From contig NZ_JMFG01000007.1 of NCBI RefSeq assembly GCF_000687145.1, forward strand, positions 1 to 54,125: a DNA stretch of 54,125 nucleotides, read 5' to 3'. The notes beneath the pieces were generated by a model. It worked only from the letters and a program-made list of their open reading frames with translations, was not told the DNA's origin and ran no database searches. Positions 1 to 54,125 of the stretch are shown here, piece after piece. The DNA is from Thermoanaerobaculum aquaticum (GTDB lineage Bacteria > Acidobacteriota > Thermoanaerobaculia > Thermoanaerobaculales > Thermoanaerobaculaceae). Made by a program: the position numbers and the translations under genes. The stretch's first letter is position 1. Every line of letters starts with the position of its first letter.

Positions 1-438
1 TTTTGCGAGGCGCTGAACCGGAAGTTTGCGCAGGAGCCGGCAAAACGCGAAGACTGGCATCGCCCGGTGCCGGAGGGCATGGACCTTGCGGAGGTTTTCT
101 GCTGGGAGGAGACCAGGGTCGTGAACAACGACTGGACGGTGCGCTATCACAACCGGTGGTTCCAGATTACAGGGCCCAAGGGAAGCCTGCCACCGGCCAA
201 GAAGAACGTCACCGTCCGCCGGCGGCTGGATGGCTCGTTGGCCCTTGTGTACCGGGGACAACCGGTGGACTTTGTGGAGATTCCTGGTGCTTTGCCGCGG
301 GCCAAAGCACCGGTCGTGGTGGCATCGAGCAAGCGCAAACCCCATCGTCCGGCGCCCGATCATCCTTGGCGGCGTTGGTCCCCACCGATCCCAAAAGCCG
401 CAACGCCAAAGGCCAGCAACACCCCGCAAGGCGCTTGA
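1..438 (+). CDS. ISNCY-type transposase, C-terminal fragment (5' end outside window)
   Basis: The reading frame is open from the first base and ends at 438, giving about 145 residues. It holds the C-terminal signatures of ISNCY/IS481-like DDE transposases: LNRKFAQEPA, an HRPVPEGMDL stretch, an FCWEETRVV segment, NDWTVRYHNRWFQI, LPPAKKNVTVRRRLDG, and a proline-rich tail containing PDHPWRR. The catalytic DDE core would lie upstream of the window. The product would cut and join the ends of the element. An ATG occurs at 79, but similarity to the family begins before it, so that ATG is internal. The tail after about residue 115 is low in complexity, as is common at the end of these proteins. Confidence 0.8.
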   Translation, partial: FCEALNRKFAQEPAKREDWHRPVPEGMDLAEVFCWEETRVVNNDWTVRYHNRWFQITGPKGSLPPAKKNVTVRRRLDGSLALVYRGQPVDFVEIPGALPRAKAPVVVASSKRKPHRPAPDHPWRRWSPPIPKAATPKASNTPQGA

Positions 439-569
439 CATCCGTGAACCATAACGGCGCAACCCGGGCTGTGGAGCATGCCGCACCTATGGAAAAGCCA
501 GAGGCTTTCCCACAGGTGCTTGGAAAACGCTCCGCGTTTCCCCCACGCCCCACAGCCCCTACGACAACC

Positions 570-610
570 ATGGGGTCATTTCTATCGAGCTCCCCATGGG
601 GACATTTCTA
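570..610 (+). repeat. Paired direct repeats in the IS right end
   Basis: ATGGGGTCATTTCTA (570-584) and ATGGGGACATTTCTA (596-610) differ at one base and lie 26 bp apart start to start. A CCCCATGGGG palindrome (592-601) overlaps the second copy. Repeats of this kind at the element end probably bind the transposase. Seen directly; the function is inferred. Confidence 0.6.
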
Positions 611-614
611 AAGA

Positions 615-884
615 GTGTTGACAGACCCACCTCCCCGCCATTCTTTGCGCACCCGCCGCCTGCAGCCCCCCGACCCCTACTTCTCGCGTGAGCAGTTTTT
701 GCGCTACCACCATCAAGATTTGGCAGCCATGTCAGAGCAAGAGCTTGAGAAGGAAATCCGTCGCGCCCTTGTGGCTGCGAGTTTAGCCCCCGTTCTTTCG
801 TGGGCAACCTGGTGGGAGCAGCGGTACCAAGCCGCCCTGGCGGAGCGAACCCGCCGGAAGGGGGGTGGGCATGAGCGGCGGTGA
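615..884 (+). CDS. Small helical accessory protein, probably 5'-truncated by the IS
   Basis: The frame encodes up to 89 residues from GTG 615, which lies inside the IS terminus. The internal ATG at 729 would give 52 residues. The N-terminal part (PYFSREQFLRYHHQD) already looks protein-like before that ATG, so the original start was probably further upstream and was removed by the insertion. The middle (MSEQELEKEIRRALV) is predicted to be helical and the C-terminus is basic. The stop overlaps the DUF3631 start by 14 bases, which suggests translational coupling in one element-encoded operon. I do not recognise a named family. Short charged proteins upstream of DUF3631 genes are common in integrated elements, but the function is unknown. 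Confidence 0.5.
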   Translation: MLTDPPPRHSLRTRRLQPPDPYFSREQFLRYHHQDLAAMSEQELEKEIRRALVAASLAPVLSWATWWEQRYQAALAERTRRKGGGHERR

Positions 885-2187
885 AACGCTGAACGAGGTG
901 CGCGCGTTCATTGGGCGCTTTGTGGTTGCTTCCGAGGCGGTGAAGGACACCCTCACGCTGTGGGTTGGCTACACGTACACCTGGCAAAGCTTCCCGGTGG
1001 CCCCCTATTTGGCCATCGTTTCACCTACGAAGCGCTGCGGGAAAACAAGGGTGCTGGAGGTTTTGGAGTGTCTGGTTCCCAACCCCTGGCGTGCCGTTGC
1101 ACCTACACCAGCTGCACTTTTCCGCACCATCGAGGCGGAACATCCAGTGCTGCTGCTTGATGAGCTAGACACAATCTTCAAAGGCCGTACCGAGGCCGAG
1201 TCTTACTTGCAGGCGGTGGTGAACGCCGGCTACCGCAGGGGCGGCTTCGTTCCCCGCTGTGAAAAGAACGGCAAAGAAAAGATGACCGTGCAGAAATTTG
1301 AGGTGTTTGGCCCCAAGGTGCTGGCTGCCATCGGCCACCTGCCACCCACCATTCAGGACCGCTGTATCACCATCCACCTGGAGCGCGCCACCGTTAAACT
1401 GCCGCGCTTCATCCTCTCGCGGGAACTGGAAGCCGCCGCGCCGTTGCGTGCCGCGCTGGCGGAAGCCTTTGGTGGTGGGGTTCCCGACCCCTGGCCGACC
1501 GACATCCCATCGCAGCTTGACGACCGGGCGGCGGAAATTTGGGCCCCGTTGTTGGTGATTGCCGAGGGAGCGGGCGGCGATTGGCCGAACCGTGCGTGGC
1601 GCGCTGCTATCCAACTTTCAGCATCACGTGGGGAGGATGAAACCCCGGCCATTGAAGCTTTGGCGTTCGTGGCGCGCCTCTTCAAGGAACACGGCGCCGA
1701 CCGCCTGGCCACCACCACAATCATCACTGAAGGCCAAGAGGCCGGGGTTTTTGACCGTGACTTCACCCCCCGGCGCTTGGCAAAGCTTTTAGCACCCTTT
1801 GGAATCACCCCAGCCAAGTGGAAGGACACTGAGGGCAAGACGGTACGAGGCTACCTGCGGGAGCAGGTGGCTGCAGCTGCGGCCGTTTACACCCCGCAGG
1901 AAACCGCCACAAGCGCCACCGGAGTTACAACCCACGATGCTGCAAACACTTACGCGGTGGCGGATGGGTGGCGGGTGGCGCTTCCAAGCGCCACCAATGA
2001 TGATACGCCGTCTCAGGTGGCGGATATATCCGCCACCCGCCACCAAAGCGCCACCACGCAAGTTATTGATCATAAAGGTACTTCTTCCGCCGGTGGCGGA
2101 AGTGGCGCTTTCTTCTCGGGTACTGAGGCCGGAAGCCTGCCCGAGAAAGGAGGAAAGCATGGCACCCCAAGCCGTAAGCTCATTTGA
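871..2187 (+). CDS. DUF3631 domain protein, primase/helicase-like ATPase of a mobile element
   Basis: A 438-residue protein starting at ATG 871 behind a purine-rich AAGGGGGGTG site; GTG 865 is the alternative start. A P-loop-like segment SPTKRCGKTR lies at about residues 51-60 and a Walker B-like VLLLDELD at 93-100. These are followed by the conserved DUF3631 block (AGYRRGG, FGPKVLAAIG, LPPTIQDRCI) up to about residue 310. DUF3631 occurs in replication proteins of plasmids, phages and integrative elements, often fused to primase-polymerase domains; no primase domain is present here. The last 100 residues are Ala/Ser/Thr-rich with repeated SAT and VAD triplets, reflecting DNA palindromes in this stretch. 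It overlaps the next gene by 29 bases. Its likely role is DNA replication of the resident element. Confidence 0.75.
   Translation: MSGGETLNEVRAFIGRFVVASEAVKDTLTLWVGYTYTWQSFPVAPYLAIVSPTKRCGKTRVLEVLECLVPNPWRAVAPTPAALFRTIEAEHPVLLLDELDTIFKGRTEAESYLQAVVNAGYRRGGFVPRCEKNGKEKMTVQKFEVFGPKVLAAIGHLPPTIQDRCITIHLERATVKLPRFILSRELEAAAPLRAALAEAFGGGVPDPWPTDIPSQLDDRAAEIWAPLLVIAEGAGGDWPNRAWRAAIQLSASRGEDETPAIEALAFVARLFKEHGADRLATTTIITEGQEAGVFDRDFTPRRLAKLLAPFGITPAKWKDTEGKTVRGYLREQVAAAAAVYTPQETATSATGVTTHDAANTYAVADGWRVALPSATNDDTPSQVADISATRHQSATTQVIDHKGTSSAGGGSGAFFSGTEAGSLPEKGGKHGTPSRKLI
1974..2100. repeat. Cluster of GGTGGCG palindromes inside the DUF3631 gene
   Basis: Two perfect inverted repeats of 22 bases occupy 1974-1995 (arms GGTGGCGCTT and AAGCGCCACC) and 2016-2037 (arms GGTGGCGGATA and TATCCGCCACC). 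A third smaller one (TCCGCC, then GGCGGA) ends near 2100. Further single GCCACC/GGTGGC words sit between them. The spacing and perfect symmetry exceed what codon use needs. They could be protein-binding sites or an origin, or a transcription hairpin; this is inference. Confidence 0.6.
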
Positions 2188-2578
2188 CCTTCCGGCAGGG
2201 GTTCGGCTGTCTGCCTCCCCTGACGGAAAGTTTCTGGTGGTGGAACCAGCTGAGTTGCTTACCCCTGAGCACGAAGCCAAGCTTGCAGAGCTGAAGCCCC
2301 GCATCCTGGCCCTGCTCCGCTGGAACCACTGCCCCACCTGCCTGCAGCCGTTGGAGCTCCAGCCGGGCCAAGGTCGGGCGTGGTGTGGGCACTGCCAGTG
2401 GGCATGGTTTGAGATACCGGGGGAGCCTAACGGGTGGAAGGACACCCCCATGGCGCTGGCGTCCCGCCGCGCGTCAATGGGCTTGTGCCCCACCTGCGGG
2501 GTGTGGCTCGGGGCGAGGGGCTGCTGGCGTTGTGGGGCCACCTGCCCTATCCCCGGGTGTGACCACGCGAGGCATTGA
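2159..2578 (+). CDS. Small zinc-ribbon protein with TubC-N-like N-terminus
   Basis: A 139-residue protein. ATG 2159 follows an excellent AAAGGAGGAAAGC site, so I chose it over longer in-frame extensions that run back through the DUF3631 gene. Residues 8-55 (GVRLSASPDGKFLVV, then LLTPEHEAKLAELKP) resemble the short docking-type fold annotated as TubC_N in many element-encoded proteins. The C-terminal half has two cysteine clusters, CPTC...CGHC and CPTCG...CWRCGATC...C, each likely to bind zinc. It overlaps the DUF3631 gene by 29 bases and is followed within 20 bases by the HTH gene, so it is probably one operon. It may bind DNA or another replication protein; no function is proven. Confidence 0.65.
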   Translation: MAPQAVSSFDLPAGVRLSASPDGKFLVVEPAELLTPEHEAKLAELKPRILALLRWNHCPTCLQPLELQPGQGRAWCGHCQWAWFEIPGEPNGWKDTPMALASRRASMGLCPTCGVWLGARGCWRCGATCPIPGCDHARH

Positions 2579-2592
2579 ACGGAGGACGAACG

Positions 2593-3090
2593 ATGGACGC
2601 ACGCGAAAGAACCAGCGGAAAAATCGGGACCGCCCGCTGGCGGTACATCACGGACGAAACCGTAACGCTTAAGACCCTGGCGGAAGAGCTCGGTATCTCT
2701 TATCCCTACCTGAAAAACAAAGCCGCTCATGAACGATGGGCGGAGCAACGCCAGGAGTTCCAAAGGATGGTGATGGAAAAGGCAAGTGCCAAGGTGGCGG
2801 ATGAGGTCGCGCGCTTGGCGGAAGAACACCGGAAGATTGCCCGCAAGGCCATGGAAGTCGCGCAGCCCATCTTTGAAGGCAAGGTTGGGGAGCTGACCCC
2901 ATTCCAAGCGTGGAGTGTCATTCGCGAGGCCGTGGAGCTGGAGCGCAAGAGCACAGGCCTTGACGAGCAAGTAAAGGCCCAGGTTGTCGAGCACCTGGTG
3001 GTCCTGCTCAACGTGGCGAAAACGCTGCTGCAGCCCGAGCAGTTTGAAGAGCTGAGAACAAGGCTGCTTGAGGCCTCGGGGGTGGGGTAG
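2593..3090 (+). CDS. HTH protein, terminase-small-subunit-like
   Basis: A 165-residue protein. ATG 2593 is preceded by GGAGG at 2581-2585, which decides the start over the TTG at 2575. An N-terminal helix-turn-helix (LKTLAEELGISYPYLKNKA, about residues 22-40) is followed by a long, charged, helical stretch and an oligomerisation-like C-terminal half (QVKAQVVEHLVVLLNVAKTLL). This order resembles phage small terminase or packaging regulators. No large terminase follows in the window, so a transcriptional or replication role in the element is equally possible. It ends the recognisable element operon. Confidence 0.6.
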   Translation: MDARERTSGKIGTARWRYITDETVTLKTLAEELGISYPYLKNKAAHERWAEQRQEFQRMVMEKASAKVADEVARLAEEHRKIARKAMEVAQPIFEGKVGELTPFQAWSVIREAVELERKSTGLDEQVKAQVVEHLVVLLNVAKTLLQPEQFEELRTRLLEASGVG

Positions 3091-3424
3091 GGGGTGGCCA
3101 AGACGTTGCTTTTTTGCATCGCCGGCGGGCAGAGGGCCATCACTGGCCGAGTTACCGCCAGGCGCATTGCACGCTTTCAAGCTTGTTTGGGGCACCTGCC
3201 CATTCCGCAAAGGCCGGGGGGCATGAAAAAGTATCATCTCCCCGGCCGCGAGCGCAGCCCGGCCCTTGCTCGCTCAGCACTGAAGTTCCCGTGAACCCCC
3301 GATCGCAGCTGGAGCAAAGCCCCCCTACTTAGCCTGAGATTGTGCCGCTACCGGAGTGGTTGTATGGCGGTTCAAGGGTTCGCTTAGAGGTAACGAATCA
3401 TGACCCGACGTGCTCGTAATAGCC
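3091..3424. other. No supportable gene
   Basis: About 330 bases between the element operon and the convergent small membrane gene. Short frames exist (for example from GTG 3094) but none has a ribosome site or protein-like composition. I see no repeat or tRNA here; it may contain the end of the mobile element. Confidence 0.5.
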
Positions 3425-3778
3425 TCACTTGACCCATAAAGCTGGAACCCACCCGGTCATCCCAAAAACAGGGCCGGGACAGAGGATTTGCACCTTCCGT
3501 CGGTTTCTCGTGCTGCCTACCACGGCTACCTCGCATCCCTGGTCAACATAAAAAACCTCGCCTTTCAGTTGCATCACCAAAAGGACCCCTGTGACGCGGC
3601 TATCATCTGCCCTCACGACCTCATCTATTAGCTCCGGGCGAGTAAAAACGGGCACCTGTGCTACGTCGACGCCTGCGTCAAGAATGGCTACGCCGGACCT
3701 TGGGGGAAGCTCAGCAATCAATCCGATGACTAAGAGAGCTAGGAACACGCAGCCGATCTTAACGGTTCGAGAAGCCAT
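3425..3778 (-). CDS. Small membrane-anchored protein with SH3-like C-terminus
   Basis: A 117-residue protein whose ATG is preceded by a strong GAAAGGAGGTC site on the minus strand, the main reason to accept it. Residues 6-24 form a hydrophobic segment (VKIGCVFLALLVIGLI) acting as an uncleaved signal or membrane anchor; a short low-complexity link follows. The C-terminal half (VFYVDQGCEVAVVGS to TGWVPALWVK) has the alternating strand pattern and GWVPA-x-WV ending of bacterial SH3-like domains, which often bind cell-wall peptides. It stands alone between two stretches without genes and reads toward the mobile-element operon. Function not known. Confidence 0.6.
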   Translation of the reverse strand: MASRTVKIGCVFLALLVIGLIAELPPRSGVAILDAGVDVAQVPVFTRPELIDEVVRADDSRVTGVLLVMQLKGEVFYVDQGCEVAVVGSTRNRRKVQILCPGPVFGMTGWVPALWVK

Positions 3779-3794
3779 AGGACCTCCTTTCTAG

Positions 3795-4712
3795 CTTGCC
3801 GCGAGTATTATCTGCTCTTGGGTTCTGTGTCAACCTCCAGGCACCCACCTAAAACTTTGTCCTCCTTGCGGGGTCACGCCCTGGGGCGAGCTTTCCCCAT
3901 TACGTGACGAGGCTTCCCTTGCCTCCAAGGACTGGCCCTTTTTAAGGCCCGGAAGCCGTTTTAGGCCTCCCCCTGGGGTGATTGCGAGGTGCTGCCGAAA
4001 AAACCTCTTCGGTCGAAATCTCAGGCCGGAAAGAGGCCCCCACTACTGTGGGGACGGACGGCTCGGTTTTGCGGCAACCCGGGCTGAAGCTGGCTTTTGT
4101 TATTTGCCTCCTGCGCAGTTTGCTATCCGGTTTTCGCAAGGGCGCACACGCCTAAGGCGAAAGGAAGGGTTAACAAACTAACGTTCGGCATTAGTCCGCT
4201 AGCCGATGGTTGGGAACCTCTTGTGGGGGGGTGGCGACCATCCCCCCACCGGCACCTTCTCCCCAACCTGATTGCTTTTGCTCCCCCAAGAAAAAATCCC
4301 GCAACCACGCCCGTCAAGCTCGTTACCAAGCCTGGGATTGTCAGCTGCCGGGGGAAGGTGTTCCCCTGGTGGCCTGCTTGTTCTGCACATTCCTTTGGGT
4401 GTGTTCTGCAGTGCAGGCTTCCTTTGCGGCCGAAAGCTCTTGGGAAAGAGAAGAGTGCCAAATCCCCCCTCCCCGGGGTGTTTCTCTTAGATGACCTTGA
4501 AGGCTCCAACCGTTGAGGCCCTTTCGGAACGGAAGCACGGGTTGCGGAGGGATGGAGGGCCACCGGCTTCTCCCGTGCCCTTTCCAAGCGCCTGCCATGA
4601 CCGGAACGGGAAAGCCGGATGCGCCAAAAAGGGGTGGAAATCGGGGGTTCCTCTGGGAGGGGTGGAAAAGCCTTTTTGGTGCTCCTATTGCAATACTAGT
4701 GCAATGAAGCTT
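3795..4712. other. Hairpin-rich noncoding region beside tRNA-Ala
   Basis: Roughly 900 bases with no convincing gene. Several strong inverted repeats are visible: 4004-4036 (CCTCTT/AAGAGG outer stem), 4038-4053 (CCCCAC, loop TACT, GTGGGG), 4223-4249 (12 pairs around loop CGA, one G-T pair) and 4348-4369 (GGGGAA, loop GGTG, TTCCCC, extended by three pairs). A smaller one, ATTGCA...TGCAAT, lies at 4687-4705. The 4097-4516 frame lacks a ribosome site. A structured RNA, a decayed element or an attachment region are all possible. Confidence 0.5.
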
Positions 4713-4713
4713 A

Positions 4714-4731
4714 GGGCCGCCGGAGCGGCCC
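4714..4731 (-). terminator. Hairpin downstream of tRNA-Ala
   Basis: GGGCCGC, loop of four, GCGGCCC lies 21 bases beyond the 3' end of the tRNA on the minus strand. The T-run after it is poor (TAAGCTTC), so it may be a processing or weak termination signal. Confidence 0.4.
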
Positions 4732-4752
4732 GCCGTAAGCTGTTGATCTTAT

Positions 4753-4828
4753 TGGTGGAGCCGATGGGAGTCGAACCCACGACCTCATGAATGCCATTCA
4801 TGCGCTCTCCCAACTGAGCTACGGCCCC
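4753..4828 (-). tRNA. tRNA-Ala (anticodon GGC)
   Basis: A 76-nt cloverleaf with encoded CCA. The acceptor stem GGGGCCG pairs with CGGCTCC and contains the G3:U70 pair that marks alanine tRNAs. The D-arm is GCTCAGTTGGGAGAGC. The anticodon stem CATGA/TCATG encloses loop ATGGCAT with anticodon GGC. The T-arm is GTGGG-TTCGACT-CCCAT. It decodes GCC and GCU. Its 3' end faces the accessory region on the left, so it could have served as an integration site. Confidence 0.95.
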
Positions 4829-4841
4829 ACCCGGGGATGAA

Positions 4842-4870
4842 AAACTAGCAAACTCCGGGCGGCCCGTCAA
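4842..4870 (-). promoter_or_regulatory. Sigma-70-type promoter of tRNA-Ala
   Basis: On the minus strand, TTGACG (4870-4865), a 17-base spacer and TAGTTT (4847-4842) lie 13 bases before the mature tRNA. Spacing and position fit a housekeeping promoter. Confidence 0.65.
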
Positions 4871-5000
4871 GGACCGGCAGGGGCATTTAAGGCGGTAGTT
4901 GGCCCGGTAGCCTGGATGGAGCATTTTTTCCCGGGACGGGGGTAGGATTAAGGGGGCTTTCTCCATGAAGGCGTTGCCCGGGAAAGCCAAAGGAGGGGCA

Positions 5001-6050
5001 ATGTGGCGGCTCGCACTTTGCTTGATTTGCTTGGGGGTAGACGCAGCTGCGGTGGACCTTACCATCACGGCCTCACCAGCTCGTCCTCGGGTGGGTGAGG
5101 AAGTGACCTTTACCTTTTCGCCGCCGGTGAGCCAAAGCGGTGATGAGGTGATCTTTGACTTTGGGGACGGAGCCACCGGGAAGGTGAGTTGGGCCGTGGA
5201 GTGTGCGCTCTTTGGTGGGTGCAAACAGATCAAACACACCTATCTGGCGGCGGGAAACTTCCGCGTGCTGGCTTCCGGGAAGGTGACTGGACAGGACGCC
5301 TCCGGCTCCCTGAACCTCACCGTGGACCCGACGCCGGTGCCTGCCGACCTTTACCTTTTGGCGGCGGCGCACGTGCGGGGCACTAACGAGACCAACTGGC
5401 GCACGGATTTGGTGGTGAACAACGTGACCTTTCTGGCGGCTTCCTACAAACTGTGCCTCCTCCGCCGCGGGACCGGGAACCAAAACCCGGTGTGCAAGAG
5501 CTTTACCCTGCCGGCTCGGCAAGCCCGGCGACACCAGGATGTGTTGTTCACTGAGTTTGGCAGCGAGGGGGCAGCAGCCCTGCGTATCGAAGCCGCCCCT
5601 GGAGTAGTTTTGGCCACCAGTCGCACCTACAACGCGCTGGAGGCAGGCACCTACGGGCAGTTTGTGCCGGTTTTGGGTTTGTCCCAGGCGCTATTGGCTG
5701 GCGAGGAGGGGCGGCTTTTGCAGCTTTCCCATAACCCAGCGCTGACCGACGGTTTCCGCACCAACCTGGGGCTTTTGAACCCTACGCCCGGCGTGGTGAC
5801 CGCGCAGCTTCGCTTTTACCGCGGCGACGGCATCCTGATTGGCGAGCTGGCCCAAGACCTTCAGCCCTACGAGTTCACCCAGCTGGACAAGGTCCTCGAA
5901 AGGGTCACGGATCAACCAGTGGAGGACTTCTACCTAGTGGTTTCCTGCAACCCGGCGGGAGCTCGGCTTTTTGCTTACGCCTCGGTGGTGGACAACCGCA
6001 CCGGCGACGCCATCTTGGTGCCGCTGCAAAAAGTGCCCGCCCAGCAGTAG
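5001..6050 (+). CDS. Secreted PKD-domain protein with conserved C-terminal module
   Basis: A 349-residue protein. ATG 5001 follows AAAGGAGGGGC and opens a signal peptide (MWRLALCLICLGVDAAA), so I prefer it to ATG 4965. Residues about 20-105 form one PKD domain (VGEEVTFTFSP, DEVIFDFGDGA, HTYLAAGNF). A VDPTPVP linker leads to a 230-residue module with the landmarks NWRTDLVVNN, TSRTYNALEAGTYGQF, FRTNLGLLN, QDLQPYEF and a final ASVVDNRTGDAI. The same order of landmarks ends the nonahaem cytochrome at 48232-51219. PKD domains are beta-sandwiches of surface or secreted proteins. Role unknown; probably exported. The tRNA-Sec gene starts 16 bases after the stop. Confidence 0.75.
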   Translation: MWRLALCLICLGVDAAAVDLTITASPARPRVGEEVTFTFSPPVSQSGDEVIFDFGDGATGKVSWAVECALFGGCKQIKHTYLAAGNFRVLASGKVTGQDASGSLNLTVDPTPVPADLYLLAAAHVRGTNETNWRTDLVVNNVTFLAASYKLCLLRRGTGNQNPVCKSFTLPARQARRHQDVLFTEFGSEGAAALRIEAAPGVVLATSRTYNALEAGTYGQFVPVLGLSQALLAGEEGRLLQLSHNPALTDGFRTNLGLLNPTPGVVTAQLRFYRGDGILIGELAQDLQPYEFTQLDKVLERVTDQPVEDFYLVVSCNPAGARLFAYASVVDNRTGDAILVPLQKVPAQQ

Positions 6051-6054
6051 GCGG

Positions 6055-6060
6055 TACAAT
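6055..6060 (+). promoter_or_regulatory. -10 element of the tRNA-Sec gene
   Basis: TACAAT lies six bases before the first tRNA base, the right distance for transcription to begin at or near the mature 5' end. No good -35 box is seen 16-18 bases upstream. Confidence 0.45.
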
Positions 6061-6066
6061 ACGCGC

Positions 6067-6162
6067 GGAAGCGCACGGGGCCTGGTGGCCCTCGCGGTCT
6101 TCAAAACCGTTGCCCGGCCGCACCAGGCGGTCGGGGGTGGGTTCGATTCCCATGCGCTTCCG
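6067..6162 (+). tRNA. selC: tRNA-Sec (selenocysteine, anticodon TCA)
   Basis: A 96-nt tRNA. GGAAGCGC pairs with GCGCTTCC, and the next A-T pair would make nine. A six-pair D-stem encloses TGGT. The anticodon stem GCGGT/ACCGT encloses CTTCAAA with anticodon TCA. A very long variable arm has nine pairs (CCCGGCCGC with GCGGTCGGG). The T-arm holds TTCGATT. The acceptor plus T helix totals 13 pairs, as expected for tRNA-Sec. The discriminator is G and CCA is not encoded. It reads UGA during selenoprotein synthesis together with SelA, SelB and SelD, none of which is in this window. Confidence 0.95.
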
Positions 6163-6189
6163 GAACTCTTTTGGCGAGAACGTGCTAGG

Positions 6190-6963
6190 ATGGCCGTTGT
6201 GGGGGAACAAACCTCTCGTCATATTTACGTGGGGGAGCTTGCCGAAACACCGCTCCCGGAAATGCTGGCTACCATCCACCGCTACCGCGTCCCGGGGGTG
6301 CTGGAGGCGGAGGTAGGGGACGCCATTAAGCGGGTTTTCATTTACGACGGCGACATCATCTTTGCCACCTCCACCAACCGCGCCGAATCCCTCGGTGACA
6401 TGCTGTTAGCCGCGGGAAGGATCACCCACGAGCAGTACCGGGCCTCTTCGCTTTTGCTTTTGGAAAACCCCCATAAGCGCCACGGCCAGGTGCTGGTGGA
6501 AATGGGGATCCTTACCGAAGCCGAGCTGCGGGTGGTGGTGCTGGAACAGGTGCAGCGCATCGTCTGGGGGCTTTTTGGGGTGAACGAAGGCAAGGTGACG
6601 TTTACCCTAGGGGAATACCGCACGGACGAAACCTACAAGCTGCGTATCCCCACCCCCAGGGCCGTGCTTCACGGCTGTAAGACCGTTCCCGACGCCCGCC
6701 GGCTGGTGGGGCGCCTGGGCAGCAAGAGCACGGTTTTCCAAAGGGTCCCCACCCCGGAGCACCTGCGGGGGTTGGAGCTGGAGGCCCAGGAGGAGCAGCT
6801 TTTGTCTTTGGTGGACGGCCGTAAGACCTTTTACGAGCTGTGCGAGCAGGGGCCCTTTGCCCCCGGCCTTAACGCCCGCGTTCTGTACGCGTTTCACTGC
6901 TTGGGGCTGATTCAAAAGGCCAAGGAGCAGGCGGGCATCAAGGTGCAGGTTTCGTCGAGCTGA
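6190..6963 (+). CDS. DUF4388 (PATAN-like) domain protein
   Basis: A 257-residue protein without a signal peptide. The start at ATG 6190 is inferred from where similarity begins; the ribosome site is weak and longer frames run through the tRNA. The first 110 residues carry the DUF4388 pattern (ELAETPLPEMLATIHR, GVLEAEVGDAIKRVFIYDGDIIFATS, LGDMLLAAGRIT, HGQVLVEMGILT). A second related segment follows, and a winged-helix-like C-terminus (LLSLVDGRKTFYELC) ends the chain. Such proteins are found in Myxococcota, Acidobacteriota and Cyanobacteria beside two-component and gliding or pilus regulators. The gene starts only 27 bases after tRNA-Sec and may share its transcript. A cytoplasmic signalling role is inferred. 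Confidence 0.7.
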   Translation: MAVVGEQTSRHIYVGELAETPLPEMLATIHRYRVPGVLEAEVGDAIKRVFIYDGDIIFATSTNRAESLGDMLLAAGRITHEQYRASSLLLLENPHKRHGQVLVEMGILTEAELRVVVLEQVQRIVWGLFGVNEGKVTFTLGEYRTDETYKLRIPTPRAVLHGCKTVPDARRLVGRLGSKSTVFQRVPTPEHLRGLELEAQEEQLLSLVDGRKTFYELCEQGPFAPGLNARVLYAFHCLGLIQKAKEQAGIKVQVSSS

Positions 6964-7075
6964 GGGTGTAAAATATGAGCGGTTGCCGCGCAAGGCGCGG
7001 CCGCGACCATGCCTGGGGTTGAAAACTGGGGGACTGGCCGGAGGCCCCAGGCTTTGCGTCACAGGGAGGATCGCC
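6964..7075 (+). promoter_or_regulatory. Leader of the zinc-ribbon gene: -10 box and short hairpin
   Basis: TAAAAT at 6969-6974 is a good -10 box but has no clear -35. A six-pair hairpin (CCGCGC, loop AAG, GCGCGG) occupies 6986-7000, giving a leader of about 90 bases ending in AGGGAGGATCGCC before ATG 7076. Confidence 0.4.
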
Positions 7076-7360
7076 ATGCCGCTTTACGAGTACGCCTGTG
7101 CAAGCTGTGGCGTTCATACGGAGGTCATGCAACGGGTGGGTGCGCCGCCGTTGGCCTCGTGCCCTCACTGTGGCGGTCCGGTTCATAAGGTGCTGGCTCC
7201 GCCTGCGCTTCACTTCAAGGGCACGGGGTGGTACGTCACCGACTACGCCCGTGGGGGCAACGGGGGGAAAGCGGAAAGCCGCACCGAGCAAAAGGGGGGT
7301 TCCGAAAGCGCCACGGCGTCCTCCGGGGACACCGCCTCGGGAAACGGAAAAAAGCCTTAA
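7076..7360 (+). CDS. FmdB-family zinc-ribbon protein
   Basis: A 94-residue protein whose ATG follows AGGGAGGATCGCC. The first 45 residues are the classic FmdB/CxxC-CxxC regulatory zinc ribbon: MPLYEYACASCG, then SCPHCGGPVHKVLAPPALHFKGTGWY (split here into its two halves, CASCG and CPHCGG). Four cysteines can bind one zinc ion. The remaining half is Gly/Ser/Lys-rich and probably disordered. The family was first linked to formamidase regulation, but most members have no proven role. The stop overlaps the stop of galU on the other strand by four bases (convergent). Confidence 0.8.
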   Translation: MPLYEYACASCGVHTEVMQRVGAPPLASCPHCGGPVHKVLAPPALHFKGTGWYVTDYARGGNGGKAESRTEQKGGSESATASSGDTASGNGKKP

Positions 7361-8232
7361 GGTTGGAAGTTACGCCGGGCCAGATCTTCCAGAAAGTTTC
7401 TGAAGGCCTCCCCTAGCTCGGGGTGGGAAAGCCCCAGCTCCACCGTGGCGCGGAGGAAGTCTCCCTTGTTGCCGGCGTCGTAACGCTTCCCTGGAAAGGT
7501 ACAGGCGTAAATGGGTTCCCGCCTCAAGGTGCGGCGCAGGCCCTCGGTGAGCTGGATTTCCCCGGAAGCATCGGGGGGTGTAGAGCGCAGCTCCTCCAGC
7601 ACCGTGGGCGTGAGGATGTAGCGGCCAATGACCGCCCAGCGGGAAGGGGCCACCTCGGGGGCGGGTTTTTCCACCAGGTCGTTGACGCGGAAAACCCCGT
7701 CGCCCAGGGGCTCCGCCGCCACGCACCCGTAGCGGGAAATTTCTGCCGCGGGCACCTCCATGACCGCCACCACCGAAGCCCCGGTTTGCCGGTGCACCTC
7801 GGCCAGCCGGCCAATGGCCGGGCTTTCCCCCACGATCACGTCATCCCCCAGCAGCACCGCAAAGGGCTCGCGGCCCAAAAGGGAGGCGGCTTGCAGCACC
7901 GCGTGCCCCAGCCCCAGGGCCTGCTTTTGGCGAACGGCTACGACCTCCACCAGGTTGCCCACCTCCTGCACCGTCCGCAAGAGCTGGTGTTTGCCTTTTT
8001 CCGCAAGAAAGGCCTCCAGGCGCAGGCTGCGGTCAAAATGATCCTCGATGGCCGCTTTGCCTTCCGCGGTTACGAAAATCGCCGTGGTGAAGCCGGCGGC
8101 TACCGCTTCCTCCACCACGTACTGGAGGGCCGGCTTGTCCACCAGCGGGATGAGCTCCTTGGGGATGGCCTTGGAGGCCGGCAGAAAACGGGTGCCAAAG
8201 CCGGCCACCGGGAAAACCGCGCGGGTGAGCAT
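7357..8232 (-). CDS. galU: UTP-glucose-1-phosphate uridylyltransferase
   Basis: A 291-residue protein, the normal length for bacterial GalU. It joins UTP and glucose-1-phosphate to give UDP-glucose for surface polysaccharide and glycolipid synthesis in the cytoplasm. The N-terminal nucleotide-binding signature (FPVAGFGTRFLPASKAIPKE) is at residues 7-26. The family motifs FAVLLGDDVI, GCVAAEP, VNDLVEKP and GEIQLTEGLR follow. It is the last gene of the long minus-strand block that starts with waaA; its ATG overlaps the stop of the DUF192 gene (TGATG). No terminator is visible between it and the convergent zinc-ribbon gene. Confidence 0.93.
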   Translation of the reverse strand: MLTRAVFPVAGFGTRFLPASKAIPKELIPLVDKPALQYVVEEAVAAGFTTAIFVTAEGKAAIEDHFDRSLRLEAFLAEKGKHQLLRTVQEVGNLVEVVAVRQKQALGLGHAVLQAASLLGREPFAVLLGDDVIVGESPAIGRLAEVHRQTGASVVAVMEVPAAEISRYGCVAAEPLGDGVFRVNDLVEKPAPEVAPSRWAVIGRYILTPTVLEELRSTPPDASGEIQLTEGLRRTLRREPIYACTFPGKRYDAGNKGDFLRATVELGLSHPELGEAFRNFLEDLARRNFQP

Positions 8233-8678
8233 CAGCGGCGACCCTCACCGGCAACCGGATAGCCGGGGACCGCGGTGAACGTCAGGCGAACCCCGGGTTT
8301 GACACCGTGGGCTGCCGCTTGCCCGGCCGCCAGCTCCAGCACCGCCCGCGCCGGGCGGCTGGGCTTGTAGGAGGGGCAGGGGTCCAGCTTGCAGGGGGGC
8401 ACCGAGGCCTTCACATCCACCACCGTGCCGCTGGCATCCAGCCAAATGAAATCCAGCGGGATGAGGGTGTTCTTCATCCAGAAGGGCAGGTAATCCTCCC
8501 GGTCAAACAAAAACAGCATCCCGTGGTTGGGCGGCAGCACATCGCGGAACATCAGCCCCACGGCCTTTTGCTCGTCGGTGACCGCCAGCTCCAGCGAAAC
8601 CACGGTGTTATCGGGAAGCACGCAGGTCGGTGTTGCTGCTTGACCAGCAAGAACCACAGCAAGCAAAAACGGGATCAT
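8232..8678 (-). CDS. DUF192 family exported protein
   Basis: A 148-residue protein with an N-terminal hydrophobic signal (MIPFLLAVVLAGQAA) and GGAGG about eight bases before ATG. DUF192 signatures are clear: LELAVTDEQKAVGLMFRD, GMLFLFDREDYLPFWMKNT, PLDFIWLDASGTVVDV. The domain is a small beta-rich fold, usually periplasmic or extracellular, with no settled biochemical role. Cysteines at about 19, 96 and 101 might form a disulfide. It sits between pilR and galU with overlapping or near-touching ends, so it is co-transcribed with them, although nothing links it functionally. Confidence 0.85.
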   Translation of the reverse strand: MIPFLLAVVLAGQAATPTCVLPDNTVVSLELAVTDEQKAVGLMFRDVLPPNHGMLFLFDREDYLPFWMKNTLIPLDFIWLDASGTVVDVKASVPPCKLDPCPSYKPSRPARAVLELAAGQAAAHGVKPGVRLTFTAVPGYPVAGEGRR

Positions 8679-8681
8679 CGG

Positions 8682-10025
<1,344 letters not shown>

Positions 10026-11690
10026 TTACACCTCCCGCATGGGGATGGAAAGCGTAAAAACCGAACCTCGGCCTGGCTGGGACTCCACCTTCACCTCACC
10101 GCCGTGTTCGCTGACGATGGAGTAAACCACCGCCAGCCCTAAACCGGTTCCTCCTTTGCGGAACGCCTTAAACGGCTGAAAGATCTCATGAATGCGCTCG
10201 GGGTCCATGCCTTCCCCCTCGTCGGCAAAACGTACCACATAAAAGGCCCCATCGGGGAAAGCCTCCACGGTGAGCGTTCCCCCGCCGGGCATGGCTTGAA
10301 TGGCGTTGCGGGCCAGGTTGAAAAAGGCCTGGCGGAGCTGCTGCTCATCGGCCACCACCGGTTTTTCGTGGCGCACGATGCGGCGCAGGATGCGGTGGTT
10401 GGGGCCAAGCTCCGAAGAGTGGGTAAAAAGGTCCAGGGTTTCCTCCAGGACGCTTCCTATGTTGCAGGGGCCCCAGTGCGGTTCGGGCGGCCTGGCGTAG
10501 TTGAGGAACGACTCGATGATGTTGGAAAGCCTTTTCGATTCGCTCACCACGATGCGCAACAGCCGGCGTTCCTCCTCGGTGAGGGTGCTGCGGTTTGCCA
10601 ACACCTGAGCCGCTCCGGAAATGGAGGCCAGCGGGTTGCGGATCTCGTGGGCAATGCCCGCTGCCATCTCGCCGGCTGCCACCATGCGCTCCTTGAGCTT
10701 TTCTTTGCGTGCCGCTTCTTGCACCTCGGTGAGATCGCGGAAGTGCACCACCGCCCCCAAAACCGCGCCGTTGTCGGAGGCCAGCGGTGTGACCGTGCAC
10801 CCTACGGGGCGATTGCTGGGTGGGAGCTCCCCTTCCAGCCTTTGGGGGAAGCCCTTCGCCACGCGGTCCAGAATGGTTTCCCAGGACACCCCAGCGAGGG
10901 GCAGTACTTCGGAAAGCTTTTTCCCCTCCAGGGGTTGCGGCTGTCCGGTGATGGAGGATGCGGCCGGGTTGGCCAGGAGCACACGCCCTTTGAGGTCGCA
11001 AGCCAGCACCCCCGATTCCACGGAGCGCAGCACATCGGCGGTGAGGGCCAGGGCCCGGGCGGCGGCTTCTCTTTCCTCCTGGAGGCTTCGCTCGGCTTGC
11101 TGCAGGGAGTGAGCCAGGTAAGAGGCCAACAGCGCCACCGACGCAAAGCCCACGGCGGTAAGCCCCAGCTGCAGGGTCAGCGAAGGGGGACGGGGCGAGG
11201 CCAGGGCCGAAATGCTGGCAGGGGGTGGCAGCACTCGCGACACCACCAGCTGCACCATGGCCAGGTAGGCGAGGAAAGCGGCGGAAGCCAGCGCCAAGGC
11301 CCCTTTGAGACCATACATGAGCGCGGCCAAAAGCACCGGCGCCAAAAGCAAGAAGGCAAAAGGCGACCATGCCCCGCCGGTGAAGTACACGATGGCGGTA
11401 ACCAGCACCACGTCACCCAGGAGCTGCAAAAGGCCGTGAACCGCGGGCTCAAGACCGGCCAGCCAGAGGATCAACCACACCAGGGAAAGGGCAAAACCCC
11501 ACCCGGCCACGGCGAAAAGCGGGGAAAGGGGCAGCATTTCCTCCGAAAGGCTTTGGAGGATGAGCGCCGTCACCACCACCGCGCCGATGGCCAAGAGCCG
11601 CAGGCCCAAAAGCCATCGCGCCAAGCGTTGGGTTTGTAGGCGGCTCGCCCAAGGGCCGCGGGGTTGAGGGCCCTTTTCCGCTTCCCTCAT
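10026..11690 (-). CDS. pilS: Sensor histidine kinase, PilS-like
   Basis: A 554-residue membrane kinase. About six transmembrane segments occupy residues 27-195, as in PilS. They are followed by a short coiled-coil stretch, a PAS domain (about 212-330, LRSVESGVLACDLKGRVLLAN), HisKA with His348 (GIAHEIRNPLASISGA) and a complete HATPase domain (FFNLARNAIQAMPGG, ADEGEGMDPE, GGTGLGLAVVYSI). It would sense a membrane signal, in known systems pilin levels, and phosphorylate PilR. The pilC stop overlaps its ATG (ATGA) and pilR follows immediately, so the pair is translated together with the pilus motor genes. Confidence 0.9.
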   Translation of the reverse strand: MREAEKGPQPRGPWASRLQTQRLARWLLGLRLLAIGAVVVTALILQSLSEEMLPLSPLFAVAGWGFALSLVWLILWLAGLEPAVHGLLQLLGDVVLVTAIVYFTGGAWSPFAFLLLAPVLLAALMYGLKGALALASAAFLAYLAMVQLVVSRVLPPPASISALASPRPPSLTLQLGLTAVGFASVALLASYLAHSLQQAERSLQEEREAAARALALTADVLRSVESGVLACDLKGRVLLANPAASSITGQPQPLEGKKLSEVLPLAGVSWETILDRVAKGFPQRLEGELPPSNRPVGCTVTPLASDNGAVLGAVVHFRDLTEVQEAARKEKLKERMVAAGEMAAGIAHEIRNPLASISGAAQVLANRSTLTEEERRLLRIVVSESKRLSNIIESFLNYARPPEPHWGPCNIGSVLEETLDLFTHSSELGPNHRILRRIVRHEKPVVADEQQLRQAFFNLARNAIQAMPGGGTLTVEAFPDGAFYVVRFADEGEGMDPERIHEIFQPFKAFRKGGTGLGLAVVYSIVSEHGGEVKVESQPGRGSVFTLSIPMREV

Positions 11691-12889
11691 CCGATCTTGG
11701 AGATGAGGTCGAACATGGGCAGGTACATGGAAATCACGATGCCGCCAATGACCACGCCCAAAAACGCAATGAGCAGCGGTTCAATGAGCTTCATCATGCC
11801 GGCCACCGCCATGTCCACCTCTTCTTCGTAAAAGTCCGCAATTTTGGAAAGCATGGTGTCCATGGCGCCGGTGGTTTCGCCCACGGAAATCATCTGCACC
11901 ACCATGGGGGGAAACTGCCCCGTAGCCCCCAGAGGCTCGGCCAGCGTCTTGCCCTCCTCGACCCTCTTGCGCACTTCAAGGATGGCCTGCTCGATTACCG
12001 CGTTCCCCGAGGTGCGAGCGGTAATGTCCAGGGACTCCAGAAGCGGCACACCGGAAGCTAGAAGTGTTCCCAACGTGCGGCAAAAGCGGGCCACCGCAAT
12101 TTTTCTTAAAACGATTCCTAACACCGGCGCTTTCAGCAAAAGGCGGTCAATCACCAGCTTACCCTGCTCGGTTTGGTAGTACAGGCGCACCGCAAAGAAA
12201 GCGGCCACCGCCAAACCCAATATCAACCACCAAAAGCCGGCTACGAAATTGGAAAGGGCCACCACGATACGGGTGGGCAAGGGGAGCTCGGCCCCCAGGG
12301 AGGTAAACAACGACGCAAAAACCGGGATCACCTTCCAGAGGATCACGTAAACCACGAGAATGGCGATGGTGATCACCGCCGCCGGGTAAATCATGGCGGA
12401 CTTCACCTGCGCTTTCAGGCGCGCTGCCTTTTCAATATAGGTGGCCAAACGCTGGAGGATGGTGTCCAAAATACCGCCGGCTTCACCGGCAGCCACCATG
12501 TTCACGTAAAGGTCGCTGAAGGCCTGCGGGTGCTTCCGCAGGGCAGCTGCCAGGGAGGAACCTGCTTCCACATCCTGCCGCACCTGCAGGATGATCTGGG
12601 CAAAGCGCTTGTCCTCCTGCTGCTCACCAAGGATTTGCAGGCATTGCACCAGAGGCAAACCGGCGTCAATCATCACCGAAAACTGGCGGGTGAAGATGGC
12701 CAGCGCTTTGTCGGAGATCCGGCCGCGCAAGCGCGGCACCGCCACTTCCTTGCCTTTTTCCTTGACGGTGGTGGGCACGATCTGCTGCCGGCGCAGCAGG
12801 GCAAAAACCGCTTCCTTGCTGTCGGCAACCAAAACCCCGCTGCGCACGGCGCCGGTTCGGTCCCTACCGCGCCACTCGTAGCTTGGCAT
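11687..12889 (-). CDS. pilC: Type IV pilus inner-membrane platform protein PilC
   Basis: A 400-residue protein, the usual PilC length. The soluble N-terminal segment (MPSYEWRGRDRTGAVRSG) is typical. Two T2SSF domains follow (about 65-190 and 270-395), each with a glutamate-rich helical bundle (FTRQFSVMIDAGLPLVQCL; FCRTLGTLLASGVPLLESL). Three membrane helices are seen near 170-195, 220-240 and 370-395. It anchors the PilB and PilT ATPases at the inner membrane and is needed for pilus extension and retraction. An AGGAG site precedes the ATG. The gene lies between pilT and pilS, separated from pilT by three bases. Confidence 0.95.
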   Translation of the reverse strand: MPSYEWRGRDRTGAVRSGVLVADSKEAVFALLRRQQIVPTTVKEKGKEVAVPRLRGRISDKALAIFTRQFSVMIDAGLPLVQCLQILGEQQEDKRFAQIILQVRQDVEAGSSLAAALRKHPQAFSDLYVNMVAAGEAGGILDTILQRLATYIEKAARLKAQVKSAMIYPAAVITIAILVVYVILWKVIPVFASLFTSLGAELPLPTRIVVALSNFVAGFWWLILGLAVAAFFAVRLYYQTEQGKLVIDRLLLKAPVLGIVLRKIAVARFCRTLGTLLASGVPLLESLDITARTSGNAVIEQAILEVRKRVEEGKTLAEPLGATGQFPPMVVQMISVGETTGAMDTMLSKIADFYEEEVDMAVAGMMKLIEPLLIAFLGVVIGGIVISMYLPMFDLISKIG

Positions 12890-12892
12890 AGG

Positions 12893-14011
12893 CTAGCTCC
12901 TCCCTCCTACCCGGGGTGCCACGGGAGGCTGCACAACCCCCACACCCCGGTTGATCAGGTCCTGCAGCTCGTCGGGGTTCGAGCTGTACGAAAGCGCCGT
13001 TTCCAGCTTGATAAGCCGCCGCTGGTACAGGGTCGCCAGCGACTGGTTAAAGGTTTGCATACCGTGGGTGAGCTGCCCGGTTTGCATGACCGAGTAAATT
13101 TGGTGGATTTTGTCCTCACGGATGAGGTTTCGCACCGCGGCGTTGGGGATCAACACCTCGCAGGCCAGCACCCGACCTTTGCCCGACGCTTTGGGCAGCA
13201 AGGACTGACAGATGATCCCCTCCAGCACGAAGGAAAGCTGCGCCCGCACCTGTGGCTGCTGATGTTCCGGGAACACGTCAATGATGCGGTTGATAGTTTG
13301 CGGGGCGGAGTTGGTGTGCAGGGTGGCAAAGGTCAGGTGGCCGGTTTCGGCAATTTGCAACGCCGCCTCGATGGTTTCCAGGTCGCGCATCTCGCCGATG
13401 AGCACCACGTCCGGGTCTTCGCGCAAGACCGAACGCAAGGCGTTGGCGTAGGAAAGCGTGTCGCTGTGCAGCTCCCGTTGGTTCACCATGGCCTTTTGGT
13501 GCGAGTGCAGGTACTCGATGGGGTCTTCGATGGTGATGATGTGAACCGGGCGCTCCTTGTTGATCTTGTCAATCATGGCCGCCAGGGTGGTGGACTTGCC
13601 GGAGCCCGTAGGCCCGGTGACCAGCACCAGCCCCCGGGGCTTGTTGCACAGGGTTTCCACCACCGGCGGCAAACCCAAGTCGCGAAAGCCCAGGATCTCG
13701 TAAGGAATGCGCCGGAAGGCCGCGGCAATGGCGCCCCGTTGGAAGTACACGTTGGCCCTGAAGCGCGCCAGGTTCTTAATGCCAAAGGAGAAGTCCAGCT
13801 CCAGGTTTTCCTCCAAGCGGTGCTTTTGCGCATCAGTGAGCACCGAATAGGCCAGCCGCTTGGTTTCCGGGGCAGTGAGCACCGGGTAGTTGGGGAGGCG
13901 CTCCAGCATGCCGTCCACGCGGATGATGGGTGGTGAGCCGGTGGTGAGGTGGAGGTCGGTGGCCCCCCGATCCACTGCAATTTTCAAAAGCTCATGAAGC
14001 GTGACTGGCAT
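12893..14011 (-). CDS. pilT: Twitching motility retraction ATPase PilT
   Basis: A 372-residue protein. The N-terminal PAS-like domain (ATDLHLTTGSPPIIRVDG) leads to the RecA-like ATPase core: Walker A GPTGSGKS (133-140), an Asp box (TIEDPIEYLH), Walker B (DPDVVLIGEMRD) and His box (GHLTFATLHTNSA). The C-terminal AVRNLIRED matches the AIRNLIRE retraction motif of PilT, which separates it from PilB. It disassembles the pilus to drive twitching, DNA uptake or surface sensing. GGGGGAG lies just before ATG. The gene is between pilB and pilC. Confidence 0.96.
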   Translation of the reverse strand: MPVTLHELLKIAVDRGATDLHLTTGSPPIIRVDGMLERLPNYPVLTAPETKRLAYSVLTDAQKHRLEENLELDFSFGIKNLARFRANVYFQRGAIAAAFRRIPYEILGFRDLGLPPVVETLCNKPRGLVLVTGPTGSGKSTTLAAMIDKINKERPVHIITIEDPIEYLHSHQKAMVNQRELHSDTLSYANALRSVLREDPDVVLIGEMRDLETIEAALQIAETGHLTFATLHTNSAPQTINRIIDVFPEHQQPQVRAQLSFVLEGIICQSLLPKASGKGRVLACEVLIPNAAVRNLIREDKIHQIYSVMQTGQLTHGMQTFNQSLATLYQRRLIKLETALSYSSNPDELQDLINRGVGVVQPPVAPRVGGRS

Positions 14012-14021
14012 GGCTCCCCCC

Positions 14022-15737
14022 TTACAGCACGGTCTCGCGGACTACTTCCTCGATGGTGGTTATACCTTCGCGGATTTTGTGGAGGCCCGATTGCCGCAGG
14101 GTAATCATCCCTTCCTCAATGGCTTTCCGTCGCAATTCTACGACGGTAGCGCCGGAAAGGATGAGCTCGCGGATGTCGTCGGTGATTTCCATCACCTCGA
14201 AAAGACCCACCCGGCCCTTGTAGCCGGTGTTGCCGCAGCGGTCGCAGCCGCGACCCCGGTACACCTTGAGGGAGTGGGCTTCAGCCTCGGAAAAGCCCAC
14301 GGAAAGCAAGCCCTGGATGGGGACCTCCACCTCTTCCTTGCAGTTGCTGCAGATGCGCCGCACCAACCTCTGGGCGGCAATGACGTTCACCGAGGTGGCC
14401 ACCAGGAACGGCTCGATGCCCATGTTCATAAGCCGTGAGATGGTGGAGGGGGCGTCGTTGGTGTGCAGGGTGGAAAGCACCAGGTGGCCGGTGAGGGCGG
14501 CCTTGATGGCAATTTCTGCGGTTTCAAAGTCCCGGATTTCCCCCACTAGGATGATGTTGGGGTCCTGCCGCAAGAAGGCCCGCAGGGCGGCGGCAAAGTT
14601 GAGGCCGATGCTTTCCTTCATTTGCACCTGGTTGACACCGGGAAGCTGAAACTCCACCGGGTCCTCGGCGGTCATGATGTTGACCTCGGGGGTGTTGATG
14701 CGGGAAATGGCGGAATAAAGCGTGTTGGTTTTGCCGGAACCCGTAGGCCCGGTGACCAGCACCATGCCGTAAGGCTTCAGAATGGCGTCCTCAAACTTCT
14801 TGAGGGAGCTCTTCTCAAAGCCCAGCTTGGTCATGTCCAGGCGCAGGTTTTCCTTGTCCAAAAGCCGCAGCACCACCTTTTCGCCAAAGAGCGTGGGCAC
14901 CGTGGACACGCGGTAATCCAGCTCCCGGGTGCGCCCTTCCACCTTGGCCTTGAGCTTGATGCGTCCGTCCTGGGGCAAGCGCTTTTCGGCAATGTCCAGC
15001 TTGGCCAGGATCTTGATGCGGGAGGTAATGGCGTCCTTAAGCCGCAACGGCGGGGTCATGATTTCCTGCAGGATGCCGTCAATGCGGTAGCGGACGCGGA
15101 AGGTTTTTTCGTAAGGCTCGATGTGGATGTCCGAAGCCCCGCGCTTGATGGCGTCGGTGAGGATGATGTTCACCAGCCGCACCACGGGAGCTTCCGTGGA
15201 CTCCTTGGCCAGCTCGGCAACGTCCAGCTCCTCTTCCTCCTCCAACAGCTCCAGCGCTTCCTCTTCCACCGTGGCCAGGTCTTCCATGACCTTCTTGAGC
15301 TCCACCTCACGGGTGGAGCCGTACACCTTGTCAATGGCTTCGCGGATGGCTTCTTCCGAGGCCACCACCGGGTCCACCTTGAAGCCGGTGGAAAAGGTGA
15401 TGTCGTCCACGGCAAAGATGTTGGTGGGGTCGGCCATGGCCACCGTGAGGGTCTGTCCGGTTTTGAGGATGGCAATGATGTTGTGCTTGCGGGCCTGGTC
15501 CTCGGGGATGAGCTTGGCCACCGCCGGGTCAATTTCGAAGTTGCGGAGGTTGATGGAGGGCACCCCGTACTGATGGGAGAGGCACTCGATGATGTCATCC
15601 TCGGTGACATAGCCGAGCTTTTGCAGGATTTCCCCCAGTTTGCCGCCGCGGCTCCGCTGTTCCTCCAAGGCCTTTTCCAGTTGGGCTGGGGTGATCATCC
15701 CAGCTTTCAAAAGCAACTCACCGAGTTTCAGCGCCAT
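14022..15737 (-). CDS. pilB: Type IV pilus assembly ATPase PilB
   Basis: A 571-residue protein. The N-terminal MshEN-type domain (residues 1-145; LGELLLKAGMITPAQLEKAL) is known in relatives to bind cyclic-di-GMP. An acidic linker (157-175) follows, then the GspE core with an arginine-finger region (KRGASDIHIEPYE), Walker A GPTGSGKT (330-337), Asp box, Walker B (DPNIILVGEIRD) and the tetracysteine zinc motif C463/C466/C498/C501. It polymerises pilin at the inner membrane. The ribosome site AGGAGTGAGGG precedes ATG. A second, distinct GspE is at 24369-26000 on the other strand, so the two motors serve separate machines. Confidence 0.96.
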   Translation of the reverse strand: MALKLGELLLKAGMITPAQLEKALEEQRSRGGKLGEILQKLGYVTEDDIIECLSHQYGVPSINLRNFEIDPAVAKLIPEDQARKHNIIAILKTGQTLTVAMADPTNIFAVDDITFSTGFKVDPVVASEEAIREAIDKVYGSTREVELKKVMEDLATVEEEALELLEEEEELDVAELAKESTEAPVVRLVNIILTDAIKRGASDIHIEPYEKTFRVRYRIDGILQEIMTPPLRLKDAITSRIKILAKLDIAEKRLPQDGRIKLKAKVEGRTRELDYRVSTVPTLFGEKVVLRLLDKENLRLDMTKLGFEKSSLKKFEDAILKPYGMVLVTGPTGSGKTNTLYSAISRINTPEVNIMTAEDPVEFQLPGVNQVQMKESIGLNFAAALRAFLRQDPNIILVGEIRDFETAEIAIKAALTGHLVLSTLHTNDAPSTISRLMNMGIEPFLVATSVNVIAAQRLVRRICSNCKEEVEVPIQGLLSVGFSEAEAHSLKVYRGRGCDRCGNTGYKGRVGLFEVMEITDDIRELILSGATVVELRRKAIEEGMITLRQSGLHKIREGITTIEEVVRETVL

Positions 15738-15743
15738 GATCCC

Positions 15744-16505
15744 TCACTCCTGTTTCTCGCTTTTTGAGTGTACCACTTCTTGCCAGCTTGGGGTGGCTTC
15801 CACCAGGGTGGCGGTGAGCGAGCCAAAGGGGAGGCGGGACACGATTTTCAAAGGGATGTGCCGGGGGTCCTGGCTCACGTAAAGCACCAGCTGGCTCTCG
15901 TTTTTGTAAAGGCCGCCGCTGCGGAACCGTGGTTCCACCACGAAGGTTTCCACTTTGGTGGAGCCCACCTTAAGCGTTTGCCTGCCGGTAACCACCACCA
16001 TGAGCGGGTACACTTCCTTTCCCGAAATCACATCCAGGCTAAAAGCCCGGCTGGGGGCCAGGTCCAAGGTGCGGAGGGCAAAGATCGAACCCAGGGTGTC
16101 CAGCACCGGTGGGTTTACCGTGACCTTTCCCTTTTCCCGCCCATCCCGGGTTCGGGTGGCCACCCCCGTGGCCCGATCCACCACCAGCACCTCGGAGTAG
16201 TGGCGCTTGCCCTCGGCAATGGTGGCTTCCTGCCGGAGCAAGCTCAAGGGGTTGCGGGAAAGCAGCGTTTCAATGCGGTTGTTCACCGAAAAAATTCGGG
16301 AAAAGCTGGGGGTGGAGGTGGCGGTCATGGTCAAGCGCAGGTTTTCCCCCTCCGGTTTTGCCGAAAGCTCCAAAGTCCCCGCCACCACGTGGAAGTAGCT
16401 CAGGGCATAGGTGAGCTTCTCGCCTTCCGCCAACCACGGAGGGTCCTGGGCGTAGGAAGACAGGGCCAGCAAGATTCCCGAGGCCAGTGCCAGGGTAGGT
16501 CGCAT
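15744..16505 (-). CDS. DUF3108 domain exported protein
   Basis: A 253-residue protein with a signal peptide (MRPTLALASGILLALSSYAQ). DUF3108 landmarks are visible: WLAEGEKLTYALSYFHVVAGTLE, an RIETLLSRNPLSLLRQEATI strand pair, and the terminal QDPRHIPLKIVSRLPFGSLTATL. Members are thought to be periplasmic or outer-membrane-associated beta-rich proteins, often near envelope biogenesis genes; their function is not established. It sits between the heptosyltransferase gene and pilB. A TAGGAT box overlaps the stop of the upstream gene and ends six bases before ATG, and no ribosome site is seen, so initiation may be leaderless. Confidence 0.75.
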   Translation of the reverse strand: MRPTLALASGILLALSSYAQDPPWLAEGEKLTYALSYFHVVAGTLELSAKPEGENLRLTMTATSTPSFSRIFSVNNRIETLLSRNPLSLLRQEATIAEGKRHYSEVLVVDRATGVATRTRDGREKGKVTVNPPVLDTLGSIFALRTLDLAPSRAFSLDVISGKEVYPLMVVVTGRQTLKVGSTKVETFVVEPRFRSGGLYKNESQLVLYVSQDPRHIPLKIVSRLPFGSLTATLVEATPSWQEVVHSKSEKQE

Positions 16506-16514
16506 CGTTCTATC

Positions 16515-17513
16515 CTACACGGCTTCTGTCAAAAGACCTTGCAGTGCCGAAAGCACCTCCGCCATCTCCACCGGGCGAGCGGCGCCGGTGGCGGCCCTGC
16601 CCCGGGAAGCGCCGGTTCTGGCGCCGCTGACCACCGCCACCCGGGGGCCGCGGGGCGCGTTCCGGGCGGGATCGGTGGCCACGTGCACCGCCACCGTCGG
16701 GGTTCCCAGGGAGGCAGCCAGATGGATGGGGCCGGTGTCGCCGCCCACCACGGCCCTGGCCGCCGCCAAGCAAGAGGCGAGCTGTAGGAGATCGGTGGGG
16801 GGAGCTAAGCGGGCCTCTGGGGCCTGGCGCACCACGTCCTCGGCGATGGCCCTTTCCCCGGGGCCCCAGAACACCGTAACCGGCAAGCCCAGCTCGGTGA
16901 GTTTGCGGGCCAGCTGTGCAAAGAGGCGAGGGGGCCAGTTCTTTTGCGGGTGGCCGCTGCCGGGGAAAAGCTGCACGGCAAAGGCCTCTTCGGGGGGATT
17001 GGGTAGATGCGGGCGGAGGAAGCTCCCGTCCGGTGCGGTGCCGTAGCGAACCGGCAAGGGAAGCGCTTCGGCCAGGGTCAAATTGAGGTCCACCACGTGG
17101 GTGAGCTCAGCCCGAGGGGTTACGGTTTCGGTGTAAAAGAGCCCGCTGATGCGCTCCCGACGGTGGGATGGGGCAAAACCCAGGCGGCGGGGGATCCCGG
17201 CGAGGGTCGCCCACAGCGCCGATTTCACCAGCCCCTGGGGGTCAAGGGCCACTTCCGGGGCAAGAACCCGCAGCGTATCCATGGCTTTTTTGGCTTCCGC
17301 CCGCACCGTTTGCCCCCAGGGGGTGTGACGCCAGCGCTTGGTGGCTACCGGCACGCAGTGGCGGACCGCCGGATGCAGCGCCACCAGAGGCGAAAAGCGC
17401 TCCTCCACCAGCCAAACCACCTCCCCGTGCTGGGCCAGGACCACCGCCAAAGGCCAGGTGTGAACGATGTCGCCCAGGGCTGAAAGGCGTGTGAGCAGGA
17501 AGCGGGTGGCCAT
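16515..17513 (-). CDS. GT9-family glycosyltransferase (heptosyltransferase-like)
   Basis: A 332-residue protein from the ATG that overlaps the preceding stop (TAATG); longer frames upstream lie inside the adenylyltransferase gene and are not real. GT9 signatures are TRLSALGDIVHTWPLAV at the N-terminus, FPGSGHPQKNWPP in the middle, and GGDTGPIHLAASLGTPTVAV near residue 280, which binds the ADP-heptose donor in relatives. It probably adds the first heptose to Kdo on lipid A at the inner face of the inner membrane (WaaC-type), but WaaC and WaaF cannot be told apart here. Its partners, the heptose kinase and adenylyltransferase, are directly upstream. Confidence 0.85.
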   Translation of the reverse strand: MATRFLLTRLSALGDIVHTWPLAVVLAQHGEVVWLVEERFSPLVALHPAVRHCVPVATKRWRHTPWGQTVRAEAKKAMDTLRVLAPEVALDPQGLVKSALWATLAGIPRRLGFAPSHRRERISGLFYTETVTPRAELTHVVDLNLTLAEALPLPVRYGTAPDGSFLRPHLPNPPEEAFAVQLFPGSGHPQKNWPPRLFAQLARKLTELGLPVTVFWGPGERAIAEDVVRQAPEARLAPPTDLLQLASCLAAARAVVGGDTGPIHLAASLGTPTVAVHVATDPARNAPRGPRVAVVSGARTGASRGRAATGAARPVEMAEVLSALQGLLTEAV

Positions 17514-18016
17514 TACCGGGAGCTTTCGGAGGCCAGAAGCTTGCGGATGGTGGCCAGAAGGTCGCTGGTGGCGTGCTCTTTGGGGTCGCCACAGATGGCG
17601 GTGCGCCCACCCCAGGCGGCCACCACCTCCCTTTCCGGTACGGTTTCCGGCGTATAGTCGGTGCCCTTGGCGTGGATGTGCGGTTTGATGGCCTTCAAAA
17701 GCTCCACCACCGTGGTTTCCGGGAAGATCACCACGTAGTCCACGCAGGAAAGGTGCGCCAAAAGCTCGGCGCGTTCCGCTTCCGGGACCAGCGGCCGCCC
17801 GGGGCCCTTTAAAGCGCGGGTGGAAGCGTCGCTGTTGACCCCCACGATGAGCAAATCGCCCAGCTTTTTGGCGGCCCAAAGGTAGCGCACGTGGCCCACG
17901 TGCAGGAGGTCAAAAACCCCGTTGGCCAAAACCACCGTTTGCCCCTGTTCCCGGGCCTTTTGGGCTAGCAAAGCCGCTTGCTCTCGGGTGATGATCTTGG
18001 CGCTGGGATCAGTCAT
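17513..18016 (-). CDS. rfaE2: Heptose-1-phosphate adenylyltransferase (RfaE2/HldE C-domain type)
   Basis: A 167-residue stand-alone nucleotidyltransferase. The HxGH motif lies in [15 protein letters not shown] (about residues 31-45), with further family motifs [41 protein letters not shown] and a final [11 protein letters not shown]. It transfers AMP from ATP to D-glycero-beta-D-manno-heptose 1-phosphate, giving ADP-heptose after epimerisation. In Escherichia coli this domain is fused to the kinase as HldE; here the two are separate genes overlapping by eight bases. Gene order matches the pathway into the GT9 transferase. Confidence 0.9.
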
Positions 18017-19016
18017 GGATGAAGGGGGCGGCGTCCACTGCCGCGTGCAGTTCCTCGGCGCTCACCGTGGCGGTGCCGGCCTTCATCACCACGATGCCAC
18101 CGGCGAGGTTGGCCAAAAGCGCCGCCTGACGGGGTGTGCCGCCGGCGGCCAGGGTCAGCGTCAGGGTGGCCAAGACCGTATCGCCGGCACCGGTGACGTC
18201 GGCCACCTGGTCGGTGCCGTACACCGGCAGGTGGAAGGGAGGCATCCCCTGCTCCACGAGCGTCAAACCCTGGGAGCCGCGGGTGGCCACCACAAAACGC
18301 GCCCGCAGCTTGCGCCGCAGGCTTTCCGCCGCTTCTGCCACCTGCCGATCGGTTTGCGGGAACTGACCGGCGTGGGCGGAAAGCTCCTCGAGGTTGGGCG
18401 TTGCCCCATCCACCGGCCCCAGGGAGGGGAGGGCAAAACGGGAATCAGCCACCGCCAGAGCGCCTGCGGGCAGACTTCGCCGTAAGGCTTGCACGCCCTC
18501 GGGGAAAACCGCCCCGTACCCGTAATCGGAAACGGCCGCCGCCTGCACGGTGGGGGCGAGGGCGGTGAGCGCGGCCATCAGCTGGTCGCGGAGCTTGCCG
18601 TTACCCACGTTGTCCTCGATGTCGTAACGGGCCACCTGGTGCTTGAGGGCGGAAGGACCCCCGGCCAGGATGCGCACCTTGGTCACCGTGCGAAACCCAG
18701 GCACGACCACTACCTGGCTGACATCTCCGCCTCGCTGCCTCAGGGTTTCCCGCAGCACCTGCCCCTGCTCGTCGTCCCCCACCACCCCCACCGCCACCAC
18801 CTGGGCCCCCAGGCTCAACATGTTGGCCATGGCGTTGGCGCCGCCTCCGGGCACGTCCTTTTGCTCCTCAAAGCGCAGGATCAGCACCGGCGCTTCGCGG
18901 GAAATGCGCTTGGGGCTGCCCAAAATGAAGCGGTCCAGGACCAAATCCCCGTAAAGCAGCACCCGGCAGCCGCGGAAGCTTTCAATGAGCCGGTGGAGGC
19001 GGTCCCTTTCCCGCAC
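18009..19016 (-). CDS. rfaE1: Heptose-7-phosphate kinase (RfaE1/HldE N-domain type)
   Basis: A 335-residue PfkB-family sugar kinase from GTG 19016. The signatures are [24 protein letters not shown] (N-terminal substrate loop, here in two parts LVLDRFILG and ISREAP), [16 protein letters not shown], and the catalytic anion-hole motif [11 protein letters not shown] near residue 270. It makes heptose 1,7-bisphosphate from heptose 7-phosphate for the lipopolysaccharide core. The following adenylyltransferase overlaps it by eight bases. A TAGAAT box six bases before GTG overlaps the lpxK stop; no ribosome site is evident. GmhA, GmhB and HldD are not in the window. Confidence 0.9.
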
Positions 19017-19025
19017 GTTGGGATT

Positions 19026-20003
19026 CTAGCGGATGCCGAGGACGGGGCTCACCAAAGCGGTGAAGGGCTCCTGGAGGGGAACCAAGGAAACCTCCAAAAC
19101 CGCCACCTCGGGGGCGAGGTCCTGGGGCAAGCGCACCGCATCTTTGGCGGTGGTGATGGGGATGGCGCCTTGGCGTTTGGCCTCCCCCAGCAGGAGCTCC
19201 AGTTCCGCCCGGGTGTAGGGGTGGTGGTCGGGAAAGGGCTTTGTCGCCACGAGCTGGGCGCCGGTTTCGGTCAGCGTCCGAAAGAAGCGAGCGGGATGGG
19301 CGATGCCGGCGAAGGCCAGAAGCTTTTGCTCAGCAAGCTCGGTCAAGGGCCGCAGGCGGTCTTGCCAGAAAAAACCCAGGGCTTGCAGGGAAACGGCAAA
19401 GGGGGGCAAGGGGTGGTAGCGGGAAAGGGCAGTCCGGGCGGTTTCCTGCTCGGTGGGCTTGCCCACACACACAATGCGGGAGGCAAACGCCAGCGCCCGG
19501 GGGCCCTCACGACGCCAGCTCTGGCGGCCCAGGGGGTCTTTGGCGTCCACCACCACCAGGTCCACCTCCCGGGCCAGCGGCCAGTGCTGGAACCCGTCGT
19601 CCAGGAGGGCGTGGGTGGCTCCCAGGGAAAGCGCTTTGCGGGCCCCACGCAGACGATCGGCATCCACCACCACCGGGACGTGAGGAAGCCTTCTGGCCAA
19701 AAGCGAGGGCTCATCGCCCGCCTGGATCCAGTCCGGACCTGGGTCCCCTTGCAGCACCACCGTGGTTTTCCCCAGTCGTTTATAGCCGCGGGTGAGGATG
19801 GCCGGCTTGGCACCAAGCTCCAAAAGCGTCCGCGCCAGGGCCTCCACCAGGGGGGTTTTGCCGGTGCCCCCCATGGTGATGTTGCCCACGGAAATCACCG
19901 AAAGCGGCGCGGTTTTCCGCGGCAAAAGACCACGGCTCACCGCAAAGCGCAGCACGAAGTTCAAACCTTCAAAAGGGGCGTTGACCAGGCGCTGGAGGCT
20001 CAT
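19026..20003 (-). CDS. lpxK: Tetraacyldisaccharide 4'-kinase
   Basis: A 325-residue protein, typical LpxK size. The P-loop GNITMGGTGKTP lies at residues 40-51, preceded by an N-terminal amphipathic/hydrophobic stretch that holds the enzyme on the inner membrane. Other motifs are ILTRGYKR, GDEPSLLARR, HALLDDGFQHWPLARE, and LLAFAGIAHPARF with TKPFPDHHPYT. It phosphorylates the 4' position of the tetraacyl disaccharide to make lipid IVA. The gene overlaps the waaA stop by four bases (ATGA), as expected for consecutive lipid A-Kdo steps, and supports a lipopolysaccharide-containing outer membrane. Confidence 0.95.
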   Translation of the reverse strand: MSLQRLVNAPFEGLNFVLRFAVSRGLLPRKTAPLSVISVGNITMGGTGKTPLVEALARTLLELGAKPAILTRGYKRLGKTTVVLQGDPGPDWIQAGDEPSLLARRLPHVPVVVDADRLRGARKALSLGATHALLDDGFQHWPLAREVDLVVVDAKDPLGRQSWRREGPRALAFASRIVCVGKPTEQETARTALSRYHPLPPFAVSLQALGFFWQDRLRPLTELAEQKLLAFAGIAHPARFFRTLTETGAQLVATKPFPDHHPYTRAELELLLGEAKRQGAIPITTAKDAVRLPQDLAPEVAVLEVSLVPLQEPFTALVSPVLGIR

Positions 20004-21262
20004 GGCAGGAAGGGGAGCAAGGCTTCCACGGTTTTTGCGGTGGCTCCTGCGTGCTTGGCCAGCACCGCTTGGGCGTTTTGGCCTAAGGCCTGGGCTTGCT
20101 GGGGGTGGACCAGCAAATGGGCCAGCGTTTCTTGCAGCTCGCGGACATTGTGCACGAGCTTGACCCCGCCGTGCACCTCCAGCTCCCGGTACACCGCGGC
20201 AAAGTTGCGCACATGGGGGCCGGAAACCACCGGCACCGCAAACCTTGCCGGCTCAATGGGGTTGTGCCCGCCGGTGGGGACCAGCGAGCCCCCCACAAAG
20301 GCGACGGTGGCCAGCTGGTAAAGCGCCGCCAGCTCCCCCACCGTGTCCAGCACCACCACGTCGGCGGTGGCATGGGCAGCGGGCAAGGGGCTGCGGCGAA
20401 CCGCCGCTAGCCCCAGTTGCCGGCAAAGCTCCAGGACTTCCTGGGCCCGCTCGGGGTGGCGGGGGGCCAGGATCAAAAACGGGCGGTCCGGGAGCTTCAT
20501 CCAGGCAGAAAGGACCTGCTTTTCTTCCCCGGGCATGGTGGACCCCGCTACCAACACGGCACGACCGCTGGCCAGCTGGCAAAGCCGCGCCTTGAGGTCT
20601 TCGGCCAGAGGCCTTGCGGGCTTCACGTCGAACTTGATGTTGCCGGTCACCCGTACCTTTTCCTGCGGTACCCCTAAGGCCACCAGCCTGGCCGCATCGC
20701 CTTCCGTTTGCGCCAGGGCCAGGGTGAGCGGCGCCAAAAGCGGGCGCAAAAGGGGGGCAAAGAGCTGGTAGCGCGGAAAGGAGCGGTCGGAAATGCGGGC
20801 GTTGACCAGCACCACGGGAATCCCGGCTTCGCTGCAGGCGGCAAGCATCTCCGGCCAAAGCTCGGTTTCCACCAGCACGAGAAGCCGCGGTTGGGTGGCG
20901 GCCAGAAAGCGGCGGGTGGGAGCGGGGAGGTCCAGGGGAAAAGGCAGGGTGGCGTCGGCCACCTGGGCGCCGGAAGCGAGCTCTAGGCCGGTGGCGGTGG
21001 TGGCAGAGAGGAGGAGCGGTACCTGGGGAGCGCGCCTTCGAAGCTCGGAAAGCAGCGCCCTGGCCACCGTCACCTCCCCCACGGAAACCGCATGGACTAA
21101 CACCCCACCCTGGGGCACCGGTGGCAGACCCAAACCCAGGCGCATCCTGAGCGGTGGCCTTCGCTTTCCGGTGCGGCGATCGGCTACCCACAGGAAAGGA
21201 GCAGCCAGGGGCAACGCTAGGTGCAAGACCAGCCGGTAGAGGAGCAGGGAAAACCCGCGCAC
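20000..21262 (-). CDS. waaA: 3-deoxy-D-manno-octulosonic acid (Kdo) transferase
   Basis: A 420-residue GT30 enzyme starting at GTG 21262, the most upstream gene of the minus-strand block. The N-terminal hydrophobic segment (residues 5-26) is the membrane anchor. The catalytic Glu is predicted at residue 63 (HAVSVGEVTVA). VLVETELWPEML, NARISDRSFPRY, VTGNIKFD, LAPRHPERA and FVGGSLVPTGGHNPIEPA are family motifs of the donor and acceptor halves. It transfers Kdo from CMP-Kdo to lipid IVA. A TAGACT box ends six bases before the GTG, with no obvious ribosome site. The gene is divergent from the sigma factor gene. Confidence 0.94.
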   Translation of the reverse strand: MRGFSLLLYRLVLHLALPLAAPFLWVADRRTGKRRPPLRMRLGLGLPPVPQGGVLVHAVSVGEVTVARALLSELRRRAPQVPLLLSATTATGLELASGAQVADATLPFPLDLPAPTRRFLAATQPRLLVLVETELWPEMLAACSEAGIPVVLVNARISDRSFPRYQLFAPLLRPLLAPLTLALAQTEGDAARLVALGVPQEKVRVTGNIKFDVKPARPLAEDLKARLCQLASGRAVLVAGSTMPGEEKQVLSAWMKLPDRPFLILAPRHPERAQEVLELCRQLGLAAVRRSPLPAAHATADVVVLDTVGELAALYQLATVAFVGGSLVPTGGHNPIEPARFAVPVVSGPHVRNFAAVYRELEVHGGVKLVHNVRELQETLAHLLVHPQQAQALGQNAQAVLAKHAGATAKTVEALLPFLP

Positions 21263-21268
21263 CCGCCA

Positions 21269-21310
21269 AGTCTAACGCAGGGACCAGCAAAAGCCCGGAA
21301 GGTCTATACT
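21269..21310. promoter_or_regulatory. Divergent promoter region between waaA and the ECF sigma gene
   Basis: On the minus strand TAGACT (21274-21269) lies six bases before the waaA GTG. On the plus strand TATACT (21305-21310) is a good -10 box about 55 bases before the sigma factor GTG. Neither has a clear -35 box at 16-18 bases. Confidence 0.4.
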
Positions 21311-21365
21311 GCCCCCAACGGCGGAACGCCGGGGCACGTAAACGGGGGTGGAGGACGGAGGTGCC

Positions 21366-21980
21366 GTGGGGGTGCTTCGCCTTTTTACGAGTAGGGATGT
21401 GAACGCCGAAGCCGACGATCGGGTGTTGGCCAAAGCCGCTCGCGCCGGCGACGAGGAGGCCTTTGCTTTGCTGGTCAAGCGCCATCAGGGCGGGGTTCGG
21501 CGCTTGGCGGCCCGCATTCTTTTGGACGAGGAAGAAGCCCGGGACATCGCCCAGTTAGCCTTTATCCGCGCCTGGGAAAACCTCTCCCGCTACGACCCTT
21601 CCTGGTGCTTTTCCACCTGGCTTTACCGCATCGCTTCCAACTTGGCCATTGACGCCCTGCGGGCCCGGGGGAGCCGGGATCGCACCCACCAAACCCACCT
21701 GCGGTTGGTGGGGGAGGAGGAAGCCCCAAAGGCCCCGGAGCTTTTGCAGGAAAAAGAGGTGGAGAGCATCTTCCACCAGCTCGCCCAGATCCTGCCGCCG
21801 GCCCAAAGGCAAGCGTTCGTGCTGCGGGAGGTGGAGGGGCTTTCCACGTCGGAGGTGGCAAAAATCATGGGCTGCACCGAAACCACCGTGCGCAACCACG
21901 TCTTTTCGGCGCGGGCCACCTTGCGCCGGGAGCTGGCGCGGCGCTATCCCGAGTACCTCCCCAGGGGAGGTGAGGCATGA
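21366..21980 (+). CDS. ECF-type RNA polymerase sigma factor
   Basis: About 204 residues from GTG 21366, chosen because CGGAGG lies five bases upstream; GTG 21348 would add six residues. Region sigma-2 (DEEAFALLVKRHQGGVRRLA, ARDIAQLAFIRAWENLSRYD, FSTWLYRIASNLAIDALR, given in parts) spans about 20-95. Sigma-4 (LPPAQRQAFVLREVEGLSTS, MGCTETTVRNHVFSARATL) spans 135-190. It directs RNA polymerase to a private set of promoters. The zinc anti-sigma factor overlaps it by four bases (ATGA), so the two are made together. It heads the secretion/pseudopilin operon, which may be its target; that is inference. Confidence 0.9.
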   Translation: MGVLRLFTSRDVNAEADDRVLAKAARAGDEEAFALLVKRHQGGVRRLAARILLDEEEARDIAQLAFIRAWENLSRYDPSWCFSTWLYRIASNLAIDALRARGSRDRTHQTHLRLVGEEEAPKAPELLQEKEVESIFHQLAQILPPAQRQAFVLREVEGLSTSEVAKIMGCTETTVRNHVFSARATLRRELARRYPEYLPRGGEA

Positions 21981-22465
21981 GCTGCAGCAGGGTGAGGGGG
22001 TGGCTGCCAGCTTACCTGGCCGAAAGCTTGGGCGAGGAGGAGCGTCAGGAGTTCCGCGCCCACGTGCGGAGCTGCCCGGGGTGCCGCCGTTGGCTTTGGC
22101 AGCAGGATGCCACGGTGGCGCTGGCTTTGGCGTTACCGGCGACGGACACGGCGGACGGTGGCTTCGTGGAAGAGGTCCTGGCGGGCATCCACCAGCGGCG
22201 GGTGGAAAGGGCTCTGGCCAGGAAAAAGCGGACCTGGCGGCGGGCAGCGGCAGCTGCCGCGGCGCTTTTGGTCCTAGGGTTGGCTTACGAGCGCTGGCCC
22301 CGCTCACCCCGGCCGCAGGTGGTGGCCCAGCCGGCGCAGGAAAAGCTTGCCCCCGAGCCTTTCGTAGAGGTGGAGGGGGAAGGGGTGCGGGTGTACCAGC
22401 TGGCTTCCGGGGGGGATGCCCGAACGCAGGTCGCCTTCATCGTAAGCCCCTCGGTGGAGCTTTAG
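21977..22465 (+). CDS. Zinc-binding anti-sigma factor (zf-HC2), membrane-anchored
   Basis: A 162-residue protein. The N-terminal domain has the H-x3-C-x2-C zinc motif (FRAHVRSCPGCRRW) with an upstream Cys3. A basic segment (ARKKRTWRR) precedes one transmembrane helix (about residues 85-103, AAAAAAALLVLGLAY). The C-terminal 55 residues would be periplasmic. It should hold the adjacent sigma factor inactive at the membrane until a signal or redox change releases it. Its ATG lies inside the sigma stop codon, and the next gene begins three bases after its own stop. Confidence 0.85.
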   Translation: MSCSRVRGWLPAYLAESLGEEERQEFRAHVRSCPGCRRWLWQQDATVALALALPATDTADGGFVEEVLAGIHQRRVERALARKKRTWRRAAAAAAALLVLGLAYERWPRSPRPQVVAQPAQEKLAPEPFVEVEGEGVRVYQLASGGDARTQVAFIVSPSVEL

Positions 22466-22468
22466 GGC

Positions 22469-23152
22469 GTGCGGTGGCTAGCGGCGCTGGTCGTGATTTC
22501 TGGCCTCACCCTCGGTGCTTGGGCGCAAGCCGTTCAGGAGGTGCGGGTTTTCCAGCTGCGGTTCAAACCGGCCCGGGAGGCCGCTTCGGTGGTTGAGCCG
22601 CTCCTGTCGCCGGAGGGCTCGCTGCTCATTCAGCCGCGGGCCAACACCCTTACGGTGCGGGACACCCCGGCGGTGCAAAAGCGGGTGGCGGAGGCTTTGG
22701 CCAGCTTCGATGTGCCGCCGGAAACCTACCGCATCCGCCTGCGCCTCATCCTGGCGTCCACCGTGCCCCCCACCCCGGGTGCTGCCAGCCCCCTAATTGA
22801 AGGGGTGGGCCGCGAGCTTTCGGAGGTCTTCCGCTTCACCTCCTACCAGGAGCTGGACACCCTGCTCCTGGCGGCCACCGATGGGGCTACGGTGGAAGCG
22901 GAAGCGGCGGGGAAGTACTACTTGAAGTTCTTGGTGCGGGGGTCAAGCCGCGAGCGGGATCGCGTGCAGCTCCAGGGCTTTGAGCTTTACCGCAAGAGCC
23001 GCAACCCCGACGGCAGCGAGGGCTTGCGCCTCTTGCTGCGCACCACCCTTTCCCTGCGCTTAAAGCAAACCGGCATTTTAGGAGCAGCTCGCTCGGAGGC
23101 CGCCAACCAAGCGCTGGTGCTGGTATTTTGGGCCGAGCGGGAGGAGACGTAA
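22469..23152 (+). CDS. Exported secretin-N-domain protein
   Basis: A 227-residue protein from GTG 22469 with a signal peptide (MRWLAALVVISGLTLGAWAQA). Residues 25-85 match the secretin N1-type fold (RVFQLRFKPAREAASVVEPL, SLLIQPRANTLTVRDTPAVQ, VAEALASFDVPP). There is no secretin barrel domain. The C-terminal half is beta-rich and not recognised. It may be an accessory periplasmic subunit that interacts with the GspD-like secretin encoded further down the same operon. The GspF gene starts within its stop codon (TAATG). Confidence 0.7.
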   Translation: MRWLAALVVISGLTLGAWAQAVQEVRVFQLRFKPAREAASVVEPLLSPEGSLLIQPRANTLTVRDTPAVQKRVAEALASFDVPPETYRIRLRLILASTVPPTPGAASPLIEGVGRELSEVFRFTSYQELDTLLLAATDGATVEAEAAGKYYLKFLVRGSSRERDRVQLQGFELYRKSRNPDGSEGLRLLLRTTLSLRLKQTGILGAARSEAANQALVLVFWAEREET

Positions 23153-24360
23153 TGCCTGAGTTTGTGGTTCGCCTGGGGATGCCGGATGGGCGGGTGAGCG
23201 AGCAAAAGCACCACGCGGCTTCCGCCGAAGCCCTGCGTCGGGAGCTGGAAACCCGCGGGCTTTACGTGTTTTCGGTGAAGGCCGCCCGGCGGCTGCGCCT
23301 TTCCTGGCGCTTTCGCTTTCGGGAAAAGGTCAAACCTCTGGAGTTTTTGGTCTTCAACCAGCAGCTGGCGACGCTTTTGGCGGCGGGGATGCCGGTGCTG
23401 CAATCCCTGGAGCTGCTGCAAAAAGCGCAGAGCAACCCGTTTTTCCGGGAGGTGTTGGCGCGGGTTTTGGAAGACGTGCGCTCAGGGGTGGCGCTTTCCG
23501 AGGCCTTTGCGGCCCAGGGGGCGCTGTTTCCCCCCCTGTACTGCGCCAGCGTGTTTGCCGGCGAGCGCTCCGGCGATCTGGTGGGGGTTTTGCGGCGCTA
23601 CATCCGCTACCAGCAAATGCTGGAAGGCGCCCGGCGGAAGGTTACCTCGGCCCTCACCTACCCGGCGGTGCTCATGGGCCTGGCGTTTGGCTTGATCGTT
23701 GTGCTGGTCACCTACGTGATCCCCCGCTTTGCCGGCTTGTACCAGGATTTCCAGGCCGAGCTGCCGCTTTTGACGCTGGGGATCTTGGCTCTGGCCAGCT
23801 TCATCAAGCAACAAATATATGTTTTGCTGGCTGGTCTGGTCATCGGCCTGGTGGTGCTGCGCCGCTACCTGCAAAGCGAAACCGGACGTTTGGCCTGGGA
23901 CCGAGCCCGCCTGCGCTTGCCGTTTGTGGGGGAAATCTTCCACCTCTTCGGGCTTTCACAGTTCGTGCGGGCCTTGGGTACGCTCCTGGCCGGAGGTACG
24001 CCGCTGGTTCCGGCCCTGGAAGTGGCGGTGGGCACCGTCACCAACCGCGCCCTTTCCGAACCGTTGCGGGGGGTGATCCCCATGGTGCGGGAAGGACAGC
24101 CCTTATGGTCGTCTTTGGAAACCACCGGGCTTTTCCCCGAGCTTTCCCTGGCCATGGTGCAGGTGGGGGAAGCCACGGGGGCTTTGGTGGAGATGCTGGA
24201 TGGGGTGGGGCAGTTTTACGACGAGAGCGTCGAGGTCAAGTTAGGAAGGGTGGTGACGCTCATTGAGCCGGCGGTGTTGGTGCTCATGGGCGGCGTCATC
24301 GTGACCCTGCTCTTGTCCGTGTACCTGCCCATGTTTACGCTGTTGCAGCGGGTGCAGTAG
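23152..24360 (+). CDS. gspF: Type II secretion system inner-membrane protein GspF
   Basis: A 402-residue protein; ATG 23152 overlaps the previous stop, so longer frames are not needed. Two T2SSF domains are present (about 62-185 and 265-390), the first starting FNQQLATLLAAGMPVLQSL and the second FVRALGTLLAGGTPLVPAL. Membrane helices lie near 165-190, 215-235 and 370-395. It is the platform that couples the GspE ATPase to pseudopilus assembly. It is clearly different from PilC at 11687-12889, so this locus has its own platform protein. Confidence 0.92.
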   Translation: MPEFVVRLGMPDGRVSEQKHHAASAEALRRELETRGLYVFSVKAARRLRLSWRFRFREKVKPLEFLVFNQQLATLLAAGMPVLQSLELLQKAQSNPFFREVLARVLEDVRSGVALSEAFAAQGALFPPLYCASVFAGERSGDLVGVLRRYIRYQQMLEGARRKVTSALTYPAVLMGLAFGLIVVLVTYVIPRFAGLYQDFQAELPLLTLGILALASFIKQQIYVLLAGLVIGLVVLRRYLQSETGRLAWDRARLRLPFVGEIFHLFGLSQFVRALGTLLAGGTPLVPALEVAVGTVTNRALSEPLRGVIPMVREGQPLWSSLETTGLFPELSLAMVQVGEATGALVEMLDGVGQFYDESVEVKLGRVVTLIEPAVLVLMGGVIVTLLLSVYLPMFTLLQRVQ

Positions 24361-24368
24361 GAGGGGCC

Positions 24369-26000
24369 ATGAGCACGGATTTGAAGAAGCTTTCGCAAAC
24401 TCTGGCGGGGTGGATCCCGCCGGAGGACGATGTGGCCAAGGCCCAGGCTTTGGCCGAACGGCTGGGCTTGCCGTTTGATGACCTCTCCAACTTCCGGGTG
24501 GACCCTGAGCTTTTGCGCCACATCCCCGTGGACGTGATGCTGCGCTACCAGTTTGTGCCGCTCCACCGGGAAGGGGAGGTGGTGGTGGTGGCTATGGCCG
24601 ACCCTTCGGACGTGTTGATGGTGGACGAGGTGGAGCTGGCCTTGGGCTCGCCGGTGGAAGTGCGGGTGGCCCCCAAAAACCGCATTGCCGAAATCCTGGA
24701 AAAGTCCGAGTCCACCCAGCGGGTTCTGGATGAAGCCACCGAGGACTTCCGCATTCAGCTGGTGCAGGAAACCGACAACGGCGAGGAGGCCCTGTCCATT
24801 GACCGCATTGCCGCCGATACCTCGCCCATCATCAAGCTGGTGGACACCATCATTTACAACGCCATCCAGCGCCGGGCCTCCGACATCCACATTGAAACCC
24901 GGGATCACGGGGTGATCGTCAAGTACCGCATTGACGGCGTGCTGTACGAGGCCTTAGAGCCCATTGACCGCCGCCACCACGCCACCATCATTTCCCGCAT
25001 CAAGGTCATGTCGGAGCTGGATATTGCCGAAAAGCGCATCCCCCAGGATGGGCGCTTCAAGTTGCGGATCAAGGGGCGAACCGTGGACTTCCGCGTTTCC
25101 ATCATGCCCACGGTGTTCGGTGAGGATGCGGTGATCCGCATCCTGGACAAAGAATCGGCCAACCAGGAGTTCCGCAACCTCAACCTGGACGTTCTGGGTT
25201 TCGATGCGGAAACCAAGCGCAAGCTGCGCAAGTTCATCCGCGAGCCTTACGGCATGGTGCTGGTCACCGGTCCCACCGGCTCCGGCAAAACCACCACCCT
25301 TTACGCCTGCCTTTCGGAAATCGTGTCCACCGAGGACAAGATCATCACCATTGAAGATCCCGTGGAGTACATCCTCCCCGGGGTCACGCAAATCCCCGTG
25401 AACGAAAAGAAGGGCTTGACCTTTGCCCGCGGCCTGCGGTCCATCCTGCGGCACGACCCGGACAAGATCATGGTGGGCGAAATCCGCGATGAGGAAACCG
25501 CGCAAATTGCCGTACAATCCGCCCTTACCGGGCACCTGGTGTTCACCACCGTGCACGCCAACAACGTGGTGGACGTGCTGGGGCGGTTTTTGAACATGAA
25601 CGTGGACCTCTACAACTTCGTGTCCGCCTTGAACTGCGTGTTGGCCCAGCGGTTGGTGCGGAAGATCTGCCCCCACTGCAAGCGACCGGCGGAGGTGAGC
25701 CCCGAGCTTTTGGAGGAATCGGGCCTGACGCCGGAAATGGTGCGGGGGGTTACCTTTTACGAAGGGGCCGGCTGCCTGGAGTGCAACGGCACCGGCTTTC
25801 TGGGCCGCACCGCCATTTCCGAGCTCTTGGACCTTTCCGACAACATCCGCGCGTTGATCCTGGACCGCCGGCCGGCGGCGGAAATCAAAAAGGCCGCCAA
25901 GGCTGAGGGCATGAAGTTCCTGCGGGAGTCGGCCCTGGAGCGGGTGTTTGCGGGCGTGACCACGCTGCGCGAGATCAACAAGGTGACGTTCGTGGAATGA
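24369..26000 (+). CDS. gspE: Type II secretion ATPase GspE
   Basis: A 543-residue protein with GAGGGG before ATG. An MshEN-like N-terminal domain (about 10-115) is followed by the GspE core: RRASDIHIETRDHG, Walker A GPTGSGKT (301-308), Asp box (TIEDPVEYILPG), Walker B (DPDKIMVGEIRD), His box (GHLVFTTVHANN), and the zinc tetracysteine loop CPHC...CLEC near residues 437-475. It powers pseudopilus growth on the cytoplasmic face. The stop overlaps the start of the PilM-like gene by four bases. No retraction ATPase accompanies it here. Confidence 0.94.
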   Translation: MSTDLKKLSQTLAGWIPPEDDVAKAQALAERLGLPFDDLSNFRVDPELLRHIPVDVMLRYQFVPLHREGEVVVVAMADPSDVLMVDEVELALGSPVEVRVAPKNRIAEILEKSESTQRVLDEATEDFRIQLVQETDNGEEALSIDRIAADTSPIIKLVDTIIYNAIQRRASDIHIETRDHGVIVKYRIDGVLYEALEPIDRRHHATIISRIKVMSELDIAEKRIPQDGRFKLRIKGRTVDFRVSIMPTVFGEDAVIRILDKESANQEFRNLNLDVLGFDAETKRKLRKFIREPYGMVLVTGPTGSGKTTTLYACLSEIVSTEDKIITIEDPVEYILPGVTQIPVNEKKGLTFARGLRSILRHDPDKIMVGEIRDEETAQIAVQSALTGHLVFTTVHANNVVDVLGRFLNMNVDLYNFVSALNCVLAQRLVRKICPHCKRPAEVSPELLEESGLTPEMVRGVTFYEGAGCLECNGTGFLGRTAISELLDLSDNIRALILDRRPAAEIKKAAKAEGMKFLRESALERVFAGVTTLREINKVTFVE

Positions 26001-26908
26001 GCGCCAAAGACCTCCTCCTCACCCCCCGTCCCCGCCACGCCTTCGCCGTGACCGAGGAAGCCGTGTACTACGGCCTCCTGGACCGGCGGCGAAGCCGCCT
26101 GGAGCGGGTGGAAAGCCGCCCGCTCCCCGCCGATGCCGTGCAGCTGGGCCCGGTGGGGCTTCTGCAGGTCAAGGTGGATCGGCTCAAGGCCACCCTGGAA
26201 AACCTCAAGGGTCTGGTGGGGGATTTTCCCAAGAGGGCGGCGCTGGTGGTGCCCGACGCCTGGCTGCGGGCCCTGGTGTTGGAGCTGGAGGCTTTGCCCC
26301 GGCGGCGGGAGGAGGCGGAGGAGGTGATCCGCTGGCGCCTTAAGAAGCTCCTCCCGTGCCGTCCCGAGGAAGTCAGGCTGGATTACACCCCCTGCGGGGC
26401 CAACGGGCGGGTGTTGGTGGTTTTGGGTTTGGACAAGCCCCTTTCGCTTCTGGAAGAGGCGTTTTCCGCGCAGGGTTGCGAGCTGGGGAGCATTGAGCCG
26501 GTTTCCATTGCGCTTTCGGCGGTTTTGCCAGCTGCTGCTCGGCCGTTGGTGCTGGTTTCCACGGTGGGGCGGGCCATGGCCATTGTGGTTTTGTCCGACG
26601 GGAGGGTGCAGCTTTCCCGCTTGAAGCTCATGCCGCAAGCGGGGGCGCGGGCCCAGAGCTTGGCGCTGCGGGAGCTTTCGCGCACCGCCCAGTTTCTGGC
26701 CGACAAGGGGTGGACGGCGGCGGGCTTTTCGGTGGTTTTGGCGGCAGGCGAGGAGAGCTTGGCCAAGGCCGTTCAGCTGTGGGCTTTGGAGCAAAAGGGC
26801 GTGGATGTCCGCCGGTTGGGTGAGCCGCCGGCGCCCCCCGCTTTGGTGACCAATCCCTTGATGACGTGGGGCCTGCTTTCGGCGGCGCAACCTGGGGAGG
26901 GGGAATGA
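25997..26908 (+). CDS. PilM/GspL-like actin-fold assembly protein
   Basis: A 303-residue soluble protein with no membrane helix. The architecture fits PilM or the cytoplasmic half of GspL: an early RPRHAFAVTEEAVYYGLLDR strand region, VGDFPKRAALVVPDAWLR, an EAEEVIRWRLKKLLP helix that in PilM contacts the lipids and the ATPase, and VSTVGRAMAIVVLSDGRVQL in place of the second actin subdomain. The ATP-binding motifs are degenerate. It is followed by PilN-, PilO- and PilP-like genes with ATGA or GTGA overlaps, the usual order of the pilus alignment complex. Confidence 0.75.
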   Translation: MSAKDLLLTPRPRHAFAVTEEAVYYGLLDRRRSRLERVESRPLPADAVQLGPVGLLQVKVDRLKATLENLKGLVGDFPKRAALVVPDAWLRALVLELEALPRRREEAEEVIRWRLKKLLPCRPEEVRLDYTPCGANGRVLVVLGLDKPLSLLEEAFSAQGCELGSIEPVSIALSAVLPAAARPLVLVSTVGRAMAIVVLSDGRVQLSRLKLMPQAGARAQSLALRELSRTAQFLADKGWTAAGFSVVLAAGEESLAKAVQLWALEQKGVDVRRLGEPPAPPALVTNPLMTWGLLSAAQPGEGE

Positions 26909-27477
26909 GACGCCCAAACCTGGCTTCCAAGCCGTTCTTAAACACCAGGCCGGTGTGGGTGGTTTCAGGGGTCATCTGGCTTTTGGCGCTGGCCTTGAGC
27001 GGGTATTCGGTGGTGGATTTCCTTTCGGTGCGGGGGCAAGAAAAGGACGCCGGCAGCAAGCTGCTGGCCTTGAGCCAAAAGGCCTCGCTCCTTTCCCAAC
27101 AAGCCGATGCCCTCAACCGCGAGCTTTCCCGGGTGAACTGGAAAAAGCTCAAGCTGGAGGTGGATTCGGTGGCCCACGCCGCTTCCCAGAGGCAGCTGCG
27201 CTGGGGCCGGCTGCTGTCGGACCTGGAAAACGTCACACCCTGGGACGTGCGGCTTTTGAGCATTAACCCCGCGGTGGACGCCAGCGGCAAGGTCACGATC
27301 ACGCTGGAGGGTGTGGCCACCAGCCGCGAAGCCTGGCTTAAGTTCCTGGGGCGCCTCATGGAGGACCCGCGGTTTGCCAACCCCATCCCCAGGCAGGAGG
27401 AAGCACCGGGGACCGGCAGCCCCATGGGGTACGGCTTTTCCTTGAGCGTGACTTACAACCCGGAGGTTGCCACGTGA
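26905..27477 (+). CDS. PilN-like alignment-complex protein
   Basis: A 190-residue bitopic protein. The short N-terminal cytoplasmic segment RRPNLASKPFLNTRP resembles the PilM-binding INLLP-type motif of PilN. One transmembrane helix follows (about 18-38), then a coiled coil (LLSQQADALNRELSRVNWKK) and a ferredoxin-like periplasmic domain ending in strands (VTITLEGVATSREAWLKFLG). It would connect the PilM-like protein to the periplasmic PilO- and PilP-like subunits. Start chosen at ATG 26905, overlapping the previous stop. Confidence 0.75.
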   Translation: MRRPNLASKPFLNTRPVWVVSGVIWLLALALSGYSVVDFLSVRGQEKDAGSKLLALSQKASLLSQQADALNRELSRVNWKKLKLEVDSVAHAASQRQLRWGRLLSDLENVTPWDVRLLSINPAVDASGKVTITLEGVATSREAWLKFLGRLMEDPRFANPIPRQEEAPGTGSPMGYGFSLSVTYNPEVAT

Positions 27478-28085
27478 ACCGCTCGGCGTGGTGGAAGTAC
27501 GTGTGGGTTTGGCTGGTGCCCGCCGCTCTGGTGCTGGCCAACGGCCTCTGGCTTTTGGCTTTGCGTTCGGCGGTTTTGGGACGAGGGGCGGAAGCGGTGG
27601 CGCAACTCAAGCAAAAGGAAGCTCACGTAAAAGAGCTGGAGCGGATGGTGCGGGAGCTTTCCGAAACCCAAAAGCGGCTTTCTCAGCTGCAGGAGGAGCT
27701 CACCCGCCTGCGGGAGCAGGAAATGGGTCCCATGCGCCAGCGGCTTGTGCCGTTTCTGCAGGAGGTGGTGCTCAGGGCGCAAAAGGTGGGGCTTTTCCCC
27801 GAGCGCATTTCTTACGCGGCACGCAAGGACAGCAAGTCGGGGCTGGTGCACTTCACCGCCACTTACGAGCTCACCGGTTCTTACGAGCAGCTCCGCCGCT
27901 ACATGGCGGAACTGGAAGCGATCCCCCAGTTTGTGGTCATCGAGCGGTTGGGCCTGCGGGGCGAGGGCTCCGCGCAAAGCACCGAAATTTCCCTGCAAAT
28001 GGTGGTAGGCACGTACTTTTCCGATTGGGATCAGGCGTTGCTGACCCAACTGGGGGCGCAGGAGGCCAGCAGTGCAACTGAGTGA
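27474..28085 (+). CDS. PilO/GspM-like alignment-complex protein
   Basis: A 203-residue bitopic protein from GTG 27474, which overlaps the previous stop (GTGA). One transmembrane helix (about 12-32) is followed by a long coiled coil (residues 42-85; LKQKEAHVKELERMVRELS) and a PilO-type ferredoxin-like domain (FTATYELTGSYEQLRRYMAE, LEAIPQFVVIERLGL). It would pair with the PilN-like protein in the inner membrane and fix the distance to the secretin. Confidence 0.75.
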   Translation: MNRSAWWKYVWVWLVPAALVLANGLWLLALRSAVLGRGAEAVAQLKQKEAHVKELERMVRELSETQKRLSQLQEELTRLREQEMGPMRQRLVPFLQEVVLRAQKVGLFPERISYAARKDSKSGLVHFTATYELTGSYEQLRRYMAELEAIPQFVVIERLGLRGEGSAQSTEISLQMVVGTYFSDWDQALLTQLGAQEASSATE

Positions 28086-28647
28086 TTCCCCGCGGAAGGT
28101 GGCGCTGGCGGTGCTGCTGGTGGTGGCGTTGGCCTTCACCGTGGTGTGGCGCCTGCGGCCGGGCTTGGTGCAGAAGGTTCTGCCGGGGGGCGAGAAGCGG
28201 GTGGTGCTTTCCCGTTTTGAGGTGCCGCATCTTCCGGCGGCCCCGGCCCCGCCGCCACCCCTGACCGAAGGCGCGGGTCGCAACCTCTTCACCTTTGGGG
28301 CACCACCTACCCCCACCCCGGATCCCCGACCCACACCCACGCCGGTGCCTCCGCCCCCCGTAACCCCTGGGCCGCCCCGGCCCACCCCCACCCCGCCAGG
28401 GGTTTTGCTTCCCGACGGTCGGCGGTTGCCGCCTCCACCGCCGTTTTCCTTGCCCTACCTGGGTTGGCTGGGACCGCGGGAAAGGCCGGTGGCGGTGTTT
28501 CGCGAAGGCAACGATGTGCTGGTGGTGCCCGTAGGCTCTGTGGTGAAGGAAAAGTTCGTGGTGCGGGAGGTTGGCCCCACCGCGGTAACGATTGGCTACC
28601 TGGGTTACCCGGAAAACATCACCACCCAGGTGCCGCTGGCGAGGTGA
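28072..28647 (+). CDS. PilP/GspC-like periplasmic linker protein
   Basis: A 191-residue protein from GTG 28072, overlapping the previous gene by 14 bases. One transmembrane helix (residues 9-25) is followed by a very proline-rich stretch (about 55-125, with PTPTPD/PTPTPV runs) and a small beta domain (PYLGWLGPRERPVAVFREGN, VVPVGSVVKEKFVVREVG). The layout is that of GspC or PilP, whose beta domain binds the secretin N0 domain and whose linker spans the periplasm. Position just before the secretin gene supports this. The sequence itself is too divergent to choose between the two. Confidence 0.7.
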   Translation: MQLSDSPRKVALAVLLVVALAFTVVWRLRPGLVQKVLPGGEKRVVLSRFEVPHLPAAPAPPPPLTEGAGRNLFTFGAPPTPTPDPRPTPTPVPPPPVTPGPPRPTPTPPGVLLPDGRRLPPPPPFSLPYLGWLGPRERPVAVFREGNDVLVVPVGSVVKEKFVVREVGPTAVTIGYLGYPENITTQVPLAR

Positions 28648-28649
28648 CG

Positions 28650-30983
28650 ATGCGAAGGCTTTCCTGGATTGTGGTGCTCACGGTGATCTTGGGCTCCTGC
28701 GCCACCTACCGCTACTCGCGGCAGGCGGAAGAGGCCATGACGGGCGATAACTGGGATGCGGCGGTGTACTACCTCTTGGAGGCTCTGGCTGCCGATCCCG
28801 GCAACATCAAGCTCAAGATGGACCTGCAACGGGCCCGCACGCGAGCAGCGGAGGAGCACTTCCGGCGGGGCCTGGGGTTTAAGGCAGCCGGAGAGCTGGC
28901 CCGGGCCCGCACCGAGCTGGAGCTGGCGGTGCAGCTGGACCCCACCCATCAGTACGCCGAAACCGAGCTTGCTAAGGTGCGCAAGGACCTGGAGATCCTC
29001 GCGCAGGAGGGGGGCGCCGCCAAGCTCGAGCAAGCAAAAAAGGCAGCCCGGGAAATGAAGGTCAAACCGCCCATCTTGACCCCGGAAACCGCCGAGCCCA
29101 TGACCTTAGCTTTCCCCAACCCGGTGAACGTCAAGGATATTTACAACGCCATCGCCAAGGCCTTTGGCTTCAACGTGCTGTACGACCCGCGCTTGAAGGA
29201 CACCAAGCTGGCTATCGAGCTGAAAAACGTTACCGCCAAGCAAGCGTTGGATAACGTGGTGCAAGCCGCCCAGCACTTTTACAAGGTGCTCGACGAAAAA
29301 ACCATCATCGTGGTGGAAGACACCCCGCAAAACCGCCGGGATTACGAGGATCTGGTGGTGAAGACGTTTTTCCTCTCCAACGCCGAGGTGAAAGACATCA
29401 ACAACATGATCCGCACCCTCATCGATGCCCGCCGGGTGGCCACCAACGAGCAGCTCAACGCGTTGGTGATTCGCGATACCGCTGACAAGGTGGCCATCGC
29501 CGAGCGGCTCATTGCCGCCAACGACAAGTCCAAGGCGGAAGTGTTGGTGAGCGTGGAGCTCTTGCAGGTGGATTCCTCCAAGCTCCGGGACATTGGTGCG
29601 AGCCTTTCGTCCTACAGCTACCCCATCACCCTGGACCCCTCCCGCATTACCGGCAGCGCCGACGAGGCCAGCATCCCCCTCCCCCGCCTGGACGACATCA
29701 CCCGCTCCATGTGGGGGGTGGTGGTGCCCAACGTCACCATCAACCTCATCAAGTCTGCAGGGCAAGCGGAAACCCTGGCGCAACCGGAGCTGCGCATTAC
29801 CGAAGGGGAGAAGGGCAGCGTGGTGATTGGCGATCGCGTGCCCATCCCCACCACCACCTTCAACACCTCGCAAACGGTGGGCGGTAACATCGTGCCCATC
29901 ACCGCCTTCCAGTACCAGGACGTGGGCATCAAGATCAACGTAGAGCCTCGTGTGCACCACAACAACGAGATCACCCTAAAGCTGGAGGTGGAGGTTTCGG
30001 AGCTGGGGGAGAGCGTGGAGGTGGCGCAAGGACAGCGCCAACCAAAAATTGGCACCCGCACCATCAAATCGGTGATTCGCTTGAAGGACGGGGAAACCTC
30101 GCTGTTGGCCGGGCTTTTGCGCTACAGCAAGCGGGAAAGCAAATCAGGCTTGCCGTTCCTTTCCGATTTACCGGTGATTGGTGGGCTTTTCCGTTCCACC
30201 CAGCACGACTTTAAAAAGACCGACCTTATCTTGACCCTCACCCCTCACATCATCCGCAACCCCGACATTACCGAAGAAGACCTGGCCCCCCTGTGGGTGG
30301 GCACCGAAACCCGGGTGTCAATTTTTGGCACCGCACCGCGGGTGCAGGGACCGGCGGAGCTGGGCATCTTTGGCCCCGGTCGTGGCCAGCCGCTGTCCCT
30401 GCCGGCGGAACAGGAAGGGGAAGGAGTCCCGGAGGAAGCACCACCACTGCGTTTCCAGGAGCAGGAAAAGCCGGACAAGAGCAGCTCGCTGCTTTTGCCT
30501 TCACCAGGCCAGGCTCCATCAGCCGAGAAAGGCAAGGAGGGGGGGCTAGCCGCCACCGCTGCTAGCGCCGATGCCGACAGCTTCGGGCTTTCCCGCATCA
30601 GCTTTTACCCCCAGCGCTTGCCGGTGCACGTGGGAGCGGAAGCGGGGGTGGTGGTGGTCCTGGAAGCAGGGGTAGGAGGCGCCGATGCTCCGCTGCACCT
30701 GGCCTACGATCCGGCGCGCTTGGAGGTGCTGCGGGTGGAGGAGGGGCACGTGACCACCGCGGACGGAGTGAAGGCGGTGACCGTCACCCACACACCGGTT
30801 TTGGGGTGGATCACGCTTTCCTACCCGGGAACCGCCACCGGCACCTCCACCCTGTGCAAGCTCACGGTGCGGCCGCGAACCGCCGGTGAGCTGCCCATTA
30901 TCTTTGCCGGGCCCATCGGTGGTATAACCAGCCAAAACGCCACGGTGGTGGCGGTGCCGCAGGTTTTGGGTTCGCAACCATGA
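28650..30983 (+). CDS. gspD: Outer-membrane secretin with TPR-like N-terminus and cohesin-like C-terminus
   Basis: A 777-residue protein from ATG 28650; the longer frame upstream is the PilP-like gene in another phase. A lipobox-like signal (VILGSC, Cys17) suggests a lipoprotein. TPR-like helices occupy about 22-130. Secretin N domains (NVKDIYNAIAKAFGFNVLYD; KTFFLSNAEVKDINNMIRTL) lie at 150-320. The secretin barrel (LAQPELRITEGEKGSVVIGD; GETSLLAGLLRYSKRE; LPFLSDLPVIGGLF) lies at 390-540. A low-complexity linker leads to a cohesin-like beta domain (about 655-777). It would form the outer-membrane pore of this machine. The last domain is absent from classical GspD. Confidence 0.9.
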   Translation: MRRLSWIVVLTVILGSCATYRYSRQAEEAMTGDNWDAAVYYLLEALAADPGNIKLKMDLQRARTRAAEEHFRRGLGFKAAGELARARTELELAVQLDPTHQYAETELAKVRKDLEILAQEGGAAKLEQAKKAAREMKVKPPILTPETAEPMTLAFPNPVNVKDIYNAIAKAFGFNVLYDPRLKDTKLAIELKNVTAKQALDNVVQAAQHFYKVLDEKTIIVVEDTPQNRRDYEDLVVKTFFLSNAEVKDINNMIRTLIDARRVATNEQLNALVIRDTADKVAIAERLIAANDKSKAEVLVSVELLQVDSSKLRDIGASLSSYSYPITLDPSRITGSADEASIPLPRLDDITRSMWGVVVPNVTINLIKSAGQAETLAQPELRITEGEKGSVVIGDRVPIPTTTFNTSQTVGGNIVPITAFQYQDVGIKINVEPRVHHNNEITLKLEVEVSELGESVEVAQGQRQPKIGTRTIKSVIRLKDGETSLLAGLLRYSKRESKSGLPFLSDLPVIGGLFRSTQHDFKKTDLILTLTPHIIRNPDITEEDLAPLWVGTETRVSIFGTAPRVQGPAELGIFGPGRGQPLSLPAEQEGEGVPEEAPPLRFQEQEKPDKSSSLLLPSPGQAPSAEKGKEGGLAATAASADADSFGLSRISFYPQRLPVHVGAEAGVVVVLEAGVGGADAPLHLAYDPARLEVLRVEEGHVTTADGVKAVTVTHTPVLGWITLSYPGTATGTSTLCKLTVRPRTAGELPIIFAGPIGGITSQNATVVAVPQVLGSQP

Positions 30984-31441
30984 GAAAGCTTCGGCGCGTA
31001 CGCGGCTTTACTTTGGCGGAGCTGGTGATGGTGGCGGCGCTTCTGGCCATCCTCACGGCCATTGCCGTCCCTACCGCCCGCTTCATGACCCGCCGGGAGC
31101 AGGAAGCGGAGCTCAAGCTGGCGTTGCGGCAAATGCGCAACGCCATTGACGAATACAAGCGCCTGGCAGATCAGGGCATGATTCAGGTGGATTTGGGAAC
31201 CGAAGGCTACCCCAAGAGCCTGGAAGAGCTGGTGGAAGGGGTGGAAATCGTAGGGAAAAAGACCAAGCGCAAGTTCCTCCGCCGCATTCCCGTGGATCCC
31301 ATGACCGGAAAGGCGGAGTGGGGCTTGCGCTCCTACCAGGACGAACCCGACTCCACCAGCTGGGGTGGACAAAACGTGTACGACGTGTACTCGCTGTCCG
31401 AGGCCACCGCCTTGGACGGCACCAAGTACAGGGACTGGTAA
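30980..31441 (+). CDS. Pseudopilin, GspG-like (first)
   Basis: A 153-residue prepilin. The leader MRKLRRVRG precedes a class III cleavage site G/FTLAELVMVAALLAI with Glu5 of the mature protein and a hydrophobic helix. The globular part has the GspG-type IPVDPMTGKAEWGLRSYQD loop and ends in VYSLSEATALDGTKYRDW. It overlaps the secretin stop by four bases. It would need a prepilin peptidase, which is not in the window. Three pseudopilins in a row suggest a short mixed pseudopilus. Confidence 0.88.
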   Translation: MRKLRRVRGFTLAELVMVAALLAILTAIAVPTARFMTRREQEAELKLALRQMRNAIDEYKRLADQGMIQVDLGTEGYPKSLEELVEGVEIVGKKTKRKFLRRIPVDPMTGKAEWGLRSYQDEPDSTSWGGQNVYDVYSLSEATALDGTKYRDW

Positions 31442-31443
31442 CC

Positions 31444-31854
31444 ATGGCGTACGGCGAAAGGCAGCGGGGTTTTACCCTCATTGAGCTCATCGTGGTGGTG
31501 ACCATCATCGGCATTTTGGCCACCATTGCCGTGCCGGCCATGCGCAACGCCCCCATTCGTGCCAAGGAAGCCGCGTTGAAAGCCGACCTTTACACCCTTC
31601 GCTCCTGCATTGACCAGTTCCACGGGGACCGGGGCCGCTGGCCCACCTCCCTGGAGGAGCTGGTGAGCATGGGCTACCTGCGCAAGATCCCGGTGGACCC
31701 CATCACCGGCTCGGCGGAAACCTGGGTGGTGGTGTACGCGGAAACCACCGGCGACGAAACCGAAAAGGAGCAGGAAGCGGGTCCCGGCATCATTGACGTG
31801 CACTCGGGGGCGGAAGGGGTGGCCCTGGACGGCACCCGCTACGCCGATTGGTGA
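31444..31854 (+). CDS. Pseudopilin, GspG-like (second)
   Basis: A 136-residue prepilin beginning two bases after the previous stop (ATG 31444). Cleavage site QRG/FTLIELIVVVTIIGIL with Glu5. The globular part has WPTSLEELVSMGYLRKIPVD, the GspG hallmark DPITGSAETW, and DVHSGAEGVALDGTRYADW at the end, where GspG binds calcium in known structures. It is the closest of the three to canonical major pseudopilin GspG. The next gene begins inside its stop codon. Confidence 0.9.
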   Translation: MAYGERQRGFTLIELIVVVTIIGILATIAVPAMRNAPIRAKEAALKADLYTLRSCIDQFHGDRGRWPTSLEELVSMGYLRKIPVDPITGSAETWVVVYAETTGDETEKEQEAGPGIIDVHSGAEGVALDGTRYADW

Positions 31855-32390
31855 TGAACCAAAACCAGCGCGGTTTCACCATGGTGGCGGTGGTGGTGGC
31901 CATGGCGGTGATGGCCATCATGATGGGGGTGGCGGTGCAAACCGTCACCTTCCAGCGCCAGCGGGAAAAGGAAGAAGAGCTCATCTTCCGGGGAAACCAG
32001 TACGTGGAAGCCATCCGCCTGTTTCGCGCCCGAAACGGCCGGTTTCCGCTAACCCTTAAAGAGCTAGAAGAAGCCAAGCCCCGGGTGCTGCGCAAAGCCT
32101 GGACCGACCCCATTACCGGCCAGAAGGACTGGGTGCCGGTGTTTTTGGGGGAGGAGGGGACCGGCTCGGAGGGCCTTGGTATCGGCATTGCGGTCCCCAC
32201 GCCCCCACCGGGGGAAGAACGCAAGACCGAAGCCCGGGGGCCCATCGTGGGGGTGCGTTCCCGGTCCTGTCAGGAATCCATCAAGGTTTACGAGGGGCGC
32301 ACCCGCTACTGCGACTGGAAGTTCGTGTTTGATCCCAAGAAGTTCCAGGTCCCTATCCCGGGGCAACCTGGAGGCAAGGCTCGGGATTAA
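31854..32390 (+). CDS. Pseudopilin-like protein (third)
   Basis: A 178-residue prepilin-like protein from ATG 31854 (TGATG overlap). It has the cleavage motif QRG/FTMVAVVVAMAVMAIM, but the residue at mature position 5 is Ala, not the usual Glu, as in minor pseudopilins such as GspK that sit at the tip. The globular part carries FRGNQYVEAIRLFRARNGRF, then AWTDPITGQKDWVPV and a C-terminal disulfide-capable pair (RSCQESI; TRYCDWK). It is the last gene of the operon. Confidence 0.8.
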   Translation: MNQNQRGFTMVAVVVAMAVMAIMMGVAVQTVTFQRQREKEEELIFRGNQYVEAIRLFRARNGRFPLTLKELEEAKPRVLRKAWTDPITGQKDWVPVFLGEEGTGSEGLGIGIAVPTPPPGEERKTEARGPIVGVRSRSCQESIKVYEGRTRYCDWKFVFDPKKFQVPIPGQPGGKARD

Positions 32391-32414
32391 GCAGGGCCCA
32401 AATAGGGAGGGAGC

Positions 32415-32588
32415 ATGCTCCGAGCCAGGTTCCTGCTGGCTCCAGTGGTTTTGGGCGCGGAGCTTTTTTCCCGCAGCCCAAGGAGCGCGCATTGCCAGCC
32501 GGTGGATCCTTTCCCTTCCTTTTCGCCAGTGCGCGATACTGGATTTTTCGCAACGCAAGCCGCTAAGGCCTGGGTCGTGGCATGCTGA
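32415..32588 (+). CDS. Possible small ORF before the GT-C gene
   Basis: A 57-residue frame whose ATG is preceded by a good AGGGAGGGAGC site and whose stop overlaps the ATG of the following membrane protein gene by seven bases. The start is hydrophobic (MLRARFLLAPVVLGAELF), the remainder has no recognisable domain. It could be a leader peptide that couples translation to the next gene, or chance. I did not recognise a family. Confidence 0.3.
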   Translation: MLRARFLLAPVVLGAELFSRSPRSAHCQPVDPFPSFSPVRDTGFFATQAAKAWVVAC

Positions 32589-34084
32589 GCCAGCTGGTCC
32601 GCGTCTTTCGGCAGCGGTGGCGAGGCTGGATGCAAACCTGCCGGCTTTCTCTCTGTGCCAGGCCCCTGGCTGAATGGTGGGTTTTTGCGGGAGCCTTGGG
32701 CCTTTACGTGGTTTGGCTGATATCCACGCTTCCCCAATCCCCCATGGAGTGGGACGAGGTGCTGTTTGTCCGAGGGGTACTGAAGTTTGACGTTGGGGAA
32801 CACGCCCCGCACCCCCCGGGCTATCCGATTTACATGGGGCTTTCCAAGCTTTTCTTTTTTCTGGGCTCGGATCCCGTACATGCCACGCAGCTGGCCTCGA
32901 TTGTGGGCGCGGTGCTGGCGCTTTGGGGGATCGGGTGGTTGGGGCGTCTGGTGGGACTTCCTGCCTTGGCGGTTTTTTTCTCCTGCCTGATGGCCACGCT
33001 TTCGCCTTGTTTTTCCTTTGCCGCTAACTTGGGGCTTTCGGACATGCTGGCCACAGGCTTGGCGATGCTGGCCGTGGCCACGTTGCTTTGCTTGGAGCAA
33101 AAGCCCACCTGCAGCACGGCGGTGCTGGCCGGAGCCATGACCGCCCTGGCCTGTGGGACCCGGCCTCAAATTTTTCTGGCGCTCCTGGGTCCTTGGGCGC
33201 TGGTAACCTTGAGGCTTTCCCGAAAGCGCGTGTACCGCTGGCTCTGGTCTTTGCCGGCGGCTTTGCTGGTAAGCCTTGTCGTTTGGTTGCCGGTGCTGCG
33301 GCTCACCGGCGTTAATCGCTTTCTCGCCGCCAGCCGCTGGCTGGCCTCCTGGATGGATGCCCACGAGTACCTCTCTCGCTTCCCCGCTTTGCCGTTTTCT
33401 CGTTTTGTGGCGGATTGGCTGGTGCGACCCCTGGGGAGCCAAGCGCTGGCGGTGTGTTTTTGGCTGGCCTGTGTGGCGGGTGGGTGGCTCCTCTGGCGCC
33501 GGGGGTACGGCCGCCTTGTGGCGCTGCTTTTAGCTTCCGGCGGCGGGTACTTGCTCCTGGCCCCCTGGACCATGACCGCCGAAGCCGCCGTGCGCTACGC
33601 CCTTCCCGCTTACGCATTGCTTTCGCCTTTGGCTGCCGGTTTGGTCTTGCCCACGCATTGGCTGCAGGGGGCCGGGGTTCTTTTGCTGGGCACCTGGATG
33701 CTGGCAGCTTTTGCTTGGATCTTACCGGCCTTGACCTTGCGCGCCGCCGAACCTAACCCGGTGTGGGCCGCGTTGTCCTGGGTGCGGGAAACCCAGCAGC
33801 CCCAGGTGGTATTTGTGAACGGCGGCATTCGCCCTCACGCCCTCTTTGTCCTGCAACCCGCAGGCTTCCCGGTGGAAGTGGGAGACCCCCAAAACCCGGC
33901 TCCCGGACTTTGGGTCCGCTCCCCGGCGCTTGCTCGCGGTTCCCAGGTGCTTTTTTCCGCTTCCTGGCCCGAGCCCAAAATCGGCCATATGGCCCGCCGC
34001 CGCTACCTCTCCGCGGAAGTGGTGCGTGTGGCTCCCGCGTCAGGTGTTTCCGTCCCAGCGCGCCCAAAGGGTGGGAGCCGGTAA
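32582..34084 (+). CDS. Polytopic membrane protein, GT-C glycosyltransferase-like (DUF2723-like)
   Basis: A 500-residue protein with about ten hydrophobic segments from residue 35 to 385. An acidic loop after the first helix (MEWDEVLFVRGVLKF, followed by APHPPGYPIYMGLSKL) matches the catalytic Asp/Glu loop of GT-C enzymes and of DUF2723 proteins, where the PPGYP motif recurs. A soluble C-terminal part (390-500) follows. GT-C enzymes take sugars from polyprenyl phosphate carriers and act on the periplasmic side. Substrate unknown; protein O-glycosylation or lipid glycosylation are possible. It stands between the pseudopilin operon and the two-component genes without clear membership of either. 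Confidence 0.65.
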   Translation: MLSQLVRVFRQRWRGWMQTCRLSLCARPLAEWWVFAGALGLYVVWLISTLPQSPMEWDEVLFVRGVLKFDVGEHAPHPPGYPIYMGLSKLFFFLGSDPVHATQLASIVGAVLALWGIGWLGRLVGLPALAVFFSCLMATLSPCFSFAANLGLSDMLATGLAMLAVATLLCLEQKPTCSTAVLAGAMTALACGTRPQIFLALLGPWALVTLRLSRKRVYRWLWSLPAALLVSLVVWLPVLRLTGVNRFLAASRWLASWMDAHEYLSRFPALPFSRFVADWLVRPLGSQALAVCFWLACVAGGWLLWRRGYGRLVALLLASGGGYLLLAPWTMTAEAAVRYALPAYALLSPLAAGLVLPTHWLQGAGVLLLGTWMLAAFAWILPALTLRAAEPNPVWAALSWVRETQQPQVVFVNGGIRPHALFVLQPAGFPVEVGDPQNPAPGLWVRSPALARGSQVLFSASWPEPKIGHMARRRYLSAEVVRVAPASGVSVPARPKGGSR

Positions 34085-34108
34085 CGAGCCCTTTTTGCGA
34101 CAGTTGGC

Positions 34109-34114
34109 TAGACT
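34109..34114 (+). promoter_or_regulatory. TAGACT box seven bases before the response regulator ATG
   Basis: A -10-like TAGACT ends seven bases before ATG 34122; no proper -35 box is at 16-18 bases. The position suggests a leaderless or nearly leaderless transcript for the two-component operon. Confidence 0.35.
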
Positions 34115-34121
34115 AGGGAGC

Positions 34122-34817
34122 ATGAGAATCTTGGTCATTGAAGACGACCGCAAGACTGCAGGCTTTTTGCGCAAGGGCTTAACCGAAGCGGGCTTTGTGG
34201 TAGATGTTGCGGAAACCGCGGAAGATGGTCTGTTTCAAGTTACTTCGGCAAGCTACGACGCGGTTTTGCTCGACGTGATGCTGCCGGATAAGGAAGGCTG
34301 GTGGGTGCTTGGGGAAATGCGGCGCCAGGGACTCCACGTGCCGGTGATTTGCCTGACCGCTCGCGGCTCGGTTCCGGATCGGGTTAAGGGCCTGGAGCTG
34401 GGGGCCGATGATTACGTGGTCAAGCCCTTTGCTTTTTCCGAGCTTTTGGCGCGGCTGCGGGCGGTGCTGCGGCGGACCCCCGAGCCCCGGGAGGAGGTGA
34501 TTCGGGTTGCCGATCTGGAAGTCGACCTCACCCGCCATCGGGCAACCCGGGCCGGAAAGCTTCTGGATCTCTCGGCCAAGGAGTTTGCGCTTTTGGCGTT
34601 GCTGGCGCGAAGAGCGGGGCAGGTCCTGACCCGCACCATGATTGCCGAGCTGGTGTGGGACGCTTCCTTCGATTTCGATAGCAACGTGGTGGATGTGGCC
34701 ATCCACCGGCTGCGGGAAAAGGTGGACAAACCCTTTGCCTTTCCGCTCATCCACACCTTGCGGGGTGTGGGCTACGTTTTAGAACCCCGAGAAAGCCCGG
34801 AAAAACATGCGCGCTAA
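34122..34817 (+). CDS. OmpR-family response regulator
   Basis: A 231-residue regulator; ATG 34122 is the natural start (MRILVIEDDRKTAGFLRKGL) and upstream in-frame sequence belongs to the previous gene. Receiver domain 1-115 with Asp51 (AVLLDVMLPD), Thr near 79 (VICLTARG) and Lys (DDYVVKPFAFSE). The winged-helix domain (135-225) has VLTRTMIAELVWDASFDFDS and VDVAIHRLREKVD, closest in style to CusR/CopR-type regulators. The histidine kinase gene overlaps by 11 bases. The outer-membrane barrel and cytochrome genes downstream are the likely regulon. Confidence 0.9.
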   Translation: MRILVIEDDRKTAGFLRKGLTEAGFVVDVAETAEDGLFQVTSASYDAVLLDVMLPDKEGWWVLGEMRRQGLHVPVICLTARGSVPDRVKGLELGADDYVVKPFAFSELLARLRAVLRRTPEPREEVIRVADLEVDLTRHRATRAGKLLDLSAKEFALLALLARRAGQVLTRTMIAELVWDASFDFDSNVVDVAIHRLREKVDKPFAFPLIHTLRGVGYVLEPRESPEKHAR

Positions 34818-36213
34818 CGTTTCCATGGCGGCCCGCTTGACGGGTCTTTTTGTGTTCCTTTCGGTGGTGCTTTTGGGCGCGGTTTTGGTGGCCTTTTACT
34901 GGCGGGTGGAGCACCACCTGCACGAAGAGCACGAGCGTTTGCTGGCGGAGGTGGCCAACACGCTGGCTTCCGTTCCGGTGGAGCAGCTGCGGAACCGGGT
35001 GGGTTTGGAGCGAGCTTCGCTGCCGAAAGGCAAACCGGTGCTTTTTGCCCCCAACCGCTACGGGTTTCGCCTGCAGGCCAAAACCGGCGAGGTTTTGGTG
35101 GAAACGCCCGGGATGAGTGAGCTGCCGGCAACCGTTTGGCCCCAGCTCCCTGCTGGAGGCCCTGGCGGTCACAATACCCATCCCCAGGCCATTGCCCCTG
35201 ACAGGTTCGTGGTGGTGGCGTGGCGACCCTACGCCATGACCGGCGGCGCCGAAGGGCTATTGTTGGTGGCCTTAGACGTGAGCGACGACGTGGATCTCTT
35301 GCGGGACATCAGGAACTCCAGCTTGGTCATGGTGGTGCTGGCGGTGGGCTCGGCCACGCTTTTGGGTTTGCTGGGGGCAAGAAAGGGCATGGCGCCCTTG
35401 CGGCGGCTCACCGCCGAAGTGCAGCACGTTTCAGCTTCAGACCTTCAGGTGCGGGTTGCCGATTATCATTACCCCCAGGAGCTGCGAAGCCTCGTCCAGG
35501 CTTTTAACGGTTTGATGGAAAGGTTGGAAAAGGCCTTTGGCGACCTAGCTTCTTATTCCGCCAACTTAGCCCACGAGCTGCGCACACCGCTGGCGGTGCT
35601 GCGGGGGGAAATGGAAGTGGCGCTTTTGGGCAACCGCACCGAAGCGGAATACCGGGCGGTTTTGGAATCGGCCTTGGACGAGCTGGACCGGTTGGCGCGC
35701 CTGGTGGAAAAGCTGCTGTCTTTGTGCCGCGCGGATCGCGGGGAAATGGCCCTGCAAAAGCGGTGGCTGGCGCTGGAGGGCGAGGCCAAAGCGGTGCTGG
35801 AGTTTTACCGTCCCCTGGCCGAGACGCAAGACGTCAGCTTGGTTTTGGAGGGGGAGGGTCAAGCCTTTGTGGACCGCGACCTCTTCCGCCAAGCCCTGGC
35901 CAACCTGGTGGCCAACGCTTTGCAACATGTGAGCGCCGGTGGCACCGTCCGGGTGCGGGTAAGCCAGGATGAAGGGCGCAGCGTGGTCACGGTGGCCGAT
36001 GACGGGTGTGGCATTGACCCGGAAATCATGCCCTTCCTGTTTCAGCGCTTTCCGCCAATTCCCAGGCGGAAGGGGAGCGGTCTGGGTTTGGCAATCGTCC
36101 GCTCCATTGTGGAGCTTCACGGAGGAGGCGTCACCATCGCTGACGCAAACCCCCGGGGAACCGAGGTGCACCTGTGGTTTCCCATTGGTGGGGCAGATAT
36201 TAAACAAGTGTAA
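34807..36213 (+). CDS. Sensor histidine kinase (heavy-metal-sensor type)
   Basis: A 468-residue kinase. TM1 is about 11-31 and TM2 171-190, with a periplasmic sensor domain of 135 residues between them. HAMP lies at 191-243, HisKA with His256 (NLAHELRTPLAVLRGE), and a full ATPase domain (LANLVANALQHVSAGG, VADDGCGIDPE, GSGLGLAIVRSIVELHGGG). Several histidines lie in the sensor domain (EHHLHEEHE; GGHNTHPQ), which could bind metal; this resembles CusS-type sensors but is not proof. It overlaps the regulator gene and is followed after 60 bases by the barrel gene in the same direction. Confidence 0.9.
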   Translation: MRANVSMAARLTGLFVFLSVVLLGAVLVAFYWRVEHHLHEEHERLLAEVANTLASVPVEQLRNRVGLERASLPKGKPVLFAPNRYGFRLQAKTGEVLVETPGMSELPATVWPQLPAGGPGGHNTHPQAIAPDRFVVVAWRPYAMTGGAEGLLLVALDVSDDVDLLRDIRNSSLVMVVLAVGSATLLGLLGARKGMAPLRRLTAEVQHVSASDLQVRVADYHYPQELRSLVQAFNGLMERLEKAFGDLASYSANLAHELRTPLAVLRGEMEVALLGNRTEAEYRAVLESALDELDRLARLVEKLLSLCRADRGEMALQKRWLALEGEAKAVLEFYRPLAETQDVSLVLEGEGQAFVDRDLFRQALANLVANALQHVSAGGTVRVRVSQDEGRSVVTVADDGCGIDPEIMPFLFQRFPPIPRRKGSGLGLAIVRSIVELHGGGVTIADANPRGTEVHLWFPIGGADIKQV

Positions 36214-36273
36214 CTTTCCCGTCATGTTCTTGTAAGAAACAAGCCCTACATTGCCCATCGGGAGCGTTTGGGC

Positions 36274-38133
36274 ATGCGTGGGGCAGGACACCGGCTGTGG
36301 TTGCTTTTGGGCTCTTGGCTTGCGGTTTCAGCCGGTTGGGCTCAGTCCAACGGCGAGGTCGGATTTGGCATTGCCTGGCAGCGGGTCACAGGTTCGGAGG
36401 ACAGCTTTCAAAGCCAGTACCCCTTCGGCTCCGGGCTTTTCCTTTCCCGGCTGAATCTGGATTTGCGCCCGTGGATTCCTGGTTTTTCTCGCTTTCGGTT
36501 GGAGGCCCAGGGGTTTGGGGCGGAGCCCGATGGCCGTGGCCGTCTGCAGGTGGCCTGGCACCGGGAATGGCAACTGGAGCTGGACTTCCGCCGCCGGGAG
36601 CGGTTTTTCTTTTCCCCAGGCTGGGACTTGGGCACCCGGCGGGAGCAGTGGGCTATGCAACGGTGGCATGGCAAGCTGATCTACGACGGGTTTTCCAGGG
36701 CGCAACTGCAGTTGGCGCTGCGTCACGTTCACCGGAGCGGCTCCATCACCGGGCCGTTTTACGGCTTGGGGGAACCTTACGTCGCCACCCGAAGGCTTGG
36801 GGACGACCTGGATGAGGCTTCCTTTTCGTTAATCACCAAGGGCCTGCCGGTGAGCTTGCTTTTGGAACAGGGTGTGGCGCAAGTTCGCAACCGTTTTCGC
36901 CTGTTTCCAGCCAACCAGGGCTCCCCGGCCGGCGGCCAGGACCCGGACGTGCTCGCGGAGCTGAAAAAGCCCGGTACTTTCAAAACCACATCGCCTACCA
37001 CCCGCCTTGCGGCAGCCTACAACGACTCCCGCTGGGACATTGGGGTGGAAGCCCTCTACCGGCGCGATCGCTCACACAACGACCTTTCCTACTGGGAGCG
37101 CTACCTCCTGGGCGAAGGAAATTGGGGCTCTTTGAGCTTTTTGGAGGAAGGCACGTCCCGCCAGGTGGGAAGCGTGAAGCGGGCGGCGGCCCATGTGGGT
37201 TTTGCTCTCGGTCACGGTTTTAACGTGGCGGTGCGCTCCAATCGAGAAGAACGGGATAGCGACACCCGGTTTGTGGGCCAGCGGGTTTTAGTCCTGGACG
37301 GCCCAGGTGGGGTCGTTGAAATACCCGTGGATTGGAGGGATTCAGGGGTTTTCGATCTCCGCGATACGAGCCACACGCTGGAAGCCGGCTGGCAGGGAGA
37401 CAAGCTTGGGATCACCGCGTACCGCCGGATGGGGGAGCGGGAGGTGGATTGGCGCCGCAGCCAGGAAAGCCCGTCGGAACGCTACCAACGGGACGCCCGG
37501 GGCTGGGGGCTGGTGGCGCGGTGGAAGGGGATTTGGGGGTTTTCCGGGGAAGCGGGAGGCGAGCGGGGCACGTTCAGCCGGGTAATCTTCCGGGTCGAGC
37601 CAGAAACCACGCGGCGAGTGTGGATGAAGCTGCGCTATCAACCGCGTTCTGGCGTGGAGCTGGCCGCCTCGGCCAGTAACGAGCGGGCTGACAACCCCAG
37701 TACGGTGGCCAATGCCAACTACAAGGACCAAGAGCTTTCCCTTTCGGCCAGTGTTTTTGCCGATTCCGGTGCGCGCCTATCGTTGCTCTTCACGCAGCTC
37801 CGGGTCACCAGCGACGTCCAGTTGGGCCTCGTTCCGTTGCCGGTGCAACCCGGTGTTTCTTCCTACGAGCTGAAGCTCCGCACCGCAGCTCTGCGGGGCT
37901 CGTGGCCATTCAGCCAACGCCTGCGCGTGGAAGGGGGCATCACGGTGGTGGAAAACCAACCTGACGGCACCGCTTTTTCCAGCCACAGCGGAGACCTGGA
38001 GCTGTGCTGGGAGCACTCGGAGCGTTGGGCCTGGAGCCTGGTGCTGTACTCCTGGGGTTACAACGCCTCGGCCAGCAACCGGGATGACTTTCAGGTCCGG
38101 AGGGCAGCGGTGATCACCCGGTGGAGGTTCTAG
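36274..38133 (+). CDS. Outer-membrane beta-barrel, MtrB/PioB-like porin of a cytochrome conduit
   Basis: About 619 residues from ATG 36274 (GGGAG ten bases upstream; TTG 36268 is an alternative). Signal peptide MRGAGHRLWLLLGSWLAVSAGWAQ (cut after AQ; quoted in parts RLWLLLGSWLAV and SAGWAQ). The rest is alternating amphipathic strands rich in Tyr, Trp and Arg, without globular domains, and ends in a terminal Phe (VITRWRF), the outer-membrane insertion signal. The length and position immediately before an MtrA/DmsE-like decahaem gene match porin-cytochrome complexes, in which the barrel sheathes the cytochrome. I cannot see an unambiguous MtrB signature such as a CxxC near the N-terminus, so the family name is inferred from context. 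Confidence 0.7.
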   Translation: MRGAGHRLWLLLGSWLAVSAGWAQSNGEVGFGIAWQRVTGSEDSFQSQYPFGSGLFLSRLNLDLRPWIPGFSRFRLEAQGFGAEPDGRGRLQVAWHREWQLELDFRRRERFFFSPGWDLGTRREQWAMQRWHGKLIYDGFSRAQLQLALRHVHRSGSITGPFYGLGEPYVATRRLGDDLDEASFSLITKGLPVSLLLEQGVAQVRNRFRLFPANQGSPAGGQDPDVLAELKKPGTFKTTSPTTRLAAAYNDSRWDIGVEALYRRDRSHNDLSYWERYLLGEGNWGSLSFLEEGTSRQVGSVKRAAAHVGFALGHGFNVAVRSNREERDSDTRFVGQRVLVLDGPGGVVEIPVDWRDSGVFDLRDTSHTLEAGWQGDKLGITAYRRMGEREVDWRRSQESPSERYQRDARGWGLVARWKGIWGFSGEAGGERGTFSRVIFRVEPETTRRVWMKLRYQPRSGVELAASASNERADNPSTVANANYKDQELSLSASVFADSGARLSLLFTQLRVTSDVQLGLVPLPVQPGVSSYELKLRTAALRGSWPFSQRLRVEGGITVVENQPDGTAFSSHSGDLELCWEHSERWAWSLVLYSWGYNASASNRDDFQVRRAAVITRWRF

Positions 38134-38135
38134 CC

Positions 38136-38981
38136 GTGTTTGCGCCTTTCTTGTTTGCGGTTTTGTCGGCAACGGTGGCGGGCAGCAGCTTGCCCCCGGG
38201 CTTCGTGGGCCGAACGGTTTGCGCCAGCTGCCATGAGGATGTGGCACAGGCTTTTGCCAACGGTCCCCATGGTCGTGCCATGGCATTGAGCCGGGAAGGG
38301 GTTTTGGAGCGGTCCTGCGAGAGCTGCCACGGCCCAGGGGCCCAGCACGCCCAGGACCCATTGGCTGGCCACATCCGCGGCCGGGGGACAGCCGCGGAAA
38401 CGATGGCAGCCGCCTGTCGGCAATGCCACGCCTGGCCGCCGGTGGGTCAGAACCTCCAGGCGCCGGCCCATGCCCGCGCCGGGGTAAGCTGCCTTTCCTG
38501 CCACCAAAGCGGCCATCAAGCGGCCAAGGCCGAGCGCTTGCTGCGCGGCCCCGAAGAGCAACTCTGCGGCTCCTGTCACCCCCGGGAACGGTCCGAGTTT
38601 TCTTTGCCCTTCGCCCATCGGGAAGGCCGTTCTCCGCTGCCGTGTAGCAACTGCCACGGAATCCATCAAGAGCTTTTCAGCTCCCTGGGCATTCCCCGGG
38701 ATCCCCAAAAGCGCTGCGTAAGCTGCCATGGGGAAAAGGGAGGTCCGTTCCTCTACCCCCACCCGGCCGGGGAGGTGGGCGGGTGCGTTCGCTGCCATGA
38801 GGCCCACGGCTCGCCCAATCCGCAGCTGTTGGTAAGACCGGAAGCCATGTGGCTCTGTTTGGAGTGCCACGCGCAGGTTCCCCCCTCCCACAACCTCAGC
38901 AACGCTTCCTACCGCCAGTGCGTGGCGTGCCATGCGGCAGTTCACGGATCGCACCGCAGTGTGCGCTTGTTCACGGAGTAA
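38136..38981 (+). CDS. Decahaem c-type cytochrome, MtrA/DmsE-like
   Basis: A 281-residue protein. GTG 38136 follows GGAGG by eight bases; GTG 38121 is possible and overlaps the barrel gene. Signal peptide MFAPFLFAVLSATVAGS. Ten CxxCH sites are present: CASCH, CESCH, CRQCH, CLSCH, CGSCH, CSNCH, CVSCH, CVRCH, CLECH and CVACH. Spacing and neighbours (VGRTVCASCHEDVAQAF, SCESCHGPGAQHAQDP, VSCLSCHQSGH, FLYPHPAGEVGGCVRCHEAH) match the DmsE/MtrA decahaem family, which forms a haem wire through an outer-membrane porin. It would pass electrons between the periplasm and the cell surface. Cytochrome c maturation genes are not in the window. Confidence 0.9.
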   Translation: MFAPFLFAVLSATVAGSSLPPGFVGRTVCASCHEDVAQAFANGPHGRAMALSREGVLERSCESCHGPGAQHAQDPLAGHIRGRGTAAETMAAACRQCHAWPPVGQNLQAPAHARAGVSCLSCHQSGHQAAKAERLLRGPEEQLCGSCHPRERSEFSLPFAHREGRSPLPCSNCHGIHQELFSSLGIPRDPQKRCVSCHGEKGGPFLYPHPAGEVGGCVRCHEAHGSPNPQLLVRPEAMWLCLECHAQVPPSHNLSNASYRQCVACHAAVHGSHRSVRLFTE

Positions 38982-38984
38982 GCC

Positions 38985-39095
38985 ATGTACGAAAGCGAGG
39001 AGCGGTCGGTGAAGAACGCGTGGCGCTCCCGATACCCACCTTTTGGGTTTGCCAAAGCCCACAAGGACACCAACAACGCTTACGAAAGGAGGTAA
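38985..39095 (+). CDS. Small ORF (36 residues) between two cytochrome genes
   Basis: A frame starting at ATG 38985, preceded by CACGGAGTAAGCC, ending in TAA at 39093-39095. It lies three bases after the decahaem stop, and its last codons form the AAAGGAGG ribosome site of the octahaem gene. The product is hydrophilic and charged (start MYESEERSVKNAWRSRYPPF), with no signal peptide or cysteine. It may be a real microprotein or a translated spacer that couples the two cytochromes. No family recognised. Confidence 0.45.
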   Translation: MYESEERSVKNAWRSRYPPFGFAKAHKDTNNAYERR

Positions 39096-39102
39096 GGAAA
39101 TC

Positions 39103-40872
39103 ATGAACGCACGAACCTTAAAGCTTATGGTGGTGGTCGCCACCCTGGCGTTGGGGACCGCCACCGCCGCGGAGCTGGCCAGCTCTCACCCCCGCCAGTG
39201 GCTGCAGCCAGCTAAGGGGGGTGTGGCCACCGCAGCTGTGGTTTCCAAGCTCACCGCGGTGTACGGTCCGCTCACCAGCGATGCCAACTGGTACGTAGGT
39301 TCCTACGTGTGCTTGGCCTGCCATCAGGAGTACACGGGTTGGAGGGAAACCAAGCACAACCAAGCCTTGCGCCAGCCTCGCCCCGAGTACTCTTTGATTC
39401 CCGGCAAGGGTGTGGTGGCGGATTACGATAAGAACGGCATTGACGACTTCCAGCAAGGCCTGGACTTCAACACCATCAGCTCGGTTTTTGACAAGTACAA
39501 GCCCAACGCCCCTAAGCTCAGCTTCGAGTCGGGGAAGTACTACATCACCATTGGCTCCCTGAAGATGCCGGTGGTGTTTACGCAAGGGGGCACGGGGAGC
39601 TGGAAGCAGCGGTTTGGCGTGCGGATTCCGGTGTCGGATTTGCCCTCGGGGCTTTCTGCGGAAATCTACATGTCGCCCATTCAGTACAACGAGGCCACGG
39701 GTCGCTACGTGCTCTACAACGACAAGAACTGGTATGACCCCACCACCAACCAGCCGAAATGGGCTGCAGGGGTGACCTCGGCGCAGCTGGCCTCCCATGG
39801 TGGGACCTACTCCAAGAAGTGCATCGGCTGCCACGCCACCGGCATCCGCGAGCTGGGGCAAACCGCTACCGGTGAGTGGCTTTACCGCGGTTGGATTGCG
39901 GCCGTTTACGACCCCGCGGATCCGGGCGTGTTTGATTACGACGGCGATGGCAACGCTGACCTTGTGAACATCGGCTGTGAATCCTGCCATGGCCCGGGCT
40001 TGCAGCACGTTCTGGCCGGCGGTGCCCAAAGCAAGATCGTCAACCCTGCCAAGCTCAGCACCCAGGAGGCCAACGAGGTTTGCGGCCAGTGCCATATCCG
40101 GGTGGAGTCGGTACCCAATGGAACCCACGAGTGGCCGTACAACGACGCCACGAAGAAGAGCTGGATTCCCGGCAGCGGCGAGCCGCTTTCCAATTATTAC
40201 AAGGATGCGGGCGGCTACTGGCCCGATGGGCAAAGCTCCAAGCAGCATCACCAGCAGTTTGAGGACCTGTACCGCTCCTCGAAGCCCACATTTCAATTCC
40301 ACCCGGTGCGCTGCACGGAGTGCCACGATCCTCACGTGAACACGGCCAACAAGAACCAAATCGTGGAGCGCATCGTCAGCGACAACGTGACCATCCCCAC
40401 GCAAAACGACAACAACACCCTTTGCCTGGCCTGCCACGCCACCCACGGGCCGTTTTCTTCGATTACCAAGGAGCAGGTGGCCGACCTGGAAGCCAACATT
40501 GACCACATTGAAAACGTGGTTTCCGCTCACTCCCACCACCCTTACGGCCCGGATCGCAAGATGGGCCTTTCCCGCTGCAGCAAGTGCCACATGCCAACCA
40601 TTGCGGTGACAGCCGAGGCCTACGACATCCACTCCCACACCTTTGAGGTGATTCCTCCCGAAAAAACCCTGGCCTTCCAGGACAAGGGCGGCATGCCCAA
40701 CGCCTGCGCGGTGTCCTGCCACGCCACCAAGGTCAACTCTTTTGGCCTGGGCTTGGATCCCTCCCTGGGCACCTGGAACGAGAAATTCGATCGGGACCTG
40801 GCCAGCGCGCTCATGAAGTACTACGGACCCAACGGGCTCTGGTGGCAGAAGACACTCTCCGCGGGACAGTGA
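39103..40872 (+). CDS. Octahaem c-type cytochrome (seven CxxCH plus one CxxxCH)
   Basis: A 589-residue protein; ATG 39103 follows AAAGGAGGTAAGG. Signal peptide ends near TATAAEL. Haem sites are CLACH, CIGCH, CESCH, CGQCH, CTECH, CLACH, CSKCH and a non-standard CAVSCH (residues 535-540). A beta-rich segment of about 150 residues separates the first and second sites (FESGKYYITIGSLKMPVVF). Motifs CESCHGPGLQH, CTECHDPHV and CSKCHMP are typical of large cytochromes that handle electrons at the cell surface or of nitrite reductase/hydroxylamine oxidase relatives. It is likely the extracellular or periplasmic partner of the barrel-decahaem conduit; a terminator follows. Confidence 0.85.
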   Translation: MNARTLKLMVVVATLALGTATAAELASSHPRQWLQPAKGGVATAAVVSKLTAVYGPLTSDANWYVGSYVCLACHQEYTGWRETKHNQALRQPRPEYSLIPGKGVVADYDKNGIDDFQQGLDFNTISSVFDKYKPNAPKLSFESGKYYITIGSLKMPVVFTQGGTGSWKQRFGVRIPVSDLPSGLSAEIYMSPIQYNEATGRYVLYNDKNWYDPTTNQPKWAAGVTSAQLASHGGTYSKKCIGCHATGIRELGQTATGEWLYRGWIAAVYDPADPGVFDYDGDGNADLVNIGCESCHGPGLQHVLAGGAQSKIVNPAKLSTQEANEVCGQCHIRVESVPNGTHEWPYNDATKKSWIPGSGEPLSNYYKDAGGYWPDGQSSKQHHQQFEDLYRSSKPTFQFHPVRCTECHDPHVNTANKNQIVERIVSDNVTIPTQNDNNTLCLACHATHGPFSSITKEQVADLEANIDHIENVVSAHSHHPYGPDRKMGLSRCSKCHMPTIAVTAEAYDIHSHTFEVIPPEKTLAFQDKGGMPNACAVSCHATKVNSFGLGLDPSLGTWNEKFDRDLASALMKYYGPNGLWWQKTLSAGQ

Positions 40873-40916
40873 CAAACCTCCTCACCTGAATAGCGGCAGC
40901 GTGCAAAGCATCTTCG

Positions 40917-40948
40917 CCGAGGGCAGGGGGACCTGCCCTCGGTTTTTT
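40917..40948 (+). terminator. Rho-independent terminator of the cytochrome operon
   Basis: An 11-pair perfect stem (CCGAGGGCAGG, loop GGGA, CCTGCCCTCGG) is followed by TTTTTT. It lies 44 bases after the octahaem stop and separates this operon from the peptidase gene. Confidence 0.92.
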
Positions 40949-40991
40949 GTTTGCTCTGCTTTCCACCGACAAGCGCCCCAGTTCCCGGTCG

Positions 40992-41020
40992 TTGTTTCCC
41001 AAGCCGGGGACCTGTACACT
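40992..41020 (+). promoter_or_regulatory. Sigma-70-type promoter of the M16 peptidase/dut/pur operon
   Basis: TTGTTT (40992-40997), a 17-base spacer and TACACT (41015-41020). The predicted transcript start is only a few bases before ATG 41030, which lacks a ribosome site, so initiation may be leaderless or nearly so. Confidence 0.5.
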
Positions 41021-41029
41021 TCCACTTCC

Positions 41030-42265
41030 ATGGAGGGGGAAGGCACGGTCATCGTGGAGCGGTGTGAGACACCTACAGCTGCGGTGGGGCTGTGGGTGCG
41101 TTCGGGTTCGGCCCATGAAAGCAAGGAGCTGGCCGGCATCACCCACCTTTTGGAGCACCTGCTTTTACGCCGCTGCGGGGGGCGCACTCCGGAAACCATT
41201 GCCGAGCTCATTGACTCACTGGGCGGCGACGTGAACGCCTACACCACCCGGGAAACCTGCGCGGTGGTGGCCCACGTGCCGGCCACCCGGCGGCAGGAAG
41301 CGCTGGAGCTGGTGCTGGATGCCATTTTCCACCCCACCTTTACCGAGGAGGACGTGAGGCTGGAGCAAAAGGTGGTGGCGGCGGAGTTCGACCTTTACCG
41401 GGATTCCCCGGCCGAAACCGCGGCGGAAAAGGCCCTTTCGGCCTGCTGGGGGGATCACCCCCTGGCGCGACCCATTCTGGGGGACCCGTCGGTGGTGGGC
41501 TCCTTGAGCCGCGAGGCGCTTTTTTCCTTTCACCGTGCCCGCTTTGGTCGGAATCGAGCGCTGGTGGTGGCGGTGGGCCCCTGGGAGGAAGCTGAGCTTG
41601 AGGAGCTGCTTTCTTCCAAGCCCCAGGCGTTGGATGGAGATTTACCGCTGCCGCCGGCTGTGTGGCAGCCTCGCTTGACCGCCGAGGAGCGGGCCAGCCT
41701 GGAGCAGGTGTATGTGCACGTGGTGTTCCCCGGCCTTCCGGAGGATTCCCCAGAGCTGCCGGTTTTGGAGGTGCTGAACCAGGTCCTGGGAGGAGGAGCG
41801 GCCAGCCGTTTGTTCCGCACCTTGCGCGACCAGCTGGGCTTGGTTTACGAGGTGGGCAGCTCGCTGTTGGCCGCCCAGGTGGCAGGGGCTCTGGAGGTGA
41901 GCTTTTCCGCCCCGGCGGGACGGGGGCAGCAGGCTTGGGATGCCTTGCTTTCGGTGCTGGAGGACGTGGCCAGCGGGCGGCTTTCCGACCGTGAGGTGGA
42001 GCTGGCTAAGCAGGCGCTTACGGCTTCCATCGTGCTGGGTGCTTCTTCCCCCGATGCGCTCATGGAGGCGCACGCCGGGGAGTTTTTGAGCCGGGGGCGA
42101 CGGTTTTCCCAAAAGGAGGTGGAAGCCGAAATCCGCGAGGTCAGCCCCGAGCAGGTGCGGGCGATGGCGGCCCGGGTGCTGGACCTTTCGCTGTTGGCAG
42201 GGGCGGTGTGTGGGCCACCCGGACAGGCGGTGGTGCCGCCGGTGCTGGCGCGGAGGGTGGCGTGA
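41030..42265 (+). CDS. M16-family zinc peptidase
   Basis: A 411-residue protein. I chose ATG 41030 because the longer frame runs through the terminator. The inverted zinc motif HLLEH (residues 39-43, [16 protein letters not shown]) and a downstream glutamate in [17 protein letters not shown] form the active site. The C-terminal half has the M16 R/Y motif region ([20 protein letters not shown]). There is no signal peptide, so it is probably cytoplasmic. Relatives cleave small peptides or processing intermediates. It overlaps the dut start (GTGA), and heads a run of overlapping genes leading into purine biosynthesis. Confidence 0.88.
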
Positions 42266-42708
42266 GCGTGCAGGTGGAGGTGGCGGTGCTCCCCCACGGC
42301 CAGGGCTTGCCCCTGCCCACCTACGCCACCCCCGGGGCTGCGGGGGCCGATGTATGCGCGGCGGTGGAGGGGGAGGTGGTGCTCCCCCCGGGAGGGCGGG
42401 TGGCGGTTCCTACGGGCCTGGTGGTGGCGGTACCGGAGGGCTACGAAATGCAGGTGCGACCGCGCTCGGGTCTCGCTTTGCAGCACGGGATCACCGTGGC
42501 CAACGCGCCAGGCACCATTGACAGCGACTTCCGCGGCGAGCTCAAGGTGATCCTGGTGAACCTGGGTGACAGGCCCTTTGTGGTGCGGCGGGGTGACCGC
42601 ATCGCCCAGCTGGTGGTGGCTCCGGTGGTGCGTGCCCAGTTCAGAAAAGCCGAAGGGCTTTCCACGACCGCTCGCGGTGAGGGCGGCTTTGGTTCCACGG
42701 GGGTTTGA
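42262..42708 (+). CDS. dut: dUTP diphosphatase
   Basis: A 148-residue trimeric-type dUTPase from GTG 42262. All five motifs are visible: [53 protein letters not shown] and the glycine-rich C-terminal [10 protein letters not shown] that closes over the active site. It hydrolyses dUTP to dUMP, preventing uracil incorporation and supplying dTMP synthesis. The start overlaps the peptidase stop and its stop overlaps the next ATG (TGATG). Confidence 0.94.
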
Positions 42709-43475
42709 TGCGGGTCCACGTGCTTGCTTCCGGCTCCTCGGGAAACGCCCTGGTGGTGGAAGGCAAGCAAGGGGCGGTGCTTTTTGATTGCGGTTTGGGC
42801 CCGCGGGTGCTGGCGGCTCGCCTGCGCGCGGTGGGGGTGGATCCCCAGTCCATTGTGGCCCTGGTGCTTTCCCACGAGCACACCGACCACGTGAAGGGGT
42901 TGCCGCACTTTCAGAAGCGCTTTTCGGTGCCGATTTGGGCCACCCCCGGCACCTGGGAGGCCTTGGGAGGGGTGGACTCCTGCGGGGAGCTTTTGACCTT
43001 GGGCAAACCGGCAGCGGTAGCTGACCTTTCGGTGCTGCCCCTGCCCGCGTCCCACGACGCGGTGGAGCCGGCGGGGTTTGTGGTGGAGGCTTGCGGCCTG
43101 CGCCTGGGGCTTTTAACCGACACCGGGGTGGTCACCGAGCTGCTTTTGGAGCGCCTTTCCGGTTGCCACGCGCTCTTCCTGGAGGCCAACCACGATTTGG
43201 ATATGCTGCGTTTTGGGCCCTACCCCCCGGTTTTGAAGCAGCGCATTGCCTCCCGCCACGGGCACCTTTCCAACGTGCAAGCCCGGGATGCCCTGGAGAG
43301 GTTGGTGCACCCCGCCCTTCGGCAGGTGGTGGCTATGCACCTGTCCCGGGAGAACAACCGCCCGGTTTTGGTGGAGCAGGAGCTGGGGCGGGTGCTGCGG
43401 GGGGGGCCGGCAAAGCTCTGTGTGGCCTCCCAAGACGAGCCGCTGACGGTTCACCTGGAGGAGGGAAGGTCATGA
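42708..43475 (+). CDS. MBL-fold metallo-hydrolase, YycJ/WalJ-like
   Basis: A 255-residue protein. It opens with [20 protein letters not shown], typical of the YycJ/WalJ group. The metal site is SHEHTDHVKGL near residue 60 (HxHxDH), with another His in PASHDAVEPAG, an Asp in LLTDTGVVTE and a final His in RQVVAMHLSRENN. It would bind two metal ions. Homologues are implicated in DNA repair or cell-wall coordination, and some are 5'-exonucleases. The stop overlaps purS by four bases. Confidence 0.85.
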   Translation: MRVHVLASGSSGNALVVEGKQGAVLFDCGLGPRVLAARLRAVGVDPQSIVALVLSHEHTDHVKGLPHFQKRFSVPIWATPGTWEALGGVDSCGELLTLGKPAAVADLSVLPLPASHDAVEPAGFVVEACGLRLGLLTDTGVVTELLLERLSGCHALFLEANHDLDMLRFGPYPPVLKQRIASRHGHLSNVQARDALERLVHPALRQVVAMHLSRENNRPVLVEQELGRVLRGGPAKLCVASQDEPLTVHLEEGRS

Positions 43476-43711
43476 AGGTGGAAGTGCGGGTGCAGCTCAA
43501 AGCGGGGGTGCTGGACCCCCAGGGGGAGGCCATCCGGCGGGTGCTGGGGCGGTTGGGGTACGCCGAGGTGAGCTCGGTGCGGGTAGGGAAGCTCATCCTC
43601 CTGGAGGTGGAGGGCGAAGACCAGGAGCGGGTGCACGCCCGCGTAGAAGAGGCGTGCCGGGAGCTTTTGGCCAACCCCATCATTGAGGACTTCGAGGTGC
43701 GGCTGTTATGA
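43472..43711 (+). CDS. purS: Phosphoribosylformylglycinamidine synthase subunit PurS
   Basis: A 79-residue protein, normal PurS size (MKVEVRVQLKAGVLDPQGEA; VGKLILLEVEG; CRELLANPIIEDFEV). It bridges PurL and PurQ in the three-subunit FGAM synthase found in Bacillus, archaea and many other bacteria. ATG overlaps the preceding stop (ATGA), and purQ begins inside its own stop codon, so the three subunits are translated in series. Confidence 0.95.
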   Translation: MKVEVRVQLKAGVLDPQGEAIRRVLGRLGYAEVSSVRVGKLILLEVEGEDQERVHARVEEACRELLANPIIEDFEVRLL

Positions 43712-44406
43712 GCTGGCGGCGGCCCAAAATTGGGGTGGTGCGCTTCCCCGGCTCCAACCGGGATGCCGATGCCCTGCGGGCGGTGGAGCTGTGCGGGGGA
43801 GAGGCGGTGCCCATTTGGCACGAAAGCGAAGACCTCCTGGGGGTCACCGGCGTGCTCATCCCTGGGGGTTTTTCCTACGGTGACTACCTGCGGGCGGGTG
43901 CCATGGCCGCCCATTCCCCGGTGATGCGGGCGGTGCGCAGGCATGCGGAAGCGGGGGGACCGGTTTTGGGGATCTGCAACGGCTTTCAGATCCTGCTGGA
44001 AGCGGGGCTGTTGCCGGGGGCCATGCTCCCCAACCGCAGCTTGCGCTTTATCCACAGGGAGGTTTACCTGCGGGTGGAGCGCGACGACACCCCGCTTCTT
44101 GCCAAGCTGCGCCGCGGGCAGGTGGTGCGCCTCCCCATTGCCCACAAAGAGGGAAACTGGTTTGCCTCGGGAGAAGAGCTTTCGGCCATTGAAGCCAAAG
44201 GTCTGGTGGCGCTGCGCTACTGCTCGCCCAACGGTGAGGTGGACGAGGCCCACAACCCCAACGGTGCTTTACATGCGGTGGCGGGGCTGACCAACCCCGA
44301 GGGCAACGTCCTGGGCATGATGCCCCACCCGGAGTGCCGGGTGGACCCGCTGGTGGCCGAGCCCTTTGGCAGGCCGTTCATTGCCGCGCTGGTGGAGGCC
44401 TCATGA
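43708..44406 (+). CDS. purQ: Phosphoribosylformylglycinamidine synthase subunit PurQ (glutaminase)
   Basis: A 232-residue class I glutamine amidotransferase. Motifs: [39 protein letters not shown], nucleophile Cys in [13 protein letters not shown], and the His/Glu pair in [12 protein letters not shown]. It supplies ammonia from glutamine to PurL for the fourth step of purine synthesis. Overlaps with purS and purL are four bases each. Confidence 0.96.
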
Positions 44407-46595
44407 AGCGCTGGAACGATGAGGCGGAGCTGGCCGATGCGCTGGAGCACGGGCTCACCGCCGAGGAGTGGGAGCGCATCCTGGCGGCACTGGGGCGAAC
44501 CCCCAACCTCACGGAGCTGGGGATCTTTGCCGCCCTTTGGTCCGAACACTGCTCGTACAAGTCCTCGCGGGTGCATTTGAAGCATTTCCCCACCTCCGGT
44601 CCCCGGGTGGTGCAGGGCCCTGGAGAAAACGCCGGAGCGGTGGACATTGGCGACGGCTGGGTGGCGGTTTTCAAAATGGAGTCCCACAACCACCCTTCGT
44701 TCATCGAGCCGTACCAGGGGGCGGCCACCGGCGTGGGCGGCATCCTGCGGGACGTGTTCACCATGGGGGCGCGGCCGGTGATGCTTTTGGATTCTTTGCG
44801 CTTTGGCGATCTTTCGGCGCCGCGCATGCGCTACCTGGTGGACGGGGTGGTGCGGGGCATTGGCGATTACGGCAACTGCGTGGGGGTTCCCACCCTGGGC
44901 GGGGAGGTGGATTTCCACCCGGCCTACAACGGCAACATCCTGGTGAACGCCATGTGCGTGGGGGCGGCCCGCAAGGACAAGCTCTTCTTTGCCCGCGCCC
45001 AGGGGGTGGGGAACCGGGTGATTTACCTGGGCTCCAAAACCGGCCGGGACGGCATTCACGGCGCCACCATGGCCTCGGACAGCTTCGATGAAACCGCTGA
45101 GCAGAAGCGGCCCACCGTGCAGGTGGGGGATCCGTTTACCGAAAAGCTGCTCATCGAAGCGTGCCTGGAGCTCATGGACAAGGGGCTGGTGGTGGCCATT
45201 CAAGACATGGGGGCGGCGGGCTTGACCTCCTCGGCCTTTGAAATGGCAGCCCGGGGCCGGTGCGGTCTGGAGCTGGACCTTTCCCGGGTGCCGGTGCGGG
45301 AAGAGGGCATGACCCCGTACGAGCTCATGCTTTCGGAATCTCAGGAGCGCATGCTTTTGGTGGCGCGTCCCCAGGACGTGCAGGAGATCTTTGCCATTTG
45401 CCATCGCTGGGGCCTGGACGCCTGCGACATAGGTGAGGTGGTGGCGGGGAACGAGGTGACGGCCTTCTGGCAGGGGGAGGTGGCGTTTCGCTTACCGGTG
45501 CTCCCCGCCGTGGACGACGCCCCCCGCTACGATCGCCCCTACCAGTTGCCACAGCCTTCCTCGGCGGTGACCCTGCCCAGCTTCTCCGGCCGGGACTTCG
45601 GCCAGGACCTGCGGCGGCTTCTGGCCTCCCCGCACCTGGGGAGCAAGCGGGCGGTGTACCAGCAGTACGACCAAACGGTGGGGGCAGCCACCTTAGCCGG
45701 GCCAGGTGGGGAAGCGGCGCTGGTGCTGGTCCCCGGCACCCGCATTGGTCTTGCCGCCACCACCGACTGCAACGCTTACGCTTGCTCCCTGGACCCTTAC
45801 ACCGGCGCTGCACAGGCGGTGGTGGAGGCCATGCGTAACCTTGCGTGCGTGGGGGCGGAGCCGGTGGGTGTCACCGACTGCCTCAACTTTGGCTCCCCGG
45901 AAACCCCCCAGGTCATGGGCCAGTTTGTGGCAGCGGTGCGGGGTTTGGCCGATGCCTGCCGGGCCCTGGGGGTGCCGGTGGTTTCGGGGAACGTCTCCTT
46001 TTACAACGAAACCTCCGGCCAGGCCATCCTCCCCACGCCCACCGTGGGCATGGTGGGGGTTGTGCCTTGCGTCCTCCACCGCCCGTCTTTTGCCCTGGCG
46101 GAAGGCGATGTGGTTGCGCTTTTGGGTCCGGTGGCGGGGGACCTTTCCGCCTCCCGCTACCTACAGCTTGTGTGGGACATGGCCGCAGGGGTGGTTCCCG
46201 CTCCCGAGTACCCTGCCGAAAAGGCCGCTGCCGAGCTGGTGCGGTCGCTGGTGCGCCTGGGGCTGGTGAAGGCGCGGGATATCTCCGACGGGGGCCTGGC
46301 GGTGATCCTCGCGGAAATGTGCGGCGAGGTGGGTGCACGGGTGGTGATCCCCGAAGGTGTTTCGCCAGCGAGCTTCCTGTTTGGGGAGTGGGGGCCCCGC
46401 TACCTCTTGGCCTTCCCCGAGAGCTTCCAGCCAGCGGTGGAGGCGGCCGCTTCAGGGGTACCGTTGACGCTTTTGGGGCGAGCCGGAGGGGACGCGCTGG
46501 TGGTCGTGCACGGGGAAGAAGAGCTGCTTTCCCTCCCGCTGGCGGAAATGGCCGAGCTGCGGGAGCAGGGCCTGCGCTTTTTGGAAGAACAATGA
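44403..46595 (+). CDS. purL: Phosphoribosylformylglycinamidine synthase subunit PurL
   Basis: A 730-residue protein, the short form of PurL that needs PurS and PurQ. It contains [11 protein letters not shown], the ATP-binding [33 protein letters not shown] and [18 protein letters not shown], then a second AIRS-like half with [27 protein letters not shown] and [16 protein letters not shown]. It makes FGAM from FGAR, ATP and ammonia. Start at ATG 44403 overlaps the purQ stop. Confidence 0.96.
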
Positions 46596-47992
46596 GGCCA
46601 GCCGAGGACCGGTTCCACGAGGAGTGCGGGGTTTGCGCGGTGGTCGGGCACCCCGACGCCGCCAACCTGGTGTACCTGGGGCTTTACGCGCTGCAGCACC
46701 GGGGGCAGGAGTCGGCGGGCATTGCCACCTGGGACGGCCACAGGGTGCACTCCCACCGCGCCATGGGCTACGTGGCCGACATTTTTGATCGCAAAACCCT
46801 GGACCGGCTGCCGGGGGAGGTGGCCATCGGCCACGTGCGCTACTCCACCGCCGGGGACTCGGCGCTCACCAACGCCCAGCCTCTGGTGGTGAACACCCAG
46901 CACGGCCCTTTGGCCGTAGCTCATAACGGCAACCTGGTCAACGCCTTGAGCTTACGGCACGCCCTGGAGGGGGAAGGGGCTATTTTCCAGTCCACCTCCG
47001 ACACCGAGGTCATCCTGCATTTGGCCGCCCGCTTTCGGGCGGACTCGGTGGAAGAAGCGCTGCTGGCAGCTCTGGCGGCGGTGAAGGGGGCGTACTCCCT
47101 GGTGGTTTTGGCCCGGGAGCGGGTTTTGGCCGCTCGCGATCCCCTGGGGTTTCGCCCGTTGCTTTTGGGGCGGTTGGGGGAAGCCTGGGTGGTGGCCTCG
47201 GAAAGCTGCGCCTTTGATTTGCTGGGGGCAGAGCTGGTGCGGGAGGTGGCCCCTGGTGAGGTGTTGCGGCTGGACCGGGCGGGGGTTCGCCAAATCCGGC
47301 CGGCGGCTTCCCCGCCTTACGCCCACTGCGTTTTCGAGCACGTGTACTTTGCCCGCCCCGATTCCCGGGTGTTTGGTGAGGATGTGGGGATCGTGCGCCA
47401 GCGGCTGGGGGAGAGGCTGGCCTTGGAGCAGCCGGCGGACGCCGATGTGGTGGTAGGGGTGCCGGATTCGGGGATCCCTGCGGCCCTGGGGTACTCCCGT
47501 TTTTCCGGTTTGCCGTTCGTTTTGGGCCTGGTGCGCAACCACTACGTGGGCCGCACCTTCATCGAGCCCAAGCAAAGCATCCGCCACTTTGGCGTCAAGG
47601 TAAAGCTCAACCCGGTGCGCGCCCTGGTTTCGGGGAAGCGGGTGGTGCTGGTGGACGATTCCATCGTGCGCGGCACCACCTCCCGCAAGATCGTGACCAT
47701 GCTCAAGCAAGCGGGGGCCCGGGAGGTGCACTTGCGGATTTCCTCGCCGCCCACCATTGGCCCTTGCTTTTACGGCATTGACACCCCCGAACGGCGGGAG
47801 CTCATCGCCTCTTCGGCCACCGTGGAGGTAATACGCCAGTTCGTGGGGGCTGATTCCCTGGGGTACCTTTCCGAAGCGGGGATGCTGGCGTGCCTGGAGA
47901 CACCCGCTGAGAACTTCTGCACCGCGTGCTTTTCCGGCCGCTACCCGCTCTTGGAAACCGAGTCCGAAACCCTGGCCAAGACCCAGCGTTAG
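46592..47992 (+). CDS. purF: Amidophosphoribosyltransferase
   Basis: A 466-residue protein. An 11-residue propeptide precedes the predicted catalytic Cys12 ([13 protein letters not shown]), so self-processing would expose the nucleophile. The glutaminase half has [16 protein letters not shown] and [11 protein letters not shown]. The phosphoribosyltransferase half has [19 protein letters not shown] ([15 protein letters not shown]). Cysteines in [16 protein letters not shown] and FCTACF match the 4Fe-4S-type enzyme of Bacillus. It performs the first committed step of purine synthesis. ATGA overlap with purL. Confidence 0.96.
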
Positions 47993-48021
47993 GCCCGGTC
48001 TGGCCACATTGGGTTGGAGGG

Positions 48022-48031
48022 CTGGGCCCAG
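48022..48031. repeat. CTGGGCCCAG palindrome after purF
   Basis: A 10-base perfect palindrome, flanked by further GGCC/GGGC words, lies 30 bases after the purF stop. It could form a weak hairpin but has no T-run. The remainder of 47993-48231 holds no gene. Confidence 0.3.
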
Positions 48032-48110
48032 GCCCTGGCCGTCTTTAAGGCTAGAGGTCGCTTCGAACCCCATGCTTTTTTGCCCAACAACTTGATGGTT
48101 GTGCGGTTTG

Positions 48111-48177
48111 TTGACAAGAATTATCAGTTTTATGTCTCACGATAGTGTTGACAAGCGCATGACCACAGAATTACATT
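48111..48177 (+). promoter_or_regulatory. Promoter of the nonahaem cytochrome gene with repeated TTGACAAG
   Basis: TTGACA (48148-48153), an 18-base spacer and TACATT (48172-48177) form a sigma-70-type promoter 54 bases before the ATG. A second exact TTGACAAG word lies at 48111-48118, 37 bases upstream of the first; it has no matching -10 box and may be part of an operator or an older promoter. This AT-richer stretch stands out from the surrounding DNA. Confidence 0.55.
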
Positions 48178-48231
48178 TGTCTGCGGTCCTGGGCTCTTCG
48201 TCACTAGCCCGGGATCAGAAAGGGGGGTTCA

Positions 48232-51219
48232 ATGGTAAAGCGGGTTGTTCCACTGTTGCTGGTAGCCTTCCTCGCTTGGCCGCTGTGGGGCCAGGCGCAA
48301 AACCCCGTCACCGTGGCTTTTGAGGTCACGGGAACACCGGGGTTTGGGGCAGCGGTCTCGGTGAAGGCTACGGTTACCATCAACGACGGCTCCAGCCTCC
48401 AGGGACTGGCGTGGAGCCAGACGGGCGGTGTGCAGGTGACGCTTGCCGGTGCCAACACGGACACGGTGAGCTTTACGGTGCCTGGCCGGGCTGAGTTCCG
48501 CCAGCACCTCATTGAGGTTCTGAAGGAGCCAGCCCTCACCGCTGCGCAGCTGCCGCCCAACGTGCCGGTTCCGGAGGAACACTTCCCCGGCGGGTTGCAG
48601 GACCGCTTCCAGGTCGTGGCGGTGAACCCGCACGCCCTGGCGGATGCTGGCGCCATCGTGCTCAAGCTCACCGTGACCACCACCTCCGGGACCTATTCGT
48701 TCACCAAGTCGGCGGCGGTGCCCCTGCCTTGGAAGTGGACCACGGGGATCCGCAACGTGCCGGTGGGCCTGCCGGTTCTCCTCTACGCGCCGGAGCAGGC
48801 CACCTACGACTGGAACCTGGTGTTAAAGCCCGTAGGGTCCAACGCGTCCCTTACCGACCCCACAGCCCAAACCACCGAGTTCATCCCCGATGTGCCCGGC
48901 ACCTACAGGGTGACGATTACCGATTTGGCGGGCAACAAGGTGCGGACCCTGGAGATCATTGCCGGCCTGTGGCGGGGTGTGATTACCGGGCAGGACGCCA
49001 ACGAGCGGCCCATCCCGGACACCGCCTGCACCGGGTGCCACATTTCCGGAACGCCTCTGGGTCAGTTTGCCCAGTGGAAGGAATCCGGGCACGCGGAAAT
49101 CTTCACCAGCAACGTGAAGACCAACGACCACTACGGGGTCAACTGCTTGTCCTGCCATACCGTGGGTTACGACACTTCGGTGAACAACGGCGGCATTGAC
49201 GATGCCGACAAGTGGCAGGATTTCCTCAACTCCGGTCTTTTGACCCACACCGGTCCCAACAACTGGACGCAAATCCTGGCGCAATTCCCGGAGGTGGCGA
49301 AGCGCGCCAACATTCAATGCGAGAACTGCCACGGCCCGCAAAACAGCGAGGCCCATGCCCGGGGTGGTTCCTACCGCACCAGCCTGTCCTCGGATGTGTG
49401 CGCCTACTGTCACGGTGAACCGCCCCGCCACGGTCGCTTCCAGCAGTGGCAGCTTTCCGGCCACGCCAACTACGAGCTGGCCGGTGAAGAGGGCATGAGC
49501 GGTTCCTGCGCCCCCTGCCATACCGGCAATGGCTTCTTGGCTTGGGCGAAGAACAACTTCCAGGGTTCCTCGGTGCAGGTAACCTGGACCGCGGAAGAGG
49601 TTCACCCCCAAACCTGCCAAACCTGCCACGACCCGCACGACGTGGGCACCACTTCCGGCGGGCCAACCACTAACGCCAAGGTGCGGGTCATGGGTGAAAC
49701 CCCAACGCTGGTCGCCGGCTTCAAGGTGACCAACGCCGGCTCTGGTGCTCTCTGCATGGTGTGCCACAACGGCCGCCGGGGCTTGCGTGACGATGCCCAC
49801 TACAACCTAGCTGACGTTGCCCGGGCACCTCACCAGGGTCCCCAAACCGACATCCTGGTGGGTCGCAACATGTACTTCGTGGAAGTGGGGACCCCCGGCT
49901 ACCACTCAATGTTGCCGGACACCTGCGTGGATTGCCACATGGAAAAGACTCCGCCGCCCGACATCATTTCCTACAACCGCGGCGGCACCAACCACACCTT
50001 CTACGCCTCCAAGACCATCTGCTCCAACTGCCATACTGCGGTGACTGCCGAAGCCGTGCAATCCAAGGTGGCCGCCAAGATGGAAGAACTCAGGGCTGCG
50101 GTGGAAGGGAAGCTGCTGGAGGCCATGGCTGCTCAGCTCTCCTTGGGCAAGAAGATCGACATTGGCGGCCTCGCCACCATCAACAGCATTGGCCAGATCA
50201 AGCACCTGGAGCTCACCGAGAGCCACGGCCGTCAAGCCATTCAGGTGACGCTTGCCGACAACACCGTCCTCGACGTGGTCACGCTGAACAGCGTGAAGGT
50301 GGTGCCCCCCACCGGTTCTGCCGTGGAGATCCTGCGGGTGGCCGACCCGGCGGTGGCCAAGGCCGGCTGGAACTACTTCATGGTGGAGCTGGACCGCAGC
50401 CACGGCGTCCACAACCCCTCCTTTGTCATGCGGGCACTGGACCTCTCGTTGCTGGCTCTGAAGACGCTCCCGCCCGGTGCGGGTTCCTTGCCCTCGGGAG
50501 CGCAGGGCGGTGGACCCGGCAACGGGGCCGGTGCGGTGAGCTGCACCACGCCGTTCGTGTACTGGGTTGAAGTGGCGGCCCATGCCGCCGGCGAGGCCGG
50601 AAGCCAGTGGCGGACCGACCTGGTGGCCCGCAACCTCTCCTCCAACGATGCTTCCGTCAAGTTCTACCTCTACACCGACGAAAACAAGCACGAAGCCACC
50701 GCTACCGTTCCTGCCGCCTCACAGAAGGTGTTCGAAGACGTGGTGGCGCTCATGAACATTCAAGGGAAGGGTTCCCTGGAGGTTTGCTCGGATCGTCCGT
50801 TGTTCGTGGTGAGCCGCACCTACACCGATACCGGCGAAGGGACCTTCGGCCAGTTCCTGGATGGCCACATTGGCGATTACGGCCTCGGCGCGGGCATGAC
50901 CGCGGAGCTCATCGGTCTGCGCCAGGAAGAGGGCAAGTTCAGGAGCAACTTGCAGTTCACCAACGGTGGCACGACCCCAGCGGAAATTGAGGTCACGCTT
51001 TACAACAACAGCGGCCAGGCGCTTACCACCTACACCGTTACGGTTCCCGCAGGCAAGGTTGTGCAGGACCTCCAGCCCTTCAAGAACCGCGCCAACCAAC
51101 CCAACCTGGGTTGGGGCTTTGCCGGTGTGACGGTCAAGCAGGGCAGCAACGTTCGCGTGAGCGGCTCGGTGGTGGACAGCCGCACCAACGATCCCACCAC
51201 CATCCCGCCCAAGCGGTAG
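48232..51219 (+). CDS. Secreted nonahaem c-type cytochrome with C-terminal beta module
   Basis: A 995-residue protein; ATG follows AGAAAGGGGGG. Signal peptide MVKRVVPLLLVAFLAWPLWG. Residues 25-250 are beta-rich without haem sites. Nine CxxCH motifs lie between about 264 and 600: CTGCH, CLSCH, CENCH, CAYCH, CAPCH, CQTCH, CMVCH, CVDCH, CSNCH. A later ELDRSHGVHNPSF resembles the distal-His loop of large multihaem enzymes related to NrfA, Hao and Otr. Residues about 775-995 (QWRTDLVARN, VSRTYTDTGEGTFGQF, FRSNLQF, QDLQPF, GSVVDSRTND) repeat the module of the 5001-6050 protein. Probably an extracellular or outer-surface electron carrier or reductase. It has its own promoter and terminator. Confidence 0.85.
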   Translation: MVKRVVPLLLVAFLAWPLWGQAQNPVTVAFEVTGTPGFGAAVSVKATVTINDGSSLQGLAWSQTGGVQVTLAGANTDTVSFTVPGRAEFRQHLIEVLKEPALTAAQLPPNVPVPEEHFPGGLQDRFQVVAVNPHALADAGAIVLKLTVTTTSGTYSFTKSAAVPLPWKWTTGIRNVPVGLPVLLYAPEQATYDWNLVLKPVGSNASLTDPTAQTTEFIPDVPGTYRVTITDLAGNKVRTLEIIAGLWRGVITGQDANERPIPDTACTGCHISGTPLGQFAQWKESGHAEIFTSNVKTNDHYGVNCLSCHTVGYDTSVNNGGIDDADKWQDFLNSGLLTHTGPNNWTQILAQFPEVAKRANIQCENCHGPQNSEAHARGGSYRTSLSSDVCAYCHGEPPRHGRFQQWQLSGHANYELAGEEGMSGSCAPCHTGNGFLAWAKNNFQGSSVQVTWTAEEVHPQTCQTCHDPHDVGTTSGGPTTNAKVRVMGETPTLVAGFKVTNAGSGALCMVCHNGRRGLRDDAHYNLADVARAPHQGPQTDILVGRNMYFVEVGTPGYHSMLPDTCVDCHMEKTPPPDIISYNRGGTNHTFYASKTICSNCHTAVTAEAVQSKVAAKMEELRAAVEGKLLEAMAAQLSLGKKIDIGGLATINSIGQIKHLELTESHGRQAIQVTLADNTVLDVVTLNSVKVVPPTGSAVEILRVADPAVAKAGWNYFMVELDRSHGVHNPSFVMRALDLSLLALKTLPPGAGSLPSGAQGGGPGNGAGAVSCTTPFVYWVEVAAHAAGEAGSQWRTDLVARNLSSNDASVKFYLYTDENKHEATATVPAASQKVFEDVVALMNIQGKGSLEVCSDRPLFVVSRTYTDTGEGTFGQFLDGHIGDYGLGAGMTAELIGLRQEEGKFRSNLQFTNGGTTPAEIEVTLYNNSGQALTTYTVTVPAGKVVQDLQPFKNRANQPNLGWGFAGVTVKQGSNVRVSGSVVDSRTNDPTTIPPKR

Positions 51220-51241
51220 AGGCTCAGAAAGCCAGACACCA

Positions 51242-51269
51242 GCGGCGGCCTTTTGGCCGCCGCTTTTTT
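51242..51269 (+). terminator. Rho-independent terminator after the nonahaem cytochrome gene
   Basis: A nine-pair perfect stem (GCGGCGGCC, loop TTTT, GGCCGCCGC) is followed by TTTTTT, 22 bases after the stop. Confidence 0.93.
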
Positions 51270-51436
51270 CTTCGCGTTGAGCACAAACCGGCGCTTACTT
51301 ACAGGGATTGCCTCCCGGAGGTTCGGGGCAAACCTGGTACTCGCTCCAGTCCACTTGAGCCGGGACAAACCGCCCGCGTGGCAATGGCAAGCGAGCGCTG
51401 CTGGCCCTGTTTCTCGGGCCATCAAGAGACTTCGGG

Positions 51437-51442
51437 TATCAT
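51437..51442 (+). promoter_or_regulatory. TATCAT box seven bases before the purM ATG
   Basis: A good -10 box (TATCAT) ends seven bases before ATG 51450, and no ribosome site is seen. No -35 box at 16-18 bases. After the strong terminator at 51242-51269, purM needs its own promoter, which supports this call. The rest of 51270-51449 has nothing recognisable. Confidence 0.45.
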
Positions 51443-51449
51443 CCCCGCC

Positions 51450-52493
51450 ATGGAGAACGGCCTCACGTACAAGAACGCCGGCGTGGACATTGACGCGCAG
51501 GATCAGGCGCTGGCCCGCATCAAGGAGCTGGCCCGGGCCACGTTCACGCCGGGTGTGCTTTCGGAAATCGGCAGCTTCGGCGGGCTTTTTACCCTGCAGC
51601 CGGAAAACCCCGAGGCCCCGGTGTTGGTGGCTTCCGCCGACGGTGTAGGCACCAAGCTCAAGGTGGCGCAAATGGCGGGAAAACACCACACCGTGGGGGA
51701 AGACCTGGTGAACCACTGCGTCAACGACATCCTGGTGCAGGGGGCGCGGCCCCTGTTTTTCCTGGACTACCTCGCTACCGGCAAGCTCCAGCCGCACGTG
51801 GTGGTGGAGCTGGTCTCCGGCATGGCCCGGGCCTGTCAGGTCCATGGGTGTGCTTTGCTGGGCGGGGAAACCGCAGAAATGCCGGGGTTTTATGGGCCCG
51901 GCGAGTACGACCTGGCGGGGTTCATCGTGGGTTTGGCTTTTCGGGACCGGCTTTTGGATCGGAACCGGGTGGCCGCAGGGGACAGCCTGGTGGCGCTCCC
52001 TTCTTCCGGGCTGCACACCAACGGCTACTCCCTGGCTCGCAAGGTGTTTTTTGAGACGCTCAAGCTTACGGTGGACAGCTACGTCCCGGAGCTTGCCTGC
52101 ACGGTGGGCGAGGAGCTCCTGAGGGTGCACCGGTCTTACTTTGCTGCGGTGTGGCCGCTGGTGGAGGCAGGGCTTGTTAAATCGGCAGCGCATATCACCG
52201 GCGGTGGTATTCCCGATAACCTGCCCCGGGCTTTGCCCCCGCATTTGGGAGCGGAAATTGACCTTAAAAGCTTCGACGAGCCGGCGGTTTTCCGGCTCAT
52301 CCGCCAGGCGGGGAAGGTGCCCGAGGAGGACATGCGCCGCACCTTCAACCTGGGCGTGGGCATGATCCTGGTGGTGGGCGAACAGCATGTGGGACAGGTG
52401 CTTTCCCGCCTGGTCCTGCACGGTCCCGGGTGGATCATTGGGAGGGTGGTGGAAGGCGCCGGTGTGCGTTTCGTGGGGGAGCGCGTTGGCTAA
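51450..52493 (+). CDS. purM: Phosphoribosylformylglycinamidine cyclo-ligase
   Basis: A 347-residue AIR synthetase (MENGLTYKNAGVDIDAQDQA; VLVASADGVGTKLKVA; NHCVNDILVQGARPLFFLDY; ALLGGETAEMPGFY; SSGLHTNGYSLAR; HITGGGIPDNLPR). It closes the imidazole ring, using the FGAM made by PurSQL. The longer upstream frame runs through the terminator and is rejected. PurN overlaps its end by eight bases. It is separated from purF by the cytochrome gene. Confidence 0.96.
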   Translation: MENGLTYKNAGVDIDAQDQALARIKELARATFTPGVLSEIGSFGGLFTLQPENPEAPVLVASADGVGTKLKVAQMAGKHHTVGEDLVNHCVNDILVQGARPLFFLDYLATGKLQPHVVVELVSGMARACQVHGCALLGGETAEMPGFYGPGEYDLAGFIVGLAFRDRLLDRNRVAAGDSLVALPSSGLHTNGYSLARKVFFETLKLTVDSYVPELACTVGEELLRVHRSYFAAVWPLVEAGLVKSAAHITGGGIPDNLPRALPPHLGAEIDLKSFDEPAVFRLIRQAGKVPEEDMRRTFNLGVGMILVVGEQHVGQVLSRLVLHGPGWIIGRVVEGAGVRFVGERVG

Positions 52494-53100
52494 GGCCCGG
52501 GTTGGCGTTTTGCTTTCCGGTCGTGGTTCCAACTTCCTGGCCCTGGCGGAAGCCTGCCGGCGGGGGGAAGTGCCGGCGGAAATCGTGCTGGTGGTTTCCA
52601 ACCGACCGGAAGCCCCGGGGCTTGCCAAAGCGCAGGAGCTGGGCGTTCCGACCGTGGCCATTCCCAGCAAGGGGCTTGCCCGGGAAGAACACGAAAAGCA
52701 CTTGCTTGCCGCCCTGCACCAGGCGCAGGTGGATTGGGTTTGTTTGGCGGGTTACATGCGCTTGCTTTCCCCGCAATTTGTGGCGGCTTTTCCCAACCGC
52801 ATCCTCAACATTCACCCGGCGTTGCTGCCGGCCTTTCCCGGCCTGGACGCCCAGCGGCAAGCCTGGGAGTATGGGGTCAAGGTTTCAGGTTGCACCGTGC
52901 ACCTGGTGGATGCCGGCTGCGACAGTGGCCCCATCGTGGTGCAGCGGGTGGTGGAAGTGCGGGACGACGACACCCCGGAAACCCTGGCTGCCCGCATCCT
53001 GGAGCAGGAGCACATCGCTTACCCCCAGGCCCTGCGGCTGCTCCTCACCCGCCGGTGGCACATCGAAGGCCGCCGGGTGGTGTTTGCCCGGGAGGCTTGA
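52486..53100 (+). CDS. purN: Phosphoribosylglycinamide formyltransferase
   Basis: A 204-residue enzyme, the usual size. Start taken as TTG 52486 (AKARVGVLLSGRGSNFLALA follows) behind GGGGGAG; no ATG is available before the conserved glycine loop. Active-site residues lie in LNIHPALLPAFPGLDA (Asn and His) and LVDAGCDSGPIVVQ (Asp). It formylates GAR with 10-formyl-tetrahydrofolate. It overlaps purM, and is the last recognised purine gene in the window; purB, C, D, E, H and K are not here. Confidence 0.95.
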   Translation: MAKARVGVLLSGRGSNFLALAEACRRGEVPAEIVLVVSNRPEAPGLAKAQELGVPTVAIPSKGLAREEHEKHLLAALHQAQVDWVCLAGYMRLLSPQFVAAFPNRILNIHPALLPAFPGLDAQRQAWEYGVKVSGCTVHLVDAGCDSGPIVVQRVVEVRDDDTPETLAARILEQEHIAYPQALRLLLTRRWHIEGRRVVFAREA

Positions 53101-53116
53101 GGTTTTCCGCTAAAGC

Positions 53117-53329
53117 GTGTTCAATGGCAGCGATGGAGGCGGCGTACTGGCAATTGGTGGCGATCCTCCCGGTCCGGAAGTGCGCCTTCTCACCAACGAA
53201 TGCCAGAAGGTCACAGGCCAAAAGCTTCAGGTTCTTCTCGCCGAACGGCGGATGGAGCCTTTGGAGGTTTTAGAGGGCATGTTGGCCTGGTTGCGGTCAC
53301 ACCCCGAAATGGTGGTGCGGGACCTTTAG
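53117..53329 (+). CDS. Hypothetical small protein
   Basis: A 70-residue frame from GTG 53117, bounded by an in-frame stop six bases upstream. The C-terminal 45 residues (LQVLLAERRMEPLEVLEGML; LAWLRSHPEMVVRDL) have a plausible amphipathic helical composition. No ribosome site is seen and no family is recognised. It could be cotranscribed with purN, whose stop is 17 bases upstream. Confidence 0.35.
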   Translation: MFNGSDGGGVLAIGGDPPGPEVRLLTNECQKVTGQKLQVLLAERRMEPLEVLEGMLAWLRSHPEMVVRDL

Positions 53330-53549
53330 AAACCACACAAGACATCTCCCTTTTTGTGGTGAGTTGGTGCTCGGGTGGACTGCCTTTTCGCAAGCACCCA
53401 AGGTGGGCCACCTACGGGAGAGCCACATCCACACCTGGAGCACGACCAGCCTCACCCCAACGTTCCGAAAAGCTGTGGGGTCTGAGCTGCCAAACAAGCG
53501 CATCAACGGCGGCAAGATCTCCAGGAGCTTGCATTTAGAAAGGCTTTCT
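53330..53549. other. No supportable gene between two opposed genes
   Basis: About 220 bases downstream of both the small plus-strand frame and the TPM-domain gene. A short AGAAAG-G-CTTTCT inverted repeat lies near 53537-53549 but has no T-run. Nothing else is recognised. Confidence 0.4.
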
Positions 53550-54125
53550 TCACCAGCTGGAGGAGGCACCACCCCCACCAAAGGAGCCACCACCACCGGA
53601 AAAGCCGCCGCTCCAAAAGGCCCCCCGGCCTCGGGGTGATGCCGAGCCAAACATGGCCAGCGCTGGATAGCGACGCCGAAACCGCCGTCCCCAGGAGCTG
53701 TGACCCACGAGCACCTTGACGATGGGCACTCCCAAAAGCCAAAGCACACCCACGACGATGCCAGCATGGGGCTGAACCACCGTGGTAAGGGCGGTCCAAA
53801 ACGGCAGCAGCACAAACCAGGTGTACCAGCTGTGAAAGCCCTGGGCAAAGAGCGCTCGGAGGGTAAAGGGCGTGAGGGCTGCGGCACCAATGAGAAAGAT
53901 GAAAACCCTGAAGTACCAGGGAGCGTTCTGAGCAGAGCGTTTTTTTGGCACCACCTGGTTCACCTGCTTTTCCCCGGAAATTAGGGCGGCCACGGCAGCT
54001 ACAGCTTCTTCCACACCGGCATCGAATCGGCCGGCGCGAAAGTGGGGCCGCACCAGGTTGTCCAGGATTCGCCGGCAGGTGGCGTCGGTGAGTACGGACT
54101 CCAGGCCGTAACCCACCTCCAGCCG
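53550..54125 (-). CDS. TPM-domain membrane protein, C-terminal part (5' end outside window)
   Basis: The frame is open through base 54125. The visible 191 residues begin with the end of a TPM (YgcG/TPM_phosphatase) domain: EVGYGLESVLTDATCRRILD followed by HFRAGRFDAGVEEAV. Two transmembrane helices follow (around FRVFIFLIGAAALTPFTL and LLPFWTALTTVV to VVGVLWLLG), and the tail is Gly/Ser-rich (SGGGGSFGGGGASSSW), all standard for this family. The TPM domain would lie outside the cytoplasm. Members have been linked to photosystem repair in plants and to envelope functions in bacteria; the role here is unknown. Confidence 0.85.
   Translation of the reverse strand, partial: RLEVGYGLESVLTDATCRRILDNLVRPHFRAGRFDAGVEEAVAAVAALISGEKQVNQVVPKKRSAQNAPWYFRVFIFLIGAAALTPFTLRALFAQGFHSWYTWFVLLPFWTALTTVVQPHAGIVVGVLWLLGVPIVKVLVGHSSWGRRFRRRYPALAMFGSASPRGRGAFWSGGFSGGGGSFGGGGASSSW

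Follow-up and report, generated by a model that had tools for sequence, protein, structure and literature searches.

The window, a 54,125-nucleotide stretch of Thermoanaerobaculum aquaticum DNA, carries what is almost certainly a functional bacterial selC gene, and the genome to which it belongs is predicted to decode selenocysteine, since selA, selB and selD are all present and SelD itself appears to be a selenoprotein with an in-frame UGA and a hairpin. At the sequence level we found a tRNA-Sec, SelA, SelB, SelD, an in-frame UGA and, downstream of it, a conserved hairpin. By the known pathway, the tRNA-Sec would be expressed, charged, completed with CCA and used for selenocysteine insertion, the one UGA target identified in Thermoanaerobaculum being codon 18 of selD. 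The tRNA-Sec belongs, as an ordinary case, to a well-known family, and selenocysteine use had been recorded before in its phylum, the Acidobacteriota; a literature search found no paper on selenocysteine in Thermoanaerobaculum.

Two tRNA genes were called in the window by ARAGORN, a tRNA-Ala(GGC) at 4753-4828 on the minus strand and a tRNA-SeC with anticodon TCA at 6067-6162 on the plus strand. The latter was matched by the Rfam covariance model RF01852 over its full length (model positions 1-91, window 6067-6161) with 79 bits and an E-value of 1.2e-14, so that both programs bear out the tRNA-Sec gene proposed in the initial annotation. The second-best match to RF01852 in the whole 2.66 Mb genome was a tRNA-Ser(CGA) with 47.6 bits, and the tRNA-Sec is clearly separated in score because this runner-up stands barely above the gathering score of 47 bits. 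The tRNA-Ser(CGA) gene, at L002 (C2:159859), exceeds that score by 0.6 bits, and the cut-off alone therefore over-calls tRNA-Sec in this class.

The arms of the molecule are listed in Table 1; the TCA anticodon, the nine-pair variable arm and the 13-pair acceptor/T helix were each found as initially described.

Table 1. Position and structure of the tRNA-Sec gene and its arms in the window
Feature	Positions	Strand	Description
tRNA-Sec (selC) gene	6067..6162	+	Ends at discriminator G73, CCA not encoded; ARAGORN, RF01852 79 bits, covariation
Acceptor stem 5' strand	6067..6074	+	8 pairs with 6154-6161; GGAAGCGC/GCGCTTCC; pairing in 99.6% of relatives' cells
D arm	6077..6092	+	6 pairs, 4-base loop TGGT; 100% of cells paired in relatives
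Anticodon arm	6094..6110	+	TCA at 6101-6103; ARAGORN; 12 double changes at closing pair
Variable arm	6113..6135	+	9 pairs, 5-base loop; both-side changes in 8 of 9 pairs among relatives
T arm	6137..6153	+	5 pairs closed at the top by G.U, loop of 7 bases; this top pairing holds in all 29 loci
	6154..6161	+	Pairs with 6067-6074 in acceptor stem

The features of a bacterial tRNA-Sec are present throughout: the UCA anticodon on a stem of 5 pairs, a 13-bp acceptor and T helix split 8/5 that is kept in relatives, a D arm of the form GGGGCC-TGGT-GGCCCT, a long, covarying variable arm, and a G at discriminator position 73 that is invariant in 29 loci. A 6-bp D stem is a feature by which SelA recognises tRNA-Sec (PMC7609411). 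In the set of 28 distinct sequences formed by the window gene with its relatives, pairing holds in 99.5% of cells and both sides have changed in 14 pairs; the covariation of 0.362, against 0.147 in shuffled alignments, was reached in none of 500 shuffles.

The initial annotation had left it undecided whether the acceptor stem holds eight or nine pairs. A ninth A-T pair can indeed form, as A9 faces the closing U of the T stem, but the choice settles on the bacterial 8/5 layout on the grounds of fold energy, the loss of the ninth pair in relatives and the published layout of bacterial tRNA-Sec, which is 8/5 (PMC5330540). Folded without constraints, the 96-nt sequence has as its minimum-energy structure precisely the 8/5 cloverleaf (-58.2 kcal/mol), which lies 0.9 kcal/mol below the 9/4 form at -57.3 kcal/mol. 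That this is a tRNA-Sec of the archaeal/eukaryotic 9/4 layout is highly unlikely: the ninth pair can form in the window gene and is possible in 25 of the 28 distinct sequences when G-U is counted, but it is broken in three of 29 class loci (L030, L043 and L044), all 29 of which retain the pair that tops the T stem in the 8/5 form, and SelA is a bacterial enzyme. The tRNA-Sec of one relative, G038 (L043:1501-1592), is best read with an unusual split of 7 + 6 pairs, again 13 in all; its A8 faces C and its T stem is GGTAGG/CCTACC.

Whether the organism uses selenocysteine, as the initial annotation held, was there made to depend on selA, selB and selD, and all three were recovered from the genome above curated cut-offs: SelA at C11:59987 with 464.8 bits, SelB at C2:20015 with 340.7 bits when both its pieces are taken together, and SelD at C4:1976 with 344.4 bits. 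The SelA protein has the SelA Pfam domain, and SelB has a GTPase, a beta-barrel and a SelB-wing_3 domain (Pfam). The three genes lie on different contigs and share no operon with the tRNA-Sec. SelD is 83% and 69% identical to the SelD proteins of two Thermoanaerobaculum MAGs. Together with the in-frame UGA of selD, these genes support the prediction of selenocysteine use.

The selD match contains a single in-frame TGA, at residue 18 (MTREEIFKLTEMVSCAG-U-AAKLGPADL; context SCAGUAAKLGP), which is the catalytic position. Fourteen genomes of the family, that of the window included, share the codon; it aligns with Cys or Sec in relatives, and homologues from other lineages have Cys there. Comparison of 14 distinct selD genes gave 119 columns with an invariant amino acid, of which only eight use a single codon, namely the TGA, the run GGT CCG GCG GAC at codons +5 to +8, and three scattered columns. 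Codons +5 to +8 are thus single-codon in 14 of 14 genes, compared with 3 of the 114 other conserved columns, and form the sole consecutive single-codon run among the 119. They encode an RNA hairpin, GGUCC-GGC-GGACC, lengthened by a G.U closing pair (A-U in L054), whose apical loop GGC begins 17 nt past the UGA, with G as its first base followed by another G. Published limits for bacterial SECIS elements cover loop, stem and spacing and set an energy limit of -7.5 (PMC13188914); the selD hairpin lies within the former three, and its energy in isolation, -7.4 to -8.2 kcal/mol, is borderline to the last. The 42 nt following the UGA fold no better than shuffled sequences (z -0.64). Because this comparison gave a null result and the hairpin energy is borderline, the case for a SECIS element in selD is built on codon conservation. 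We propose on these grounds that SelD is a selenoprotein whose UGA at codon 18 is followed by a hairpin constrained at the RNA level. The search for an in-frame UGA with a bacterial SECIS hairpin, suggested with the initial annotation, thereby yielded one gene, selD, with its UGA at codon 18 and conserved hairpin codons downstream.

The initial annotation also expected a set of selenoproteins elsewhere in the genome. One member was found, SelD, and no other emerged from the families and stretches covered by our non-exhaustive search of a genome that is 95.8% complete. Genome-wide, no further UGA-containing gene was found with formate dehydrogenase alpha (FdhA), nor with ten E. coli redox and hydrogenase proteins combined in a single query (Bcp, AhpC, TrxA, MsrA, GrxA, ErpA, GlpC, HybC, DsbG and the AhpF N-terminus), and none of seven AhpC-TSA matches contained a UGA. 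The sole long match to TIGR01591 was NapA-like, carrying Cys and lacking any UGA, and in thioredoxin and at the C-terminus of a NiFe hydrogenase the matched UGA proved to be the natural stop, downstream of a Cys motif that is intact. In-frame TGA codons were also sought by scanning codon usage in 31 stretches totalling 667.5 kb (25% of the genome), including the surroundings of selA, selB, selD and the tRNA-Sec; selD alone was convincing, and the other candidates, judged by context, look like adjacent genes or wrong-frame ORFs. Most Sec-decoding organisms that lack FdhA have selenouridine synthase (Zhang et al., PMC1794560); no match to TIGR03167, the model for this enzyme (YbbB/MnmH), was found in the genome, and with it no selenouridine trait.

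As initially noted, CCA is not encoded in the tRNA-Sec gene, which runs into GAAC after G73 (CCGGAACTC, window 6162-6171), in contrast to the neighbouring tRNA-Ala. An encoded CCA is usual, though not defining, in bacterial tRNA-Sec according to the Secmarker paper (PMC5330540). It is present in all 23 other tRNA genes of the organism's own in the genome stretches examined, absent from the tRNA-Sec of all three Thermoanaerobaculum genomes (the window's, L024 and L025) and present in 27 of 27 tRNA-Sec genes from other genera. Since the three genus members lack it and the other genera have it, the loss is most simply explained as having arisen within the genus, and amounts to one mild oddity of an otherwise normal tRNA-Sec gene. 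Candidate nucleotidyltransferases in the genome are a PcnB-type protein above its cut-off and an 893-aa protein that has the domains of an A-adding enzyme but scores under the cut-off of that model.

What speaks against reading the gene as a functional selC is that, if SelD were the sole selenoprotein, the Sec pathway would serve only itself. We consider it rather improbable that SelD is indeed the sole selenoprotein in a genome without selenouridine synthase, with the pathway kept for itself or for a new SelD-dependent use, and that the loss of CCA from tRNA-Sec alone places Sec decoding under the control of CCA-adding enzymes. The finding of a single selenoprotein, and of a missing CCA in tRNA-Sec alone among the own tRNA genes checked, could also be taken as signs of decay in an unused tRNA of a genome that no longer makes selenoproteins. 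This is scarcely credible, as all helices are intact and show compensatory changes, selA, selB and selD are intact, selD requires its own UGA to be read, and the CCA-less gene has been kept intact in three Thermoanaerobaculum genomes. The chance is equally negligible that the gene encodes a UGA suppressor or an odd serine or tryptophan tRNA inserting another residue at UGA: tRNA-Sec and tRNA-Ser do have features in common, to the point that a true tRNA-Ser passes the Rfam cut-off, but the D arm, the 13-bp acceptor/T helix, the 9-bp variable arm and the 79-bit score argue against it, the genome supplies a separate tRNA-Trp(CCA) and no fewer than four genes for tRNA-Ser, and UGA remains a normal stop, for example after the hydrogenase and thioredoxin genes.

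Matches to tRNA-Sec of at least 61 bits turned up in 36 of the 40 Thermoanaerobaculia genomes; three others, of 39 reported, matched RF01852 at only about 50 bits, as tRNA-Ser genes do. Among genomes with a recovered selD, the UGA is present in 14 of 15 from the organism's own family and in each of the three outgroup families, but in none of the 17 from the order's other family, which has Cys-SelD and nevertheless keeps tRNA-Sec. Because tRNA-Sec occurs in most of the class while Sec-SelD, Sec-AhpC and Sec-FdhA vary, the distribution suggests that selenocysteine use was inherited within the class while individual selenoproteins came and went. Two genomes of the sister family, G017 and G018, encode an AhpC-type peroxiredoxin whose peroxidatic residue is Sec (FTFV-U-PTE; L193 and L197, minus strand), and a perfect GGTC-loop hairpin, TGTCAGC-GGTC-GCTGACA, follows just after the UGA. 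Sec-FdhA (HCARL-U-HSSTV or HCARL-U-HAPTV) occurs in G007, G009 and G038 (L174, L173, L175 and L182). Directly downstream of the window tRNA-Sec lies a DUF4388 gene (6190-6963, plus strand), and a relative of it, 46 to 93% identical, adjoins tRNA-Sec in 27 of the 29 loci of relatives, across two families; no functional link of this neighbour to selenium was found.

These results fix selenocysteine use, as far as genomes can tell, for Thermoanaerobaculum and most genomes of its class. As foreseen in the initial annotation, gene callers may cut selD, and any further selenoprotein gene, at UGA. Two usable cases for studying how the trait is gained and lost are the families with Sec-SelD and with Cys-SelD, both retaining tRNA-Sec, and the disappearance of the encoded CCA in this one genus.

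Compared with E. coli-type bacterial selC, the gene is alike in its 8/5 fold, 13-bp acceptor/T helix, 6-bp D stem, long variable arm, UCA anticodon and G73 (layout per PMC5330540), and differs from the typical bacterial gene in having no encoded CCA (PMC5330540). Sec-SelD is the second most widespread prokaryotic selenoprotein family (PMC13188914), and the Thermoanaerobaculum protein resembles its known members in the position of Sec in the N-terminal selenium-binding loop and in the SECIS-like hairpin just downstream; it may differ from them in being the sole selenoprotein, in a genome without selenouridine synthase. For Acidobacteriota, four selenoproteins of three families and no selenouridine trait had been recorded earlier (PMC1794560), and an acidobacterial test genome had three selenoproteins (PMC12013277). 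The system described here agrees with that picture of a phylum with selenoproteins and without the selenouridine trait, and extends it by mapping, across Thermoanaerobaculia, tRNA-Sec and the distribution of Sec-SelD versus Cys-SelD by family.
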